The translations under genes and the position numbers were made by a program. A DNA stretch of 64,000 bases, taken from the NCBI RefSeq assembly GCF_000024945.1, contig NC_013520.1, forward strand, positions 296,001 through 360,000. The letters run 5' to 3'. The notes beneath the pieces are model-generated. The model made no database searches, was not told the origin of the DNA, and saw nothing but the letters and a program-made list of their open reading frames with translations. This DNA comes from Veillonella parvula DSM 2008 (GTDB taxonomy: Bacteria; Bacillota; Negativicutes; Veillonellales; Veillonellaceae). This document shows, in pieces, positions 1 through 64,000 of the stretch (within the stretch, counting starts at the first letter, position 1; each line of letters begins with the position of its first letter).

Positions 1-964
1 TTGTACCACTATTGATTTTATCTGCTAACCAACCACCCACAGGACGAAGGGCACCTGCTACGAGTGGACCTATAAATGCGATGGAAGCAAATGGAATTTC
101 AGGGAATTCTTTGCCTACTAATAGACCAAGTGCTGCTGCGTAACCAGAGAATGCACCGAAAGAACATGTATAGAGCAATGTTAACGCCCATGTGTGCTTG
201 TTACCAAAGATTTGTACGAGGTTTTTAGGATTTGGTTTTTCTAGAGGTAGGTTATCCATGAAGCGAGTCATCAATGCAAGGATAACAACAAGAGGTACAA
301 CCCACATGAAAGCTGCATTAGCTAGATATACTGCGTTACCCTTAATAATTGTTGGCGTTACACCAAATACACTACCTAAAGCCGCAGATCCCATAGCAAA
401 TGGAGCTAGGAAGTAGATTACAGAAATGCCAAGATTACCAACGCCACCGTTGATACCAAGAGCTGTGCCTTTTTCAGATTTAGGGAAGAAGTTACCAATG
501 TATGCCATAGAGGATGAGAAGTTGCCACCTGCTAAACCGATAAGGGCTGTTAAAATCATAAATGTCGCATAAGAAGTTGTTGTATCTTGTACAGCAAAGC
601 CGAGCCACACAACAGGAACTAATAAGATAATTGTGGAAATAAATGTCCAGTTTTTACCGCCTAACAGTGCTGGCATGTATGTGTATACAAATCGCAATGT
701 GGCACCTACTAGGCCTGGTAAGGCAGCCAATGTAAATAATTGATCAGTAGTAAAGTTAAATCCAGCGCTATTTAGCTGAGCCGCAATGGTTGCCCATAAG
801 TACCAAACACAGAATGAAAGTGTTAAGGCAATAGTGGATATAACGAGGTTTTGTTTAGCAATTTTTTTGCCAAACTTTTCCCAAAATTCCGGATTCTCCG
901 GTTGCCAATTAGCCACGATTTCGCTGCGGCTTGCACCTACTTGAGGCATTTTTAGTTCGTTCAT
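1..964 (-). CDS. narK: NarK-type nitrate/nitrite MFS transporter (partial, 3' end outside window)
   Basis: Inner-membrane transporter of the nitrate/nitrite porter family that would import nitrate for the adjacent nitrate reductase or exchange it for nitrite. The reverse strand is open from an ATG at 964 to the window edge, giving about 321 residues, with a good AGGAG site just upstream. The N-terminus is a short hydrophilic stretch ending in NWQPENPEFWEKFGKKIAKQ, followed by hydrophobic helices. Near the window edge it reads GPLVAGALRPVGGWLADK, the signature loop of NarK/NasA proteins. It is divergent from the Crp-like regulator and nar operon, which supports the substrate. The C-terminal part is missing only because the window ends. 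Confidence 0.9.
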   Translation of the reverse strand, partial: MNELKMPQVGASRSEIVANWQPENPEFWEKFGKKIAKQNLVISTIALTLSFCVWYLWATIAAQLNSAGFNFTTDQLFTLAALPGLVGATLRFVYTYMPALLGGKNWTFISTIILLVPVVWLGFAVQDTTTSYATFMILTALIGLAGGNFSSSMAYIGNFFPKSEKGTALGINGGVGNLGISVIYFLAPFAMGSAALGSVFGVTPTIIKGNAVYLANAAFMWVVPLVVILALMTRFMDNLPLEKPNPKNLVQIFGNKHTWALTLLYTCSFGAFSGYAAALGLLVGKEFPEIPFASIAFIGPLVAGALRPVGGWLADKINSGT

Positions 965-1136
965 TTTGAACTTCTCCTTACTGTAACAACTATACACGTA
1001 GACAAGAAAAATATATAAGATTATATATAATATATATATATATAAATAGTAAAATCTAAAGAATTTCCATAGAAAGCATTCGATTTACTTACAAAACTGC
1101 GTTATAATTATTGTAGCATTAATATTTTTCAATGTC

Positions 1137-1194
1137 TTACATCACAGATATATTATATAGTGTAATTTTTTTTGTGAATGTGATGTAAAACACA
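1137..1194. promoter_or_regulatory. Crp/Fnr-type binding sites between narK and the regulator gene
   Basis: TTACATCACA (1137-1146) and TGTGATGTAA (1179-1188) are perfect 10-bp inverted repeats with centres 42 bp apart, close to four helical turns. The second overlaps TGTGATGTAAAACACA (1179-1194), which matches the Crp consensus TGTGA-N6-TCACA at nine of ten defined bases. The region lies between narK (minus) and the Crp-like regulator (plus). The rest of the 965-1325 gap is very AT-rich and shows no gene. Confidence 0.55.
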
Positions 1195-1325
1195 CATATT
1201 CTGAAATTAATAAGTTATAATAATCATATATATACGAAAAAGTATATAGTATACGTACTTTTACTATAAATAGATTAGTATAACTAATGGATTTTGTTAT
1301 AAAAGTACTGTGGAGTGATAATGGT

Positions 1326-2012
1326 ATGGATCAAAAATTAATTAACCAATTGCTTGCTTTGCCGGGTGAGGAACTACATCTTAAAAAAGGTGATTTTCTC
1401 TTCCGTGAGGGGGACAAGGCAGAATACTTTTACGTAGTAGTAAAAGGTAGAATGAGCATTAAGAAGTTCGAAGCTAGCGGGCACATTTTTGCGTTGCGTT
1501 TAGTAGGGCCGAATAATGTAATTGGTGAGGTTCCGTTGTATGAGGAGAACACTAGAACATATGTGTTCAACGCCATTGCTCGGGAGGATTGCTCTGTTTA
1601 TTGTATACGCTATGATGTGTTGGAAGGGGCTATTGCAAAAGACCATTCATTGGCTATTGCAATGATGAAAATCTACACTTTACATATGCGTCGTCAACAG
1701 GCAAAATACCGGGACTTGCTACTTTACGGCAAGAAGGGAGCATTCTATTCTACCTTGTTGCGCTTAGCCAATAGTTATGGTGTAAAGCGCGAGGATGGTA
1801 TCTTTATTGATATTGCCCTAACAAATCAAGAATTGGCTGAGTTTGCTGCCACATCAAGAGAAAGTTTAAATCGCATGTTAAGTGAGTTACGTAAGTTAGG
1901 CTATGTAGCCTATGACAAACACCATCTAGTAATCTGTGATTTTGACGCTTTAATCGGATTACTTGATTTAGAGGTTGATAGTATTGACCCTAATATTAGT
2001 AATATCGAATAA
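1326..2012 (+). CDS. Crp/Fnr-family transcriptional regulator
   Basis: Cytoplasmic DNA-binding regulator, probably controlling the flanking nitrate genes. It has an N-terminal cyclic-nucleotide-binding-like beta-roll (about residues 10-120), a dimer helix and a C-terminal winged helix with recognition sequence TSRESLNRMLSEL. The R-E-x-x-x-R spacing equals that of Crp (Arg180, Glu181, Arg185), predicting TGTGA half-sites. There is no N-terminal cysteine cluster, so it is not an Fe-S Fnr. I chose ATG 1326 (228 residues) because GGAG lies 10 bases upstream; an in-frame ATG at 1287 has no ribosome binding site. Sensing ligand (haem, redox or nucleotide) cannot be told from the sequence. Confidence 0.85.
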   Translation: MDQKLINQLLALPGEELHLKKGDFLFREGDKAEYFYVVVKGRMSIKKFEASGHIFALRLVGPNNVIGEVPLYEENTRTYVFNAIAREDCSVYCIRYDVLEGAIAKDHSLAIAMMKIYTLHMRRQQAKYRDLLLYGKKGAFYSTLLRLANSYGVKREDGIFIDIALTNQELAEFAATSRESLNRMLSELRKLGYVAYDKHHLVICDFDALIGLLDLEVDSIDPNISNIE

Positions 2013-2022
2013 CAGGATTTTC

Positions 2023-2060
2023 TCCCTTGTGTTAGCACATCTAGCACAAGGGATTTTTTT
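2023..2060 (+). terminator. Rho-independent terminator between the regulator gene and narG
   Basis: A 13-bp stem (2023-2035 with 2041-2053, one G-T wobble), loop CACAT, followed by seven T. It ends only 23 bp before the narG start codon and overlaps nothing else. Confidence 0.85.
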
Positions 2061-2083
2061 GTAGTTTTGAAGGAGGACATGAG

Positions 2084-5000
2084 ATGAGCTTGTTGTCTCA
2101 AAAGTTTAAGTTTCTTCGCAAGAAGGAAGTATCTCCAAACGGCCATCAAATCACAGAAGATGGAGGTCGTGAATGGGAAAATTATTATCGTGACCGTTGG
2201 TCTTACGATAAAGTTGTCCGCACAACGCATGGCGTAAACTGTACTGGTTCTTGTAGCTGGAATATTTATGTCAAAAACGGTGTTGTAGCCTGGGAAAATC
2301 AAGCAATTGACTACCCTGAAACACCAGATGATATGCCAGATTATGAACCACGTGGGTGCCCTCGTGGTGCAACATTCTCTTGGTATCTTTATAGCCCTTT
2401 GCGCGTAAAATATCCTTATGTACGTGGCGAATTGGTCGAGCTTTGGAGAGAAGCGAAGAAGCATGCTAAGAATCCAATCGAAGCTTGGAAATCTATCGTA
2501 GAAGATCCTGAAAAAGCGAAAAAATATAAGTCAGCCCGTGGTATGGGTGGCTTTGTGCGCTCCACATGGGATGAAGCAACAGAAATTACTGCAGCATCCT
2601 TACTATATACAGCAAAAACATATGGCCCTGACCGCAACGCAGGATTCTCTGTAATTCCTGCGATGTCCATGTTGTCCTATGCAGCAGGGGCTCGTTTCCT
2701 TAACTTGATGGGTGGCACACCATTGTCCTTCTATGACTGGTATGCCGATTTGCCACCTTCCAGCCCTCAAGTTTGGGGTGAACAAACTGATACACCTGAA
2801 TCTGGTGACTGGTATAATGCTGGTTACATCATGACGTGGGGTTCTAACGTACCGTTGACCCGTACGCCAGATGCTCACTTCTTGACAGAGGTTCGTTATA
2901 AAGGTACTAAAGTAGTATCCGTGTCTCCTGACTATGCGGAATCTACAACTTCTTCCGATGCATGGCTCAATGTAAAAGCTGGTACCGATGCGGCTCTTGC
3001 AATGGCAATGGGTCACGTTATCCTAAAAGAATATTACATCGACAAAGAAACTCCATACTTCAAAGAGTATGCAAAAGAGTTCACAGATATGCCATTCCTT
3101 GTACGCGTTGAAGATATCAACGGCACAGTTCAACCAGGCCGTTTCTTGAATGCTAAGGACTTAGGTCGCCAAGAGGAAGGCGCTGACTTCCAAATGGTAT
3201 TGATTGATGAATTAACAAATGAAATCGTTGTACCTAATGGTACAATGGGTGAACGTCACACGAACCCACAAAAATGGAATTTACGACTTGAAAATCGCGA
3301 CACAGGAGCTAAAATTGATCCTCGCTTATCCGTGTTTGATCAACGGGAAGATGTGACGATTGTTAAATTGCCGTACTTTGGTGATGAAGAGCACGAAGGT
3401 GTTATTGAACGTGCTATTCCTACTATTACGGTACAAACTGCAGATGGTCCTGTGAAAGTAACTACAGTGTATGACCTCATTCTTGCTAACTACGGTATTG
3501 ACCGTGGTATCGGTGGTGAAGTGGCTACAAGCTATACTGATGACACTCCATACACACCTACATGGCAAGAAAAAATCACTGGCGTAAAAGCGGACATTGC
3601 TATTGCTACAGCACGTGAATTTGCAGATAATGCTGAAAAAACGAAAGGTCGTTCCATGATTATCATGGGCGGTGGTATCAACCACTGGTACCATGCCGAT
3701 GTTATTTACCGTACTATTTTGAACCTTATCATGTTCTGTGGTACAGAAGGCGTTAATGGCGGTGGTTGGGCCCACTACGTAGGTCAAGAAAAGCTTCGTC
3801 CTGTTGAAGGTTGGGGTGGTATCATGACTGCCAATGACTGGAGTAAGGCTCCTCGTTTGCAAAATGGTACATCTTGGTTCTACTTTGCTACAGAACAATA
3901 TCGTTCTGACTGCATCGACTTGGCAGACCGCGTATCTAAATTGGCTAAACCTCGCTATCGTCATCCTGGGGATTACAACGTCTTAGCAGCTCGTTTAGGT
4001 TGGTTGCCATCCTATCCTACTTTCAATAAAGGTAGCCAAGAATTGATTAATGATGCTCGTGCAGCCGGTGCTAGTACAGAAGCGGAAATCAACCAATATG
4101 TGGCACAAGCCTTGAAAAATAAAGATTTACAATTCTGTGTAGAGGATCCAGCAGCTAAAGAAAACCATCCACGTAACTTGTTTGTATGGCGTGCGAACCT
4201 TATCGGTTCTTCTTCTAAAGGCCACGAATACTTCTTGAAACATTTATTAGGCACAAAAAATGCCGTATTGGAAGATGATGATGCTCCTACACGTCCAGAA
4301 GAAATTAAATGGCGTGAAGCAGATGGTGCGGGTAAGCTTGATCTCTTAATTGATATTGACTTCCGTATGGCGTCTACAGGTTTATATTCTGATATCGTGT
4401 TCCCCGCAGCTACATGGTATGAAAAAGAGGACTTGTCTTCTACGGACATGCATCCATATGTACATGTATTCCAAGCAGCTGTTGATTGCGCATGGGAAAC
4501 TAAATCCGACTGGGATACATTCCGCACCCTTGCAGAAACAGTATCTCGCGTAGCAAAAGAATCTGGCTTTACAGAATATGAAGATATTGTAGCTACCCCA
4601 CTTGGCCATGATAGCCCAGGCGAAGTAGCGCAACCAGAAGGTAAAGTTCTTGATTGGAGTAAAGGCGAATGTGAACCAATCCCTGGTAAAACAATGCCGA
4701 ACCTCGTTCATGTAAAACGCGATTACAGTCAGATCTTTGAAAAATACATTGCTTTAGGACCTAATATCGAAAATAAAATGGGTGCTCACGGTTTGGCGTG
4801 GGATGTATCTGACGAATATCAAACATTGTATGGTCAAAATGGTACGATTGATAATCCAGACTTCATTTCTCATGGCCGTCCAAGCATTTACGAATGTAAG
4901 GAAGCTTGTAATGTTGTATTAACATTATCTTCTTGTACAAATGGTAAATTAGCGGTTCGTTCTTGGAAAGCGATGGAAGAAAAAACAGGTCTTTCTGGGC

Positions 5001-5761
5001 TTGAAAAGAATGCAAAAGGTCGCGAACAAGAAAAGATTACTTTCGATGACATGGTTCGTCAACCACGCTTTATCATTAGCTCTGTAACAAGTACAGGTAA
5101 GAACGATAAAAACCGTCGTTATTCCCCATTTACAACATCTACAGAAGATAAGGTACCATTCCGTACTGTAACAGGTCGTCAATCGTTCTATTGTGATCAT
5201 GAAATGATGCGCGACTATGGCGAAGCTATGGCAGTGTACAAACCTGTATTGTCATATAAACCAGTACAAGGTGATTATAAACAAGAAGGTATTCCAGAAA
5301 TTACATTGAAATACTTAACTCCACATAATAAGTGGTCTACACATAGTATGTACTTTGATAGCCAACAAATGTTGACATTATTCCGCGGTGGCCAAACAAT
5401 TTGGCTTAACGAAGATGATGCAGCAGAAATTGGTGTTAAAGATAACGACTGGGTAGAAGCTTTCAATAAAAATGGTGTAGTTGCAGCTCGTGCAGTTGTA
5501 TCTCCACGTATTCCTCGTGGCATTTCTTATATGCATCACTCCCAAGACCGTCACATCAACGTTCCTGGTACGCAAGTTAAGAAAGATCGTCGCGGTGGTA
5601 CACACAATGCGCCAACTCATATTCACATGAAGCCGACACACATGATCGGCGGTTATGGTCAATTGAGCTATGGCTTTAACTACTATGGCCCAACTGGTAA
5701 CCAACGTGATATGACAATTGTGGCTCGTAAATTGAAGGAGGTGGATTGGCTTGAAGATTAA
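2084..5761 (+). CDS. narG: Respiratory nitrate reductase alpha subunit (Mo-bisMGD catalytic subunit)
   Basis: Catalytic subunit that reduces nitrate to nitrite on the cytoplasmic side of the membrane, taking electrons from NarH. The 1225-residue length is close to E. coli NarG (1247), and near-identical blocks run along the whole protein. The FS0 cluster ligands are visible as His49, Cys53, Cys57 and Cys92 (HGVNCTGSC and RGCPRGA). The block DLPPSSPQVWGEQTD contains the expected aspartate ligand of molybdenum. No Tat or Sec signal is present, as expected for the inward-facing NarG type. AGGAGG lies 7 bases before the ATG. It overlaps narH by 11 bases, indicating a narGHJI operon. Confidence 0.98.
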   Translation: MSLLSQKFKFLRKKEVSPNGHQITEDGGREWENYYRDRWSYDKVVRTTHGVNCTGSCSWNIYVKNGVVAWENQAIDYPETPDDMPDYEPRGCPRGATFSWYLYSPLRVKYPYVRGELVELWREAKKHAKNPIEAWKSIVEDPEKAKKYKSARGMGGFVRSTWDEATEITAASLLYTAKTYGPDRNAGFSVIPAMSMLSYAAGARFLNLMGGTPLSFYDWYADLPPSSPQVWGEQTDTPESGDWYNAGYIMTWGSNVPLTRTPDAHFLTEVRYKGTKVVSVSPDYAESTTSSDAWLNVKAGTDAALAMAMGHVILKEYYIDKETPYFKEYAKEFTDMPFLVRVEDINGTVQPGRFLNAKDLGRQEEGADFQMVLIDELTNEIVVPNGTMGERHTNPQKWNLRLENRDTGAKIDPRLSVFDQREDVTIVKLPYFGDEEHEGVIERAIPTITVQTADGPVKVTTVYDLILANYGIDRGIGGEVATSYTDDTPYTPTWQEKITGVKADIAIATAREFADNAEKTKGRSMIIMGGGINHWYHADVIYRTILNLIMFCGTEGVNGGGWAHYVGQEKLRPVEGWGGIMTANDWSKAPRLQNGTSWFYFATEQYRSDCIDLADRVSKLAKPRYRHPGDYNVLAARLGWLPSYPTFNKGSQELINDARAAGASTEAEINQYVAQALKNKDLQFCVEDPAAKENHPRNLFVWRANLIGSSSKGHEYFLKHLLGTKNAVLEDDDAPTRPEEIKWREADGAGKLDLLIDIDFRMASTGLYSDIVFPAATWYEKEDLSSTDMHPYVHVFQAAVDCAWETKSDWDTFRTLAETVSRVAKESGFTEYEDIVATPLGHDSPGEVAQPEGKVLDWSKGECEPIPGKTMPNLVHVKRDYSQIFEKYIALGPNIENKMGAHGLAWDVSDEYQTLYGQNGTIDNPDFISHGRPSIYECKEACNVVLTLSSCTNGKLAVRSWKAMEEKTGLSGLEKNAKGREQEKITFDDMVRQPRFIISSVTSTGKNDKNRRYSPFTTSTEDKVPFRTVTGRQSFYCDHEMMRDYGEAMAVYKPVLSYKPVQGDYKQEGIPEITLKYLTPHNKWSTHSMYFDSQQMLTLFRGGQTIWLNEDDAAEIGVKDNDWVEAFNKNGVVAARAVVSPRIPRGISYMHHSQDRHINVPGTQVKKDRRGGTHNAPTHIHMKPTHMIGGYGQLSYGFNYYGPTGNQRDMTIVARKLKEVDWLED

Positions 5762-7184
5762 AGCTCAAGTATCCATGGTCCTAAATTTGGACAAGTGTTT
5801 AGGCTGTCATACATGCTCTATTACTTGTAAAAATACATGGACGAACCGCGAAGGCGCGGAATATATGTACTTTAATAACGTGGAAACCCGCCCTGGCGTG
5901 GGTTACCCACGTAATTGGGAAAACCAAGAGAAATGGAAGGGTGGCTGGACTCTCGATAAAAGCGGTAATTTGGCGCTTTCCACAGGCTCTAAAGGCTCTC
6001 GATTGATGAAGTTGTTCTATCATCCAGAACAACCAGAAATTACGGATTACTTTGAACCTTGGACATACGATTATGAAACATTAATTCATACCGGTCGTAA
6101 AAATAATCAACCTGTAGCACGTCCTCGTTCTTTGTTAACAAAGCAAAAAATGGAAGTAACATGGGGCCCTAACTGGGATGATGATTTGGCTGGTGGTCAT
6201 CATGCACGGGAAGATGTGAACTTGGCTAAGATGGGTGATGATATCGTATTTGACTACGAAGAAGTATTCATGCGTTATTTACCACGTCTTTGTAACCACT
6301 GTTTGAATCCTGCATGTGTAGCAGCATGTCCATCCGGTGCTATCTACAAGCGTGATGAAGATGGTGTTGTACTTGTTTCTCAAGATGTATGCCGCGGTTG
6401 GAGACATTGCGTTCCATCTTGCCCATACAAAAAAATCTTCTATAACTGGGAAACGAATAAAGCTGAAAAATGTGTATTCTGTTACCCTCGTTTGGAAAAT
6501 GGTCTGCCTCAAATATGCGCTGAAACATGTGTAGGTCGTATGCGCTATGTTGGTGTAGTCTTATACGATATGGACAAAGTTCAAGAAATGGCAGCTACGA
6601 AGGATGAACAAGACATCTACCAAAATACAGTAGATTTAATCTTGGACCCTAATGATCCAGAGGTTATTAAAGCCGCTCGCGAAGCAGGTATCTCTGAAGC
6701 ATTCTTGAAAGCAGCTAAAAAATCTCCTGTTTACAAGCTTGTAAAAGAATGGGGCGTTGCATTGCCATTGCATCCAGAGTATCGCACATTGCCAATGGTT
6801 TGGTATGTGCCACCGCTCAGCCCAATTTTACAACGTGTTACATCTGATGTATACTTGCCAGATGCACATGAAATGCGCGTGCCTGTACAATACTTAGCTA
6901 ATATGTTTACTGCTGGTAATACAGATATTTTAGCTCGTGTATTACAACGCATTCTCGATATGCGTGAATACATGCGTCGCCGTGAAACAGGTGATGAAGC
7001 AATCGCTCATGAAGTAGATCTTACAGAAGAGCAAATGTATGCTATGTACAAATTGTTAGCCTTGTCTAAATATAATGATCGTTTTGTTATCCCATCTGAT
7101 GTTAATGTATCTCGCGAAGGTCGCTTAGAAATGCAACACAATCGTGGTTTTGCATGCCCGACAGGGGGTTGCCATAATGGATGA
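5751..7184 (+). CDS. narH: Respiratory nitrate reductase beta subunit (Fe-S electron transfer)
   Basis: Carries electrons from the NarI haems to NarG through four Fe-S clusters. Cysteine groups visible are CLGCHTCSITC near the N-terminus, CNHCLNPACVAACP, CRGWRHCVPSCP and CVFCYPR. The Trp in CRGWRHC is the residue that makes one cluster 3Fe-4S in the E. coli enzyme. The start is TTG 5751, chosen because AAGGAGGTGG precedes it and MKIKAQVSMVLNLDKC aligns with the known NarH N-terminus. It overlaps narG by 11 bases and narJ by 8. At 477 residues it is slightly shorter than E. coli NarH because the C-terminal tail is reduced. Confidence 0.97.
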   Translation: MKIKAQVSMVLNLDKCLGCHTCSITCKNTWTNREGAEYMYFNNVETRPGVGYPRNWENQEKWKGGWTLDKSGNLALSTGSKGSRLMKLFYHPEQPEITDYFEPWTYDYETLIHTGRKNNQPVARPRSLLTKQKMEVTWGPNWDDDLAGGHHAREDVNLAKMGDDIVFDYEEVFMRYLPRLCNHCLNPACVAACPSGAIYKRDEDGVVLVSQDVCRGWRHCVPSCPYKKIFYNWETNKAEKCVFCYPRLENGLPQICAETCVGRMRYVGVVLYDMDKVQEMAATKDEQDIYQNTVDLILDPNDPEVIKAAREAGISEAFLKAAKKSPVYKLVKEWGVALPLHPEYRTLPMVWYVPPLSPILQRVTSDVYLPDAHEMRVPVQYLANMFTAGNTDILARVLQRILDMREYMRRRETGDEAIAHEVDLTEEQMYAMYKLLALSKYNDRFVIPSDVNVSREGRLEMQHNRGFACPTGGCHNG

Positions 7185-7701
7185 TGCACAAAAAATAGCT
7201 CTCATTGCTTCTTTTTTGCTTCGGTATCCAGATGAATCTTGGTACAATGAACTTGGTGAATGGAAAGAGGATACTCGCTCTGTTGAGCATCCTCAACTTC
7301 GCCAAGGATTGTTAGAGTTCTTTGATTACATTGAAGAAACGGATCGTAAGGCCTTTGAAGACCAATACGTACGTATCTTTGACTTCAGTCGTAATACAAC
7401 GATGTACTTATCAACTTACGAATTGCAAGGTACAGGGGAACAAGCAGAGGAACTCGTTAAATATAAAGCCTTCTTCCTAGAAAATGGCTATGATTTACCA
7501 AAGGAGATGCCTGACTATATTCCAGCTATTTTAGAGTTATGTGCAGTTATCGAACCTGAAAAGGCTCGTGAAGTATATGATTATTGTAAACCAAAGCTAG
7601 AATATATTAGGGATCGATTGATCGAAGCAAAACTGACCTATGCATTCTTATTTGATATCATATTGTCGGTTGCAAATGGATTGGAGGACGGTGCACGATG
7701 A
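7177..7701 (+). CDS. narJ: Nitrate reductase molybdenum cofactor assembly chaperone
   Basis: NarJ/TorD-family cytoplasmic chaperone that binds apo-NarG and allows molybdenum cofactor insertion and membrane docking; it is not part of the final enzyme. It is an all-helical acidic protein of 174 residues with the family-typical opening ALIASFLLRYPDESWY and the YLSTYELQGTG segment. ATG 7177 is preceded by a run of five G (7164-7168) and lies within the end of narH. It overlaps narI by ATGA, so the four nar genes are translationally coupled. It is somewhat shorter than E. coli NarJ. Confidence 0.93.
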   Translation: MDDAQKIALIASFLLRYPDESWYNELGEWKEDTRSVEHPQLRQGLLEFFDYIEETDRKAFEDQYVRIFDFSRNTTMYLSTYELQGTGEQAEELVKYKAFFLENGYDLPKEMPDYIPAILELCAVIEPEKAREVYDYCKPKLEYIRDRLIEAKLTYAFLFDIILSVANGLEDGAR

Positions 7702-8369
7702 ATCTATTTTTATGGGGCGCTTTGCCATATATTGCGTTTACCTTCTTAATCGTAGGCACACTTGTTCGTTTCTTCTACTTTGAAAGAAACTGGACTACAA
7801 AATCAAGTGAATTTTTAGAGAAAAAACAATTACGTATTGCCAATCCATTGTTCCACTTTGGTTTGCTATGCGTTATCGGCGGTCACGTAGTAGGTGTATT
7901 AGTACCTAAAACTTGGACTGCAGCTATGGGTATTAATGACCATATGTACCATGAAGGTGCATTGTATATGGGTGCTGTAGCGGGTATCATCTTTATCGTT
8001 GGTTTCTTGCTCTTGATGAAACGCCGCTTTACTGTACCTGCTATGAAAGTAAATACATCTGGCTTTGATAAATGGCTATATTTATTTTTAACATTGGCTA
8101 TCTTTAGTGGTATGGCCGGTACATTACTTAATGCATCTGGCTTCTTTGATTACCGTGTATCCATCGGTCCATGGTTCCGTAGCTTACTATCCTTTATGCC
8201 GGATCCATCCTTGATGGAAGGTGTACCATTCATGTTTAAATTCCATATGTTGGCATGGATGGTGGTTGCTATTATCTTCCCATTCAGCCGTTTGGTACAC
8301 TGCTTGAGTGTTCCACTCAACTATTTAACACGTCCGTTCATCGTATATCGTAAACGGGATCAAAAATAA
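7698..8369 (+). CDS. narI: Respiratory nitrate reductase gamma subunit (cytochrome b)
   Basis: Membrane cytochrome b that oxidises quinol and anchors NarGH. The 223-residue protein has five predicted membrane helices. The four haem-ligand histidines are in place: His53 and His63 in the second helix (FHFG and GGH), His183 and His201 in the last helix (FKFHMLAW and RLVHCLSVP), with spacing equal to E. coli His56/66/187/205. Its start overlaps the narJ stop (ATGA). A strong terminator follows at 8423, closing the operon. Confidence 0.96.
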   Translation: MNLFLWGALPYIAFTFLIVGTLVRFFYFERNWTTKSSEFLEKKQLRIANPLFHFGLLCVIGGHVVGVLVPKTWTAAMGINDHMYHEGALYMGAVAGIIFIVGFLLLMKRRFTVPAMKVNTSGFDKWLYLFLTLAIFSGMAGTLLNASGFFDYRVSIGPWFRSLLSFMPDPSLMEGVPFMFKFHMLAWMVVAIIFPFSRLVHCLSVPLNYLTRPFIVYRKRDQK

Positions 8370-8422
8370 TTAGGATGATGATTAATTTGTATGCCTATAT
8401 ATAATAGGATTCATTAATCTAT

Positions 8423-8473
8423 GGCCCCTTGTAGTGGTGAAAGCATATGCTCACAACTATGAGGGGCTTTTTA
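8423..8473 (+). terminator. Terminator after narGHJI
   Basis: A long imperfect hairpin with GGCCCCTTGTAGT pairing to ACTATGAGGGGCT, followed by five T. Confidence 0.8.
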
Positions 8474-8495
8474 TTTACCGATTCTGTATTAGTAG

Positions 8496-8539
8496 ATTAC
8501 AATGTATTCTCTGTAGAGAAAAAATTTATTCATTGTAAT
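8496..8539. promoter_or_regulatory. Nested inverted repeats upstream of the first ferric-reductase-like gene
   Basis: ATTACAATG (8496-8504) and CATTGTAAT (8531-8539) are perfect inverted repeats that enclose a second palindrome, TTCTCT-GT-AGAGAA (8507-8520). It lies about 155 bp upstream of the next start codon in an AT-rich gap (8474-8693). No regulator is assigned; it could be an operator or a small RNA hairpin. Confidence 0.4.
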
Positions 8540-8693
8540 AAACTTAGAATTACTATAATAGGCATTTTAATTTAGAATTATTCTTATAATATATACTACG
8601 TATCTAATATAAGTAATCTACAAAATTCGATTTAAATGATAAACTATATCGTATAGATTGAATTTTTTAGGTATTATTTTCGAGAGGTATATG

Positions 8694-9296
8694 ATGAATC
8701 AAGTTGAAACAAAACAGAAAAAAAGTATTTACCATATCTTTGTATGGATTGCTATTTTCTCCTTAGTTATGATCGGTTTATTAGAGTGGGGCTACATGGC
8801 CGGTGGTCGTGCCTTTGGTAACTATAAAGTGTATACGGGTCTTGTGCCATGGTGTGTATGGATCGTCATGACCTATTTAGCGACTCGCCCTAAATGGTTT
8901 ACAAGCCGCTATAACTTAGGTGACATGTATAAGGTACACCGTGCATTAGGTATTGCCACGGTAGCTGTTATTGCATTCCATTTATATCTCTATTTTGGTA
9001 AAGCGGCTAAATCCATCCTTGGTTGGTGGGGCGGATATGTGGCTCTTACCTCCTTTGGTATTGCTACAATCTCTGGCCTTGCGTTCTTAACTCCAAAACT
9101 TAGAAAGGTTACACCATCTGGTCGTAATGTAGGTATTTGGTTACATCGATTAAATCTTGTAGCACTTGTTGCTGCAGATATCCATATTCATGGTTTTAAT
9201 CGTATTTCTAAAATGGTGCCATTCTTACAAGTGTTTGATATTATTACATACGGTCTCGTTCTTTACTGCATTTACTTGATGTTTAAAAAGAAATAA
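8694..9296 (+). CDS. Ferric-reductase-like transmembrane cytochrome b, paralogue 1
   Basis: Integral membrane protein of about 200 residues resembling the ferric reductase-like transmembrane domain (haem-binding four-to-six helix bundle) without any FAD/NAD domain. Candidate haem histidines occur in VHRALGI, AFHLYLYF, LHRLNL and DIHIHGF. About half the residues match the second copy at 10998, especially GGRxFGN, YxATxPKWF and SKMVPFLxVFD. ATG 8694 is chosen because GAGG ends six bases before it; the ATG three bases earlier would be too close. It probably moves electrons across the inner membrane, but partner and substrate are unknown. A terminator follows, so it is transcribed apart from the porin. 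Confidence 0.75.
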   Translation: MNQVETKQKKSIYHIFVWIAIFSLVMIGLLEWGYMAGGRAFGNYKVYTGLVPWCVWIVMTYLATRPKWFTSRYNLGDMYKVHRALGIATVAVIAFHLYLYFGKAAKSILGWWGGYVALTSFGIATISGLAFLTPKLRKVTPSGRNVGIWLHRLNLVALVAADIHIHGFNRISKMVPFLQVFDIITYGLVLYCIYLMFKKK

Positions 9297-9310
9297 TATG
9301 AATTATTAGA

Positions 9311-9341
9311 ATCCCTTCTGTATCATGCAGAAGGGATTTTT
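9311..9341 (+). terminator. Terminator after ferric-reductase-like gene 1
   Basis: A perfect 10-bp stem ATCCCTTCTG / CAGAAGGGAT with a 7-base loop and a T-rich tail. Confidence 0.85.
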
Positions 9342-9366
9342 CGTTACATTTATAGTTTCTAGTAAA

Positions 9367-9405
9367 TTAACATAGGATATTAACATAGGATATTAACATA
9401 GGATA
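9367..9405. repeat. Three perfect tandem copies of a 13-bp unit
   Basis: TTAACATAGGATA is repeated three times without change in the porin upstream region. Thirteen bases is not a whole number of helical turns, so it may simply be slippage-derived. Confidence 0.9.
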
Positions 9406-9436
9406 TTATCAGTTTGAGTCATAAATGATTGTGAGA

Positions 9437-9467
9437 TTGATATACATTTTCTCTTTACTCATATAAT
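9437..9467 (+). promoter_or_regulatory. Candidate porin promoter
   Basis: TTGATA (9437-9442) and TATAAT (9462-9467) separated by 19 bp, rather long but with a perfect -10. The Fur-like box lies 30 bp downstream, so repressor binding there would block the start of transcription. Confidence 0.4.
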
Positions 9468-9496
9468 GAAAATTGTTATTATCTGTATGTTAAACA

Positions 9497-9511
9497 TGAT
9501 AATGATAATTA
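9497..9511. promoter_or_regulatory. Fur-like box upstream of the porin
   Basis: TGATAATGATAATTA matches the 7-1-7 Fur consensus (TGATAAT-N-ATTATCA) at 12 of 14 positions. A second AT-rich partial match in the opposite sense (TTGTTATTATC, 9473-9483) lies just upstream. Iron (or a related metal) control of the porin is inferred. Confidence 0.55.
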
Positions 9512-9587
9512 GGTTCGTAAATTCATTGTCTGTTCATTTTTATTCTTGTTATTTTTATTTCTGTTATTTTATTGTGTGAGGTTTAGT

Positions 9588-10859
9588 ATGATTAAACGTA
9601 AAATGACCAGTGCTTTTGCAGTGGCTGCCATGATGGGTGTGGCTACAGCTTTTGCTGTTAACCCATTTTCCGATGTCCCTTCTGATAGCTGGGCTTATCA
9701 AGCAGTAGATCAATTGGCTACAGCTGGTATTATCAATGGATATCCTGATGGTACTTTCAAAGGGCAAAATAATATTACGCGTTATGAAATGGCTCAAATG
9801 ATTGCGAAAGGCATGGCTAATCAAGATCGTGCAAATGCGGAACAACAAGCTATGTTAAATCGCTTGGCTGATGAATTTTCCAATGAATTGAATACACTTG
9901 GTGTGCGTGTAGCTAAATTGGAAGACCGCGTAGGCAATGTAAAAGTTACTGGTGATGCTCGTATCAACTACATCGGCAAAGAGGGTGGCGATGGTTATGA
10001 TTACGAAGATAAGATCACAGCTCGTGTACGTCTAGGTCTCGATGCAAAGGTTAATAAAAATACCTCTGTTAAAGCGCGTATTACTACAGGTTCTATTGAG
10101 CTAGGTGATAGCTCTAAAGAGGCACAAGCTAATTGGGATTTGGCATACGTAGAGCACAAGTTCGGTAAAAATGTTGTGGTCGATGCGGGGCGCTATACTC
10201 AAAAATTTGGCGGTGGTCTCATTTATAACTCCAACTTTGATGGTGTTGGTGCTACAGCTAAGCTTGGTAAAAAAGTGACATTAAACGGTGGCTATGGTTA
10301 TATGACAGCAGGCCGTTTTGCAAAGGTTTCCAAGGAAAATAACGGTGATGTGGGCATTGTGAATACTAATGTGGCTGTAAATGATCGCTTTAGCTTTGGT
10401 GGTATGCTTGCTCATGTTGGCACAGCGAATGTACGCATGGGTAATGGCAAGAAAAATAATGATTTTGATAATGTATATGGCTTCAATGCGAAATATAATG
10501 TAGGTAAACTTGATGTTCACGGTGAGTGGGTTAAAGCATCTGGCTTGAGTGATTCTGATATTTGGAATGTAGGCGCTAAATGGGGAAACTACAAAATTGA
10601 TAAAAAGAATTCTTGGGCAGTAGGCTTAGATTACTACGATCAAGCTAAAAATGCACCGATTTTCAAAACACAAAAATACGAATCTAATGATTTACAAAAA
10701 ACAACGCGTTTTGAAGGTTATAAGGCGTGGGAGTTGGGCGCATCTTATGCACCAGAGAAAAATATTGGCATTAATGCATACTACGGTTTCAATGCTAAAA
10801 CACAAGAAGGCAATCGCGTAAATGATTACTATCGTGCGGATCTTAACTTCAAATTCTAA
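9588..10859 (+). CDS. SLH-domain outer-membrane porin (OmpM-like)
   Basis: Outer-membrane channel that also tethers the membrane to peptidoglycan, as described for Negativicutes. The layout is a signal peptide (about residues 1-24, ending TAFA), an SLH domain (about 25-77, with FSDVPSDSWAYQAV and GIINGYPDGTFKG plus ITRYEMA), a short coiled coil (about 78-115) and an alternating beta-barrel ending in YYRADLNFKF with a terminal Phe. ATG 9588 has GAGG six bases upstream; an earlier in-frame start at 9546 has none. It is 423 residues long, usual for this family. A Fur-like box precedes it, hinting at iron-linked expression. Confidence 0.9.
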   Translation: MIKRKMTSAFAVAAMMGVATAFAVNPFSDVPSDSWAYQAVDQLATAGIINGYPDGTFKGQNNITRYEMAQMIAKGMANQDRANAEQQAMLNRLADEFSNELNTLGVRVAKLEDRVGNVKVTGDARINYIGKEGGDGYDYEDKITARVRLGLDAKVNKNTSVKARITTGSIELGDSSKEAQANWDLAYVEHKFGKNVVVDAGRYTQKFGGGLIYNSNFDGVGATAKLGKKVTLNGGYGYMTAGRFAKVSKENNGDVGIVNTNVAVNDRFSFGGMLAHVGTANVRMGNGKKNNDFDNVYGFNAKYNVGKLDVHGEWVKASGLSDSDIWNVGAKWGNYKIDKKNSWAVGLDYYDQAKNAPIFKTQKYESNDLQKTTRFEGYKAWELGASYAPEKNIGINAYYGFNAKTQEGNRVNDYYRADLNFKF

Positions 10860-10997
10860 TGTAATAATTGGATTCTAATTTAATCAGTAATTAGTTCTAA
10901 GTAGAATGCTATAGGGTGAGAGTGTTTTATTAGCATGCTACATTAGGCCAAACTAGATGTATACTTGTAGATCGTATAGGACGTAGAGAGGTTTATT

Positions 10998-11603
10998 ATG
11001 GCAGAAGTTGTAAAAAAACAGTTTAAGAGTAAATACCATATTTTAATTTGGATTGCAGTTTTATCCCTAATATTTATGGGTATGGTGGAATATGGTTATG
11101 TAACAGGTGGTAGACCATTCGGCAACTGGAAGGTTCACTTAGGACTTATTCCTTATGTGGCATGGCTTGTATTAACATACATTGCAACAAAACCAAAATG
11201 GTTTATCAAACGATATAATCCAAAAGAAATGTTTGAAGTTCATCGCATCGTAGGTATTGTTAGTGTTGTTCTCGTATGTGCACACTGGTATGTATACTTC
11301 TTGAAAGCTTTGAAATCCTTCTTAGGCTTCTGGGGCGGTTATATCTCCCTTGTGGCTATGTTTATTGCTCTTATCTTTGCGGTATTATACTTAACACCTT
11401 GGGTAGGCAATATGGCAAAATCTGTATCCCGTAAAAAAGCAATCTGGATTCATCGCTTGAATCTAATTGCCATTATTGCGGCAAATATCCATGTTCATGG
11501 ATTTGGCCGTTTATCTAAAATGGTACCATTCTTGCCTGTATTTGACGTAGTAACTTATGCGCTTGTTATTTACTATATTTATTGGATGTTCAAACAAAAA
11601 TAA
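10998..11603 (+). CDS. Ferric-reductase-like transmembrane cytochrome b, paralogue 2
   Basis: Second membrane cytochrome of the same family as the gene at 8694 and of practically the same length (201 residues). Conserved histidines appear in VHRIVGI, CAHWYVYF, IHRLNL and NIHVHGF; the glycine-rich loop GFWGGYIS is shared. It has its own GAGAGG ribosome site and is closed by a strong terminator. It lies 138 bp after the porin with no terminator seen between, so it may be co-transcribed with the Fur-box-controlled porin. A role in metal reduction or periplasmic redox chemistry is inferred only from the fold. Confidence 0.75.
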   Translation: MAEVVKKQFKSKYHILIWIAVLSLIFMGMVEYGYVTGGRPFGNWKVHLGLIPYVAWLVLTYIATKPKWFIKRYNPKEMFEVHRIVGIVSVVLVCAHWYVYFLKALKSFLGFWGGYISLVAMFIALIFAVLYLTPWVGNMAKSVSRKKAIWIHRLNLIAIIAANIHVHGFGRLSKMVPFLPVFDVVTYALVIYYIYWMFKQK

Positions 11604-11658
11604 TATATTGTAGGCATCTCTTTCTTTAGTAAAAGTAGGGGAATCACATGATAAAAGA

Positions 11659-11701
11659 GACCATCTCTGGCCCTTATGGGTATAAGCGATGGTCTTTTTT
11701 T
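11659..11701 (+). terminator. Terminator after ferric-reductase-like gene 2
   Basis: GACCATC / GATGGTC stem with an inner CCC/GGG hairpin and seven T. Confidence 0.85.
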
Positions 11702-11894
11702 GTCGTTTGAGATACAATAGAATCATAAGTATATATTCTATGGATTTATGCAAATATATGCTATTGCATTCTTTTGAGGTAAGAGTAAAAATCTGTTCTA
11801 TAAACATTTCTTTTGTATTATAGTATACTTTAGCTCATATCGATATGTATATTACTACCTTTATAGGTAATTTCAAATAGGAAAGAAGGATATT

Positions 11895-13091
11895 ATGGAT
11901 TCTTCTTGGAAACGAATTATATACCTAATCTGTACTATACAGGTTGGTGGGGGTATAACAATTATCGGTGTATTATCCTTCCTTCCGTTATTTTTAGCTG
12001 AGCTAGGTCTTCATGATCCAGGAGAAGCGGCCATGTGGGCAGGTCTTGTATCTGGTGTAACGCCTTGTATGGTGGCTCTTAGTGCTCCCTATTGGTCGCG
12101 TAAGGCAAATCAGCTTGGTCCACGTAAGGTAATGATGTTCATCTTGTTTACCCTGATGGTTACGGTCGGTGCCTGTGCTTTTACACAAACACCATGGCAG
12201 TTATTGATGTTACGCATCTTGCAAGGCGTGGTGGGGGGATATGTTCCGATAGGCTTGGCTATTATTATTCTTATAACCCCTGAGGATAAGGTACCTTGGG
12301 CAATGGGTTTATATCAAGCCTCCATGGTTATGGGTCTCGTTTTTGGACCACTCATGGGTGGTTTGGCGGCGGACTTATTAGGTTATCGCGCTCCATTTGT
12401 TATGTTCTCAGCCTTAACAGGGCTTTGTATGTTGGGGATTTATCTATTCATGCCTAATCTACAGTTTGAGCATAAGGTAGATGCTAGAGAGTCGCAGCTG
12501 TCTCTAATTAAATCCTTTTTGGTCATACCTCGTGTTCGCCTCTTGGTAGGGCTATTGTTTCTATGTAATTTTGGTATTACCGGCATTGGCCCCATTTTAC
12601 CACTATACATTAAGCACTATATGCATATGAATGATGAGTTTGTAGCCACTATTGTTGGTATAATTATCTTTGGAGCCGGTTTGTTTAGTGCTTTAGCCTC
12701 AATCTCCATTGGCAAGATAACAGAACGTTTAACCATGCCTCGTATTGTTTTTACTGCTACATGGGCTGTAGGGACTTTGTTTATACTTCAATATATAATG
12801 CCTAGTATATGGGGCCTTGGCATATTCCGTGCCATTGCAGGATTCTTCATGGGCTTTATTACACCGATTGCCAATACGCTCATATCCAAGGCCGTTCCTA
12901 TTGAGCGCCGAGGTATCGTATTTGGTGCGGTGTCCAGTGTAGCCATGATGGGAAATGTATTGGGGCCTGTCCTTAGTGGTATGATTGCTCGCGCCTTTGG
13001 GTATGGGGCGGTCTTTTGGTCTACAGCAGCTATATTCTTTGTAGCGGCGCTGTTTATTTATCGTAGTTTAGTTATTCCTAGTGAAAGTTAA
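11895..13091 (+). CDS. MFS drug-type efflux transporter (DHA1 family, MdtG-like)
   Basis: Twelve-helix major facilitator of 398 residues. The loop 2-3 region reads SRKANQLGPRKVMM and helix 5 carries GLVFGPLMGGLAADLLGYR, a motif C pattern typical of proton-driven antiporters. The best recalled resemblance is to MdtG-type multidrug exporters; the real substrate is unknown. AGAAGGA precedes the ATG. It stands alone, with a terminator upstream and a LysR gene 200 bp downstream. The gap 13092-13295 shows no clear signal. Confidence 0.8.
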   Translation: MDSSWKRIIYLICTIQVGGGITIIGVLSFLPLFLAELGLHDPGEAAMWAGLVSGVTPCMVALSAPYWSRKANQLGPRKVMMFILFTLMVTVGACAFTQTPWQLLMLRILQGVVGGYVPIGLAIIILITPEDKVPWAMGLYQASMVMGLVFGPLMGGLAADLLGYRAPFVMFSALTGLCMLGIYLFMPNLQFEHKVDARESQLSLIKSFLVIPRVRLLVGLLFLCNFGITGIGPILPLYIKHYMHMNDEFVATIVGIIIFGAGLFSALASISIGKITERLTMPRIVFTATWAVGTLFILQYIMPSIWGLGIFRAIAGFFMGFITPIANTLISKAVPIERRGIVFGAVSSVAMMGNVLGPVLSGMIARAFGYGAVFWSTAAIFFVAALFIYRSLVIPSES

Positions 13092-13295
13092 TCATCATAG
13101 CTGATCTGCTTTCACCGTTTTAGACATAGTTAAATATATTTAGTATTATGTAGAGGATCGATAGATACTATAGATTCTATGTAAGATACTATGTAGAGAA
13201 AACGTATAGCAAACTCCGATATGGGGTTATATGTTGCGAAATGTTTCAAAGGTATTGATTTGTCTAATCCGTAAGAGAGATGAGAGTGCATCGTT

Positions 13296-14180
13296 ATGTT
13301 ATTAAAACAATTAGAGTATTTTGTATGTGTAGTAGATAATAATAGTTTTACACAAGCTGCAACAGAGCAATATGTATCTCAATCTGCTATATCTCAGCAA
13401 ATCAAAGCTCTTGAAAATAGCCTTGGTGTTGAATTAATGGTTCGAGAGAAACGAAGTTTTCATCTAACACCAGCAGGACAATATTTATATCGATCTGGTA
13501 AGAAGCTATTAGAACGGTTCCATGATATTAAGGTAGAAACGACGCGCATTGGTACAGATGCACGGGTGAGTTTGCGCATTGGCTATTTGAACCGTTATAG
13601 TGGGATTGCTATGCAGCAAACTGTGATTCGCATGGCAAAGCGTTATAAAAATTTAGATATTCGTATGTACAGCGGCAGCCATGAAGAGCTATATGGCATG
13701 CTTAGTGATCGTCGTGTAGATGTAGTATTTAATGATCAATGGCAAATTTTATCTGATGATTTTGAAAGTCATTTAATTGATAAAGCCACTACATTTATAG
13801 AGGTACCACAAGGATATACTAATGAAGATTGTGTAGAACTAAAGCATATCGATGATTTACCACTTATTTTATTGTGTCGCGGGAAATATACCTTGTCTGA
13901 AGAGGAACATTATCGCAAAGCTATAGGTTATAATGGTGCTTTCGCTTATGCTCGCACGTTAGAAGAAGCACGATACTTGGTTGCAGGGCAGCAAGGGCTA
14001 TTACTATTAGATTGTTTTAAATACTTAACAGATCCTATGCCAGGTATTGAACGTAAGGTATTGACGAATCATAGTAAACCTATGGAACGCCACTACTACT
14101 TTATATCGCAACGAAATCAAAATAATTCGTATATTGTAGCTCTTAGAGATATGTTCCGGCAAGTACTTGAAGAATTATAA
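13296..14180 (+). CDS. LysR-family transcriptional regulator
   Basis: The N-terminal winged helix-turn-helix (residues 1-60, NSFTQAATEQYVSQSAISQQ) is diagnostic for LysR proteins; the remainder is the periplasmic-binding-like effector domain. At 294 residues it has family length. It is convergent with a LysE-type exporter and downstream of an MFS exporter, either of which could be a target, though LysR genes usually control a divergent neighbour and there is none here. Effector unknown. Confidence 0.88.
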   Translation: MLLKQLEYFVCVVDNNSFTQAATEQYVSQSAISQQIKALENSLGVELMVREKRSFHLTPAGQYLYRSGKKLLERFHDIKVETTRIGTDARVSLRIGYLNRYSGIAMQQTVIRMAKRYKNLDIRMYSGSHEELYGMLSDRRVDVVFNDQWQILSDDFESHLIDKATTFIEVPQGYTNEDCVELKHIDDLPLILLCRGKYTLSEEEHYRKAIGYNGAFAYARTLEEARYLVAGQQGLLLLDCFKYLTDPMPGIERKVLTNHSKPMERHYYFISQRNQNNSYIVALRDMFRQVLEEL

Positions 14181-14200
14181 ATGAGATTATAAATGAAAAA

Positions 14201-14229
14201 GCCGTTAGCAACTTGCTAACGACTTTTTT
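14201..14229. terminator. Bidirectional terminator between the LysR and LysE-type genes
   Basis: GTTAGCA / TGCTAAC stem with a 3-base loop, extended by further pairs, with T-rich sequence on the plus side and an A-run on the other, serving both convergent genes. Confidence 0.8.
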
Positions 14230-14310
14230 CTTTTTCTGTACATCATCTATTTGTATTTTTCTTATATAGTTATGATGGTATTAGTGATTTAGACTTTTCT
14301 TTGTATAACC

Positions 14311-14925
14311 TCACAAAAAGTCTCTTAACATCATGAAGCCATCAATACATAATTTGATACCATAAATGACGAGAACCGAACCACAGAAACGGTTAATCCA
14401 TGCCATATGAGTAATTTTAATTTTTTTAGCTAGTAGATGCATTGTAGTAGCTAGAGAACCAAACCAAATAGGTGTCATAACTAAGAAACCAGCGAAGAAG
14501 TGGTAGATGCTTTCTTTTGGAATATTAGCTTGAAAAGCACCGAGCATCATTGTCGCATCTAGAATGGCTTGAGGATTGCCCCATGATACCGCAATGGCTG
14601 AGACAATAATTTTTCTAATTGGAATATGTGTGTCCACATTGCGCATGTCTGGTTCAGTTTTAAATATATTAAAGCCCATATAAACAATGAGGAGGCCCCC
14701 AAAGAGGAGAACTATGAGCTTTGTGAGTGGCCACATTTCAAGAACGGCACCAATACCATAGAAGGCGGCAGCACTTAAACTCATGTCAAAAAACGCTAGT
14801 ATGATTAGCGTCAATATAATGCGACGGACAGGTTGCACCAAGGCCGTATTAATAATGAAGAGGTTTTGCATGCCAACAGGGGCAAACGTAGCGAGACCGA
14901 CAAGAAGTCCTTGTAAGAAGTACAT
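14311..14925 (-). CDS. LysE/ArgO-type amino-acid exporter
   Basis: Six-helix inner-membrane exporter of the LysE superfamily, 204 residues from an ATG with an AGGAGGG site. The N-terminal GLATFAPVGMQNLFIIN and the central WGNPQAILDATMMLGAF match the ArgO/LysE subgroup, which exports basic amino acids; the Asn-Pro in helix 3-4 is family-typical. A 14983-15004 hairpin lies in its leader. Substrate choice (Arg or Lys) cannot be set from sequence alone. Confidence 0.82.
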   Translation of the reverse strand: MYFLQGLLVGLATFAPVGMQNLFIINTALVQPVRRIILTLIILAFFDMSLSAAAFYGIGAVLEMWPLTKLIVLLFGGLLIVYMGFNIFKTEPDMRNVDTHIPIRKIIVSAIAVSWGNPQAILDATMMLGAFQANIPKESIYHFFAGFLVMTPIWFGSLATTMHLLAKKIKITHMAWINRFCGSVLVIYGIKLCIDGFMMLRDFL

Positions 14926-14982
14926 ATTAACCCTCCTGACTATGGTATGATAAAGTACTAATAAGGTGAATAGTAGCACGAA

Positions 14983-15004
14983 ACCCCTCCATTACTGGAG
15001 GGGT
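14983..15004 (-). terminator. Hairpin in front of the exporter gene
   Basis: ACCCCTCC / GGAGGGGT, perfect 8-bp arms with a 6-base loop. On the minus strand only three T follow, so it is either a weak terminator for the upstream YeiH-type gene or part of the exporter leader. Confidence 0.45.
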
Positions 15005-15060
15005 CCTTACTATTCTATTCATATATAATTATAACATAATATACAATATATGTATATTTT

Positions 15061-16101
15061 CTACCATAAACCTATCATATGTTGTGCCATAAGGCTTACG
15101 GCGGAGATAGCAATCCAGCAACAAGCGCCTAAGGCTAGGGCAGAGCCGCCGGATTTTAATAATTTTACAATATTTGTATTAAGGCCGATTGCTACCATGG
15201 CCATTGTAATAAAGTATTTGGAAATTGTTTTGAAGATACTCAAGAATTGAATATCTACATTAGCATAGGATAATGCTGTTGTAATAAGGGAGCAAAGTAC
15301 AAAGTATAAAACAAATCTTGGGAAAATCTTAGCAATACTAACGTTTGCACCATCTGTCTGAGAGGCATTTTTCTTGGCTTTGTATACTTGATAACTAGCG
15401 AGGCCTAAACATATAGGAATAATAGCTAGGGTACGTGTTAGCTTTACGATAGTAGCATATTCCAAAACTTGAGTGCCCGTACCTTTCATACTATCCCATA
15501 CAGCAGCTGTTGCTGTTACAGAAGAAGTATCGTTAACTGCAGTACCAGCGAACAATCCAAAGCCCATGTTAGAGAGCCCAATGGCGTCGCCTAATTGAGG
15601 GAATACGAAGGCGGCTACCACATTGAAGAAGAATACAACAGAGATTGCTTGTGCAATATCATGATCCTCTGCTTTAATAACTGGTGCCGCTGCAGCAATA
15701 GCGGAACCACCACAAATGGATGAACCAACACCGATGAGAACAGCTGAGTTAGAGTCAATATGGGTTAATCGATAAATAACATAGGATACGATTAACGATG
15801 TAGCGATGGTAGAAATGATGACAGGTAAAGAAATCCAACCTACATGTAGAATCTGTGTAATGTTAAGACCAAAGCCCAACAAAATAACGGCCCACTGTAA
15901 AATCTTTTTGGATGTAAATCCAATGCCAGCACCTGTTTTTTCCCGTTTCCAAGAGGTAAAGATAGAACCAATAATTATACCTAAAATGATGGCAAAGATT
16001 GGACTACCTACTAGATGAAATTGCTGTCCTAGTAGCCAACAAGGAATAGCGAGAATGGCACAGAGCAAAATGCCTGGCAACGTTTTTTGATTGATACCCA
16101 T
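15061..16101 (-). CDS. YeiH/UPF0324-family membrane protein (putative sulfate exporter family)
   Basis: Polytopic protein of 346 residues with about ten hydrophobic helices. It carries the family signatures LLGFGLNITQI, GVGSSICGGSAIAAAAP and GTAVNDTSSVTATAAVW. Members are annotated as putative sulfate exporters, but experimental function is thin. GTAAGGAGG precedes the ATG. It lies directly upstream of the LysE-type gene on the same strand, separated by a hairpin. Closely related proteins are often controlled by neighbouring LysR regulators; the LysR gene at 13296 is a candidate. Confidence 0.85.
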   Translation of the reverse strand: MGINQKTLPGILLCAILAIPCWLLGQQFHLVGSPIFAIILGIIIGSIFTSWKREKTGAGIGFTSKKILQWAVILLGFGLNITQILHVGWISLPVIISTIATSLIVSYVIYRLTHIDSNSAVLIGVGSSICGGSAIAAAAPVIKAEDHDIAQAISVVFFFNVVAAFVFPQLGDAIGLSNMGFGLFAGTAVNDTSSVTATAAVWDSMKGTGTQVLEYATIVKLTRTLAIIPICLGLASYQVYKAKKNASQTDGANVSIAKIFPRFVLYFVLCSLITTALSYANVDIQFLSIFKTISKYFITMAMVAIGLNTNIVKLLKSGGSALALGACCWIAISAVSLMAQHMIGLW

Positions 16102-16448
16102 TATAAAACCTCCTTACTGTACATACAGTTCACGTCATATGCGGTATCATGTGGCGTTTGCTTTCTATAGTGTTAATAGTACCATAGGAAGGGTTTTTAA
16201 ATCTACTATATATGTCAGAATTATACAGAATATTCATCGCATTTTTGAAGTTTTTATATGATTGATATAAATAAAAACAAATTATAAGATAAAAGTTAAT
16301 ATTATTGAGTTAAAGATTTTGTATAATCGTAAAATTCATAATAATAATTTATAAGTTGAAATTTAAACTTGTTTTGTGATGAATAAGGTGTATATAATGA
16401 ATAGAATCTATTTCAGGTGGAAATAGAGTATATAAAGTGAGGACCCTT
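16102..16448. promoter_or_regulatory. Divergent promoter region of yeiH-like gene and carbonic anhydrase
   Basis: A 347-bp AT-rich gap. For the carbonic anhydrase, TTGTTT (16369-16374), an 18-bp spacer and TATAAT (16393-16398) make a plausible promoter. I see no strong operator or structured RNA. Confidence 0.4.
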
Positions 16449-16994
16449 ATGATTGATATTACAAAAATAATTGAAACCAATAAAGAATATGTGAAACAAC
16501 ACCCTGAGCTACCAAAGGCGGGGCTAACAAGCCATCCTACAAAAAAGTTAGGCATCGTAACTTGTATGGATACCCGCTTAGTAGGTATGCTTGAAGAAGC
16601 ACTAGGCTTTAATCGAGGCGAGATAATTGTCATCAAAACTGCAGGCAATAGTGTAACACAACCTATCGATAACATCGTGCAAAGCTTGCTCGTTGCTACC
16701 TATGGTATGGAAATTGAAGATGTGCTAATTATCGGTCATGAAAACTGTGGTATGATTGATTTTTCTGCTACTACATTCATGGAATCTATGAAAGCAAAAG
16801 GTATCAGTGAAGATGCTATTCGCATGATTGAACCGGGCCTTATCGACTGGATGGATCGATTCCATATCTCTGAAGACAATGTAATTTATACAGTTAACTT
16901 CCTACGCCACCATCCACTATTTCCAAAAGGAATGGGTTTCTATGGAGGCATGATGGATCCTGATACAGGCGAATTCCGCTACCTTGAAATTTAG
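16449..16994 (+). CDS. Beta-class carbonic anhydrase
   Basis: Interconverts CO2 and bicarbonate, supplying bicarbonate to carboxylases in this capnophilic-type metabolism. Zinc ligands Cys39 (CMDTR), His97 and Cys100 (HENCG) and the Asp41-Arg43 pair are visible. At 181 residues it belongs to the short beta class. ATG 16449 is chosen because AGGA lies five bases before it; a GTG 12 bases upstream overlaps that site and is unlikely. The first large hairpin repeat begins six bases after its stop and its stem ends in five T, so that repeat may double as its terminator. Confidence 0.92.
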   Translation: MIDITKIIETNKEYVKQHPELPKAGLTSHPTKKLGIVTCMDTRLVGMLEEALGFNRGEIIVIKTAGNSVTQPIDNIVQSLLVATYGMEIEDVLIIGHENCGMIDFSATTFMESMKAKGISEDAIRMIEPGLIDWMDRFHISEDNVIYTVNFLRHHPLFPKGMGFYGGMMDPDTGEFRYLEI

Positions 16995-16999
16995 GCTAA

Positions 17000-17142
17000 G
17001 ATTTGATGGGGCCCAAGTTGATTTGTACATTTAGGTGAAAAAGAACGATAACTAACCTCTACGCTCCAAAGCAAGCTAAGTCGCTAATCGGTTAGTTATC
17101 GTTCTTTTTCTAACTGTACCTATGAATTAGTCCCATCAAATC
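17000..17142. repeat. Structured intergenic repeat, copy 1
   Basis: Outer 11-bp arms GATTTGATGGG / CCCATCAAATC (17000-17010, 17132-17142) enclose a perfect 20-bp stem (17038-17057 with 17090-17109) and a 32-base loop containing ACGCTCCAAAGCAAGC and CTAAGTCGCT. The stem is bounded by A5 and T5, so it can act as a bidirectional terminator. Confidence 0.9.
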
Positions 17143-17201
17143 TGAATGTCCATTAACGAGTTAGCGTAATTTCGCCGCATCAAGAGGGGGAAGAGAAATT
17201 A

Positions 17202-17331
17202 ATGGGCCCCGTTAGATAACTACATTTAGGTAAAAAAGAGTGATGACTAACCTCTACGCTCCAAAGCGAGCTAAGTCGCTAATCGGTTAGTCATCACTCT
17301 TTTTATAACTGTATTTGTGAACTCGTCCCAT
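17202..17331. repeat. Structured intergenic repeat, copy 2
   Basis: Perfect 20-bp stem (17233-17252 with 17285-17304) and a 32-base loop differing from copy 1 at a single base. The stem differs from copy 1 at three positions on each side, and every change is compensated, keeping all pairs. Outer ATGGG / CCCAT ends match the family layout. Confidence 0.9.
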
Positions 17332-17392
17332 CGAGTCTATTCATAAATCAATAAAACAAAATTCACTGTATCAAATGAGTAAGGGACGAAAA

Positions 17393-17485
17393 AGTTATCG
17401 TTCTTTTTCCAACTGTACCTATGAAGTAGTCCCATCAAATCTGAATGTCTATTAACGAGTTAGCGTAATTTCGTCGCATCAAGAG
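17393..17485. repeat. Structured intergenic repeat, copy 3 (right half only)
   Basis: A 93-bp direct repeat of 17094-17186 with about four mismatches, starting inside the stem. The left half and loop are missing, so it is a truncated copy. Confidence 0.88.
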
Positions 17486-17531
17486 TGAACAAAGAAAGGG
17501 AACGGCTTAGCCATTCCCTTTTCTTGCTCTC

Positions 17532-17759
17532 TATATAGCCAACCTATTATTTTCGCATTTAAGGTTGATGGTAGGACTATATGGGACTATTACATAAGTA
17601 CAGCCATAAAAATCACAGAACCTAGTAAAGAGCGACTTAGCTCGCTTTGGAGCGATGAGCTAGGTTCTGTGATTTTTAACTAGGGTCTCACTAATGTATT
17701 CGGGCCCCATATAGTCCTATTATGGTAAACCTTAAGCGTAATAATAGGTTGACTATATA
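17532..17759. repeat. Structured intergenic repeat, copy 4 (inverted, long arms)
   Basis: A 19-bp perfect stem (17607-17625 with 17660-17678) of unrelated sequence carries the same loop core in reverse orientation: 24 bases identical to copy 2. Outer arms of about 50 bp (17532-17585 with 17706-17759, including TAGGACTATATGGG) are also nearly complementary, making a palindrome of about 228 bp. Confidence 0.9.
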
Positions 17760-17788
17760 TTCCTTTTCGCTGTATATTGTAATTAGAT

Positions 17789-17817
17789 TGTAAACTTAAT
17801 CATATAAATTAGTTAAC
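17789..17817. promoter_or_regulatory. BirA-type biotin operator upstream of bioD
   Basis: TTGTAAAC, 16 bp, then GTTAACC, matching the BirA layout (TTGTAAAC-type arm, 14-16 bp, GTTAAC/GTTTAC arm). It lies 39 bp before the bioD start. TTGTAAACTTA recurs at 18780, 30 bp before bioA. Confidence 0.5.
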
Positions 17818-17855
17818 CTATGCGGCAGTAAGTATTCGCTTGAGAGGAGCTTTGT

Positions 17856-18608
17856 ATGAAGCAGTTAGGTATTTCTATAATTGGTACAGATACAGATGTA
17901 GGTAAGACGTTTGTGACAGGGTTATTGGGGGCGATGGCTGTAGACGATGGCTTTGCTGTTGGTATGGTGAAACCTGTGTCTTCTAGTGCAGTTCCTTTCC
18001 CTGAATGTGTGACGATGGATGAGGATAATTATAATATTGGCCTTGAGAGTAAAGATGCAACACATTTGATGCGCTCCGCAGGTATTCCTGAATCTCGTCG
18101 TCATGAAGTGAATCCTTATGCTATAGCCGGTGATTTCTCTCCTCGCCTTGCAGCGGAATTGGCTGGTATCGAGATTGACTATGATGGCCTTGTAGAACAT
18201 ACATTAGATGTAGTGAGTCGCTATGACATAACCTTTGTAGAAGGTGCAGGCGGTATCACGACCCCTCTCTATGGAGATAAAACTTTCACGGATTTTATGA
18301 AAGATATCAAATTACCAGCTATTGTTGTAGCAGATGGTCGTCTTGGATCTATTAATCGCGCCGTTTTGACTTGCGAATATGCTAAGTTGCATGGTATCGA
18401 GGTGAAAGCTATTATCGTAAATGATACAACAGCTGTAGATCTGTTTTTGTTGAAAACAAATGTGGCAGATATGGAGCGTTACACAGGTGTTCCTGTAGTA
18501 GCTGTAGTGCCGCCATACCAAGGTCCGGATATTCAAAAGGTTCAACTTGGTTGGGCTCGATCTTTTATTGATTCTAAGGAATTATGGAACACGGTATTAG
18601 GTCTATAA
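17856..18608 (+). CDS. bioD: Dethiobiotin synthetase
   Basis: Closes the ureido ring of dethiobiotin from 7,8-diaminopelargonate, CO2 and ATP in the cytoplasm. The P-loop GTDTDVGKTF is at residues 9-18, the substrate-side KPVSSSAVP follows, and VEGAGGITTPLY is the conserved switch segment. At 250 residues it is family length. GAGAGGAGC precedes the ATG. It is followed by bioA in the same direction; bioB and bioF are not in the window. A BirA-like operator lies just upstream. Confidence 0.95.
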   Translation: MKQLGISIIGTDTDVGKTFVTGLLGAMAVDDGFAVGMVKPVSSSAVPFPECVTMDEDNYNIGLESKDATHLMRSAGIPESRRHEVNPYAIAGDFSPRLAAELAGIEIDYDGLVEHTLDVVSRYDITFVEGAGGITTPLYGDKTFTDFMKDIKLPAIVVADGRLGSINRAVLTCEYAKLHGIEVKAIIVNDTTAVDLFLLKTNVADMERYTGVPVVAVVPPYQGPDIQKVQLGWARSFIDSKELWNTVLGL

Positions 18609-18809
18609 ATAATAATTGGCTGATTTTATATTAGCTATAGCAAGTTAATATATGTTAGAAGTGATATTGAGTACATATTAACAGTAATTTTGAGACGTAT
18701 TAAATTTGTGATTTAGCATACCTTAGATTGGGCAACTTAATTTAGTTTATATAAGGTATATGTGATAGAGAGTTATAGTTTGTAAACTTAGTAAGTATGA
18801 GGTGACGAA

Positions 18810-20198
18810 ATGGCAGAGAAACAGCTTTCACAAGCAGCACAATGGGACCACGAGTTTGTATGGCATCCATTTACACAAATGCAAGATTGGCTAGCACAAG
18901 AACCAGTAGTAATTGAACGCGGTGAGGGGGTATACCTCATCGATGAGAACGGTAAAAAGTATTACGATGGTGTATCCTCTTTGTGGGTTAATATTCATGG
19001 TCACAACCATCCTGTATTGAACCAAGCATTGAAGGATCAAATCGATAAAATTGCGCATAGCACGTTATTAGGCCTCGTAAGTCCTCCGTCTGCACAATTG
19101 TGTAAAGAACTTGTAGAGCTTGCTCCAGAAGGCTTAGATAAAGTATTCCTCTCTGATGATGGCAGTACAGCTATCGAAGTGGCTATTAAAATGGCGTACC
19201 AATACCGTCAACAAGTAGGGCAAACGAAAAAGACTAAGTTCATTGCCCTCAATGCAGGCTATCATGGGGATACATTAGGTACCGTATCCGTAGGTGGTAT
19301 TCAATTATTTCACCAAGTATTCCATAATCTATTATTTAAACCATTAACATTGCCAAGCCCTGGTGTGTATAGAGATTTGGCAGATCGAGATAAAGCTTTT
19401 GAAGAGTCGTTGACTGAATTGGAACGCATCCTTAACGAAGAAGGCGATGAAATTACAGCTCTTGTTATGGAACCATTGGTGCAAGCAGCGGCAGGCATGC
19501 TCGTAATGCCTCACGGTTATTTGAAACGGGTTCGTGAGTTAACAGAACAACACGATGTATTCCTCATCGTTGACGAAGTAGCTACTGGCTTTGGCCGAAC
19601 TGGCAAATTCTTTGCTTGCGAACATGAAGGAGTATCTCCAGATTTTATGACCTTATCCAAAGGCATCACTGGTGGGTACCTTCCATTAGCAGCAACATTG
19701 ACTACACAACGCGTATTCGATGCATTCCTCGGCACCTTTGAGGAAAAGAAAACATTCTATCATGGTCACTCCTATACTGGTAATGCCTTGGCCTGTGCCG
19801 TTGCGTTGGCTTCTTTGAAAGTATTCCGTGATGAAAAGGTAATTGAACAATTGCCTGCTAAAGTAGAAGCTTTCACAAAGGCCTTAGAACCTATTAAATC
19901 TTTGAAGCATGTGAAAGAGGTTCGTCAGCGGGGTCTCATCGTAGGTATTGAACTTGAAAAAGATGTGTCCACCCACGAAGCGTATCGCCCAAATGATGCG
20001 GTAGGTGCTAAGGTGGCAATCCTTGCCCGTGAACAAGGTCTTATTTGCCGCCCTATTGGCGACGTGGTTATCCTTATGCCTCCATTGGCATCGACTGTGG
20101 AACAATTAGAGGACATGGTTCGTATTGTAGGTGAAAGTATCCAACGTGCCACTGAGGAAGAGGGGATACTTGAAGATATGCGCCCAATTATTTTATAA
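18810..20198 (+). CDS. bioA: Adenosylmethionine-8-amino-7-oxononanoate aminotransferase
   Basis: PLP enzyme making 7,8-diaminopelargonate, the BioD substrate, with SAM as amino donor. The N-terminal DHEFVWHPFTQMQDW and YYDGVSSLWVNIHGHNHP are typical of BioA; the PLP aspartate lies in LIVDEVATGFGRTG and the Schiff-base lysine in LSKGITGGYLP. It has 462 residues and starts after GAGGTGACGAA. The 200-bp gap from bioD lacks a terminator and contains TTGTAAACTTA, as in front of bioD. Confidence 0.95.
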   Translation: MAEKQLSQAAQWDHEFVWHPFTQMQDWLAQEPVVIERGEGVYLIDENGKKYYDGVSSLWVNIHGHNHPVLNQALKDQIDKIAHSTLLGLVSPPSAQLCKELVELAPEGLDKVFLSDDGSTAIEVAIKMAYQYRQQVGQTKKTKFIALNAGYHGDTLGTVSVGGIQLFHQVFHNLLFKPLTLPSPGVYRDLADRDKAFEESLTELERILNEEGDEITALVMEPLVQAAAGMLVMPHGYLKRVRELTEQHDVFLIVDEVATGFGRTGKFFACEHEGVSPDFMTLSKGITGGYLPLAATLTTQRVFDAFLGTFEEKKTFYHGHSYTGNALACAVALASLKVFRDEKVIEQLPAKVEAFTKALEPIKSLKHVKEVRQRGLIVGIELEKDVSTHEAYRPNDAVGAKVAILAREQGLICRPIGDVVILMPPLASTVEQLEDMVRIVGESIQRATEEEGILEDMRPIIL

Positions 20199-20220
20199 TG
20201 CTAAATTAATTATTGAAAAG

Positions 20221-20273
20221 CTACACCTATTGTCTTTTGTTAGTAGTTTAAGGCAATGGGGTGTAGTTTTTTT
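20221..20273 (+). terminator. Terminator after bioA
   Basis: CTACACC / GGTGTAG with additional pairing (ATTG / CAAT) and seven T. Confidence 0.85.
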
Positions 20274-20385
20274 GCATAACATATCGAAATTTCGTCATAT
20301 TTTAAACTATAGACTATACATTGCCAAAATTCGATGATTATTTAGCATATCTATGATACTATATATGTATAAAGGAGGTCATCGT

Positions 20386-21538
20386 ATGGACATTTATGTA
20401 ATTATGCAAGTTATTATTTTATTTGGTGCGCATTGCTGAAAGTATTTTGCGTAAAAATCCTAAGCATATCAACTATTTGGCACCAACTGTTACGTATTTC
20501 TTAACTATTCTAGCGGGTACTGGTCATACAGCATTCTCTATGATTCCAGTAATCGTAGAGGTGGCGAAAAGTGAAAACATTAAGCCATCTGTGCCATTAT
20601 CTATCGCCGTTGTAGCAAGCCAAATTGGTATCACAGCGAGTCCTGTATCGGCAGCAGTAGTTGCTATGAGTGGGTTCCTTGAGCCATATGGTGTTAACTA
20701 TCCTACATTGCTCGCCATCTGTATTTCCACAACATTTGTAGGGGTTATGATTACGGCATTTATCATGTCTACCTTTGCGAATAATGATTTATCTTCTGAT
20801 CCAGTGTATCAAGAACGTTTGGCGGCAGGTCACGTGGCGCCACCTCGTGAAAAAAGCACTGATTTCCACTTAAAACCTGGTGCAAAAACTTCAGTATTGA
20901 TTTTCTTGATTGGTATCATTTGTATCGTATTCTACGCAACAGCAATTTCCAAAAACATTGGTATTATTAAACCAGTTATCTTTGGTCGAAATGATGCTAT
21001 CATCGGCTTTATGATGATTATTGCGGCTGCTATCACATTCTTCTGTAAGCTTGATACAGCAGAACTTGTTAATACAAGTACATTCAAATCCGGCTTATCC
21101 GCTTGTGTCTGTGTACTAGGCGTAGCATGGTTGGGTGATACCTTTGTAAAAGGTCATATCCCTGAAATCAAAGCGCTCGCTTCTAGCATGGTAACAGCAT
21201 ATCCGTTCCTATTGGCGGTAGCGTTCTTCTTTGCAAGTACATTGTTGTATAGTCAAGCGGCAACTACGCAAGCTTTGGTACCAGCTGTAATTCTAGCTCT
21301 CGGTATTACACCAGAGAACACAGGATCCGTTTATATTATTATCGCATCCTTTGCAGCTGTATCTGCACTCTTTGTATTGCCTACATATCCAACACTTTTG
21401 GGGGCTGTACAAATGGACGATACGGGCTCTACGCGAATCGGTAAGCTTGTATTTAACCATCCGTTCTTTATTCCAGGCGTACTTGCCATCGCCATTTCTG
21501 TAGCACTCGGTTTCGTAGTGGCTCCGTTGATGCTGTAA
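20386..21538 (+). pseudogene. dcuA: DcuA-type C4-dicarboxylate transporter with an internal frameshifting deletion
   Basis: Anaerobic fumarate/succinate/aspartate antiporter family, closer to DcuA than DcuB (APTVTYFLTILAGTGHTAF, VAWLGDTFV, FNHPFFIPG). A strong AAAGGAGGTC site and ATG 20386 start the correct N-terminus (MDIYVIMQVIILFGA) but the frame stops after 17 residues. The rest resumes from VRIAESILRKNPKH in another frame and runs intact to 21538. Compared with E. coli DcuA, about 57 residues are missing between the two parts. The junction is GGTGCGC, which would encode both the FGAR and LVRI ends, so deletion between short direct repeats is likely. The remainder could start at TTG 20423 but would lack two helices. 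Confidence 0.85.
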
Positions 21539-21583
21539 TTGGTGAAAGCTAAATAAGGTTAATATAAAATATATTTTAAAACT

Positions 21584-21615
21584 AAAAAGGACGTAACTAT
21601 CAGTTGCGTCCTTTT
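21584..21615. terminator. Bidirectional terminator between dcuA and the fur-family gene
   Basis: AAAAAGGACG / CGTCCTTTTT with inner AACT/AGTT pairing; A-run and T-run suit both convergent genes. Confidence 0.85.
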
Positions 21616-21643
21616 TGTTGTTTAAACATTAGTTGTCTATTTT

Positions 21644-22051
21644 CTACTTCTTGTTTTTGCACTTCTTACAAATCCCTGCGATCTCAAGGTGATGTTCCGT
21701 TACAGTAAATCCTGCATCGTTAAGTTCTTGTGGCATTTCTACGACGGGACAGGCATGGAGCGGTATCATGGCACCACAGCTCGTACATACAGCATAGTGT
21801 CGATGTGTATGAGGGGTAATTTCATAATATGCCATCTCACTACCCATGAGCGTGGTACGTGTAACGATACCCTTAGTTTCTAATAGTTCAAGTGTACGGT
21901 AGATAGTAGACATCCAAGTAGTACTACCATTACCTAAGCGTTCTGCGATTTCAAGGGCTGTAATAGGTTTATCTGTAGTTGTTAATACAGACCAAATGGC
22001 TTCGCGCTGTTTGGTCTTTTTTATGCCTTCCGGCCAAGCTGTTGTATTCAT
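21644..22051 (-). CDS. zur: Fur-family metal regulator, probably Zur
   Basis: Dimeric metal-responsive repressor of 135 residues. A winged helix (about residues 1-80, with STIYRTLELLETKGIV) is followed by a metal-binding C-terminal domain with HTHRHYAVC-TSCG and the second pair CKKC. The cysteine pairs form the structural zinc site. It lies next to znuBC and znuA, so a zinc-responsive role is the best inference; a ferric or peroxide role cannot be excluded. TATACACTTGTATA, a near-perfect palindrome at 22088-22101, lies in its upstream region. Confidence 0.82.
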   Translation of the reverse strand: MNTTAWPEGIKKTKQREAIWSVLTTTDKPITALEIAERLGNGSTTWMSTIYRTLELLETKGIVTRTTLMGSEMAYYEITPHTHRHYAVCTSCGAMIPLHACPVVEMPQELNDAGFTVTEHHLEIAGICKKCKNKK

Positions 22052-22087
22052 AACTCTTTTTCGATTCTGTTTTAATACTAAAACTGT

Positions 22088-22101
22088 TATACACTTGTAT
22101 A
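22088..22101. promoter_or_regulatory. Palindrome upstream of the zur-like gene
   Basis: TATACACTTGTATA is symmetric at 12 of 14 positions and could be an autoregulatory operator. Length is short for AT-rich DNA, so this is tentative. Confidence 0.3.
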
Positions 22102-22237
22102 GTTAGATGATTTATATGGCTAATAATATATCAAATATACTATCGGATTTAGTTAGCTGTATTTTTTTATTTAATTAATTATATTATTCTAACTAGCTAT
22201 GTTGTTTATATCTAAACATATTAATGATTGTTTTAGT

Positions 22238-23056
22238 TTATTTGCTAAACTGCACGCGTCGTATGATAGCTCGAATATTCTTAATGACTAATACTACTAG
22301 TAAAATACCTACCGATGTTAGAGACACGAAGCCACCAGGAGCTACGTTAAGGAAGTAGGATCCAAAGAGTCCAATGATCATAGCGAGCAAGCTAAATCCA
22401 ATGGAGCATAATAAAGTTATTTTAAATCCTTTTTCTAATTGTAATGCAGATGCTACAGGTAACGCAATCATGGCACTCAATACGAGGACACCAACAATTT
22501 TAATAGAAATTGATACGGCCGCAGCCATTAAGATGGCAAAGATATAGTTAATAAAATCTACCTTAACACCTGCTACACGAGCGGCCTCTTCATCATAGGC
22601 GATGTAAAGAAGTGAGTTGTATAGGAAATATAAGGTGAGTACAGATAAGACTGTAAGCACAGCAATACTAATCATATCGGTTGCGTTTACCGTTAGGATG
22701 CTACCAAAAAAGAATACATTTGCATTAGCCTTTAGTTTGCCTGAGCTAATAAGCGTAATAGCTGTACCAATGCTGAGGGATAAGATTATAGTAAGAATCA
22801 AATCGAGATGGTGTGAAAAATATTTTCGCAAGAACTCGATGAGTGCACCGCAGATAGCAGTAAAGATAAAAGCCCCTAAAATTGGATTAGTATTCGTCAA
22901 TAAACCTAGCGTAATACCTGCTAGAGATGCATGACTCATGGTGTCTCCAATCATACTGGAACGGCGTAGCACCATGAAGATACCAATACATGGACATAAA
23001 AGAGAAATACAAATCGCTACGAAGAAGGCATTTTGCATGAAATCATAATTAAACAT
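22238..23056 (-). CDS. znuB: Zinc/manganese-type ABC transporter permease
   Basis: Inner-membrane permease of the metal ABC-3 family, 272 residues with eight or so helices. It begins MFNYDFMQNAFFVAICISLL and contains MVLRRSSMIGDTMSHASLAG, the family-typical early loop, and VGVLVLSAMIALPVASALQL near the C-terminus. The start is the ATG at 23056, preceded by GAGGAGGTGCACC; it overlaps the znuC stop by 8 bases. It works with the ATPase encoded just upstream and the divergently encoded lipoprotein. Confidence 0.9.
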   Translation of the reverse strand: MFNYDFMQNAFFVAICISLLCPCIGIFMVLRRSSMIGDTMSHASLAGITLGLLTNTNPILGAFIFTAICGALIEFLRKYFSHHLDLILTIILSLSIGTAITLISSGKLKANANVFFFGSILTVNATDMISIAVLTVLSVLTLYFLYNSLLYIAYDEEAARVAGVKVDFINYIFAILMAAAVSISIKIVGVLVLSAMIALPVASALQLEKGFKITLLCSIGFSLLAMIIGLFGSYFLNVAPGGFVSLTSVGILLVVLVIKNIRAIIRRVQFSK

Positions 23057-23822
23057 GGTGCACCTCCTCAATTGTGGTATCATCGTCCTGAGCCTGAGCC
23101 TGAGCCTGAGCCTCTGTTGTTACATTTGTGAAACAGGAGCAGTTTTTGTGATCTATTGGATTGCGACCTGTACTGTGCATGATTTCACTAGCATATTGCT
23201 CAGGGGAGCAAAGGTGACCTTGACCATTTGCAATATGGTAGATATTGGTAGAGTTGGCGAGAGCCATTTCGATATTGTGCTCAACAGAGATAATCGTAAT
23301 ATGGTGCTCTTGGTTCAAATTGCGAAGTAGAGCATAGATGCCCTCTTGGCTTTTTCTGTCGATACCCGTTGAAGGCTCATCGAGAATGATAAGATCTGGC
23401 TTACCGATGAGGGCACGGGCGATAGATACACGCTGAGCTTGTCCACCTGAAAGTTTACTGATGAGACGGTCTTTAAATTCCGTCATATGGGTAAGCTCTA
23501 ATACGCGATTGACTTCCTGCTTATCCTTAATCTTTAAAAGTTTTCGGTAGGAATCGAGGATTTCTTTTACCGTAATAGGAAAGCCTGCGTGAGAGAAGTC
23601 ATTTTTTTGAGACACATACCGAATATTATTGGTGCTTCGCTTGATAGCACCTTTTACAGGTGTAAGAAATCCTAAAATGAGGCGGAGCAAGGTACTTTTA
23701 CCAGACCCATTGTCTCCTACGATGGATATATAATCACCGCTGTGAATATGTAGATTAAGGTCGTTCAACACATAAGGAGGTTGACCTTGATAGGAAAAAT
23801 AAAGATGTTCTATTGATAACAT
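23049..23822 (-). CDS. znuC: Zinc/manganese-type ABC transporter ATP-binding protein
   Basis: ATPase of the metal importer. Walker A GDNGSGKST (about residues 36-44), signature LSGGQAQRVSIARAL, Walker B LIILDEPSTGID and the switch histidine in ISVEHN are all visible. At the C-terminus an AQAQAQAQ run is encoded by a four-fold CCTGAG hexanucleotide repeat (23087-23110), followed by an acidic tail and HHV. The start ATG 23822 has only a weak ribosome site. It is divergent from znuA with a 147-bp shared control region. Confidence 0.92.
   Translation of the reverse strand: MLSIEHLYFSYQGQPPYVLNDLNLHIHSGDYISIVGDNGSGKSTLLRLILGFLTPVKGAIKRSTNNIRYVSQKNDFSHAGFPITVKEILDSYRKLLKIKDKQEVNRVLELTHMTEFKDRLISKLSGGQAQRVSIARALIGKPDLIILDEPSTGIDRKSQEGIYALLRNLNQEHHITIISVEHNIEMALANSTNIYHIANGQGHLCSPEQYASEIMHSTGRNPIDHKNCSCFTNVTTEAQAQAQAQDDDTTIEEVHHV
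23087..23110. repeat. Hexanucleotide repeat in the 3' end of znuC
   Basis: CCTGAG is repeated four times in frame, encoding Ala-Gln repeats. Length change by slippage would keep the frame. Confidence 0.9.
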
Positions 23823-23886
23823 ATGAAAACCACATTTCTGATTGACAAAATTCTAAGTAAGTTTATACTATAACTATATTACAAAT

Positions 23887-23909
23887 GCAACTGAGTCGCA
23901 ACTGCAACT
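23887..23909. promoter_or_regulatory. Repeated GCAACT elements between znuC and znuA
   Basis: GCAACTG at 23887 and 23898 (11 bp apart, one helical turn) and a third GCAACT at 23904. They lie 61-83 bp before the znuA start in the divergent control region; a candidate regulator-binding cluster, possibly for the zur-like protein. Confidence 0.4.
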
Positions 23910-23969
23910 AAAGAATGGAATATATTCTGTATTGGCATAGCGATCAGGATTTTACAAAGGAGGACTACG

Positions 23970-24884
23970 ATGATCAAGAAACTGATTTTGTTAGTTGTAG
24001 GTATTATGATGGCTGCTTTATTTGCAGGTTGTGGCAACGATGCACCGAATGCACAGAAGGAGCAAGCAGGTAAAAAAATCCAAGTGGTAACAAGCTTTAA
24101 TGCAATGGCTGAGTTTACAAAGGCTATTGGTGGTGACAAGGTAGAGGTATCTACTATTATACCAGATGGCGTGGAACCACATGATTTCGAGTTGAAACCT
24201 GAAAATATGAAACAATTGGCAACAGCTCAAGTATTTGTATATAACGGTTTTGGTATGGAGCCTTGGGCAAAACAAGCTATCGAAGCAGCTAAAAATGATA
24301 AACTCGTATCTGTTGTAGCTACTGAAGGTGTTGAAGCTATTAAAAATACTGACCCAGAAGAAATTAAAGAACATGGTGCAGAAGATCCTCATGCATGGTT
24401 ATCTTTGAAAAATGCTAAAATTGAAGTGAAAAATATCAAGGATGCCCTTGTAAAAGTTGATCCAGCAAACAAGGATTATTATGAAAAGAATTATACTGAA
24501 TACATTGCTAAATTAGATGCAATGATTAAAAAATATGAAGAGCAATTCGCTAAAGCTCCTCATAAAAACTTTGTTACAGGCCATGCAGCGTTTGCGTACC
24601 TATGCCGTGACTTTGGTTTAGAACAAAATAGTGTGGAAGATGTATTTGCTGAAGGTGAACCTAATGCAGCACAATTGGCTAAACTCATCGAATACGCTAA
24701 AGAAAACCATATTACTACTATCTTTGCAGAAGAAATGGCTAGCCCAGAAGTATCCAAAACTTTGGCACAAGAAGTAGGAGCTAAGGTAGAAACAATTTAC
24801 ACTATCGAAAGTAACGAAGATAATAAAACATACTTAGAACGTATGGATGAAAACCTTACAAAAATTGCAGCATCTTTGCAATAA
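23970..24884 (+). CDS. znuA: Zinc-type ABC transporter substrate-binding lipoprotein
   Basis: Captures the metal outside the inner membrane for ZnuBC. A lipoprotein signal ends in LFAGC with the acylated Cys21. Cluster A-I ligands are visible: EPHDFE, DPHAWLS, TGHAAFAYL and FAEEMASP, giving three His and a Glu/Asp as in ZnuA/AdcA proteins. There is no long His-rich loop. At 304 residues it has family length. AAAGGAGG precedes the ATG. Zinc is favoured over manganese because of the zur-like neighbour, but the fold serves both. Confidence 0.9.
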   Translation: MIKKLILLVVGIMMAALFAGCGNDAPNAQKEQAGKKIQVVTSFNAMAEFTKAIGGDKVEVSTIIPDGVEPHDFELKPENMKQLATAQVFVYNGFGMEPWAKQAIEAAKNDKLVSVVATEGVEAIKNTDPEEIKEHGAEDPHAWLSLKNAKIEVKNIKDALVKVDPANKDYYEKNYTEYIAKLDAMIKKYEEQFAKAPHKNFVTGHAAFAYLCRDFGLEQNSVEDVFAEGEPNAAQLAKLIEYAKENHITTIFAEEMASPEVSKTLAQEVGAKVETIYTIESNEDNKTYLERMDENLTKIAASLQ

Positions 24885-24897
24885 GATAAACGAAAGA

Positions 24898-24920
24898 GCA
24901 GCCCTAAGGGCTGCTTTTTT
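24898..24920 (+). terminator. Terminator after znuA
   Basis: GCAGCCC / GGGCTGC with a TAA loop and six T. Confidence 0.92.
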
Positions 24921-24943
24921 GCGTTATAATAGGCTAAAATAAT

Positions 24944-25011
24944 ATCTTCAAAGTTAGATTATATAGTATAATATATTATCTTCAAAGTTAGATTATATAG
25001 TATAATATATT
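24944..25011. repeat. Perfect tandem duplication of 34 bp
   Basis: Two identical 34-bp units starting ATCTTCAAAGTTAG, each containing TATAAT, so the duplication also doubles a possible -10 element in front of the membrane-protein cluster. Confidence 0.9.
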
Positions 25012-25039
25012 ATCAGATTAAATAAAAAGGAGACTTGAT

Positions 25040-25084
25040 ATGGTTATCATTAATAAATCAGGGGTTGCTGATGAAAGGTCTTGA
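25040..25084 (+). CDS. Possible 14-codon leader peptide or gene remnant
   Basis: ATG 25040 sits behind AAAAGGAGACTTGAT, a stronger ribosome site than many genes here, but the frame (MVIINKSGVADERS) stops at once. A +1 shift would lead into MKGLDHDYYFEGNQLIKSEK, ending at 25136. It may be a leader peptide or the stump of a broken small gene; I do not recognise it. Confidence 0.25.
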   Translation: MVIINKSGVADERS

Positions 25085-25147
25085 CCATGATTATTATTTT
25101 GAAGGGAATCAATTAATTAAAAGTGAAAAGTTATAAGGTATAGTATT

Positions 25148-25717
25148 ATGAATGGTTTGTTTGGTTTATATATAGAAAAATGGATGCATTTAGTGACCAT
25201 AAAAAATATGTTACTACTTGCTGTGGGATCATTAATTATAACTGACTTAGGTTTATACGTATTAATGTTGATTTTTCCAAAGAGTCCTTTTTTTAAAACT
25301 TTTATTTGGGAGATCATAGGTCCTGTAGAGCTAGAGGCGCTTCCTATTATTGGATATATACTTGGAATTGTAGCCTTTGTTCTTGTAACTTCTGGTATTT
25401 TATATGGTATTTTTAAAGTTTTTAAGGGGCAGGTTACCTATAAGCAACTAGTGGCAGACTTACTTTTGAATAGCTGTATTGCTAGTTGGATTCATTTAAT
25501 TTTTGTACTTATTGCGGCACCTGTTTATCTTTTCTTAGATTTACGTATTCGTGGTGGTTCGGGTGGATTAAGAACCATGGAACTAGTTAATGTTTTTATT
25601 ATGGCACAACTCATGTCTAAGCAATTTGGCCTAAATCCTTGGATAACGGGTATTTCTTTTTACATAGTATCCTTCATCTTTGGTGTGGGAGGTATAATGT
25701 TGTCCATGACGGTTTAA
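25148..25717 (+). CDS. Small integral membrane protein (unknown function), cluster gene 1
   Basis: A 189-residue protein with about five hydrophobic helices and few charged loops. It shows no motif I can assign beyond a loose resemblance to Yip1-like membrane proteins. The ribosome site is weak (AAGG about ten bases before the ATG). It is the first of four similar-sized membrane protein genes between znuA and the FliB-like gene. Codon use looks like its neighbours. Confidence 0.6.
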   Translation: MNGLFGLYIEKWMHLVTIKNMLLLAVGSLIITDLGLYVLMLIFPKSPFFKTFIWEIIGPVELEALPIIGYILGIVAFVLVTSGILYGIFKVFKGQVTYKQLVADLLLNSCIASWIHLIFVLIAAPVYLFLDLRIRGGSGGLRTMELVNVFIMAQLMSKQFGLNPWITGISFYIVSFIFGVGGIMLSMTV

Positions 25718-25765
25718 ATATAGTTTGTGTTACGATTAGAAAAATATAGGTGTTTTGGAGGTTTT

Positions 25766-26437
25766 ATGGAAACAAAATGGTATTCAGATATTTGGCAGCT
25801 TATGGTAGCTCCCTTTAAACGTGGTATTCCACAGATCGTAGAACATGGATCTTGTCGAAAAGGGTTCTATGCTACAGCAGCTTTGGCATTAATGTCATTC
25901 GTATTTTCAAATATTCTACCTGCTCTTGTGGGTATGATATTTGTAGATAAACTTAATGTTGCACTTACTGGTGCGGCTGCTCTTTCTGGGGTCGGCATAT
26001 TAGGCCTAGCGGTTGGCTTGCTATTTGCTTTTATTGGTATTGCTATTTATTCTGCTATTTTTTCTTGGGTCGCCAATAAATTTGATGCGAATACTACATA
26101 TGAGTCTGTGTTAAAGATCATGTGGTATGAACAAGCTTATAATCAGATTATGGGTCTAGTATATTTCATTGGCTTTCTATTACTATCATTGCCATTTTTG
26201 TTGCTACTAGGATCTAATCCTGATTCTACAGTAGGTAGTATCGTATGGATAATTATTATTATATTCGCAACGATAGCTTTTGCAGTCTATACATTCTGGA
26301 TATGTTTAACATTGTTAAGTTGCCAAATTAATAAATCCCGTTTAGCAACTTTTGGCATTTCTATTATTACGAGTTTAATTCCCATAATCGTTTTAGGTAT
26401 CTTGATTGGCATGATAGCACTTGCTACTTCCAGATAA
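25766..26437 (+). CDS. Yip1-like integral membrane protein, cluster gene 2
   Basis: A 223-residue protein that starts METKWYSDIWQLMVAPFKRG and continues with five hydrophobic helices, the layout of Yip1-domain proteins of Firmicutes. The N-terminal W-Y-x-D-I amphipathic segment is shared with cluster gene 4. ATG 25766 follows TTGGAGG by five bases, better than an in-frame start 13 codons earlier. A strong terminator follows. Function of bacterial Yip1-like proteins is unknown. Confidence 0.65.
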   Translation: METKWYSDIWQLMVAPFKRGIPQIVEHGSCRKGFYATAALALMSFVFSNILPALVGMIFVDKLNVALTGAAALSGVGILGLAVGLLFAFIGIAIYSAIFSWVANKFDANTTYESVLKIMWYEQAYNQIMGLVYFIGFLLLSLPFLLLLGSNPDSTVGSIVWIIIIIFATIAFAVYTFWICLTLLSCQINKSRLATFGISIITSLIPIIVLGILIGMIALATSR

Positions 26438-26461
26438 TTACATAACATGAAAAATATGAAA

Positions 26462-26489
26462 GGGGCTGTAACAAAACAGCCCCTTTTTT
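26462..26489 (+). terminator. Terminator after membrane cluster gene 2
   Basis: GGGGCTGT / ACAGCCCC with six T. Confidence 0.92.
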
Positions 26490-26674
26490 ATATTTTAAAG
26501 GAATCGCAATTAGAATATGGTAAAACCACATTCTTTTATAGGCTCTTTTGTGCTATAATGATGAACGGAAAATGAAAAAGAACTATTTTTTATAGTTCCT
26601 TTTGGTGTGTTGTATGTTATAGTATTTAAACTTGAATGTTATGTATGTATATTGTGTAAAAGGTGGTGATACTT

Positions 26675-27358
26675 ATGATGGTAGGTTTAATGCAGTTTAT
26701 CTATCGTTTATTAAACCCTATTGAAGAGAATAATCCTCGTATGTATCACTTTGATATTGCCTATGGGCAACTCATAGGAATGTTGCTATTAACACTTATA
26801 TGCTATCAATTTACTATTGTAGGTGAAGGCGTATATTTAGATGCTATACGTGCGTTTATACGTAATTCTTCGTTATTGGTAAGGTGGGAATCGCTATCTC
26901 TTCCAGTCGGTCAACATGAAATACAACTTTTTTTGGAACAGATGGGTAGTCCTAGAGAATTTTGGAATATAGGTCGCTTTGCATGGGTAATCGGAAAAGT
27001 AATTCTCATGGCATGTATCATTATAGTCTATGCGGTTGCTCAACAGCGTAAATTCTATGTTCGAACTGTTACAACCGGTATTTTGCATATCATGTCATTT
27101 GCTCAACTTGTTGTGGCACTGATTACTTTTACAGCAGGGATTATGCTGATTCTAACTTCGGTACCATTAATACTGCAAGCGATCATTGGCTTCTGTATGA
27201 TTGTGCTATGTATTTTAAGTACCGTATTATTGTTACAAACTATGGGACGTATTGCGGGAGCATGTATTAATGGGACCCCTTATGAAGGTCTGATTCTAAT
27301 GTTGATTGCTCTTTTGGTAGCACACGTGTTTGAATGGGTTTATATGTTGACTCGATAA
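26675..27358 (+). CDS. Integral membrane protein (unknown function), cluster gene 3
   Basis: About 227 residues with a cytoplasmic-looking N-terminus (FIYRLLNPIEENNPRMYHFD) and five or six hydrophobic helices. I recognise no family with confidence. AGGTGGTG precedes two adjacent ATG codons (26675 and 26678); either could start. It has its own upstream gap and a terminator behind it, so it is transcribed alone or from a weak internal promoter. Confidence 0.6.
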   Translation: MMVGLMQFIYRLLNPIEENNPRMYHFDIAYGQLIGMLLLTLICYQFTIVGEGVYLDAIRAFIRNSSLLVRWESLSLPVGQHEIQLFLEQMGSPREFWNIGRFAWVIGKVILMACIIIVYAVAQQRKFYVRTVTTGILHIMSFAQLVVALITFTAGIMLILTSVPLILQAIIGFCMIVLCILSTVLLLQTMGRIAGACINGTPYEGLILMLIALLVAHVFEWVYMLTR

Positions 27359-27376
27359 AATACATATGATATATCT

Positions 27377-27403
27377 AGGATGAGCTATGACTCGTCCTTT
27401 TTT
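27377..27403 (+). terminator. Terminator after membrane cluster gene 3
   Basis: AGGATGAG / CTCGTCCT (one G-T pair), 6-base loop, six T. Confidence 0.8.
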
Positions 27404-27430
27404 ACTAGTTTTAAACTAAAAGGAGCATTT

Positions 27431-27994
27431 ATGACATGGTATAAGGATATATTACATTTATTTACCAAACTTAGCGAACAATCATTTCAAAATATTATCA
27501 ATTACGGATCTCATACGAGAGCCATTCTGAATCTAGTTGTATCTACTATTGTATTATATATAATGACCTATAGCTTACCGTTTATGGTAAAAGTTATATC
27601 TCCATTGCTTGGGATTAAACGGATTACTGGGTTAACTCATTTTGATTTAGTTAGCACTCTAGCAAGTTCTACATTCTTGATTTTTCAAATTATCATCGGT
27701 TCATTCGTCATATGGCGCTTACTTATTTTAGTGGGTGGACATGGTACGTATAGCGGCGTGCTGCGCAATTATATATATGGCATAGCTTATACAAATGCAC
27801 TTCGCACGGTTGTCTTAGTATTAGTTCATATACTAGGGATTATTTTCTTCTCGCTATCCCTTCAAAAATATGTTGGAGATATGGCGTATCTTATTACGAT
27901 GTTTAGTCAATATTATGCTGTATTTATTGTAGCATTATTATCTGTCTCCATATTACCTCAATGGATCCGCTTTGTTCACACCCTAATCAAATGA
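27431..27994 (+). CDS. Yip1-like integral membrane protein, cluster gene 4
   Basis: A 187-residue membrane protein starting MTWYKDILHLFTKLSEQSF, which parallels the N-terminus of cluster gene 2 (KWYSDIWQLM), followed by five hydrophobic segments at similar spacing. The two are probably diverged paralogues. ATG 27431 follows AAAAGGAGC. A terminator lies right behind it. No catalytic motif is visible. Confidence 0.6.
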   Translation: MTWYKDILHLFTKLSEQSFQNIINYGSHTRAILNLVVSTIVLYIMTYSLPFMVKVISPLLGIKRITGLTHFDLVSTLASSTFLIFQIIIGSFVIWRLLILVGGHGTYSGVLRNYIYGIAYTNALRTVVLVLVHILGIIFFSLSLQKYVGDMAYLITMFSQYYAVFIVALLSVSILPQWIRFVHTLIK

Positions 27995-28013
27995 TGTATT
28001 GTGATAAGACCTA

Positions 28014-28047
28014 AAAACCGCAAGATAAAATTCTTGCGGTTTTTTTC
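28014..28047. terminator. Bidirectional terminator between cluster gene 4 and the FliB-like gene
   Basis: AAACCGCAAGA / TCTTGCGGTTT with seven T on the plus side and an A-run on the other; serves both convergent genes. Confidence 0.88.
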
Positions 28048-28954
28048 ACTCTATAAGTTGGGCTTCATAGTATTGTAATAATAGCGCCACATTATCTTCG
28101 TCGTATTCGATTTGTTGTGACCATCTTGCAATTTGCTTTAAGGGCTGCCCCTCTAAGGCGCTAGCCATAAGTATATAGTCAGTACCATCCTTTGCATAAG
28201 CTAAGATAGATTCCAAGGAATGGTCTGATAGCATATCAATTTGGCGATACAATATATATTGGTACACTTTGTTAAATAGGCTCATATCCTCTTGCTGTAT
28301 ATAGGTCTGTACGGATGCGGCGAGTTGGTCTAGTTTACTAGATAATGTATTAACCTGTGCAGTCCAATTTTCATCGATGGGTTCCGTTTTTTTATATAGG
28401 TCTAATAATTCTTTGAAAGACTGTTTTGTGGGATTTGGCGCATATTGGAATAGATTAGAATCTAGATCAAGGGCCAATAATTCAAATACATTCTGAAGTG
28501 TTAATCGCTCCTCAGAAGTAAATTCGTTATCGTCATCCTCAATTGTAAAGAGGAGGGAGTCTACCGTTTTATTTTGGGCTAATAACTCAACAGAGGCTTC
28601 ACAAGATAAACCGACTCCACATAGCTCTAAGTCTTCAATATATTTATAAAAGCGCGGATGCATATGGCAGGTGTCGCAAAGTCCTTCTTCGCCCAATTCG
28701 AGTACAACCTTACACAGTCCATTTTCATTGAGTAAGGGGCACATAGGTTGTGTTTTGGAAAATACGAAATGACTACCTTCGTCATCAACCGTGATGGCTT
28801 GTTGTAAACTTTCACCAAGAGAACCTGTCATGGAATGATAACGTTCAGCAGTATGTTCATCTATATCGATGGTCCACAGCTGACAACATGTATTTTCGCA
28901 TCGATTGGCCTTGCATTGAAATTCGTGATATATAGTGGGGTAAATTGAAATCAT
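28046..28954 (-). CDS. FliB-like (flagellin lysine-N-methylase) cysteine-cluster protein
   Basis: A 302-residue protein whose first 125 residues carry the cysteine pattern of FliB/YkgJ-like proteins: FQCKANRCENTCCQLW, MCPLLNENGLC, LGEEGLCDTCHMHPRFY and ELCGVGLSCEAS. Such clusters are thought to bind a metal or Fe-S centre. FliB methylates flagellin lysines in Salmonella, but no flagellar gene is in this window and Veillonella is non-motile, so the target must differ. It stands alone on the minus strand. Confidence 0.72.
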   Translation of the reverse strand: MISIYPTIYHEFQCKANRCENTCCQLWTIDIDEHTAERYHSMTGSLGESLQQAITVDDEGSHFVFSKTQPMCPLLNENGLCKVVLELGEEGLCDTCHMHPRFYKYIEDLELCGVGLSCEASVELLAQNKTVDSLLFTIEDDDNEFTSEERLTLQNVFELLALDLDSNLFQYAPNPTKQSFKELLDLYKKTEPIDENWTAQVNTLSSKLDQLAASVQTYIQQEDMSLFNKVYQYILYRQIDMLSDHSLESILAYAKDGTDYILMASALEGQPLKQIARWSQQIEYDEDNVALLLQYYEAQLIE

Positions 28955-29114
28955 AGTTAGCTCACATGTAGTTACAAAAATGAATCTATGTGCATTGTAT
29001 CATAGGGTGCAGGTACATGCACTAATTATATAAATAAAGATTATAAACCGTGTTGATTTAGTGTATAATTGTATATATATTGTTATGATAACTGTTTGAG
29101 ATATGGAGGAACCA

Positions 29115-29678
29115 ATGAGATCATTTTTTGTAAAAGGTAGCCTTGTATTGGCCTTGGCAGCGGCATTTGGCATGCCAAATGCAAGTGCAGCCCCTTTAGT
29201 AGCTGTAGAGCCAACTGTGGCAGTTGTTGATGGCAACCATGCGGCAATTGTAGGTGCTAATGGTTTATTAAATGCCTTTATCCAAAATCATCCAAATGCT
29301 GGAATTACGGAAATCGCCTTTGATGCGGATGGAGGTCAAATTAAGTATGATGTAGAAGGTTTTGATGAAACTGGCAAATATGAGTTAACGTATATCTATG
29401 CTACTAATCAAATCTTTGAAAAACGCGAAGGGGACTTCCATAAATCGTTAAAGAAAAAATCTTTTGATCCACGAGAAATTTTACCTCCTGCAGCAGTGGT
29501 GAACTTTGCTTATGCCCAAACAAAAGGCAAAGCTGTGAGTCTCAACGAATGGGCTGTGCGCTATGATAAAGGTAAAATCGTGTACAAAGTTAGCTTTGGT
29601 ACAGAAGATAATAAAGAGGTACATGTACGTATGGATGCAATGAACGGTAAATTGCTATCTGTTAAATTTGACGACTAA
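29115..29678 (+). CDS. Secreted PepSY-domain protein 1
   Basis: A 187-residue protein with a clear Sec signal (MRSFFVKGSLVLALAAAFG, cleavage near NASA-AP) and two PepSY-like repeats: residues about 45-100 (AIVGANGLLNAFIQNHP) and 125-187 (PPAAVVNFAYAQTKGKA, ending VRMDAMNGKLLSVKF). It is predicted to be periplasmic or attached to the outer membrane. PepSY domains are linked to protease inhibition or cell-envelope signalling; the exact role is unknown. ATG 29115 is preceded by GGAGGAACCA. It is a paralogue of the frame-split gene 500 bp downstream. Confidence 0.78.
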   Translation: MRSFFVKGSLVLALAAAFGMPNASAAPLVAVEPTVAVVDGNHAAIVGANGLLNAFIQNHPNAGITEIAFDADGGQIKYDVEGFDETGKYELTYIYATNQIFEKREGDFHKSLKKKSFDPREILPPAAVVNFAYAQTKGKAVSLNEWAVRYDKGKIVYKVSFGTEDNKEVHVRMDAMNGKLLSVKFDD

Positions 29679-29847
29679 TATATGATTGACTAGTTATTAT
29701 ATCTTAATAGTGCTTAGTTATTTTATTCTGAATATAATAATTAAATACATTAATACTGTTTTTCTTAAAAAAATAACTAGTATTGAAGTATTTTTTGTGA
29801 AAGTTTGCTCATGAATGTGAATTTTTAGATATCAATACGTGTATTTT

Positions 29848-29887
29848 GAAAGCCGTTTATCCCTTATATATGGGGTAAACGGCTTTT
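29848..29887 (+). terminator. Terminator-like hairpin after PepSY gene 1
   Basis: AAAGCCGTTTA with CCC pairs to GGGG and TAAACGGCTTT; only four T follow. Located 170 bp after the stop, so the transcript would have an AT-rich 3' region. Confidence 0.65.
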
Positions 29888-30036
29888 GACATGTTATTCA
29901 TGGAATTTTTAAGTATAAAGTAAATCCCATAGGATTTCATAGGAATTATATATAAATTCATTCTAAACTCACTATAAAATAAGCATTTAATGGTTCTTCT
30001 ACATTTTGACTTCATAGACTATCGATAGTATGTGTA

Positions 30037-30170
30037 CCAGTCGAAAGACAAACTCAACTATATCTGAAATTTCCAAACTATATATCTACAAGTCCATGCT
30101 AGATATATGTTTTGGAACTTACATGATGATATTGAGTTGACTGGAAATATACATGCGTAAAGTTGCATGT
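30037..30170 (+). other. Structured leader of PepSY gene 2
   Basis: A 108-base imperfect hairpin: TTCCAAACTATATATCT (30071-30087) pairs with 30101-30117 with two mismatches, and the outer CCAGTC and AACTCAA (30037-30058) pair with 30132-30144. A second small hairpin ACATGC / GCATGT (30151-30170) ends 13 bases before the ribosome site. Either a transcribed regulatory leader or an operator region. Confidence 0.5.
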
Positions 30171-30194
30171 AAATGAATTAATAAGGAGGACAAG

Positions 30195-30815
30195 ATGAAA
30201 AAATCTATTTTAAAAAGTAGTATTGCTTTAGCAGTGGCTGGCGTATTTGGTGCCACTGTAGCTGTAACAGCAGCTGAACCAGTAACTCCAATGCCTGTTA
30301 CACAAGAAACAGCGAGTGCAGCGACTCCAGCACAACCAGTTACTGATCCAGTAGTTCCTACTGTAGCGGTGGCTCCAGATGTGGCTACTACTGCAGTTGC
30401 ACCTAAAACTCCGGTAGCTCCTGTAGCAGACGGTAATCAAGTAGGTACCGCAGTTCGTAATACTACACCAGTTCCAACAGCTACACAAGATGTTAAAACA
30501 CCAGTAGCTCAAGAAACTGTAGTACCTAGTACAGAAAATCCTGCAGCAGCAGTTCCTACTATTGAAACTGCATCTGTAGCTAAAGCTCCTAGTGAAACAA
30601 GAGTAGTACGCGGTGGCGATAAAAAATCAGAATCTGTAGCAAAGCATGATAAAGAAGTTAAAAATACTAAAAAAGCTGCAGTAGACAAAGCGCCTAAAGT
30701 AAAAGTTGTGAAAGACGAAAAAAAAGCTGATAAAGAAGAGCCTACTAAAGAGGAAAAAAAAACTCTAAAAGTAGAAAATCACAACCTAGCACAACCAATC
30801 AGCAAGAAGGCGTAG
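30195..30815 (+). CDS. PepSY protein 2, N-terminal part (signal and low-complexity linker)
   Basis: A 206-codon frame with a Sec signal (MKKSILKSSIALAVAGVFGA, cleavage near VTAA-EP), then about 100 residues rich in Ala, Pro, Thr and Val, then a Lys/Glu-rich stretch. It stops at 30815 just before the PepSY domain, which is intact in the -1 frame. The switch point is a run of nine A (30754-30762) lying as A-AAA-AAA in the zero frame, a classic -1 slippery heptamer. A change to ten or seven A would also fuse the frames. Programmed frameshift, phase variation and sequencing error are all possible. Confidence 0.75.
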   Translation: MKKSILKSSIALAVAGVFGATVAVTAAEPVTPMPVTQETASAATPAQPVTDPVVPTVAVAPDVATTAVAPKTPVAPVADGNQVGTAVRNTTPVPTATQDVKTPVAQETVVPSTENPAAAVPTIETASVAKAPSETRVVRGGDKKSESVAKHDKEVKNTKKAAVDKAPKVKVVKDEKKADKEEPTKEEKKTLKVENHNLAQPISKKA

Positions 30816-31252
30816 TAGACCAAAATAGTATTTTCGTAGTTGGTGCTAATTATTTAATTGACCAATTCGAAAGTAAATTTGGAAACTCCAAAATCACTAA
30901 TGTATCCTTCAAAACTCAAGGTAAAACTGCCATCTATGAAGTAGCTGGTTTTAATACTAGTGGTGCTCATTCTATGACTCTAGATGTGGCTACTGGTAAT
31001 GTAACGGATGGTACTCCTAAAGCATATGATGCATCTATGGAAGCTAGTGCTATTGATGCTGGAACAGTAATACCTCCACATGTGGCAATTAATGCAGCTT
31101 TCGTACAGTCTGGCAAGGTAGTGACTGGTATTAATGCGTGGTCTCTTGCTAATCAAAATGGTAAACCACTATATACCATAGAATTCCATGATGCACAAAA
31201 TAAACCGATATCCGTTGTATTGGATGCTAAAACAGGGACGGTAGCAAAATAA
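30761..31252 (+). CDS. PepSY protein 2, C-terminal PepSY domain (-1 frame)
   Basis: Continuing from the A9 run in the -1 frame gives NSKSRKSQPSTTNQQEGVV and then a full double PepSY domain: FVVGANYLIDQFESKFG ... IYEVAGFN and PPHVAINAAFVQSGKVV ... VVLDAKTGTVAK. It aligns along its length with the mature part of PepSY protein 1. There is no ribosome site or credible start for this part, so it depends on frameshifting or on a variant with a different A-run. The stop is followed at once by a long structured 3' region. Confidence 0.72.
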   Translation, partial: NSKSRKSQPSTTNQQEGVVDQNSIFVVGANYLIDQFESKFGNSKITNVSFKTQGKTAIYEVAGFNTSGAHSMTLDVATGNVTDGTPKAYDASMEASAIDAGTVIPPHVAINAAFVQSGKVVTGINAWSLANQNGKPLYTIEFHDAQNKPISVVLDAKTGTVAK

Positions 31253-31258
31253 GTTGAT

Positions 31259-31590
31259 CTCCTATTCTATAGCGCTGTAAAGCAAACCCTTTCAAAAACG
31301 AACACTAAGCACTCAAAACTATACACACATAACATAAATACACTTACACACACATACACAACACACAAAAACACACAAAAACACACACAATAAACAACAC
31401 ACACAATAAACAATTACACACAGCCCTCTGGATTGGATAGATAAACATTGACTCTCTCCTATGCCATCTATCGTTCAGAGGGCCCCTTATGAATTGTGGT
31501 TCCCTCCGAATCATAAGATTATATACTTGGTATATATACTCTCTCTCACAATAAGAACGTAACTGCTTTACAGCACGCTAGGTATAGGAG
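31259..31590 (+). other. CA-rich structured 3' region of PepSY gene 2
   Basis: The segment right after the stop contains about 150 bases of almost G-free CA-rich sequence (31300-31420, many ACACA runs). It is enclosed by a long-range inverted repeat: GCTGTAAAGCA (31274-31284) with TGCTTTACAGC (31564-31574), continued by TAGCG/CGCTA and CTCCTAT/ATAGGAG. Inside, GCCCTCTG (31423) pairs with CAGAGGGC (31476) and GATAGAT with ATCTATC. A perfect terminator follows. It may be a stable 3' UTR or a separate small RNA. Confidence 0.6.
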
Positions 31591-31595
31591 AGCAA

Positions 31596-31648
31596 GAAAG
31601 CCCGTATCACATGTAGAATTCTACATGTGATACGGGCTTTCTTTATTT
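31596..31648. terminator. Large perfect palindromic terminator between PepSY gene 2 and alr
   Basis: A 46-base perfect palindrome centred on AATT (31596-31641; arms contain CCCGTATCACATGTAG), with T-rich sequence on the plus side. It ends 9 bases from the alr stop, so it probably stops transcription from both sides. Confidence 0.9.
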
Positions 31649-31656
31649 TACATAGG

Positions 31657-32769
31657 TTAAATATATTGTCGTGGTACGCGCTCTGAGAATCCACAAAAGA
31701 TCTCATAAGGAATTGTGGAAGCAAGGGCTGCAATTTCTAAAGCAGAAATGCTTTCATGACCTTGAGACCCTAGAAGCACCACCTTATCGCCAGGCTTTAC
31801 CGTGATTGTATCCGGAACAGAAACCATGAATTGATCCATACAAATACGACCTACTACGGGACAACGAGTGCCATGAATCAGTACGGTGCCCCGATTGGAT
31901 AAACTACGAGGGTAGCCATCCGCATAGCCTACAGGGATAGTAGCAATTGTCATTGGTTCAGTTGTGATATAGGTAGATCCATATCCAATGCCTTCGCCAG
32001 CAGGGATATGTTGTACATGAACAACTTCACTATGGAAAGATAAAACAGGTTTTAAGCCCAATCGATTTGGCACATCAAGAGATGGCATGATACCGTATTG
32101 AATAATACCAGGACGAGCATCTGTGAATAGACTATCTTTGACAGATAAAAGACCTGCACTGTTGGCGAGGGAGAAACGGTAATCTGCTTCTGGACGGAAT
32201 GCTCGTATTTCATCTACCATGCGATGAAATTTTTGCGTTTGGCTATGGGCGTGTGATTGATCCGCCGCATCAGCATTGCTCATGTGAGAGAAGAATCCGT
32301 CTATTTCCAAATTTTCGTAGGACTCAATGCGTTTGATAAACTCAATGGCATCCTCAGGCTTGATACCGATGCGATGCATGCCTGTATCAACGGCAACAGC
32401 AACGCGAATAATCATGTCGTGATTATCGGCTACTTTATTGAGTGATTCCAAGTCGGTAGATTCACAAACGGCAGGAATCGAATTAGTGTCTGCCACAAGT
32501 TCAAAGGATTGTGGCCTTGTGAGTCCTAATAAATAAATAGGTACCATAATACCTGCATTGCGAAGTGGTACGGACTCCTCTGGAATAGCAACGGCTAAGG
32601 ATTCGTAACCTTCCTCCACGGCAATACGCCCCATCATAACACTGCCGTGGCCGTAGCCATTGGCCTTGATGACAGCTGTAGACGTACTCCATTCAGGTAA
32701 ACTATCTTTAATTTTACGCAAATTCTCGCGAACGAGACTTGTGTTTATGGTCAAATAGGTAGGTCTCAT
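31657..32769 (-). CDS. alr: Alanine racemase
   Basis: PLP enzyme converting L- to D-alanine for peptidoglycan. The Schiff-base Lys35 lies in AVIKANGYGHG, the family signature; the catalytic tyrosine of the other protomer lies in GIGYGSTY, and VGRICMDQFMV is the conserved C-terminal segment. ATG 32769 (370 residues) follows GAGGA by six bases; a TTG four codons earlier overlaps that site. It is convergent with PepSY gene 2 and divergent from a 2-hydroxyacid dehydrogenase. Confidence 0.95.
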   Translation of the reverse strand: MRPTYLTINTSLVRENLRKIKDSLPEWSTSTAVIKANGYGHGSVMMGRIAVEEGYESLAVAIPEESVPLRNAGIMVPIYLLGLTRPQSFELVADTNSIPAVCESTDLESLNKVADNHDMIIRVAVAVDTGMHRIGIKPEDAIEFIKRIESYENLEIDGFFSHMSNADAADQSHAHSQTQKFHRMVDEIRAFRPEADYRFSLANSAGLLSVKDSLFTDARPGIIQYGIMPSLDVPNRLGLKPVLSFHSEVVHVQHIPAGEGIGYGSTYITTEPMTIATIPVGYADGYPRSLSNRGTVLIHGTRCPVVGRICMDQFMVSVPDTITVKPGDKVVLLGSQGHESISALEIAALASTIPYEIFCGFSERVPRQYI

Positions 32770-32909
32770 TGTATTCCTCAATTCTATATAACATTACTTT
32801 TATTTTATAACTTTTGGGGAATTACACAATACTTTTGTGAAAGTTATATACAGAAAAATGAGTTTTACTTTGAATTTTATAGGATTTATACATATATTAT
32901 ATACAATAA

Positions 32910-32940
32910 TTGTGAAAGTATACTAATTAGTTGTGAAAGT
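32910..32940. repeat. Direct repeats of TTGTGAAAGT between alr and the dehydrogenase
   Basis: TTGTGAAAGT at 32910-32919 and 32931-32940, 21 bp apart (two helical turns), each followed by ATA and TAATT. A third copy is at 32835. The same 10-mer occurs at 29795 and 55358, always in gaps between genes. Confidence 0.6.
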
Positions 32941-33068
32941 ATATTAATTGGTATAGGTAGTTGATATATAATAGAAGTTATTTTAGTATAAATTTATATA
33001 AATAATAGTATAATTTATATAGAAGTAGTATTACATATATTTAAAGCTATTCAATTTAGGAGGTTCTC

Positions 33069-34019
33069 ATGAGCGAACGTGTAGTAGTGGTAAATGCAGG
33101 CAAAATGAATTATGACCATGCATTGGATTTCTCCATATTATCTAATGATGTGCAGGTCTACGAAGATAGTACGAATGCTGAGCTTATTGAACGGATTCAA
33201 GGTGCTCGTGTTGTGGTTACAAAAGAATTGCCTGTAAGTGCCGATCTGCTTTCACAATTTCCTGATACTGTAGAGCTTATCGTAGAAGCAGGTACTGGCT
33301 ATAATAATATTGACCTTGACGCAGCAAAGAAAAAGGGCATCACTGTGTGCAATATTCCTGCGTATAGCACAGAGCGTGTAGCACATACGGTGATCATGAT
33401 GATCCTCAATTTTGCATCTACCATGCAGCAACAAATTGGTATGCTGGCTAAAGGTAATCGCAGCAATTTCACGAAATACCTTCAAGTGAGCCATACAGAA
33501 GTGAATGGTAAAACCTTAGGTGTTGTCGGAGCTGGTCACATCGGTATGGAAGTCATCAAAGTTGCAAAAGCGCTAGGCATGAACATCTTAGTGCATACAC
33601 GTACACCAAAGGCTGATGGTGATGGCATTCGTTATGTGAGCCTTGATGAATTGCTAGCTAATAGTGACTATATTTCCTTACATTGCCCGCTAAATGACCA
33701 AACTAAACATCTTATTAATAAAGAAACAATCGGTAAGATGAAACCTAATGCGGTCATTGTGAATACGGGTCGTGGACCTCTTATTAATGAAAGGGACCTT
33801 TGTGAAGCATTAGCCGCTAAACGCATTGTTGGAGCCGGTCTTGATGTACAGGAGGTAGAGCCTCCTGCAGAGGATAGTCCTCTCTATACACTAGATAACG
33901 TCATCATTACTCCGCACATGGGTTGGAAAGGCCTTGAAACACGTCAACGCTTGGTAGGCATTATTCGAGATAATGTACAAGCCTTCTTTAAGGGGGAACC
34001 AATCAATGTTGTATCTTGA
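33069..34019 (+). CDS. D-isomer-specific 2-hydroxyacid dehydrogenase
   Basis: NAD(P)-dependent oxidoreductase of the D-lactate/glycerate/hydroxypyruvate family, 316 residues. The Rossmann motif GVVGAGHIGMEV is at about residue 153; the catalytic Arg (NTGRGPLI), Glu (VQEVEPP) and His (TPHMGWKG) are present. The residue after the second strand is in VHTRTP, lacking the usual acidic residue, which favours NADP(H). Substrate may be hydroxypyruvate, glyoxylate or another 2-keto acid; not decidable here. AGGAGG precedes the ATG. TTGTGAAAGT repeats lie upstream. Confidence 0.85.
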   Translation: MSERVVVVNAGKMNYDHALDFSILSNDVQVYEDSTNAELIERIQGARVVVTKELPVSADLLSQFPDTVELIVEAGTGYNNIDLDAAKKKGITVCNIPAYSTERVAHTVIMMILNFASTMQQQIGMLAKGNRSNFTKYLQVSHTEVNGKTLGVVGAGHIGMEVIKVAKALGMNILVHTRTPKADGDGIRYVSLDELLANSDYISLHCPLNDQTKHLINKETIGKMKPNAVIVNTGRGPLINERDLCEALAAKRIVGAGLDVQEVEPPAEDSPLYTLDNVIITPHMGWKGLETRQRLVGIIRDNVQAFFKGEPINVVS

Positions 34020-34033
34020 TAAATTTTAAATAA

Positions 34034-34597
34034 TTATATAATAGGTTCTATAACGGCATGGAAGTAATTGTCTAATTCTGTAGGCGATTCTTTCATGCCG
34101 TTTTTTACCCACCATAACACCATTTCCACAAAGCTACCTGAAATATGATTAATAATAAAGTCATCCGGTAGATTTGTATTTGCTTTACGGTCTTGGTTGA
34201 TAAAATATCCTTGTACCAACTCATTTAGATGATCCCTGAAATAGCGCAAAAAGATTTCGTTATTATCACTAGCTAGTAGTTCGAGGATTTTATTTTCATT
34301 TTGCTGTAAATGTTGTAATAAATGACCAAATACTGAGACAGGGTAAATACTTTGTTGATACAGCCCATGAGCATGCGGTAAGTGATTAATACTATCTTTT
34401 ATATGTAAAAATAAGTCTTCGCAGAGTGCTTCTAGCAATGCTTCTTTTGTGTCGAAATGAGCATAAAAGGTGGTGCGGCCAATGTCTGCGGCACTAATGA
34501 TTTCTTGAACGGTGATTTTGTCATACGCCTTATTAGATAATAATTTGTTAAAAGCTATAAATATGGCTTTACGAGTTTTTTTCTGTCTACGATCCAT
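34034..34597 (-). CDS. TetR-family repressor
   Basis: A 187-residue regulator with a TetR HTH (TVQEIISAADIGRTTFYAHF, residues about 26-45) and an all-helical ligand domain of the TetR_C type ending in YFHAVIEPII. The ATG at 34597 has AGGAG upstream. It is divergent from a heavy-metal ATPase and two palindromes lie between them, so it most likely represses itself and the ATPase. Ligand unknown; a metal-sensing TetR would be unusual. Confidence 0.85.
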   Translation of the reverse strand: MDRRQKKTRKAIFIAFNKLLSNKAYDKITVQEIISAADIGRTTFYAHFDTKEALLEALCEDLFLHIKDSINHLPHAHGLYQQSIYPVSVFGHLLQHLQQNENKILELLASDNNEIFLRYFRDHLNELVQGYFINQDRKANTNLPDDFIINHISGSFVEMVLWWVKNGMKESPTELDNYFHAVIEPII

Positions 34598-34628
34598 AAT
34601 AACTCCTGTCATTCTTTAAGTACAGAAT

Positions 34629-34660
34629 AGCGTATATGTTCCATAATGAACATATACGCT
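34629..34660. promoter_or_regulatory. Long palindrome between tetR and the P-type ATPase
   Basis: Perfect 13-bp arms AGCGTATATGTTC and GAACATATACGCT with a 6-bp spacer, 32 bp upstream of the TetR start codon. A natural operator for the TetR dimer (possibly two dimers). Confidence 0.6.
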
Positions 34661-34704
34661 GTTTTATATATTGTATTAATACCATAGGTTGATACAATTA
34701 AAAT

Positions 34705-34717
34705 GAACAAGGTGTTC
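34705..34717. promoter_or_regulatory. Second palindrome between tetR and the P-type ATPase
   Basis: GAACA-AGG-TGTTC shares the GAACA/TGTTC half-site with the larger palindrome at 34629 and lies 81 bp before the ATPase start, consistent with a second TetR operator. Confidence 0.5.
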
Positions 34718-34797
34718 GCTATTGTAATTATTGTACTGTAAGTATAGTTGTAATTCAATTCATATTGATTGGGAAAGTCTGATAAGGGGATTGCCAT

Positions 34798-36693
34798 ATG
34801 GTACATCGAATACATGATATATTATCTGGTTTATATATGACGATTTTAGCGGGGCTATTTTTACTGCTTGATGGAATTCCGCATTTGATAGAAGAGTTTT
34901 GTGGACAGAGACTATTTCAAAATATAATCCCTTTTGAACCTTCCTGGATTACCGTTATTATTTGTGGTTTTCCTCTTGTATATTTATCTATACGAAGGAT
35001 TATATATAATAAGGGGATTAGTAAAATCTCGTCAGCTTTATTGATTTCCATGGCTATGTTTGCGGCCATTGCTATTGGAGATATATTTGCGGCTGGTGAG
35101 GTCGCCTTTATTATGGCTTTAGGCGCTCTCCTTGAAGAAGCAACTACGGAGCGAGCAAAAAAAGGGTTAAAGAAGTTAATTTCATTAGCACCTGTTAAGG
35201 GTCGTAAAATACAAGATAACAAAGAAATGATGGTTCCTGTAGAGTCTATACAAAGTGGTGATTATTTACGAATCCTTCCGGGCGAAACGATGCCTGTAGA
35301 TGGACGCATTATTAATGGTGAAACAACGGTAGATCAATCTATTATGACAGGAGAGTCTATCCCTGTTGATAAAACAATTGATGATGATGTATTTGGCGGA
35401 ACGATTAACTGTTTTGGTGCCATAGATATTATAGCTACCAAAGTGGGCGAAGATAGTTCTATTCAAAAAATGATTCAACTTATTAAAAATGCGGAACAGA
35501 AACAGGCTCCGATTCAGCGTATAGCTGATATTGTTGCTAGTCGATTGGTTCCTATTGCATTGATGATTGCATGTATAGGCTATTTAGTAACTGGTAATAT
35601 CATCGTCGGTGTTACTGTGTTGGTTGTGTTTTGTCCTTGTGCATTGGTGCTTGCTACACCTACTGCGGTTATGGCCGCTATTGGTCAAGCTACTAAACAT
35701 GGCGTTATTATTAAATCTGGTGAAATTCTTGAAACTATGGGAAAAGTAGATACCATGGCATTTGATAAAACCGGCACATTAACACGTGGTCAGTTATCAG
35801 TTCAATCTATTTTAGCCGTTGATACAGATTATAGTGAGATTGATATTCTTCAATTAGCTGCATCTGTAGAGGCTAAGAGCGAACATCCTATTGGCAAGGC
35901 TATCGTTTCTCATGCCATAGAGCAAGATTTAGAAATACTTGATACTACTTCATTTACGATGTCTGTAGGTAAAGGGATTATAGCCGTAATAAAAGGTCGG
36001 GAATTATATTGTGGAAATGAACGATTTCTTGAAGAGCATAATATTATTGTATGTGATTCTATTCAAAAAGCCATTAATGTATATCGAAGTGAAGGAAAGG
36101 TATCTGTCATTATTGCAGATAAAGAGCATATTATAGGTATCATTACATTATCTGATACAATGCGAAATGATGCGATAAATATGATATCTGCTATCTCAAG
36201 CTTAGATATGACAACAGTATTACTTACTGGTGATAGTAAAGAAGCAGCTACATATATTGGAAAGAAATCTGGCGTTTCCGAAATACATGCGGAGCTTTTA
36301 CCAGGAGAAAAAGTAAGTATTATCGAATCATTGCAAGGGAAACATCATAAGGTTTGTATGGTTGGCGATGGAATTAACGATGCACCGGCTATGAAGACTG
36401 CTGATGTGAGTATTGCAATGGGGACTATTGGTAGTGATATTGCCATAGAAACAGCAGACATTGCTTTGATGAGTGATGACCTTAGTAAAATTCCTTATAT
36501 TAAACGATTATCAGATGCTACGATTAAAACTATAAAATTTAGTATTGCTTTATCAATGGTCATTAATTGTATCGCTATTATTCTCTCATTGCTTGAGGTT
36601 TTGACGCCTACTACAGGTGCATTAGTGCATAATGTGGGATCTTGTTTAGTGGTCCTCATCGCTGCCCGTTTGTATGATAGAAAGTTTATTTAA
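34798..36693 (+). CDS. P1B-type heavy-metal translocating ATPase
   Basis: Membrane pump exporting soft or transition metal ions at the cost of ATP. 631 residues with about eight helices; transmembrane metal motif CPC (FCPCALVLATPTA), phosphorylation motif DKTGTLTRG, the SEHPIG nucleotide-binding HP motif, TGES actuator loop and GDGINDAPA hinge are all present. No N-terminal metal-binding domain is seen, so it is a short variant. The last helix has HNVGSCLVVL, which does not clearly separate Cu from Zn/Cd subtypes. AAGGGGA precedes the ATG. Divergent from a TetR gene. Confidence 0.9.
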   Translation: MVHRIHDILSGLYMTILAGLFLLLDGIPHLIEEFCGQRLFQNIIPFEPSWITVIICGFPLVYLSIRRIIYNKGISKISSALLISMAMFAAIAIGDIFAAGEVAFIMALGALLEEATTERAKKGLKKLISLAPVKGRKIQDNKEMMVPVESIQSGDYLRILPGETMPVDGRIINGETTVDQSIMTGESIPVDKTIDDDVFGGTINCFGAIDIIATKVGEDSSIQKMIQLIKNAEQKQAPIQRIADIVASRLVPIALMIACIGYLVTGNIIVGVTVLVVFCPCALVLATPTAVMAAIGQATKHGVIIKSGEILETMGKVDTMAFDKTGTLTRGQLSVQSILAVDTDYSEIDILQLAASVEAKSEHPIGKAIVSHAIEQDLEILDTTSFTMSVGKGIIAVIKGRELYCGNERFLEEHNIIVCDSIQKAINVYRSEGKVSVIIADKEHIIGIITLSDTMRNDAINMISAISSLDMTTVLLTGDSKEAATYIGKKSGVSEIHAELLPGEKVSIIESLQGKHHKVCMVGDGINDAPAMKTADVSIAMGTIGSDIAIETADIALMSDDLSKIPYIKRLSDATIKTIKFSIALSMVINCIAIILSLLEVLTPTTGALVHNVGSCLVVLIAARLYDRKFI

Positions 36694-36699
36694 ATGCAA

Positions 36700-36736
36700 T
36701 AAGAGCCGTCCCCGGTTGTATGGGGGCGGCTCTATT
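36700..36736. terminator. Hairpin after the P-type ATPase
   Basis: AGAGCCG with TCCCC pairs to GGGGG with CGGCTCT; the T-tract is weak (ATTGATT), so termination efficiency is uncertain. Confidence 0.55.
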
Positions 36737-36746
36737 GATTAGGGCT

Positions 36747-36819
36747 ATCATAGATCAAGTCTTGGTATATATATTTATATATATCAAGGGAGGTAGTTAT
36801 CCTCAAACTTGATTATGAT
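36747..36819. other. Three-way-junction-like inverted repeats covering the pflA stop
   Basis: Outer arms ATCATAGATCAAGT (36747-36760) and ACTTGATTATGAT (36807-36819) pair over 13 bp with one bulged base. Between them sit two complete hairpins: CTTGGTATATATA with TATATATATCAAG, and GAGG with CCTC. The outer arm includes the pflA stop codon. On the minus strand this would form the 3' end of the pfl operon mRNA. Confidence 0.6.
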
Positions 36820-37589
36820 TGATGTTGTGTTTTGATGGGACTCCACCAATGGCGTCTATAGGCCTTGATGCCTTCCACCACGGTTCTTGTCGCTTTAGCT
36901 GCAATATCTTTCGTTGCAGCTGGGATGCCCTCTAGGCGATAGGGAATACCTAACTCCTTATATTTAGCAATACCCATAACGTGATAAGGTAAGCAATCAA
37001 CGGCTTGTAAATTTTTCAGAGATCCTAGGAAAAAGCCTAGACGATAGTGACGATCGGCATTATCTGTAATCGTAGGGACTACTACGTGACGAACCCAAAT
37101 CGGAACTTCCACGTCTGCCGTCAATCGAGCAAACCCGAGAATGGGCTCTAACGGTTTACCCGTTAACCATAAATGCTTGGCTGGATCGATTTCCTTAATG
37201 TCTAGGATGACGAGACTAGTTACACTGAGTAATTTACGGTATGCCACCTCTTGGTGGGGGTCAAAACAAATTCCACTTGTATCTAAACAGGTATGGACGT
37301 TTCTTTCACGGAAATATGTGAAAAGCTCAATAACAAAGTCGATTTGCATAAGAGCTTCCCCACCTGTGACGGTGATACCACCATTAGTATAAAATTGGCG
37401 GTTACGTTCGTACTGGTCCCATAATTCCTTTACGGTCATGAATTTAGCATTATCGCTAGTTTCATCCCATGTATCAGGATTATGGCAATAAGCACAGCGC
37501 ATGGGGCATCCTTGAAGAAATACCACCATGCGCATGCCTGGACCATCAACCGTACCCATCGTTTCAACCGAATGAATACGTCCAGTCAT
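36813..37589 (-). CDS. pflA: Pyruvate formate-lyase activating enzyme (radical SAM)
   Basis: Radical-SAM enzyme that abstracts a hydrogen from the PFL glycine to form the stable glycyl radical. The cluster motif is CPMRCAYCHNPDTW (CxxxCxxC) at about residue 30, with GGEALMQ as the SAM-binding GGE. At 258 residues it has family length. It follows the glycyl-radical domain gene by 12 bases, so the order is pfl core, glycyl domain, activase in one operon. Its substrate here must be the separate 78-residue protein. Confidence 0.95.
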   Translation of the reverse strand: MTGRIHSVETMGTVDGPGMRMVVFLQGCPMRCAYCHNPDTWDETSDNAKFMTVKELWDQYERNRQFYTNGGITVTGGEALMQIDFVIELFTYFRERNVHTCLDTSGICFDPHQEVAYRKLLSVTSLVILDIKEIDPAKHLWLTGKPLEPILGFARLTADVEVPIWVRHVVVPTITDNADRHYRLGFFLGSLKNLQAVDCLPYHVMGIAKYKELGIPYRLEGIPAATKDIAAKATRTVVEGIKAYRRHWWSPIKTQHQS

Positions 37590-37601
37590 AGGAAACCTCG
37601 A

Positions 37602-37838
37602 TTAGATACGTTGATGGAATGTACGGGAAATAACTTCGTCCTGTTGTTGTTTTGTCAATTTGTTGAAGTGCACCGCATAACCGGATACACGAATCGTCAA
37701 TTGAGGGTACAACTCAGGATGTTTTTGAGCGTCTAACAATGTTTCACGAGTAAACACGTTAACGTTCAAATGATGGCCGCCCTTTTGGGAATAACCATCC
37801 AATAACTCTACCAAGTTATCAACTTGTTGGTTGCTCAT
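37602..37838 (-). CDS. Stand-alone glycyl-radical domain of pyruvate formate-lyase
   Basis: A 78-residue protein equal to the C-terminus of [23 protein letters not shown], then [12 protein letters not shown] with the radical glycine Gly53 and the end ISRTFHQRI. It resembles GrcA/YfiD in size, but the neighbouring PFL core has no glycyl domain of its own, so this protein must complete the enzyme rather than repair it. It has a very strong AAAGGAGG site, and a 7-bp hairpin (37873-37902) lies between it and the core gene. The pflA gene follows after 12 bases. Confidence 0.9.
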
Positions 37839-37872
37839 GGGTATAACCTCCTTTCAACCAAGACTAACACTC

Positions 37873-37902
37873 GTATCGGTGCCGGTGAAAGCAGTCCGAT
37901 AC
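37873..37902 (-). other. Intercistronic hairpin between PFL core and glycyl-domain genes
   Basis: GTATCGG / CCGATAC with a 16-base loop in the 75-base gap, no T-tract. It may mark an mRNA processing or stability point that sets the ratio of the two PFL parts. Confidence 0.5.
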
Positions 37903-37913
37903 TGTGGAAGATT

Positions 37914-40031
37914 TTATTTATCTTCCTTTATAGTAACATTTGGTTCGCTGCATGCGAAGTTTGTATTGCTGTTAGGCAATTGAGAAGGGTCTAACTCAAT
38001 ATCAAAATCGCTGACGGAAACAAATGTTTCACCAGATTTACCTAATGCGTCCGGAATGATAGAGAAGGTATTAGAAATACCATCGGAGCAATCACGCCAT
38101 GGCATTTTAGCTACGGATGCCAATGAAGATACGGCACCGTGAGAATCACGACCGTGCATTGGGTTCGCGCCAGGAGCGAAAGCTTCGCCAGCTTTACGGC
38201 CGTCTGGAGTAGAACCTGTAGCAGTACCATATACTACGTTGGAAGTAATTGTTAACAAGCTCATAGTAGGAACGGATTGACGATATGTAGGATGTTTACG
38301 AATTTTGTTCATAAATGTGGAAACAACTTTTGCTGCCAAGCTATCTACACGGTCATCATCGTTACCATATTTAGGGAAGTCGCCTTCGATTTCGAAATCA
38401 ACAGCGATGCCATTTTCATCACGAATAGGTTTTACTTTAGCATATTTAATAGCGGATAAGGAGTCTGCTACTACGGATAAACCAGCGATACCAGTTGCAA
38501 ACCAACGAGTTACCTTGCGGTCATGCAAGGCCATTTCTAGTTTTTCATAAGCATATTTATCGTGCATGTAGTGAATGATGTTTAATGCATTTACATATAC
38601 GCCTGCCAACCATTCCATCATGTCGTCGAATTTTTCCCATACTTCGTCAAATTCTAAGTATTCGGAAGTGATAGGGCGATATTTAGGACCAATTTGTTTC
38701 TTCAACTTTTCGTCAACACCGCCATTGATTGCGTAAAGCAAGCATTTAGCCAAGTTGGAACGAGCACCGAAGAATTGCATTTCTTTACCGATACGCATTG
38801 GGGATACACAACATGCGATTGCGTAGTCATCACCAGAGTTAGGACGCATCAATTCATCGTTTTCGTATTGAATGGAAGATGTTTCGATGGATAATTTCGC
38901 ACAGAAACGGCGGAAACCGATAGGCATGCGAGGGGACCACAATACAGTGAGGTTTGGCTCTGGAGCAGGGCCAAGGTTAGTCAATGTATGTAGGTAACGG
39001 AAGGACATCTTGGACACCAATGTACGGCCGTCAGTACCCATACCACCGATGGATTCAGTGGTCCAAACAGGGTCACCTGTGAACAAATTGTTGTATTCGT
39101 GGATACGTGCGAAGCGAACCATGCGCAATTTCATGATGAAATGGTCTACGAATTCTTGGATTTGTTCCTCTGTGTATGTGCCGTTGCGAAGGTCTCGTTC
39201 CGCATAGATATCGAGGAATGTGGAGTTACGGCCGATGGACATAGCAGCACCGTTTTGCTCTTTAATGGCACCAAGATAGCCGAAGTAAATCCATTGCATA
39301 GCTTCACGAACATCCTTAGCTGGTTTGGAAATATCATAGCCATAGGACGCTGCCATCTCTTTCAATTCTTTCAAAGAACGGATTTGATCTTGTATTTCTT
39401 CACGGTCGCGAATGACATCCTCTAGCATGTCACCCATTGTGATGCTAAATTGTTCTTTTTTATCTTCAATGAGATAATCAACACCGTAAAGAGCGATACG
39501 GCGATAGTCACCGATAATACGACCGCGGCTGTACGCATCTGGCAAACCAGTTACAATATGAGCTGTACGTGCAGCACGCATTTCTGGAGTATATACATCA
39601 AATACGCCATCATTGTGAGTTTTGCGATGTTTCTTGAAGAAGTCCTCTGTTTGCGGATCCATTTTGAATCCGTATTCTTCGATAGCGGATTTTGCTGTGC
39701 GCAAGCCACCATATGGGAACATAGCGCGTTTCAAAGGTTTGTCAGTTTGCAAACCAACGATTGTTTCAAGGTCTTTGTCGATATATCCTGGCGCATGGGC
39801 AGTAATGTGTGTGGCCACAGAAGTATCAGCATCGAGCATGCCGCCTTTTTCACGTTCTTCTTCATAAAGCTTCATTACTTGTTCCCACAATTTTGTTGTT
39901 CGTTCTGTAGGACCAGCAAGGAAGGAATCGTCCCCTTCATAGGGAATATAGTTTCTTTGAATAAAGTCGCGTACATCAACGGCTTTATCCCACACACCTG
40001 TGTTAAAATCTTTCCATGCAGTATGTTGCAT
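37914..40031 (-). CDS. pflB: Pyruvate formate-lyase core lacking the glycyl-radical domain
   Basis: Converts pyruvate and CoA to acetyl-CoA and formate. 705 residues align with E. coli PflB from its N-terminus ([21 protein letters not shown]) through the active-site pair Cys407-Cys408 (ACCVSPM) to [19 protein letters not shown]. There the match stops: the next 35 residues (ending [11 protein letters not shown]) replace the glycyl-radical domain, which is encoded by the next gene. The start ATG 40031 follows GGAGGTGC. Two-part PFL is inferred from the exact complementarity of the two genes; no frameshift or joining frame links them, and a 75-base gap separates them. Confidence 0.92.
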
Positions 40032-40529
40032 TTTGCACCTCCATAAAAGGATATAACTATAGATTTCTATGCCTATAGTGTACAATGTTTGTCACAATTC
40101 CACAATGAATAGATGATATAGATTTTCAATACATACTATGCGATTTTGTGAAGTATCTCATAAACTTCCATAAGCTAAATTGTTTGAATACACCAGTATA
40201 TATAGATTTGTATGAGTTTTTGCTTTTTGTGATTTTATTTAATGTATATATAATAATATGAAATTGCATATCAATATTGTTAAGAAACCTTGGATACCGA
40301 TTTTTCAATAATATTGGATAGCTTATATTTGTGCATAGTTCAAGCGGTCGTTTACATCTTGTATAGAATTAGCCTGTAAGTCTTTATAAATGCCACATAT
40401 ATTGCGATGCTACGGAACGTTGCCAGCCAGGAAAACAAGCGTTTCTTTTCTACACTGACACTATATACTATACTCTGAGCAGCTCTTGTTGAAGAGTAAC
40501 TGATATTGCCTAAAATAGGAGGTCACATT
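40032..40529. other. Control region between pfl and the XRE regulator
   Basis: 498 bp without a convincing gene. TGTGA-AGTATC-TCATA (40147-40162), a Crp-type dyad with one mismatch, lies about 115 bp upstream of the pfl start. The part nearer the XRE gene (40300-40500) is less AT-rich but shows no clear RNA or repeat. Confidence 0.5.
40147..40162. promoter_or_regulatory. Crp/Fnr-type site upstream of pfl
   Basis: TGTGAAGTATCTCATA fits TGTGA-N6-TCACA with one mismatch and resembles the site in front of the Crp-like regulator at 1179. Confidence 0.45.
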
Positions 40530-41402
40530 ATGGATTTTAATGAAAAATTACGGGAGTATAGAAAACAATCTGGATTATCTCAAGGGAAATTAGCGGAAAC
40601 GCTCAATGTGTCGAGACAGGCCATAACAAAGTGGGAATCGGGCAATGGGATGCCGGATATTTCAAATTTAAAGGCCCTTTCAGGTGTATTCAATGTCTCT
40701 GTGGATGAATTGCTTTCAGAAGAAGCGGTTAAACCTCGATATCCTTATGAAAGTATTGTAGAATACGATATCGATGAGATAAAACATTTCGACATTAAAC
40801 TGGGTTCTGTTAATCGCGTAAAAATGAGAGCTGGAGAGGGTGAGAAGATAAAGGTTCAACTGGTCAGTGATACTATTGAAAATTTGACGGAACTGGTGAA
40901 AGTAAAAATCGATGATATCAAAAGGCGTATCGATGTGGATGTAAATCGTTCCAAATCCTTATCTGAAGAGCTTGTAAAAGAACATCTGTCGATTTTTATA
41001 AATTTGTCTGAAAAATATATGGGAGATACGGAGTTAGCGACCCATTGTGAAAAACTGGAGCTATTTGATATTATTAGTGAAAAGTTTGAGCTAGATGGAG
41101 AGGCTAAAGAAATTTATATTGCCGGCGGTAACAGTCATATAGAGTTGGATAACAACTCTCCAATGGAGATATATGTAGCGGATTATACGGGGCGAATTGA
41201 TGTGAATCAGATATCGGCGAAATCTCGGCTGCATGTCCCTCACGAGTATGCTTTCAAAGCGGTGAAAAAAGGTATTCGCACTAAATTGCTCTTTGAAGAT
41301 CGTGGACATCTTGTAGACGATTTTTCTGTGTCTGAATCAGAAAATCAAATTGAAATTAATGGAATCAATAGTGAACTTACAATAGTCAAGTTAAGTGAAT
41401 AG
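40530..41402 (+). CDS. XRE-family regulator with a beta-rich C-terminal domain
   Basis: A 290-residue protein with an N-terminal Cro/C1 HTH (residues about 5-60, SQGKLAETLNVSRQAITKWE) of the type common in Firmicutes. The remaining 220 residues include a hydrophilic repeated beta-strand pattern (KEIYIAGGNSHIELDNNSP, EIYVADYTGRIDV) similar to DUF4097-like putative adhesin domains. ATG 40530 follows AGGAGGTCAC. There is no membrane segment. It probably regulates its own or a nearby gene; target unknown. Confidence 0.75.
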   Translation: MDFNEKLREYRKQSGLSQGKLAETLNVSRQAITKWESGNGMPDISNLKALSGVFNVSVDELLSEEAVKPRYPYESIVEYDIDEIKHFDIKLGSVNRVKMRAGEGEKIKVQLVSDTIENLTELVKVKIDDIKRRIDVDVNRSKSLSEELVKEHLSIFINLSEKYMGDTELATHCEKLELFDIISEKFELDGEAKEIYIAGGNSHIELDNNSPMEIYVADYTGRIDVNQISAKSRLHVPHEYAFKAVKKGIRTKLLFEDRGHLVDDFSVSESENQIEINGINSELTIVKLSE

Positions 41403-41411
41403 TTGTATTAA

Positions 41412-41525
41412 TTATATGGACATATTTGCTACATAGTTTTCATAAAGCGTTATTATTTGTTCCAACGACTTTGTTACACATTTTGTAGATCCCATAAGGA
41501 AGAAATCATCCCCTTCATAGGAATA
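41412..41525 (-). pseudogene. Remnant of a pfl-like gene
   Basis: On the minus strand the frame reads YEGDDFFLMGSTKCVTKS and LEQIITLYE, matching residues 31-57 of the PFL core ([27 protein letters not shown]), and the DNA is about three-quarters identical to 39863-39950. It then ends NYVANMSI and a stop, which resembles the tail of the ABC-transporter relic at 45910 (LYENYVAGISI). No start or remaining domain exists. Probably a decayed mosaic of two gene ends. Confidence 0.6.
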
Positions 41526-41721
41526 AAAAGTATGATTTAATTTATTGTAGTGTTAGGGGTATATTATGGTACTATTGAGATAGTGTTATTAAGCTATAAA
41601 ACATGTAGATAACATGATCTTGGTAGAATGAATCAAGATAGAAATAATTTGGATAGAATATACGTTAATCAAAGTGGATTATAAGATTGTATATGCGAAT
41701 ACTATTGAAAGGCGGATGTTA

Positions 41722-42587
41722 ATGACAAATCGAAAGAAAGCACTTTTAGGTGCATCTGCTACAATTGCTGTATGGGCTACTGCATTTCCTTTCAGTAAAA
41801 TAGCATTACAATCTGTAGATTCATTAACACTTTCTGTGGCAAGGGTTATGGGTGGGGCCTTACTTATGCTGGTAATCGGTGTTGTAAAAGGCTTACACAT
41901 ACCGACAACATGGCGTGAGTGGGGACTATATATTCTGTTAGGCGCCACAGGGAATTTTGTTATCAAGTTGTTTTTAATGAAGGTTTGCGCACAATTCCGG
42001 CGGCCACATCCAGTATTATTATGGCCTTGACTCCGATGACGACGGCACTGATGGCCATGATTGTTTATAAAGATAAAATACGCCCCATAGGCTGGTTATT
42101 TACAATAACAGCTTTTATAGGTGTAGCCATAATTATTCTTTGGAATTCAACCCTTACAATTCCTACAGGTGCATTATGGACTTTGCTGGGGATGACACTC
42201 TTTGCAGTTTATAATATCCTTAATCGTGGCCTTAGTTTAAAAGGATATAAGCCTATCACTATCGCCATGTGGTCTATGTTTACAGGTGCCATTATGGCCT
42301 TGCCTTTTGCGGAACATGCCATTGAAATGATAGCTGTGGCACCGATTAGTGCAAAATTTGCCATGGCCTATTTAGCATTCCTATCTAGTGCGTTAAGCTT
42401 TGTTCTCTGGAGCTATGCCTTGGAACATGCTGAAAAGGTTTCAGATGTAACCAACTTTATGTATATCTCGCCCATAGTGGCAGCTATTGTAGCTGCATTT
42501 TTATTGGGAGAAATTCCTAATATGGGGCTCTATATTGGGGCACCGGTCATTTTAGGATCCCTATATCTTTTTAATCGATATAGATAA
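41722..42587 (+). pseudogene. EamA/DMT-family transporter interrupted by a frameshift
   Basis: Drug/metabolite-type permease with ten helices and two EamA repeats. The first frame starts at ATG 41722 (MTNRKKALLGASATIAVWAT) and runs to GATGNFV; the second frame continues FNEGLRTIPAATSSIIMALT to the end at 42587. The break lies at AATTTTGTTAT (41953-41961): one extra T in the T4 run would give GNFCYQVVFNEG and restore a normal 288-residue protein. No internal start could make a useful product from the second part. A real pseudogene or a base-call error. Confidence 0.75.
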
Positions 42588-42685
42588 GTTATTTTGTTAG
42601 AGTCTGAATCGGTTCAGCTTGATGTAAAAAATATAAAATTAGATAAATAGGGATGTAAACCCTTATAAGATAAGAGCTATATAAT

Positions 42686-42726
42686 AAAAGAACCTCAATC
42701 TTTTAATTAGTGAGGTTCTTTTTTGT
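42686..42726 (+). terminator. Terminator after the EamA gene
   Basis: AAAAGAACCTCA / TGAGGTTCTTTT, perfect 12-bp stem with T-rich end. Confidence 0.9.
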
Positions 42727-42767
42727 TTGACAGTCATTATAAATTGTAGTAATCTAAGTACATAATT

Positions 42768-42792
42768 AAAACATACCTTTAAGATATGTTTT
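42768..42792. promoter_or_regulatory. Inverted repeat in the metN leader
   Basis: AAAACATA / TATGTTTT with a 9-base spacer, 48 bp before the metN start. Possible operator; no SAM riboswitch consensus is visible here. Confidence 0.35.
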
Positions 42793-42839
42793 AGGAGAAA
42801 TATTAATTCCTATCAATATAAAGGGAAAGAGGCGGTACA

Positions 42840-43862
42840 GTGATTGCTATACGAAATGTAACGAAAGAATTTGACGTTAATAAGCAAAAGGTTACTGCAT
42901 TATCTGATGTAAACTTTACCATAGAAAAAGGGGACATATTTGGCATTATTGGCTTCAGTGGAGCTGGCAAATCCACACTGTTACGAATGATTAATGCTTT
43001 AGAGGTACCTACCTCTGGTCATGTTGAAATAGATGGTGTGAATATCAATGGCTTAAGTTTTAACGAGCTCAGAAAGGTTCGTAAGCGCATCGGCATGGTA
43101 TTTCAACAGTTTAATTTATTGAATGCTAAATCTGTGTATGATAATGTGGCTATCCCGCTAATTCTTAATAGGGTACCAAAATCCGACATTGATAAAAAGG
43201 TTAAAACCTTATTAGACTTTGTTGATTTAGGCGATAAAGCAAATGCATATCCTGGAGAATTATCTGGCGGTCAAAAGCAACGCGTTGGTATTGCCCGTGC
43301 ATTAGCTACAGATCCATCCATATTGCTTTGTGATGAAGCAACTAGCGCTCTAGATCCTGATACAACAGAATCTATATTACAATTATTAGAACGTGTTAAT
43401 CGTGAACTAGGGGTAACAGTAGTTATCGTAACTCATGAGATAGATGTAATTCAGAAAATATGTAATCGTGTTGTAGTTATGGAGCATGGAAAGCTCATAG
43501 AGAGCGGATCTGTACTTGAGGTGTTTAGTAAACCTAAACACGAAACAACAAAGCGATTTGTTAGGACTGTAATTCCTGATGAGATTCCATCAACTGTGAA
43601 ACATACATTAGCTTGTGATAAAAGGCCATACACAATTCTTAAGATGCATTTCTTAGGAAATAATACGACAGATAATGTTCTATATCATATTAATAAAACC
43701 TTTGATTTAGAAACGAGTGTATTATTTGCTACGGTAACAGAGTTAGAACATACTGTACTTGGTATATTCATTGTTCAGTTTATTGGCGATGATCTTGAGG
43801 TGGGCAAGGTAAAAGAGTATCTTGTTGCTCAAGGTATTGAATGGCAGGAGGTGACACTATAA
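42840..43862 (+). CDS. metN: Methionine ABC transporter ATP-binding protein
   Basis: ATPase of the D/L-methionine importer. Walker A GFSGAGKST (about residues 38-46), Q-loop VFQQFNLL, signature LSGGQKQRVGIARAL, Walker B LLCDEATSALD and the His switch VTHE are visible. The C-terminal about 80 residues form the NIL/ACT-like regulatory domain typical of MetN. The start is GTG 42840 behind GAGGCGG. It overlaps metI by one base (TAATG). 340 residues, family length. Confidence 0.93.
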   Translation: MIAIRNVTKEFDVNKQKVTALSDVNFTIEKGDIFGIIGFSGAGKSTLLRMINALEVPTSGHVEIDGVNINGLSFNELRKVRKRIGMVFQQFNLLNAKSVYDNVAIPLILNRVPKSDIDKKVKTLLDFVDLGDKANAYPGELSGGQKQRVGIARALATDPSILLCDEATSALDPDTTESILQLLERVNRELGVTVVIVTHEIDVIQKICNRVVVMEHGKLIESGSVLEVFSKPKHETTKRFVRTVIPDEIPSTVKHTLACDKRPYTILKMHFLGNNTTDNVLYHINKTFDLETSVLFATVTELEHTVLGIFIVQFIGDDLEVGKVKEYLVAQGIEWQEVTL

Positions 43863-44533
43863 TGGATTTCTTCATGCAAGAACTTGGTGTTCCAGGAGCG
43901 CAGTTATTATTAGCCGCAGAACAGACATTATATATGGTGTTCCTATCTCTATTCATTGGTACTGTATTAGGTCTAATTATCGCAGTTACATTGGTGGTAA
44001 CAAATCCTAATGGTATCGTCAAAAATAGTATTGTTTATACCATTACAAATACAATTGTTAATATTGTACGCTCCGTACCATTTATCATTTTGATGGTGTT
44101 TATATTACCGTTAACTAAGATGATTGTAGGTACTCGTGTTGGTACAACAGCGGCTATTGTACCACTTGTTATATTTATTGCCCCTTATCTAGCTCGACTC
44201 TTTGAAAACTCTATTTTAGAGGTTAATAAAGGGATTATCGAGGCTGCACAATCAATGGGGGCCTCTTATTTTGAGGTGATTTGGCATTTTCTTTTACCAG
44301 AAGCAAAGGGTTCACTTATTTTATCTATTACAACGGGTACTATTGGTCTAATCGGTGCTACTGCTATGGCTGGTGCTATTGGTGCTGGTGGTGTAGGTGA
44401 TTTGGCCCTCACCTATGGTTATGAACGATTGAACTTCCCATTGATGTTATTTACCGTAATTATTTTGATTATTTTTGTTCAAATTATTCAAACAATAGGT
44501 AACTATTTCGCACGTCGTGCGCGTCGTTCCTAA
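43862..44533 (+). CDS. metI: Methionine ABC transporter permease
   Basis: Inner-membrane permease of 223 residues with five helices. The EAA loop reads EAAQSMGASYFEVIWHFLLPEA, and GAIGAGGVGDLALTYGYERLNF is a MetI signature. ATG 43862 overlaps the metN stop and is preceded by AGGAGGTGAC; an earlier in-frame ATG would sit on that site. It is followed by the binding lipoprotein gene after 54 bases. Confidence 0.93.
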   Translation: MDFFMQELGVPGAQLLLAAEQTLYMVFLSLFIGTVLGLIIAVTLVVTNPNGIVKNSIVYTITNTIVNIVRSVPFIILMVFILPLTKMIVGTRVGTTAAIVPLVIFIAPYLARLFENSILEVNKGIIEAAQSMGASYFEVIWHFLLPEAKGSLILSITTGTIGLIGATAMAGAIGAGGVGDLALTYGYERLNFPLMLFTVIILIIFVQIIQTIGNYFARRARRS

Positions 44534-44587
44534 TTTGATGAAATAGATTTTAGTTATATTGATTGTGAAAATATAGGAGAAAATACT

Positions 44588-45412
44588 ATGAAATTTAAAA
44601 AGCTTCTTGCCCTTGGTGCAGCATTAGTATTTAGTGTAGCTTTTATCGCAGGCTGCGGCTCAAACAATAGTGATAATGGTGCTAAAAAAGAATTAACTTA
44701 TAGTAAATCTCAAGGCCCATACTCTGAATTGTTTGAAAAAGGTGTAAAACCAATTTTGGAAAAACAAGGATATACCTTTAAAGGTGTAGACATGTCTGAC
44801 TTGGTACAAGCAGATCAAGTGTTGAGTGATGGTGAAGTAGATTTTAACGTTGAACAACATACAGCATACATGAAAAACTTCAACGAAAAACAAAATGGCC
44901 ATCTTGTAGCCTTAACTCCAATTCCAACAGTACCAGCAGGGATCTTTAGTGGTTCTAAAACATCTCTAGATCAAGTGGCAGATGGCGACACAATTGCAGT
45001 ACCTAATGATGCATCCAACATGGCTCGTGCTTATGCGCTATTGCAAAAAATCGGTTGGATTAAACTTGATCCTAACAAAGATTTAGCAACAGTAACACAA
45101 GCGGATATTGTTGAAAACCCTAAACATCTTAAATTTACAGAAATGAAATCCCTTACAATTCCTTCTGTACGTACTGATTTTGATTATATCGTTATTACAG
45201 GTGCTATTATCTATAATGCAAAAATCGATCCTAAATCCGCATTGGCAAATGAAGATGTATTGCCACAATGGTTATTACAACTTGTAGTTAATGAGAAAAA
45301 TAAAGATGCACAATGGGCAAAAGACATTGTAGCAGCTTACCAATCTCAAGAATTCAAAGACTACATGGAGAAAAATAATAACGGCCTATGGTTCGTACCA
45401 AAAGGTGAATAA
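44588..45412 (+). CDS. metQ: Methionine-binding lipoprotein
   Basis: Substrate-binding lipoprotein of the MetNIQ importer. A lipoprotein signal ends in IAGC (Cys23), and the body has the NlpA family blocks DFNVEQHTAYMKNF, TIAVPNDASNMARAYALLQ and ITGAIIYNAKIDP. 274 residues. ATAGGAG precedes the ATG. A 14-bp terminator stem follows directly. Confidence 0.93.
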   Translation: MKFKKLLALGAALVFSVAFIAGCGSNNSDNGAKKELTYSKSQGPYSELFEKGVKPILEKQGYTFKGVDMSDLVQADQVLSDGEVDFNVEQHTAYMKNFNEKQNGHLVALTPIPTVPAGIFSGSKTSLDQVADGDTIAVPNDASNMARAYALLQKIGWIKLDPNKDLATVTQADIVENPKHLKFTEMKSLTIPSVRTDFDYIVITGAIIYNAKIDPKSALANEDVLPQWLLQLVVNEKNKDAQWAKDIVAAYQSQEFKDYMEKNNNGLWFVPKGE

Positions 45413-45418
45413 ATAAGA

Positions 45419-45458
45419 GAACCACCGATAAGTTGCAGCTTATCGGTGGTTCTTTTTT
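45419..45458 (+). terminator. Terminator after metNIQ
   Basis: GAACCACCGATAAG / CTTATCGGTGGTTC, perfect 14-bp stem and six T. Confidence 0.95.
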
Positions 45459-45474
45459 CCTGTAATTCTATTGT

Positions 45475-45792
45475 ATGGTAATACAAAAAATAAACCAACT
45501 AACAGTCAATAACGTCCAATCAAGCGGACAAATGAGTGTTAATCAGTTTATGATTAACAATAGTATACTAAACGAAAAAGATTTAGACAAGCTTCAAAAA
45601 CAATATAATTATCAGTACTATCAAGCTGCGTGTCATGGGTCGTCACATGATTTTGATTTGTTTGATTTAGGTGCTATTAGGTTAACTACGGAACAAGGTT
45701 TGAATAAAATAAGGGTTTCACCTAATGATTTTAATTTATATGAAATTATATATTATAATAAAAAGCAGAATTACTGCTGCTGCTGTACATAA
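45475..45792 (+). CDS. Hypothetical protein (doubtful)
   Basis: A 105-codon frame, hydrophilic and rich in Asn and Gln, with no recognised motif and no ribosome site before the ATG. Its end (NYCCCCT) runs into a 62-base inverted repeat (45763-45824), and another open frame continues beyond (YEMTKDINDGYGTLHIDV). It may be the damaged remains of a small gene. Confidence 0.25.
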   Translation: MVIQKINQLTVNNVQSSGQMSVNQFMINNSILNEKDLDKLQKQYNYQYYQAACHGSSHDFDLFDLGAIRLTTEQGLNKIRVSPNDFNLYEIIYYNKKQNYCCCCT

Positions 45793-45824
45793 AGGTACAG
45801 GTAGTCAGACCAGTAATTCTGCTT
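45763..45824. repeat. Perfect 14-bp inverted repeat inside a doubtful coding region
   Basis: AAGCAGAATTACTG (45763-45776) and CAGTAATTCTGCTT (45811-45824) with a 34-base loop that starts CTGCTGCTGTACATAAAG. No T-tract, so it does not look like a terminator. Confidence 0.7.
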
Positions 45825-45909
45825 CTATGGTTACTATATATGAAATGACGAAAGATATCAATGATGGATATGGAACCCTTCACATTGATGTTAATGGCAA
45901 TCCTGAATT

Positions 45910-46215
45910 TTATATACTTATTCCTGCCACATAGTTTTCGTATAGTTCTTTATAGTGACCACCGCGTTTGATGAGTTCGTGGTGTGTTCCTTGTTCTGTG
46001 ATAGTGCCGGTAAAAATCCAAGTATCTTGCAGTACCATGCCTACCGTGTTGTGTAAGCTTTCACGAGATACGTCGCGAATATCTACGCCATCGTTGATGA
46101 TTGTGGCCGTTAAGGTTGGTATATATAATGTGCCTGCCACGGTGAGTAACGAAAGAATTGATACGATAATGACTGGAAACCATAAAGATTTTATTTAGCG
46201 TATAAAAGGTTTCAT
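45910..46215 (-). pseudogene. Relic of an ABC multidrug/lipid-type exporter with two large deletions
   Basis: On the minus strand, PVIIVSILSLLTVAGTLYIP (first membrane helix of an MsbA-like exporter) runs in frame into INDGVDIRDVSRESLHNTVG and MVLQDTWIFTGTI (nucleotide-binding domain after Walker A), then into TEQGTHHELIKRGGHYKELY (C-terminal end). Walker A, signature and Walker B are gone. The putative start MKPFIR at 46215 is followed by a stop. Two internal deletions have shrunk a gene of about 600 codons to about 100. Confidence 0.8.
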
Positions 46216-46423
46216 TTAAATCCTTTCAGTAATTTTAGTTAAATTAATAATTTTCGATATTTATATTGTATTGTATAAAACCAAAAATATCTAGTAAAAA
46301 CTATTACTAAAAGTTTAGTATTAATCAATAAGTATTATGACGAATATTATATTCTCACTAAAAAAATTCTGCTATACTGTATTAGCAATTTTGCAGTTTT
46401 ATTTTTAGTAAGGAGTGTTCTTA

Positions 46424-47890
46424 ATGAAGTTGAATTGGAAATTATTTGCACCGCTTGTAGTAGCTATTCTTGTATGGCTCATCGGTGCTCCTGAAGGTCT
46501 TAGCGCAAATTCTTGGATTTATGTAAGTATTTTTGCAGGCCTTGTGGTGGGGTTGATTTTAGAACCAATGCCACCAGCTTTCATCGGTATCATTGCTGTT
46601 ACCGTGTCTATGTTGTTTAAGGTTGGTCCTGCTCCTGTTGTAGATAAAGCAACTGGTGTAGCAAAGGCGATTACTGATGCACAAGCTATCAGTTGGGGTC
46701 TTAGCGGTTTCTCTAATGCCATCGTGTGGTTGATCTTCGCAGCCTTCATGATTGGTATTGGTTATGAAAACTCTGGTCTTGGTCGCCGTATTGCATTGTT
46801 CCTCGTAGCCAAGCTTGGAAAGTCCTCTTTAGGCCTTGGGTATGCCATTGCTATTACTGATCTTGTGTTGGCTCCATTTATTCCAAGTAACGCGGCCCGT
46901 TCTGGTGGTACGATTTATCCAATCGTATCCAGTATTTGTCCGATGTTCGATTCTTATCCAGATAAGAATCCTCGTAAAATTGGTTCCTATTTGAACTGGG
47001 TAGCATTGGCTACTACGTGTGTATCTAGTTCTATTTTCTTGACTGGTGCGGCGCCAAATCCATTGGCTCTTGAATTGTCTGCTAAGTCGGGTATTGTAGC
47101 TGCCAACTGGGGCACATGGTTCCTAGCATTCTTGCCAGTGGGTATTATACTATTTATCATCACACCATTATTGACGTATGTATTCTGCAAACCAGAGGTA
47201 AAAGGTTCCCCTGAAATTGCAGCATGGGCAAGGGATGAATATAAGAAATTAGGCTCCATGACACGCAGTGAAATTTTCATGGCCTTGATTTCCGTGTTGG
47301 CTCTTGTGTTGTGGATTGGTGCTTCTACATTCAAAGTAAACCCTACAACAACAGCTTTGATCGTTATTATCTTGATGATTTTCACTAAGATTATGACATG
47401 GCAAGATTTTCTTGCTAACAAACCAGCATGGAATGTTTTGACTTGGTTTGCCACACTTGTGCCTATGGCTTCTGGGCTTAAGAATGTAGGATTCTTGGAA
47501 TGGCTTGCTAAATCTGCAGGTGGTTCTTTAGTTTCTTTAGATCCAACAATGGCTGTTCTAGGCTTGTTATTAGCATTTTGCTTACTACGTTACTTCTTTG
47601 CTTCTGGTACCGCTTATGTAACAGCTATGGTAGGTTTGTTTGCTACTCTAATTCTTCAGATTCCTAGTGTTGATCCAGCTCAAGTTATGTTGATTCTTTT
47701 AGTACCAATGGGTATTATGGGTATCCTTACACCATATGGTACTGGTCACAGTCCAATCTGGTTTGCTAGTGGCTATAACAAAGGTCCTGAATTCTGGAAA
47801 TTAGGTGCTATCTTTGGGATTATCTACCTCGCGATATTTATCGTGGTGGGGATTCCATGGATTCAGTTCGTAATGCCACTTTTAGGATAA
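46424..47890 (+). CDS. DASS-family (CitT/SdcS-like) dicarboxylate/anion transporter
   Basis: Polytopic carrier of 488 residues with about 12 helices of the divalent anion:sodium symporter family. Signatures include FSNAIVWLIFAAFMIGIGY, PSNAARSGGTIYPI (the SNT-like substrate site) and LTPYGTGHSPIWF near the C-terminus. Likely substrates are malate, succinate, tartrate or citrate; specificity not decidable. ATG 46424 follows AAGGAG by eight bases. With the nearby dcuA broken, it may be the main C4-dicarboxylate carrier in this stretch. Confidence 0.87.
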   Translation: MKLNWKLFAPLVVAILVWLIGAPEGLSANSWIYVSIFAGLVVGLILEPMPPAFIGIIAVTVSMLFKVGPAPVVDKATGVAKAITDAQAISWGLSGFSNAIVWLIFAAFMIGIGYENSGLGRRIALFLVAKLGKSSLGLGYAIAITDLVLAPFIPSNAARSGGTIYPIVSSICPMFDSYPDKNPRKIGSYLNWVALATTCVSSSIFLTGAAPNPLALELSAKSGIVAANWGTWFLAFLPVGIILFIITPLLTYVFCKPEVKGSPEIAAWARDEYKKLGSMTRSEIFMALISVLALVLWIGASTFKVNPTTTALIVIILMIFTKIMTWQDFLANKPAWNVLTWFATLVPMASGLKNVGFLEWLAKSAGGSLVSLDPTMAVLGLLLAFCLLRYFFASGTAYVTAMVGLFATLILQIPSVDPAQVMLILLVPMGIMGILTPYGTGHSPIWFASGYNKGPEFWKLGAIFGIIYLAIFIVVGIPWIQFVMPLLG

Positions 47891-47899
47891 TTAAATAGT

Positions 47900-47970
47900 G
47901 CCCCTCGTAGCATTCTGCTCGCTCTCCATCCCTTGCAAGTCGAGCTTACAGAACGCTACGAGGGGCTTTC
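47900..47970 (+). terminator. Long hairpin after the DASS transporter
   Basis: An 18-bp stem (47900-47917 with 47949-47966, one G-T pair), inner GCTCG/CGAGC, then TTT. It acts as the terminator and is part of the repeat below. Confidence 0.65.
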
Positions 47971-48132
47971 CTTATATCCGAAAATGGCATAACTCACTTC
48001 GAGGGGCAAGTCGCTTAGTAGATACAATGCGGCTTCTTTTTATCCTGAAATGGCAATACTCACTTCAGAAAAAGTCGAGTTTAAAGAACGCTACGAGGGG
48101 CTTCCTTTATATCCGAAAATGGCAAAACTCGA
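47937..48132. repeat. Three imperfect copies of a 60-70 bp intergenic repeat
   Basis: Units start AAGTCG (47937, 48008, 48072) and share ACGCTACGAGGGGCTT (first and third) and TATCC-GAAAATGGCA followed by ACTC. Copies 1 and 3 are close; the middle one is diverged (GATACAATGCGGCTTC). A 90-codon frame crosses them but has no ribosome site, so I treat it as non-coding. Confidence 0.75.
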
Positions 48133-48228
48133 CAGAACTCGACAAATCTAAGAAAATAAATATAATATAATATTGATATGATAGTAAATATCTTTTTTTG
48201 AGTTTTCTGATGGAGGTAGTTTATTATT

Positions 48229-48633
48229 ATGTCTGCTACAGAGCGTGTTGTACAGTCGATTTTATATGAGCTAGGCTGTGTTTTGATTGGCTGTTTGGTG
48301 ATGCAGTTTGTTCCGCATGAGGGGCAGCCTTTGGTCTTGATGATTATTTTTTCCTTGTTGGCGATGGTTTGGAATTTTGTGTTTAACTGGATATTTGATA
48401 AACTAGTACCAGGTGACCGATTAGCGCGAGGGCCTGTAATCTGCACAATTCATGCAGTGTTGTTTGAAGGTTTGTTTATGCTTGCCACAGTGCCTATTAT
48501 TATGTACATGATGCATATGAGCTTTTGGATGGCCTTTGCTACAGATATAACGATGACATTAGTCATATTAGGTTATACTTATATTTATAATTGGGTATAT
48601 GATCGAGCACGTCTATATTTTGTAGAGGCTTAA
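48229..48633 (+). CDS. PACE-family efflux protein (two bacterial transmembrane pair domains)
   Basis: A 134-residue, four-helix membrane protein made of two related hairpin pairs, each ending in a shared motif: WNFVFNWIFDKL and YIYNWVYDRAR. This is the layout of proteobacterial antimicrobial compound efflux (AceI-like) proteins, which export chlorhexidine-type biocides or polyamines. TGGAGG lies somewhat far (12 bases) from the ATG. Natural substrate unknown. Confidence 0.82.
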   Translation: MSATERVVQSILYELGCVLIGCLVMQFVPHEGQPLVLMIIFSLLAMVWNFVFNWIFDKLVPGDRLARGPVICTIHAVLFEGLFMLATVPIIMYMMHMSFWMAFATDITMTLVILGYTYIYNWVYDRARLYFVEA

Positions 48634-48691
48634 TTTTAAATGTGAGGTAGGTACCTCTTGTAAAATCTATATCGTATAGTAGGAGGTTCTT

Positions 48692-49195
48692 ATGTCTACA
48701 AAATCTATTACGGGCACAGGTCTCTTGTTGGCCGTTGCCTTATTGGCGCAAAGCTTGCGCCTTATTTTCCCCTTTATTCCTAATCAGGTGAGCATGTTCC
48801 TCATCGGTTCCATTACGTCCGCAACCTTTGTACTTGCCACATGGCGCTATGGATGGAAGAATGGCCTTGTTATTGCTTGGATTGCTCCGGTAGTAGCGCA
48901 TTTACAAGGTATGTTACCGCTACCGCCGTTCATTTTGATTACGGCTCTTGGCACGACAGCGTATGTATTTGTGGCACATTGGTTACAACATAAGCCAAAG
49001 CTTTTACTTATTATTGTGGCGGCTTTGGTAAAAGCCGGCGTACTCTTTGGCGGGTATTCCTTGTTTTTCTCCTTGTTCCAATTTCCACCAAAGATTGTAA
49101 ATACCATGCTTTTCGTATCTAGTTGGCCGCAATTGGTAACTTCGTCATTAGGGATTATTTTGGCATTACTTATTACTAAACGCACTAAAAATTAG
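48692..49195 (+). CDS. ECF transporter S-component-like membrane protein
   Basis: A 167-residue, five- to six-helix protein with the N-terminal GLLLAVALLAQSLRLIFPFI that resembles S-components of energy-coupling-factor vitamin importers (the A-x-x-x-A helix region). AGGAGG precedes the ATG. It lies directly upstream of sulfur amino acid genes but is separated from them by a terminator, so its substrate is not implied. No ECF A or T component is in the window. Confidence 0.6.
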   Translation: MSTKSITGTGLLLAVALLAQSLRLIFPFIPNQVSMFLIGSITSATFVLATWRYGWKNGLVIAWIAPVVAHLQGMLPLPPFILITALGTTAYVFVAHWLQHKPKLLLIIVAALVKAGVLFGGYSLFFSLFQFPPKIVNTMLFVSSWPQLVTSSLGIILALLITKRTKN

Positions 49196-49249
49196 GTCAA
49201 CTTAACTTAGAGTTATGACAACCCATTCAAAATAGATATGTCTTTTTAG

Positions 49250-49280
49250 GGGCACTCAGGATGTATGAGTGCCCATTTTT
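49250..49280 (+). terminator. Terminator after the ECF S-component-like gene
   Basis: GGGCACTCA / TGAGTGCCC with a T-rich tail. Confidence 0.88.
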
Positions 49281-49347
49281 GTTGACCTTAATCATTGTCT
49301 ACTCTTATAATTAACATATTGTATACAAATATGAGGAGTTGATAGGA

Positions 49348-50481
49348 ATGAAGTTTAATACAAAATGCGTTCATGGCAGTGGTACACCGGATGATACCGG
49401 TGCGATTTCCCCTGCAATCTATATGTCTAGTACGTTCTCTCATCCAAAGTTGGGTGATACAACAGGTTACCAATATTCACGTGAGTCTAATCCAACACGT
49501 GACCGCTTAGAACAATTGATAGCTGGCCTTGAAGAAGGTACAGATGCATTGGCATTTTCCTCTGGTATGGCTGCGGTGGATGCAGTATTCCATTTATTTT
49601 CTCCAGGAGACCACATCATCTTAGGTGATGACTTGTATGGTGGCTCTATCCGTATGTTCACAAATATTTACGAACAAAACGGCATTGAGTTTACTTATGT
49701 AGGTACCTCTGATCTTGATGCGGTGAAAGCTGCTTTTAAACCGAATACAAAGGCTGTTTATATTGAAACACCGACAAATCCTATGATGGAGATTACCGAT
49801 ATTCGTGCACTCTGTGCATTGGCGCATGCACGTAATACGCTAGTAATCATCGACAATACTTTCCTAAGTCCATATTTCCAAAAGCCATTGACCTTGGGTG
49901 CCGATATTGTCGTTCATAGTGGTACAAAATTCATTGGTGGTCATCACGATGTAATTTCTGGTTTTACTATTGTAAAAGACGAAGAAATCGCGGCAAAATT
50001 GCGTTTAACGTACAAAACAGTAGGTGCATGCCTATCCGCTATGGATAGCTGGCTCGTTATTCGCGGCGTAAAAACATTGGCTCTACGCATGGAGCAACAT
50101 CAAAAGAATGCCATTGCTCTTGCCGAATGGCTAAAAAAACAACCAAAAGTAACTAAAGTTTTGTTCCCAGGCCTTCCTGAACATCCAGGTTATGAAATCA
50201 ATAGAGCCCAAACAACAGGCTTTGGCGGTATGTTATCCTTCGAAGTAGATAGTGAAGAAACGGCTAAACAAGTATTAGAAGGTATTGAGCTTATTCAATT
50301 CGCTGAAAGCCTTGGTGGTACAGAATCCTTGTTGACGTATCCTGTGACGCAAACACATCCTGACTTGAAACCTGAAGATGCAGAACGCAAAGGTATTACA
50401 CGTCGTTTGTTACGTTTATCTGTAGGTATTGAAGATACAGAAGACTTGATTGCGGACTTGGAACAGGCTTTTAACAAATAA
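49348..50481 (+). CDS. Cys/Met metabolism PLP enzyme (cystathionine gamma-synthase/lyase type)
   Basis: Trans-sulfuration family PLP enzyme of 377 residues. The Schiff-base lysine is in HSGTKFIGGHHDVISG, the phosphate-binding segment is SSGMAAVDAV, and YSRESNPTRDRLE is typical. It could be cystathionine gamma-synthase, gamma-lyase or beta-lyase; members cannot be separated on sequence alone. ATG 49348 follows GAGGAG by nine bases. It is followed after ten bases by a PatB-type lyase, forming an operon with metA. Confidence 0.85.
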   Translation: MKFNTKCVHGSGTPDDTGAISPAIYMSSTFSHPKLGDTTGYQYSRESNPTRDRLEQLIAGLEEGTDALAFSSGMAAVDAVFHLFSPGDHIILGDDLYGGSIRMFTNIYEQNGIEFTYVGTSDLDAVKAAFKPNTKAVYIETPTNPMMEITDIRALCALAHARNTLVIIDNTFLSPYFQKPLTLGADIVVHSGTKFIGGHHDVISGFTIVKDEEIAAKLRLTYKTVGACLSAMDSWLVIRGVKTLALRMEQHQKNAIALAEWLKKQPKVTKVLFPGLPEHPGYEINRAQTTGFGGMLSFEVDSEETAKQVLEGIELIQFAESLGGTESLLTYPVTQTHPDLKPEDAERKGITRRLLRLSVGIEDTEDLIADLEQAFNK

Positions 50482-50491
50482 AGGAGTTCCT

Positions 50492-51676
50492 ATGGGACAA
50501 TATAATTTTGATCAAATAGTAGATAGAACTCATACAAAATCATTGAAATACGACTTTGCTGTAAAGCGCGGTAAACCTGCGGATGTGTTGCCATTCTGGG
50601 TAGCGGATATGGATTTTGAAATTCCCCCTGAGTTAAAACAAATCTTATTGGATCGTGTTAAGCATGGTGTTTTCGGCTATACAGAGTCTGACGATGAATA
50701 CTTTGAAGTGTTGAAGAATTGGTTTGCTACGCGTTTTAACTGGACGCCAGAACAAAAATGGCTTGTTAAAACGCCTGGTATCGTATTTGCTTTAGCGATG
50801 GCGGTTCGTGCTTTTACCGAGGTTGGCGAAGGAGTGCTCATTAATCAACCTGTGTATTACCCATTTAGTATGGTTATTGACGATAACGATCGTCGTCTTA
50901 TCAATGTGCCGCTCATCAAAGGCGACGAAAAATACACTATCGACTTTGAAGGTATCGAACGCGCTATTATCGAGGAGAATGTAACATTATTCCTCTTGTG
51001 TAATCCGCACAATCCAGTAGGGCGCGTGTGGACTGAGGATGAGTTGAAACGCCTCGGCGACATTTGTATTAAACACAATGTGCTCATCGTGAGCGACGAA
51101 ATCCATGCTGACTTTGTTTGGGAAGGGCATACGCACAAGGTCTTTGCCGATCTTGGTGAAAGTTATGCAGAACACTGCATTGTATGTACAGCGCCTAGCA
51201 AGACGTTTAACATTGCAGGCTTACAAGTAAGTAATATCTTTATTCCAAATGACTCCTTACGTCGTCGTTTTATAAAAGAAATTGACCGTGCTGGTTATAG
51301 TCAATTGAACACGATGGGGATTGTGGGCTGTGAAGGAGCCTACAAAGTCGGGGCTCCTTGGCTTGATGAATTAAAAGAATATATTCAAGACAATATTCAA
51401 TTCACCATCGACTATGTAGCAAAATATATGCCAAAGATTCGTGTATATCGTCCTGAAGGGACATATCTCATGTGGCTGGATTGCTCTCAATTGCCGCTCA
51501 GCCCTAAAGAGCGAGATGAATGGATCATCAATGATGCCAAGCTATGGCTCGATACAGGTTCTATGTTTGGCGTCGATGGGGAGGATTTTGAACGCATTAA
51601 TGTAGCTTGTCCTCGTAAAATCTTGGAAGAAGGGCTCGAAGCTTGGCGTCGTGCCTATGAGGCTAAAGACTTTTAA
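50492..51676 (+). CDS. patB: PatB/MalY-type cystathionine beta-lyase
   Basis: Fold-type I aminotransferase-like C-S lyase cleaving cystathionine (or cysteine) to homocysteine (or sulfide), pyruvate and ammonia. 394 residues, with PFWVADMDFEIPPEL at the N-terminus, LCNPHNPVGRVW, VSDEIHADFVW and the PLP-lysine segment TAPSKTFNIAGLQ. AAAGGAG precedes ATG 50492. It lies between the trans-sulfuration enzyme and metA. Such enzymes also release H2S in oral bacteria. Confidence 0.88.
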   Translation: MGQYNFDQIVDRTHTKSLKYDFAVKRGKPADVLPFWVADMDFEIPPELKQILLDRVKHGVFGYTESDDEYFEVLKNWFATRFNWTPEQKWLVKTPGIVFALAMAVRAFTEVGEGVLINQPVYYPFSMVIDDNDRRLINVPLIKGDEKYTIDFEGIERAIIEENVTLFLLCNPHNPVGRVWTEDELKRLGDICIKHNVLIVSDEIHADFVWEGHTHKVFADLGESYAEHCIVCTAPSKTFNIAGLQVSNIFIPNDSLRRRFIKEIDRAGYSQLNTMGIVGCEGAYKVGAPWLDELKEYIQDNIQFTIDYVAKYMPKIRVYRPEGTYLMWLDCSQLPLSPKERDEWIINDAKLWLDTGSMFGVDGEDFERINVACPRKILEEGLEAWRRAYEAKDF

Positions 51677-51719
51677 TTAGATTAGGTTATCAAATTGTAG
51701 AATATGTAGAGGTGACATT

Positions 51720-52679
51720 ATGCCTATTAAAGTAATAAAAAATTTACCGGCCATAACGAAATTAGCTCAAGAGAATATTTTCGTCATGGATACTGAACGG
51801 GCGGAAAATCAACAAATCCGACCTTTGCAAATTTTGCTTGTCAATTTGATGCCTACTAAAGAAGTGACGGAAACGCAAATTTTGCGTGCTCTCAGTAATA
51901 GCCCATTGCAAGTTAATTTAACATTGTTACATACTGCATCTCGTAAGGCTAAAAATACAGATGAACAATATTTAGAAACCTTCTACCGCACCTTTGATGA
52001 AGTAAAAGACCAGTTCTTTGACGGCATGATTATTACCGGTGCTCCTGTAGAGTTAATGCCTTTTGAAGAGGTAGACTATTGGTCTGAACTCGTAGAAATC
52101 ATGAACTGGGGCGAAGAGCATGTTTACTCTACGTTTTATATCTGTTGGGGTGCCCAAGCTGGCTTATATCATCACTTTGGCATTAATAAATCGATTATGG
52201 ATGAGAAATTATTTGGTGTTTACGAACACGATATTTATAATGATCGACCAGTTCTCATGCGTGGATTTGATGAAAAGTTTTGGATGCCACACTCACGGCA
52301 CACCACAGTTTCGTTGCAACAAATTAAGGAAAATCGTGACTTGGAACTCTTGGCTGGGTCTGAACCAACAGGAGCTGCTATCGTTCGTAGTTTAGACAAT
52401 AAACATATCTTTGTATTTGGTCATGCCGAATACGATTGGGATACGCTTAATCGTGAGTACGTGCGGGATATCAAAAAAGGTATGGATATTGCGGTTCCTG
52501 AAAACTACTTTCCGGATAATGATCCGAAACAACGTCCCATCGTGCGCTGGCGCTCTGTAAGTACACTATTATTTACAAACTGGTTAAACTACTATGTATA
52601 CCAAGAAACGCCATATATCATTGAACAAATACAAAAAATGAAATTTGAACGGGATAAAAATTTAGGCGCTTACATCTAA
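51720..52679 (+). CDS. metA: Homoserine O-acyltransferase (predicted acetyl-CoA type)
   Basis: First committed step of methionine synthesis. The catalytic cysteine is Cys142 (YICWGAQAG), with later HSRHT and the His-Glu pair region GHAEYDW. Residue 111 is Glu (TGAPVE), the residue reported to select acetyl-CoA over succinyl-CoA in MetA proteins; E. coli has Gly there. So the product should be O-acetylhomoserine, matching the MetY gene 290 bp downstream. 319 residues. GAGGTGACATT precedes the ATG. Confidence 0.93.
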   Translation: MPIKVIKNLPAITKLAQENIFVMDTERAENQQIRPLQILLVNLMPTKEVTETQILRALSNSPLQVNLTLLHTASRKAKNTDEQYLETFYRTFDEVKDQFFDGMIITGAPVELMPFEEVDYWSELVEIMNWGEEHVYSTFYICWGAQAGLYHHFGINKSIMDEKLFGVYEHDIYNDRPVLMRGFDEKFWMPHSRHTTVSLQQIKENRDLELLAGSEPTGAAIVRSLDNKHIFVFGHAEYDWDTLNREYVRDIKKGMDIAVPENYFPDNDPKQRPIVRWRSVSTLLFTNWLNYYVYQETPYIIEQIQKMKFERDKNLGAYI

Positions 52680-52719
52680 ATTTAAGTACTTATTTCTAAT
52701 TTATTGTTAGTACTATGTA

Positions 52720-52788
52720 CCCCTAATTACTTCTAACATCTCTCAAGGGAGCTGGTTCTTTGGAAGTAATTAGGGGATTTTATTTTTT
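52720..52788 (+). terminator. Terminator after metA
   Basis: CCCCTAATTACTTC / GAAGTAATTAGGGG, perfect 14-bp arms around a 29-base loop with a smaller inner hairpin, then a T-rich tail. The rest of the gap to metY (52789-52969) shows no riboswitch-like pattern. Confidence 0.88.
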
Positions 52789-52969
52789 ATAAAATGATCT
52801 TGCTTGCTTTAGAGGTTTTGGTAAAAGTTTTCATCATCCTTTGTTCACCATAGTTTAAAGTTATGGAGAAGACCATGTAAAAAATAGTAGACATATTTTT
52901 TAAAGCATAGTACTATACTAGGTATAAAGAATGAACTTAAAATATAATTAATATAAAGGAGTTATCATA

Positions 52970-54241
52970 ATGAGTAAGCAATACAGATTTGAAACATTAC
53001 AATTACATGCCGGACATACGGTGGATCCAACAGGTGCTCGTGCGGTGCCTATTTATCAAACTACATCTTTCGTATTTAAAGATGCTGAGGAAGCAGCGGG
53101 TCGTTTTGCGTTGACTAATCCTGGTGGCATTTATTCCCGCCTTGGCAATCCTACAACCGATGTATTGGATGCTCGTGTGGCAGAACTTGAAGGTGGCGCA
53201 GGCGGTATCGCTGTAGCATCTGGCTCTGCAGCAATTACATATTCCATTTTGAACGTAGCTAACGCTGGTGATAATATCGTATCAGCATCTACATTGTACG
53301 GTGGTACTTATAATTTGTTTACTGCTACATTGCCTCGATTGGGGATTCAAACTAAATTCGTAAATCCCGATCATTTGGAAGAATTTGAAGCAGCTATCGA
53401 TGAAAAGACTAAAGCCGTTTATATCGAATCTATTGGTAACCCTGGTATTAATCTTATCGATGTACAAGCAGTAGCTGATATTGCACACAAACACAATATC
53501 ATCTTGATTGTAGACAATACATTTGCATCTCCATATTTGTTCCGTCCATTGGAGCATGGGGCTGACGTTGTTATTCATTCTGCTACTAAATATCTTGGTG
53601 GCCACGGTACAACATTGGCTGGCGTAGTTGTAGAATCTGGTAAATTTGATTATAAAGGTTCTGGTAAATATCCTGGCTTCTCTGAAGGGGATGAACACTA
53701 TAATGGTTTAGTGTATGGTGATCTACCAATTCCATTTACTGTAAAAATTCGCGCTCAATTGCTTCGCGATACAGGTGCATGCATTACACCGCTTGCATCT
53801 TGGCAAATCTTGCAAGGTATCGAAACATTGTCTTTGCGCGTAGAACGTCACGTTGAAAATACTCGTAAAGTAGTAGATTTCTTAAGCAAACATCCTAAGG
53901 TAGCATGGGTAAGCTATCCAGAATTAGAAGACAGCAAATACAAAGCATTAGCTGATAAATACTTCCCTAAAGGTGTTGGTGCTGTATTCACATTTGGCGT
54001 AAAAGGTGGTAAAGAAGCAGGTATTAAACTTGTTGACTCCTTGGAAATCTTCTCCAACCTTGCCAACGTAGCAGATGCTAAATCTCTTGTTATCCATCCT
54101 GCATCCACAACACATGCACAACTTAACGAAGAACAACAAAAATCTGCTGGCGTAACACCAGACATGATTCGTTTGTCTATCGGTCTTGAAAATGTAGATG
54201 ACATCATCGAAGACTTAGCACAAGCTTTAGATAAAGCTTAA
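52970..54241 (+). CDS. metY: O-acetylhomoserine sulfhydrylase
   Basis: PLP enzyme that makes homocysteine directly from O-acetylhomoserine and sulfide. 423 residues, longer than cystathionine synthases as is typical of MetY. Family blocks are [40 protein letters not shown], the PLP-lysine segment [16 protein letters not shown] and the C-terminal [21 protein letters not shown] precedes the ATG. It complements the acetyl-type MetA. Confidence 0.94.
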
Positions 54242-54363
54242 TCTTTCATACCTTTAGTTTGAAAACTATAGATCAAACTTTCAGAACTTACAAATGACAT
54301 CCTTAAGCTGAACTTTGCTTAAGAAATAGAACACATAACTATCAAACCTATAAAACTTATACA

Positions 54364-54392
54364 AAAGACCTCCCGTTGGGAGGTCTTTTTGT
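54364..54392 (+). terminator. Terminator after metY
   Basis: AAAGACCTCCC / GGGAGGTCTTT with a GTT loop and T-tract. Confidence 0.9.
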
Positions 54393-54462
54393 AAGTATGT
54401 GTTAATTTTATAAGAATAAAAAGTTGTATAGGTGTAATACAACCTTGATAGAATGGATATAT

Positions 54463-54497
54463 AAAAAGACCTTGGATTCAATGATCCAAGGCCTTTA
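54463..54497 (-). terminator. Terminator of PepSY gene 3 (minus strand)
   Basis: On the minus strand CCTTGGATCATTGAATCCAAGG is followed by TCTTTTTAT. It lies about 225 bases after the PepSY stop, so the transcript has a long 3' region. Confidence 0.8.
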
Positions 54498-54522
54498 AGG
54501 GAGTATAGTGTGTGTAACGTTT

Positions 54523-54638
54523 GGTCTGTGGTGTGTGCACAGACCGTTTTCCTATTGTGTGAGATAGGATGTTAGGGAACCCGTGGTTAGTGTTACGGGC
54601 TCTCTGAGAGTGTGTTAGAGAGTGTATCCAAAGGATAC
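54523..54638 (-). other. String of five short hairpins in the 3' region of PepSY gene 3
   Basis: Five consecutive perfect hairpins in 116 bp: GGTCTGT/ACAGACC (54523-54545), CCTAT/ATAGG (54551-54568), CCCGT/ACGGG (54580-54599), CTCTCT/AGAGAG (54600-54622) and GTATCC/GGATAC (54624-54638). On the coding (minus) strand the linkers and loops are CA-rich with many ACACA runs, as in the 3' region of PepSY gene 2. Confidence 0.65.
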
Positions 54639-54721
54639 AGTGTGTATAGTATGTGTGTTATATGTGTAGTGTGTCATCTAAGTGGGTTAGGATAGGGTTT
54701 CACTTGATGAAAGAAAAAATC

Positions 54722-55309
54722 TTAGTATTTTGTGTTTTTAACTTTAGCGCTAATAACTTTACCGGATGTAGCGTCTACTTTTACTTCAGCATTTTTACCG
54801 CCGCCAGTTGTCATATCGAATTCATATACAACTCTGCCGTTTTCACGTTCAACAGTCCAATCCATAGTTTGGAAATCAGAACCAACTTTTTCCATAGCTT
54901 TTGTTTCAGCTACTTCAGGAATGATGATGTTTTGAACGTTAATTGTTTTAGAAGCTTTGGAGTAACCTTTTACTTCTTTACCAACGATTTGACCAGATGC
55001 TTCTTCTACTTTAATTTCTACTTCACGGTTGCCATAATAACCTTCTACTTCATAGTAAGGATTGTGTTTTGCGTCATAGGAAATAGATTTTACAGTAGCG
55101 CCAGGGAATTGTTGTTGGAATACTGTAATAGCGCCCATATAATCAACAGAATAGTTAGCTTGTGCGGATGGAACAACGCTACCAACACCATTCCAGTTGC
55201 TATGGTTGTTGTAACCATGGTTGCTAGCTGCACCAACTACACCTGCTAATAATACTGTACTAACGCCAAATGCACATAGTACTTTGGATACTTTTTTAAC
55301 ATTTTTCAT
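54722..55309 (-). CDS. Secreted PepSY-domain protein 3
   Basis: A 195-residue protein with a Sec signal (VLCAFGVSTVLLAGVVGAAS) and two PepSY repeats: about residues 58-110 (AITVFQQQFPGATVKSISYD ... YYEVEGYYGNREVEIKVE) and 130-195 (ending AEVKVDATSGKVISAKVK). Predicted periplasmic. ATG 55309 follows AGGAGG. It is a distant relative of the PepSY proteins at 29 and 30 kb. Its 3' region holds the hairpin string. Confidence 0.82.
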   Translation of the reverse strand: MKNVKKVSKVLCAFGVSTVLLAGVVGAASNHGYNNHSNWNGVGSVVPSAQANYSVDYMGAITVFQQQFPGATVKSISYDAKHNPYYEVEGYYGNREVEIKVEEASGQIVGKEVKGYSKASKTINVQNIIIPEVAETKAMEKVGSDFQTMDWTVERENGRVVYEFDMTTGGGKNAEVKVDATSGKVISAKVKNTKY

Positions 55310-55461
55310 AAGCAATGCCTCCTGATACCAAATTATAATTTTCGTTTAGTTACAATTTTGTGAAAGTAGATTTTACTCAATCTACTTACGTATAATTTAA
55401 TCTTGTTATATGAAAATAAGATGAAATTAAATGATTTTTGTATGAAGATGAGTATATCTTT

Positions 55462-55490
55462 TAGTTATTATGAACTATTGATAATAACTA
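55462..55490. promoter_or_regulatory. Perfect palindrome between PepSY gene 3 and bioY
   Basis: TAGTTATTAT / ATAATAACTA, perfect 10-bp arms with a 9-bp spacer, in the divergent control region. Regulator unknown. TTGTGAAAGT (55358-55367) lies nearer the PepSY gene. Confidence 0.45.
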
Positions 55491-55551
55491 TTAGCTATAG
55501 TCAAAATTAAAAAGTACAAAAAACATAGTATATATAATATTAGACTATATA

Positions 55552-55581
55552 GTAAACTAAAAGTCAATCGTTATAGTTGAC
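55552..55581. promoter_or_regulatory. Possible biotin operator upstream of bioY
   Basis: GTAAAC and GTTGAC separated by 18 bp, two bp wider than at bioD, with one arm mismatched from GTTAAC. Weak on its own; supported by the downstream bioY. Confidence 0.3.
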
Positions 55582-55702
55582 AATTAAAAATACAAGTGCT
55601 TTAATTTAGATAGTTAGTAGTTTGTTTTCGTGTTATCTTGGATTTTTATTCTCCATTGATAGCACAAATTCCTGCTTAGTCTGTTATGAATGGAGGTATA
55701 CC

Positions 55703-56269
55703 ATGAGCTCTACTGTATCAAAACAAACTCACATTACCACCCGTCAGTTAACGATGACAGCACTTTTTGTGGCGCTAATCGCCGTTGGTGCTTTCATACG
55801 GGTCCCATTACCGAATTGTCCGTTTACATTGCAAATCTTATTTACTACATTAGCGGGCATGGTTTTAGGTAGTCGTTTAGGTGCCGCTAGTGTTGGCATT
55901 TATATTATATTAGGTCTTGTTGGGGTTCCTATTTTTACGTCCGGTGGTGGTCCTAGTTATATTTTGCAACCTACCTTTGGTTATTTAATTGGCTTTATGG
56001 TTGGTGCGTATGCAGTGGGACGCATTGCAGAGACAATGGATACATTATCGTTTAAACGTTTGCTAGCTGGATCCATATTAAATCTATTTATTGTATATGG
56101 TCTTGGCATGGTGTACCTATACTTTATTATGAATCTGTATTTAGGTAAGCCTATTGGTGTCGAAGCTGTTATTATTACATGCTTCCTAATTCCCGTTGGC
56201 CCAGATATTTTCTTGTGCGCTGTAGCAGCATCTCTTGGTAAGAGAATTATTAAAGAATTACAGCACTAA
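55703..56269 (+). CDS. bioY: BioY biotin transporter S component
   Basis: Biotin-specific ECF S component, 188 residues, six helices. Family signatures RVPLPNCPFTLQILFTTLAG, VLGSRLGAASVGIYIILGL and GLVGVPIFTSGGGPSYILQP TFGYL (split here for length) are clear. ATG 55703 follows TGGAGGT. It stands alone, as many BioY genes do, and may function with a shared ECF module elsewhere or alone. It belongs with bioD and bioA at 18 kb. Confidence 0.95.
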   Translation: MSSTVSKQTHITTRQLTMTALFVALIAVGAFIRVPLPNCPFTLQILFTTLAGMVLGSRLGAASVGIYIILGLVGVPIFTSGGGPSYILQPTFGYLIGFMVGAYAVGRIAETMDTLSFKRLLAGSILNLFIVYGLGMVYLYFIMNLYLGKPIGVEAVIITCFLIPVGPDIFLCAVAASLGKRIIKELQH

Positions 56270-56413
56270 TAGAACGTTTTAATAATTATTATAATTATAA
56301 TAACAAGAATAAATATAATAACTATTATAAGGCATCAATCTTTTGTAGATTCATATAGACATTGAACTATGAAATATACGTTATTATTTTATTCAACAGA
56401 ATCATTCCTATTA

Positions 56414-56440
56414 AAAACGAGGCGTTAAGCCTCGTTTTTT
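56414..56440. terminator. Bidirectional terminator between bioY and the TIGR03943 gene
   Basis: AAAACGAGGC / GCCTCGTTTT with a 5-base loop; A- and T-runs on both sides serve the convergent genes. Confidence 0.9.
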
Positions 56441-56449
56441 ATGTAATTC

Positions 56450-57214
56450 TTAAGGGTACACATAGCCTAATATAGGTTCTGCAGATTTGATTTTTGTAAT
56501 TTCTATATATGGTTGTTTACGACCGTGGAAGTCTCGCGTAGAAACCTTACCTTTAATCGATACCCATTGTTCATTTTGTAAGCTATCACCATCTGTTTTA
56601 TATGCTGTCATGCCAATAGGGGCAACGTCAGCAATACAACAAGCCATAGCCATACGAGAAATAGTAAATTCGTTAGATTTTAATGTATTATCATCGCGGT
56701 TTACATAGCCTGTCATATAAACTGTGTAGTCTTTATATTGATCAACATTAGATCCAACCTTTACAATGGTTTGATAGAAATTATCTGAGTTCAAAACGAT
56801 TTCTTTTTTGTCCTTGGAAATCCCTGGCTCTTTACTTTCACTGTTAACGGTGACAACCTCTCCAATAGCATCGTTTGTAAAGTCGAAATTGTTAGTATCA
56901 TCGTTTACGCGAACGGCACCATGAACGCCTGTTGATGGTACAAGAACGGGAGGAATGATGAGCAACATAATGGGAATAATAATCGGAACGATAGACTTCC
57001 AGTTATGCTTGTAGTATTTTGAAGGCGCCCAAATGATCGTCGCTAGACCTCCTAAAATAAGGGCAACGCCACTAATACCTAGTAAAAGTTCATAACGTGG
57101 TGCAATATAGTTCAAATAACGACCTGTCACAATGAGGTAAATACAGCAGATACCTAAGGTGAGATACAATAGACCTTTCACGATAGAAAAGCGATCTTTC
57201 AGTCCTAATGTCAT
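56450..57214 (-). CDS. TIGR03943/DUF1980 (YcgQ-like) membrane protein
   Basis: A 254-residue protein with two to three N-terminal helices and an extracytoplasmic C-terminal domain containing MACCIADVAPIGM, the diagnostic cysteine motif, and IKGKVSTRDFHGRKQPYIEI, an OB-like strand. These proteins occur beside YcgR-type permeases and are considered their partner subunit, as here. ATG 57214 follows AAAAGGAG. A Fur/Zur-like box lies in the 58-bp gap before it. Confidence 0.82.
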   Translation of the reverse strand: MTLGLKDRFSIVKGLLYLTLGICCIYLIVTGRYLNYIAPRYELLLGISGVALILGGLATIIWAPSKYYKHNWKSIVPIIIPIMLLIIPPVLVPSTGVHGAVRVNDDTNNFDFTNDAIGEVVTVNSESKEPGISKDKKEIVLNSDNFYQTIVKVGSNVDQYKDYTVYMTGYVNRDDNTLKSNEFTISRMAMACCIADVAPIGMTAYKTDGDSLQNEQWVSIKGKVSTRDFHGRKQPYIEITKIKSAEPILGYVYP

Positions 57215-57246
57215 GAAATCATCTCCTTTTAATTAATTAAGAACTG

Positions 57247-57261
57247 AGATAATGATTATAA
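57247..57261. promoter_or_regulatory. Fur/Zur-like box inside the metal operon
   Basis: AGATAATGATTATAA fits the 7-1-7 Fur-type palindrome at 12 of 14 positions. It lies between the permease fusion stop and the TIGR03943 start. Confidence 0.4.
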
Positions 57262-57272
57262 AAGTTTGTAAA

Positions 57273-58808
57273 CTAGCTAAGAAAAAATTTGAATACTAAT
57301 GCTGCTATGTAGGACATAACGGCAATTGTTATACTTAATCGTACGATAAATGAGGGAGGCATATATTGTTTTAATATATATACATTTTTGATATCTAGCA
57401 TCGGACCCAAGATGAGGAAGCCCATTACGGAGCTAATAGGAAATAAAGTGCTTAAGGATTTACCGATGATAGCATCTGATGTAGAGCAGACTGAGAAGAA
57501 GAATGCTAACATCAGCAAAATTGGAATGGCTGTAAATTCTGGCAAGGTTAATCCTGCATTGAGAAGCCAAGGTTTGCCATACACTTGAACTATAGATAGT
57601 ACAGTTGCCGCCATGGAGAAATAGAATAAGAGTTGAGAAAACTCTTGTTCCATATGGATTAACAATCTTTTTTTATCAATATATTTAGTTTTAGTTGTTT
57701 CTAAAACGATTTCTTCATAGCTAAGACTCTGTGGTGCTCTTGCTTTCAATATAGATGTGGCTGGAGGCCAGAATCGGAATGATAGGGCTACTAACAAGGC
57801 CACAACTAGTCCTAAAACGATACGCCATACGGAGAGCATAGGATTGTCTGGAAATGCATACCAAGTAGAAAGAATGGTGATAGGGTTTATAATCGGACTA
57901 GCGAGCATAAATAAAAGGGCTACCGATAAAGGGATACCTCTGTCTATTAGTGCCTTGAATAAGGGGATGATAGCACAGTCACAAATTGGCAAGGCAAAGC
58001 CACTGACCATAGCAGCCCCATAACTTTTCCAAGAATGGTCGCCTAACAGTTTTAGTAGCACTCGTTGTGGTACGAAATAGCGAATAATCGTTGAGCCTAC
58101 CGTGCCTAGCAATAGGAATGGGATAGCTTCGATGATGAGACCCGTGATTATAGCAAAGCATTGGTGGATGGAATAGGGGATGTCATGGCGAAAAGCTGTG
58201 ACCAATAGTATATAAGTTGTAACACCAATAACTAATAGATTGGGAATGAGTCCCCATGTAGAATTTCGGCACAGCTGCTCTACTTTTTCAGGGGTGGGAG
58301 TGGTTACAATTTTAGCCTCTCCGTTGTAGGTGCGCAATAAAGCGTGATGTGTATCGGATTCTGTGATGATACAATCTGCGCTGTATAATTGACTCATTAC
58401 GTCATTACCTAAGCCAGGGAGTATGGTTGAAACAAATTGATCGGTACAAATATATAACACCTTTTCTATTTGTACCAGGTGTCTTAATATATCGCTATAT
58501 AGTAAGGCTTCTAGTTGATGAAAGCTTACCATGCCATTCCACTCAATCCATAGCTCTTTTGGCTGTAGTCGTTTTAAATAATCTGCAATTTTACAGGCTA
58601 TCAACTCGTAAGACTTGATATCGCTAGGAACGATGGCACTGAGTTCATCCGCATTGAGTTGTAAGGGCTCTTTGATAAGAGGCTCACTGCCTTCTTCGGC
58701 GCTGATTATTGCGGTACCGCCTAGTTTTTTTCGGTATTGTAATTGTTTGTTTATGAACGTGCTTTTACCGGATCCAATAAACCCTGTAACGATATAAACA
58801 GGAATCAT
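57273..58808 (-). CDS. CobW-like GTPase domain fused to a YcgR/DUF318-type permease
   Basis: A 511-residue fusion. Residues 1-185 begin MIPVYIVTGFIGSGKSTFIN, a COG0523 P-loop start, but lack the CxCC motif and a clear NKxD, so the GTPase is degenerate. Residues about 190-511 form a permease with eight or so helices and the family motif LPICDCAIIPLFKALIDRG, followed later by VCSTSDAIIGKSLS. Permeases with this motif are linked to metal or metalloid export or handling. ATG 58808 overlaps the upstream COG0523 gene (ATGA). The fusion ties the chaperone-like domain directly to the membrane part. Confidence 0.8.
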   Translation of the reverse strand: MIPVYIVTGFIGSGKSTFINKQLQYRKKLGGTAIISAEEGSEPLIKEPLQLNADELSAIVPSDIKSYELIACKIADYLKRLQPKELWIEWNGMVSFHQLEALLYSDILRHLVQIEKVLYICTDQFVSTILPGLGNDVMSQLYSADCIITESDTHHALLRTYNGEAKIVTTPTPEKVEQLCRNSTWGLIPNLLVIGVTTYILLVTAFRHDIPYSIHQCFAIITGLIIEAIPFLLLGTVGSTIIRYFVPQRVLLKLLGDHSWKSYGAAMVSGFALPICDCAIIPLFKALIDRGIPLSVALLFMLASPIINPITILSTWYAFPDNPMLSVWRIVLGLVVALLVALSFRFWPPATSILKARAPQSLSYEEIVLETTKTKYIDKKRLLIHMEQEFSQLLFYFSMAATVLSIVQVYGKPWLLNAGLTLPEFTAIPILLMLAFFFSVCSTSDAIIGKSLSTLFPISSVMGFLILGPMLDIKNVYILKQYMPPSFIVRLSITIAVMSYIAALVFKFFLS

Positions 58809-59674
58809 GATTGACACACTTCGTTATGTACCATTGGTACATTAAAATCTGTTCCGATAACGACTAAACTATAGTCATTAGTTTCACTAGGTGAAAGCGA
58901 ACAATAATGTGTGCCGTACTGAAGTTCGTGTGGGCCTTCTGTAGTAGGTACAATCCCTTTGGCACGAAGCACTGTATCAGGCATGCCTTCTAAAATGGTT
59001 TTCCACTGTGCGAGACTGAGAGTACGTAAATCCTTAAAGGTATGACTCATAAATAAATGTTCATCGTGCAAACAGTGATCATCATGACAATGATACAGAC
59101 GCTTGATGTAATCACGCAAACTGATGGTATCCCATGCTTCTTCATGGATTGGTGTATGTGGCGCGAGGTCGCGAATCATACGTTTCGTAATGCTTGTTTG
59201 TTGAATATCTTCTGTATGGCTCAAAAAAATCGCATCACTATGAGTGATTTGATCCTTGAAGAAAAGTCCAAAATTTTTGATAAACATTGGTGCTTGCATA
59301 GCATCGACAGTCGTTATCGATGCGTGAACGTAAGCAGATTTTGCAATGTCCTCGTCGTTACAAGTATGGATGATTTCACTAAGCTTGCTAACACCTGATG
59401 GCTCGATGTAGATCATATCGATTTTGTAATTTTGGAGAATATCAAGTAGTGCTTGCTGGAAATTTCCTTGTAAGCTACAACAAATACAGCCAGAGGTTAC
59501 TTCGCGAACTGTAGCCCCTGTTTTTGCAAGATTAGTCGCATCAAGGCTAGTTTCACCAAAATCGTTTTCTATAATAAGAATTTTATCTTTCGATGTATGT
59601 TCTTTTAATATATGTTGTAATAATGTTGTTTTTCCAGAACCTAGAAATCCGGATATAATAACTATTGGAATCAT
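58805..59674 (-). CDS. COG0523 (CobW/YciC-type) metal chaperone GTPase
   Basis: A 289-residue GTPase with Walker A SGFLGSGKTTLL, the metal-binding GCICC motif (about residue 63) and IEPSGVS as Walker B. A His-rich loop HCHDDHCLHDEHLF is a probable metal site. COG0523 proteins deliver zinc or other metals to client proteins, often under zinc limitation. ATG 59674 follows AGGAGGT. It is the first gene of the operon with the fusion permease and TIGR03943 protein. Confidence 0.88.
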   Translation of the reverse strand: MIPIVIISGFLGSGKTTLLQHILKEHTSKDKILIIENDFGETSLDATNLAKTGATVREVTSGCICCSLQGNFQQALLDILQNYKIDMIYIEPSGVSKLSEIIHTCNDEDIAKSAYVHASITTVDAMQAPMFIKNFGLFFKDQITHSDAIFLSHTEDIQQTSITKRMIRDLAPHTPIHEEAWDTISLRDYIKRLYHCHDDHCLHDEHLFMSHTFKDLRTLSLAQWKTILEGMPDTVLRAKGIVPTTEGPHELQYGTHYCSLSPSETNDYSLVVIGTDFNVPMVHNEVCQS

Positions 59675-59941
59675 ATATACCTCCTGCGTAATGTAAACAC
59701 AGTATACACCTATAGGATAACACAGAAAATACTCTATGGGGTATATGGAGACTAGCAAGTTCCTCAGAGTTTAACAGTCTTCTCTGAAATTTATAGGTTA
59801 TATACTATATATGAGTATACTGACACATGTAGTTGATATTCATAATTATTTATAAATAAAATGATGCATTACATGTTGTCCACATATGAAAGAATACTCC
59901 TATGTGAATAAATATTTATTTGTATAGTTGAGAAATTTTTA
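59675..59941. other. Upstream region of the metal operon
   Basis: AT-rich gap upstream of the COG0523 gene. I see no convincing promoter, Zur box or repeat beyond the terminator that begins at 59942. Confidence 0.4.
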
Positions 59942-60004
59942 TAAAAAAATCCCTCCTACAAGATAATTCAGTTGGAGAGATTGGCTGAATTACTTGTAGG
60001 AGGG
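59942..60004 (-). terminator. Terminator of pepD (minus strand)
   Basis: CCCTCCTACAAG followed by TAATTCAG pairs with its complement over 20 bp with one bulged base; on the minus strand an ATTTTTTT tract follows. It lies about 95 bases after the pepD stop. Confidence 0.9.
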
Positions 60005-60098
60005 TTGGAGAGTCATTATTACATGGGTCTCATAATTTGATGTGCTATTTGCTTATAGTATAACAAATTATACATCAAAAATATAGTAATTATTTATT

Positions 60099-61547
60099 TT
60101 ATTGTAATTTTGCTAATAATGCTTTGAGGTACACATATACATTTTCAACAGAAGGTAAATGAACGCGTTCTGTTGGTGTATGAGGACTTACGATAGTAGG
60201 CCCAAAGCTAATCATCTGTGTATTTGGCAATACGCCTTTTAACAAACCACATTCGAGACCTGCGTGAATAGCATTTACATTAGCTGGTGTATCGAACATT
60301 TCGTTATGTAAGGAAATCGCTTGTTCTTCCAATTTCGATCCTTTGTCGTATTCCCATGCTGGATATCCACCTGTACGCTCTGCAGCTACGCCAAGTGCTT
60401 TTGCAAGAAGCATCATTTTTTTCGTTAAGAATTCAAGACTATTACTATTGGAACTACGAATAGAAATGAGTATTTCAATGGTATGTTGATTTTCACGTAC
60501 GATAGCAATATTATTAGATGTTTCTACAAGGTTTGGAATAGACTTACTTACAGAATGAACCCCATCTTGTGCAAGATAGATATATGTAATAAGTGCTTCT
60601 GTTGTGTCTTCTGCATATACTATTTCAGGAGTAGGAACATCTTCAACTACAAATGTAAGGCCTGGATCCTGTACGCTATATTCGTGTTGGTATTGTTTTT
60701 CTTGGTATGCGAGCAATGTTTTAATGGCTGCCACATCTTCAGAGCGTACGGATAGTACAGCTACTGCTTTAGACGGGATTGCATTATGTTTTACGCCACC
60801 TTCAAAAGACGCTAAGCTAATAGGATATTGTTGTTGAATATCATAGAGCACACGGGTTAGTACTTGGTTTGCATTGGCTCGTTGCTCGTTGATTTCGATG
60901 CCGGAGTGCCCCCCTTTGAGGCCGGTTACTGTAATGGATAGGCCCGCATCATAGCCTGGTTGATTGTTATCGCGTAACAATGGAATTTTTACATGTACGT
61001 GGCAACCGCCAGCACAACTAACGGTGAAGTCATGTTCTACCTCTGTATCTAGGTTGAGTAAGTAGTCGCCAGTTACTTGGCCTTCTTTAATGGCAAAGGC
61101 ACCATCCATACCAGTTTCTTCGTTGGTAGTGAATAATAATTGCATCGGTCCATGTTGTTGGCTTTCATCTTCAAGGAGAGCAAGCATCATAGCAGCACCC
61201 ATGCCATTATCAGCACCTAATGTTGTATGGTCTGCGTGCATCCATTCGCCTTCGATGATATTGGCGATTGGATCTTTAGAGAAGTTGTGGTTAGAGTCAT
61301 GGTCTTTAACACAAACCATATCAATATGGCCTTGTAAAATGATGGATGGACGGTTTTCATAACCTGGAGATGCAGCCTTTTTGATAACTACATTAAAGAT
61401 TTCGTCTTGATGAACTTCAAGACCTAAATGTTTGGCAAAGTTCACGATGTAATCGCTGATGCCTTTTTCATTGCCGGACTCACGAGGGATTTGGCTCATT
61501 TCTTTAAAAATTTCTAAAACGCGTTTTGCTTGAACGATTGTTTCCAT
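60099..61547 (-). CDS. pepD: Aminoacyl-histidine dipeptidase (M20 metallopeptidase)
   Basis: Cytoplasmic zinc dipeptidase of the PepD/carnosinase type, 482 residues. The metal ligands are in GHIDMVCV, TLGADNGMG and TTNEETGMDGA (catalytic Glu), with LDTE and a late ISFGPTIVSPHTPTERVHLP block. A lid domain is inserted at about residues 190-380, usual for M20. ATG 61547 follows AAAGG by seven bases; an ATG seven codons earlier would overlap that site. It stands alone. Confidence 0.93.
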   Translation of the reverse strand: METIVQAKRVLEIFKEMSQIPRESGNEKGISDYIVNFAKHLGLEVHQDEIFNVVIKKAASPGYENRPSIILQGHIDMVCVKDHDSNHNFSKDPIANIIEGEWMHADHTTLGADNGMGAAMMLALLEDESQQHGPMQLLFTTNEETGMDGAFAIKEGQVTGDYLLNLDTEVEHDFTVSCAGGCHVHVKIPLLRDNNQPGYDAGLSITVTGLKGGHSGIEINEQRANANQVLTRVLYDIQQQYPISLASFEGGVKHNAIPSKAVAVLSVRSEDVAAIKTLLAYQEKQYQHEYSVQDPGLTFVVEDVPTPEIVYAEDTTEALITYIYLAQDGVHSVSKSIPNLVETSNNIAIVRENQHTIEILISIRSSNSNSLEFLTKKMMLLAKALGVAAERTGGYPAWEYDKGSKLEEQAISLHNEMFDTPANVNAIHAGLECGLLKGVLPNTQMISFGPTIVSPHTPTERVHLPSVENVYVYLKALLAKLQ

Positions 61548-61842
61548 AATGGTACCTTTCATTCTCATGTAAAATAGAGATGTATGTATTATTGAAAGCT
61601 TTTAAAACAATATAAAATATTGTAGCGTAATGGTCGCTTGTTTTACAACCTAGACTAGGTCCTTTCATACATACGAACTATATAAATTATTATTGTATAT
61701 ATATAGTTATATCACAATAAAGATTATTAGGATAGCTTATGCTAGGTGCTAGCTATATAGGAATAATATTGTATAATGAGGGTATACGAATAACGAATAA
61801 CAATTAACTAAATTCTATAGATCTTAGAAGGTTGGTGAACCA
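61548..61842. other. Divergent control region of pepD and pncB
   Basis: 295 bp, strongly AT-rich. Apart from a small CCTAGACTAGG palindrome near 61650 I see no repeat, operator or RNA structure. Confidence 0.4.
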
Positions 61843-63294
61843 ATGCAACATGAAAGCCGCAATATTAGCATGCTTATGGATTTTTATGAGATGACTATGG
61901 CACATGGCTACTTTACAAAATTAAAAAATGTGGATCGCGTCGCATTTGATGTTTTCTTTAGACGTAATCCAGACAAGGGCGGTTTTGCTATTTTTGGTGG
62001 TCTCGAACAAATCGTTGAGTACATTTTAAATCTACACTTTGATGAAAGTGATATCTCTTATTTACGGAGTCAGGGTATTTTTAGTGAAGAATTTTTAGCA
62101 TATCTAAAAGATTTCTCTTTTATCGGTGATGTATATGCCTTTCCAGAAGGTTCTATCATCTATCCTAATGAACCTGTTATTACAATTGTGGCACCTCTCA
62201 TAGATGCACAAATCATAGAAACTGCAGTGCTTACTATGATGAACCATCAATCTCTTATTGCCACAAAAGCTAATCGCATTGTTCGCGCTGCGGATGGGCG
62301 TATTGTGGCTGACTTTGGTGCTCGTCGTGCACATAATGTAGATGCTGCTGTATACGGTGCAAGAGCTGCTTATATTGGTGGTGTTCAGTCCACTGCAACT
62401 GTTTTAGCAGGGCAACAATTTGGTATTCCTGTCAGTGGGACCATGGCACATAGCTGGGTTATGTACTATGGCTCTGAATATGATGCTTTCAAAGCCTATG
62501 CCGAAGTGTATCCAGATAATCCAGTATTCCTCGTTGATACTTATGATGTGTTAAATTCTGGCGTGCCTAATGCTATTAAGGTAGCAAAGGATGTATTGGA
62601 GCCAATGGGTAAACGCTTAAAAGGAATTCGCCTAGATTCTGGTGACCTTGCGTATTTGGCAAAAAAAGCACGGCGCATGCTAGATGATGCAGGTTTAGAG
62701 GATTGTAAAATCATGGCATCTAATAGTCTAGATGAGTATACAATCACATCTTTGCTAATACAAGGTGGGCCTATTGATATTTTTGGTGTAGGGGAACGCC
62801 TCATTACCTCTAAGAGTGACCCCGTATTTGGTGCGGTATATAAGATTGCTAGCATCGAGAAAGATGGTATGTGGGAACCGCGTATCAAGATTTCTGAAAG
62901 TGTTGAAAAAATTACTAATCCAGGTTTAAAAAAGGTATATCGTGTTTATAATGATAAAGGTCGTGCGATTGCAGATCTATTAACATTGTTGCGAGAGGTA
63001 CCTGATACAGAGGAACCATATCGTTATATCGATCCTGAGCAACCTTGGCGTGAATTATATTTTGAAAATTGCACTTTTAAAGAGATGAAGCAGCTTATTA
63101 TCAAGGATGGTAAATTAGTTGTGGACTTACCAACTCTAGAGGAAATTCGAGCATATGTGCAAGATCAATTAGCTAATGAAATTTGGCCTGAAGAGCAACG
63201 CTTTGAAAATCCACATCGTCACTATCTTGATATGAGTCCTAGCTACTATCAATTGAAGATGGATTTATTGAACCGTATTTATCGAAAAAAATAG
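61843..63294 (+). CDS. pncB: Nicotinate phosphoribosyltransferase
   Basis: Makes nicotinate mononucleotide from nicotinate and PRPP, the entry step of NAD salvage. 483 residues with the N-terminal LMDFYEMTMAHGYF, the FGARRAHNVDAAVYGARAAY block and the catalytic SGTMAHSWVMYY (the phosphohistidine-type His region), then GIRLDSGDLAYLAKKAR. GGTTGGTGAACC precedes the ATG. It is followed after eight bases by nadE, forming a salvage operon. Confidence 0.95.
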   Translation: MQHESRNISMLMDFYEMTMAHGYFTKLKNVDRVAFDVFFRRNPDKGGFAIFGGLEQIVEYILNLHFDESDISYLRSQGIFSEEFLAYLKDFSFIGDVYAFPEGSIIYPNEPVITIVAPLIDAQIIETAVLTMMNHQSLIATKANRIVRAADGRIVADFGARRAHNVDAAVYGARAAYIGGVQSTATVLAGQQFGIPVSGTMAHSWVMYYGSEYDAFKAYAEVYPDNPVFLVDTYDVLNSGVPNAIKVAKDVLEPMGKRLKGIRLDSGDLAYLAKKARRMLDDAGLEDCKIMASNSLDEYTITSLLIQGGPIDIFGVGERLITSKSDPVFGAVYKIASIEKDGMWEPRIKISESVEKITNPGLKKVYRVYNDKGRAIADLLTLLREVPDTEEPYRYIDPEQPWRELYFENCTFKEMKQLIIKDGKLVVDLPTLEEIRAYVQDQLANEIWPEEQRFENPHRHYLDMSPSYYQLKMDLLNRIYRKK

Positions 63295-63302
63295 GAGGGC
63301 CT

Positions 63303-64000
63303 ATGTTAGAAAATCCACAATCTACAAAGAATGCCCTTATTCAATGGATTAGAGATTATTTTAGTCAAAACGGTCCTAACTGTAGTGCTGTAGTCGGTAT
63401 TTCAGGTGGTAAGGATTCTACTATCGTGGCAGCTCTTTGCAAAGAAGCTCTTGGTGCAAATCGCGTAGTTGGTGTTCTTATGCCAAATGGAGTGCAATCC
63501 GATATTGATGATGCTCAGGCAGTGGTGAATCATTTAGGAATTCCTCACATGACAGTTAACATTGGTGCTGCCTATGAGGCGCTAGCTCATGCTATCGTTC
63601 AAGCTAAGGGATATGATGTGGTAACGGGGAGAACTGATTTAGCCAAGGATGCAATTATCAATACACCGCCTCGCCTTCGAATGACAACGCTCTATGCAGT
63701 AGGGCAAAATTTGCCAAATGGTGCTCGTGTAGCCAATACTTGTAATGGTTCTGAAGACTACGTAGGATATTCTACAAAATACGGAGATAGTGCAGGTGAT
63801 TTTAGTCCTCTAGCTCAACTCGTGGTAGAAGAGGTTCTTCAAATAGGCAAGCTTCTTGATATTCCATCATATTTAGTTGATAAGGTGCCAAGTGATGGTC
63901 TTAGTGGTCAGTCGGATGAGGATAAATTGGGATTTACCTATGCTATACTGGATCGTTATATCAGAACTGGTGAAATTGAAGATCAGCCAACAAAAGAGCG
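63303..64000 (+). CDS. nadE: NAD synthetase (partial, 3' end outside window)
   Basis: Amidates nicotinate adenine dinucleotide to NAD. The P-loop pyrophosphatase motif GISGGKDSTIVAAL is at about residue 38, and later GSEDYVGYSTKYGDSAGDFSP and PSDGLSGQSDEDKLGFTY are conserved NadE blocks. There is no N-terminal nitrilase domain, so it is the short, ammonia-dependent form. TAGGAGGGCCT precedes the ATG. About 232 residues are inside the window; probably only a few tens are missing. Confidence 0.95.
   Translation, partial: MLENPQSTKNALIQWIRDYFSQNGPNCSAVVGISGGKDSTIVAALCKEALGANRVVGVLMPNGVQSDIDDAQAVVNHLGIPHMTVNIGAAYEALAHAIVQAKGYDVVTGRTDLAKDAIINTPPRLRMTTLYAVGQNLPNGARVANTCNGSEDYVGYSTKYGDSAGDFSPLAQLVVEEVLQIGKLLDIPSYLVDKVPSDGLSGQSDEDKLGFTYAILDRYIRTGEIEDQPTKE

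Follow-up and report, generated by a model that had tools for sequence, protein, structure and literature searches.

Interspersed palindromes of Veillonella with a conserved loop and site-specific stems, possibly rewritten by fold-back template switching

Compensatory change is usually regarded as the strongest sign of a functional RNA that a sequence can give. The intergenic region between a carbonic anhydrase gene and bioD in Veillonella parvula DSM 2008 (genome G000) holds several hairpins whose stems change in a paired manner around a constant loop, and it raises the question of whether this pairing reflects selection on an RNA or the copying of DNA. We analyzed a window of 64 kb, corresponding to positions 296001-360000 of the 2.13-Mb single-contig chromosome, in which a preliminary description had reported three full copies and one half copy of a repeat in this region. 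Direct sequence check recovered all of them (Table 1). As described, three stem positions, each compensated on the opposite arm, distinguish copy 1 from copy 2, and the inverted copy 4, with another stem, matches copy 2 at 24 of 24 loop bases (genome positions 313631-313654). The elements are larger than had been described, ~200 nt or more when complete: folded with their flanks, copies 1 and 4 form imperfect palindromes of ~200-230 nt. A hairpin scan of the whole 64-kb window yielded eight hairpins, namely copies 1, 2 and 4, a further member at 47.9 kb and four that are devoid of the motif. In the same scan, a perfect 24-bp hairpin with a 2-nt loop (AAGAAAGCCCGTATCACATGTAGA) appeared at 31594-31643, which lacks the family motif and is terminator-like. 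The names carbonic anhydrase, AAA_26 protein (read as bioD), DnaA and symporter are based on Pfam; other genes were named from sequence reading.

Table 1. Members of the palindrome family and related features in the 64-kb window (positions counted from the first base of the window).
Feature	Position	Strand	Description
Copy 1, box to box	16999..17143	+	outer flanks AGATTTGATGGG/CCCATCAAATCT pair; GGGGCCC/TAGTCCC box; inner stem; loop
Copy 1, inner hairpin	17037..17110	+	perfect inverted arms 17037-17057/17090-17110, 21 bp; loop (gap) 32 nt
Copy 1, loop core, CTCCAAAGCAAGCTAAGTCG	17064..17083	+	loop-pattern search
Carbonic anhydrase gene 3' end, mirrored in copy 1 outer right arm (borderline)	16958..16984	+	22/28 aligned positions; 14/1000 shuffles as high
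Mirror image of carbonic anhydrase gene end	17159..17185	-	mirror test; coordinates read from sequence
Copy 2	17204..17338	+	perfect inverted arms 17233-17252/17285-17304, 20 bp, gap 32 nt; loop core 17259-17278
Copy 3	17393..17497	+	orphan right half of copy 1 repeated, 105 nt, 91%; same strand, 3' of copy 1; start within stem
Copy 4	17532..17759	-	inverted palindrome of ~228 nt, opposite orientation; perfect inverted arms 17607-17625/17660-17678, 19 bp, gap 34 nt; loop core 17633-17652
Further member	47865..48064	+	stem 47900-47917/47949-47966; loop core 47924-47942 (CTCCATCCCTTGCAAGTCG); stem unlike others
Mirrors of sodium:sulfate symporter family gene end, in the 47.9-kb member	48040-48064 (best match); ~47972-47998 (by eye)		
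Right-half fragment of the 47.9-kb member	48066..48135	+	start near AAAAAGTCG, by eye

From tip to base, an element consists of an apical hairpin, a CTCC/AGTCG internal-loop motif, a perfect ~20-bp stem, an internal loop, a box and an outer stem, the flanks of which pair too. The GGGGCCC/TAGTCCC box is confined to some copies: a GGGCCC-type box had been ascribed to all of them, but GGGGCCC/TAGTCCCAT is present in some only, and the general feature is CTCC...AGTCG. The apical part inside the motif also varies as a hairpin, in the form of TAG-YRAN-CTA, TACG-GCG-CGTA or long GC-rich inserts. One such GC-rich insert, CACCCACCCCGCTATGCGGGGCC, separates the two halves of the core in the EtfA-site loop of G011 (locus L176, model hit G011:C3:14145), and a similar insert at G000:1898510 has no flanking arms.

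What the copies have in common is the loop alone, the stems being site-specific and near-perfectly Watson-Crick paired. Within orthologue groups, CTCC/AGTCG shows 1 change in 468 aligned bases compared to 188 in 2469 in the inner stems, a conservation that is overstated because most copies were found through loop patterns. The loop alleles AAAGCGAGC, ATAGTGACC and ATAGTAAAC exchange as blocks at sites with unchanged stems in species other than G003. The loop of G003 reads TTCAR-TACGCTTAACGC…GCTACGTAA-ATTCA, and the pattern ACGCTTAACGC-N3-30-GCTACGTAA is found at six places in this genome and at none in the other 13 Veillonella genomes. At five of the six, the lineage-specific loop sits in long, mutually unrelated stems, which indicates that the loop changed in concert within the G003 lineage; at the sixth, the same apical part is still flanked by CTCCA…AAGTCG. 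The AGCGA/TCGCT pairing within the loop, once proposed to allow a pseudoknot, is not conserved, as AGTGA or AGTAA alleles occur beside an unchanged GTCG.

The family extends across the genus. Searching with the loop only returned 55 places in 10 of the 14 Veillonella genomes (none with the reversed control pattern), and a degenerate loop pattern gave 72 places in 12 genomes (5 with the control). Minimum-energy folding of the 64 of these 72 places that lie in extracted loci, performed with no shuffled control, enclosed the loop by 10 to 114 pairs in every case; the weakly paired folds include hybrids, and at least G000:2043268 is a chance match. A search of Veillonella genomes with a covariance model had been proposed in the preliminary description, and a model of 17 copies gave hits in 11 of the 14 genomes, with 12 matches in G000. 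Among 47 other genomes of the order, the same model scored only in G047, and weakly; this candidate member outside the genus was rejected, its loop lacking the motif. Sites common to several species include those at carbonic anhydrase/bioD, EtfA-like, leuD/leuB, arsenate-reductase- or glutaredoxin-like and metF genes, among others. In G012, copies lie at 131219, 147463, 311317, 311577, 2082489, 2116069, 2120184, 2138138 and 2145872. Veillonella caviae and the MAG L274 have no such palindrome 3' of the carbonic anhydrase gene, and the junction is unalignable. In V. atypica (L271), an apparent right-half fragment lies 3' of the carbonic anhydrase hairpin, its start, judged by eye, falling inside the extended loop.

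The stems of the 17 copies covary strongly, with a score of 0.778 compared to 0.189 for shuffled alignments. Paired cells make up 94.4% of the stem, each stem column has 2-5 pair types, and 126 cells, counted over the structure as a whole, are two-sided (36.9 in shuffles) against three that are one-sided. Of the five measures, the one that counts further pair types was not unusual (43 vs 38.9; 67 of 500 shuffles as high). If one strand were selected as RNA, G·U should exceed A·C among imperfect pairs, because a G·U on one strand is an A·C on the other. For 15 hand-picked orthologue groups (hybrids and orphans excluded), in which one-sided changes, two-sided changes and change rates are not independent events because ancestry is shared, ordered comparisons with each sequence pair entered in both directions gave 100 G·U, 102 A·C and 171 transversions as one-sided changes at Watson-Crick pairs (19 G·U vs 17 A·C in the inner stem only); 15 two-sided changes are reachable through G·U and 14 are not, on a single-change background of 124:97; the inner 30 nt carry 46 two-sided vs 68 one-sided changes, the outer arms 8 vs 305; and the change rates are 7.6% in inner stems, 12.7% in outer arms and 19.1% in the sequence beyond.

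Counts of mismatches complete these comparisons. Overall there are 135 G·U vs 147 A·C, a count that includes the chance match G000:2043268. Isolated mismatches lean to G·U (27:15, p=0.09) in a count that omits G000:2043268, G008:1097869, G047 and the model hits in L016, L030, L031 and L118-L122. Among RNAalifold pairs, the differences numbered 337 for Watson-Crick/mismatch, 146 for Watson-Crick/G·U and 43 for two-sided Watson-Crick; this count was set aside because the choice of pairs counts G·U as paired. On these comparisons, the pairing does not appear to be preserved as a one-strand RNA, and the symmetry of G·U and A·C points to DNA-level copying, or else to a structure that both strands require or to a DNA cruciform. 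Thus the fixed loop and covarying stems of the preliminary description stood up in the covariation test of 17 copies, but its reading of the covariation as selection on a folded RNA did not agree with the one-sided and two-sided counts. It had also held that uncompensated stems would count against it, and such stems do occur, in the hybrid copies considered below.

A second set of observations concerns the origin of the right arms. In 7 of the 11 copies tested (9 different sites), the final bases of the upstream gene reappear in mirror image on the right side, with at most 10 of 1000 shuffles as high taken as the cut-off. Four copies did not reach it: carbonic anhydrase copy 1 is borderline, and the others had 148, 515 and 843 shuffles as high; the test failed at the glutaredoxin-like, LDALVK and glmM-like sites. 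In V. atypica, 25 of 29 mirror positions match at the carbonic anhydrase site. Moreover, the arms of some copies extend into coding sequence.

Searching the extracted loci, which hold 93 stem-bearing copies, for extra partial copies revealed 11 right arms and a single left arm, with any fragment up to 75 nt from a core hidden by the mask. One right arm and the left arm together make a complete copy and three right arms belong to hybrids, leaving seven orphan right halves and no left one, all on the same strand as the parent and downstream of it. Judged by eye, the start falls within the loop core in four orphans and at the right edge of the core in two more; the seventh, copy 3, starts in the stem. 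The orphans at L119 and L120 may represent a single site shared by two species. In the hybrids, the left arm of one copy is joined to the right arm of another across the loop core. Hybrids with poorly paired stems are G012:311317, G010:36316, whose left arm comes from copy 2, G010:389554 and G011:469299. In the window, degenerate repeats at 48010-48140, 3' of the symporter gene, partly resemble right-half fragments of the 47.9-kb hairpin.

We tentatively favor an account, drawn from the sequences, in which fold-back template switching rewrites these DNA palindromes, turning around at a conserved loop made up of CTCC, a small hairpin and AGTCG. A replication (or repair) strand would copy the left arm and the loop, then fold back on the loop hairpin and copy its own left arm, producing a new complementary right arm from whatever DNA lies to the left, the gene end included, before switching back to the template. 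Repeated fold-back would keep the inner arms complementary while stems diverge between sites and species, and faulty switching would give right-half fragments and loop-joined hybrids. In this way, fold-back could account for stems that vary yet stay paired, for the absence of a G·U signature, for right arms that mirror gene ends, and for both the hybrids and the right-half debris. As expected of template switching, the arms are complementary and the two-sided changes are independent of G·U. Template switching in replication is described as creating and repairing perfect hairpins, and stable loops have been proposed to promote intrastrand switching (PMC8794818); two-step compensations in rRNA, in the available text of the same study, affect G-U pairs in 78.5% of cases. 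Further papers treat the template-switch repair of quasipalindromes (PMC7202029, PMC8604942), as far as their available parts go.

Fold-back alone leaves three features unexplained: the conservation of the loop, the persistence of sites, and the clustering within less than 400 kb of the origin. The loop may be retained as the best turn-around site, and so be self-maintaining, or as a protein recognition site, perhaps with an origin role. That several species keep the motif hairpin at shared sites speaks against fold-back and suggests selection on the hairpin and loop; at some of these sites (bioD, arsenate-reductase-like), the inner stem has been replaced while the motif hairpin stays. The slower change of inner stems would likewise be expected under selection on the stem, and a 3'-UTR function is compatible with the polarity seen relative to the upstream gene. 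In addition, the hybrids remain unrepaired, which also counts against fold-back. An extension of fold-back, possible in our view if doubtful, is a self-regenerating element whose ~20-nt loop makes the replication machinery rewrite adjacent host DNA into a palindromic arm. Only the loop would then be inherited, and within a lineage its copies would be replaced together, as at five of the six places in G003. Should the loop direct fold-back copying, this would be a novel means by which a short sequence persists.

A structured RNA, mostly in 3' UTRs, that serves as a bidirectional terminator or protein-binding hairpin and is selected in the transcripts of both strands seems a somewhat unlikely alternative on the comparisons made here. 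It would explain the strong covariation of the helix in the 17 copies and the position of the core, which at 41 of 64 places follows a co-directional ORF, with 29-104 nt between its stop codon and the core according to a simple ORF caller, and a requirement on both strands would mask a G·U bias. About half of the copies, by eye, have an A-run/T-run at the stem ends. The lack of a G·U preference in the one-sided (100:102), overall (135:147) and two-sided (15:14) counts weighs against it, as do the many copies without a T-run, the arms that run into coding sequence, and the oriC copies, which lie between rpmH and dnaA and not 3' of a gene end. The bidirectional terminator suggested earlier suits, by eye, about half of the copies, those with a T-run at the stem end. 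A simple terminator scan, which allows loops of 3-8 only, detected none of these stems.

The oriC copies and the distribution of the motif bear on another alternative, in which a protein reads the loop motif of a cruciform or hairpin DNA site with an origin-proximal role, and the arms need only pair. The pattern CTCC-N5-35-AGTCG has 99 matches in G000, one of which is nested in another, and of the 98 scored for arms, 14 have a stem (>=33) and 84 do not (<=20). All 14 stem-bearing matches lie within 397 kb of dnaA (start at position 248), where the maximum possible distance is 1066 kb, compared to 21 of the 84 stemless ones, whose median is 609 kb. With neighbouring copies merged to 11 sites, the origin proximity gave a Mann-Whitney p=2e-5; other genomes lend this clustering no independent support, because the origin-proximal sites are largely the same in each species. 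Beside dnaA itself, 12 of the 14 Veillonella genomes have 1-3 hairpins of this build, three of these genomes with variant or different loops. Ten carry the motif, G002 among them with a long apical form as well; G013 has a long apical form that escaped the motif filter, and G003 has a different loop. No hairpin of this build was found beside dnaA in G007, and the contig of G001 stops ~340 nt before its dnaA, placing the origin outside the sequence examined.

Such a protein site also fits the near-invariant loop and the lineage-specific loop at the six G003 places, and would mark the origin-proximal part of the Veillonella chromosome. The mirrored gene ends and the right-half debris are left unexplained by it and its protein partner is hypothetical, so that, as read from these sequences, we regard it as unlikely. 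The consensus of the centromere site parS is TGTTTCACGTGAAACA. In G000, parS sites are located at 2119049-2121050 (four exact, plus a near match), and a centromere role of the hairpins is unlikely because the exact sites stand 11-13 kb from dnaA; the hairpins were likewise rejected as a substitute for parS, since canonical sites are already present elsewhere in this genome.

A non-autonomous mobile element, MITE-like or REP/RAYT-like, is very improbable: the several dispersed copies per genome, the tandem copies in one intergenic region and the CTATTATTA...TAATAATAG outer ends of the bioD copies would suit it, but the arms vary by site, many sites are common to several species, copies 1 and 4 have inverted flanks (AGATTTG/CAAATCT, GGACTAT/ATAGTCC) in place of a direct target-site duplication, and the Y1 transposase family (Y1_Tnp, PF01797) has no match in G000 despite its 12 model hits, which disfavors the MITE-like origin raised in the preliminary description. 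Across the genus, matches to this family range from none (G000, G001) to 14 per genome, with 12 of the 14 genomes positive and many matches being contig-end fragments (G007). No match was obtained for the loop pattern in viral contigs, for copy 4 in plasmids or for the whole region in phages, nor for the carbonic anhydrase protein in viral contigs. Two further candidates were discarded: a DNA uptake sequence, as only six places, too few, match GCTCCAAAGCGAGC with at most one mismatch, and a lack of SbcCD that would let long palindromes survive, as all 14 genomes have the SbcD family. Fold-back, an RNA or terminator acting on two strands, a cruciform read by a protein and a mobile element may overlap as explanations.

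REP/BIME and other interspersed palindromic repeats are intergenic, occur in several copies per genome and are conserved in stem sequence. The Veillonella palindromes are likewise intergenic and multi-copy, but they keep the loop while their stems are local; they also differ from REP/RAYT systems in that G000 lacks a Y1 (HUH) transposase and the palindrome sequence is not conserved between copies. About half of the copies resemble intrinsic terminators in having a stem with an A-run/T-run 3' of a gene; the family differs from these in its ~32-nt motif loop, its arms of up to ~100 nt, and its members without a T-run and in oriC. As a multi-locus bacterial family with strong covariation but no G·U signature, the palindromes offer a test case for distinguishing DNA copying from RNA selection, and they counsel caution in RNA discovery based on covariation.

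Among published structures, the template-switch quasipalindromes of PMC8794818 are similar in that copying of the opposite arm makes or repairs perfect stems and gives two-sided changes without G·U intermediates. The hairpins in the available text of that study lie in RNA genes, rRNA above all, whereas the Veillonella family combines one loop with many loci and gene-mirroring arms. The PBC-28-3 motif, presented in PMC8632094 as a conserved-loop RNA motif upstream of ahpC-like genes and a putative translational regulator, differs from the Veillonella palindromes, which stand beside many unrelated genes, mostly downstream, and in the origin region. The same source lists two structured-nucleic-acid candidates of similar host range, the ilvD motif, exclusive to Veillonella, and the potE motif, found in Veillonella only besides environmental samples. 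Each is placed there upstream of one gene, unlike the multi-site palindromes, and for the ilvD motif the authors report seeing no palindromic or short repetitive sequence (PMC8632094). We regard the family as a new variant of interspersed quasipalindromes, with template-switch-repaired hairpins and a conserved-loop RNA motif before another gene as its nearest published counterparts in the parts of these sources at hand.

The earlier statement that no described family fits agrees with our searches of Rfam, the literature, and phage, plasmid and viral collections, none of which provided one. In the accessible parts of the literature on Veillonella repeats, noncoding RNA, oriC and conserved-loop hairpins, no family was recognised, an earlier listing in the selfish/repeat class of PMC8632094 being possible. 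Rfam gave no match at gathering score in the whole window, and matches at permissive E-values were judged to be chance. In 12 loci, the sole Rfam matches were T-box leaders near leu genes, at L086:13195-13396 and L101:14584-14787.
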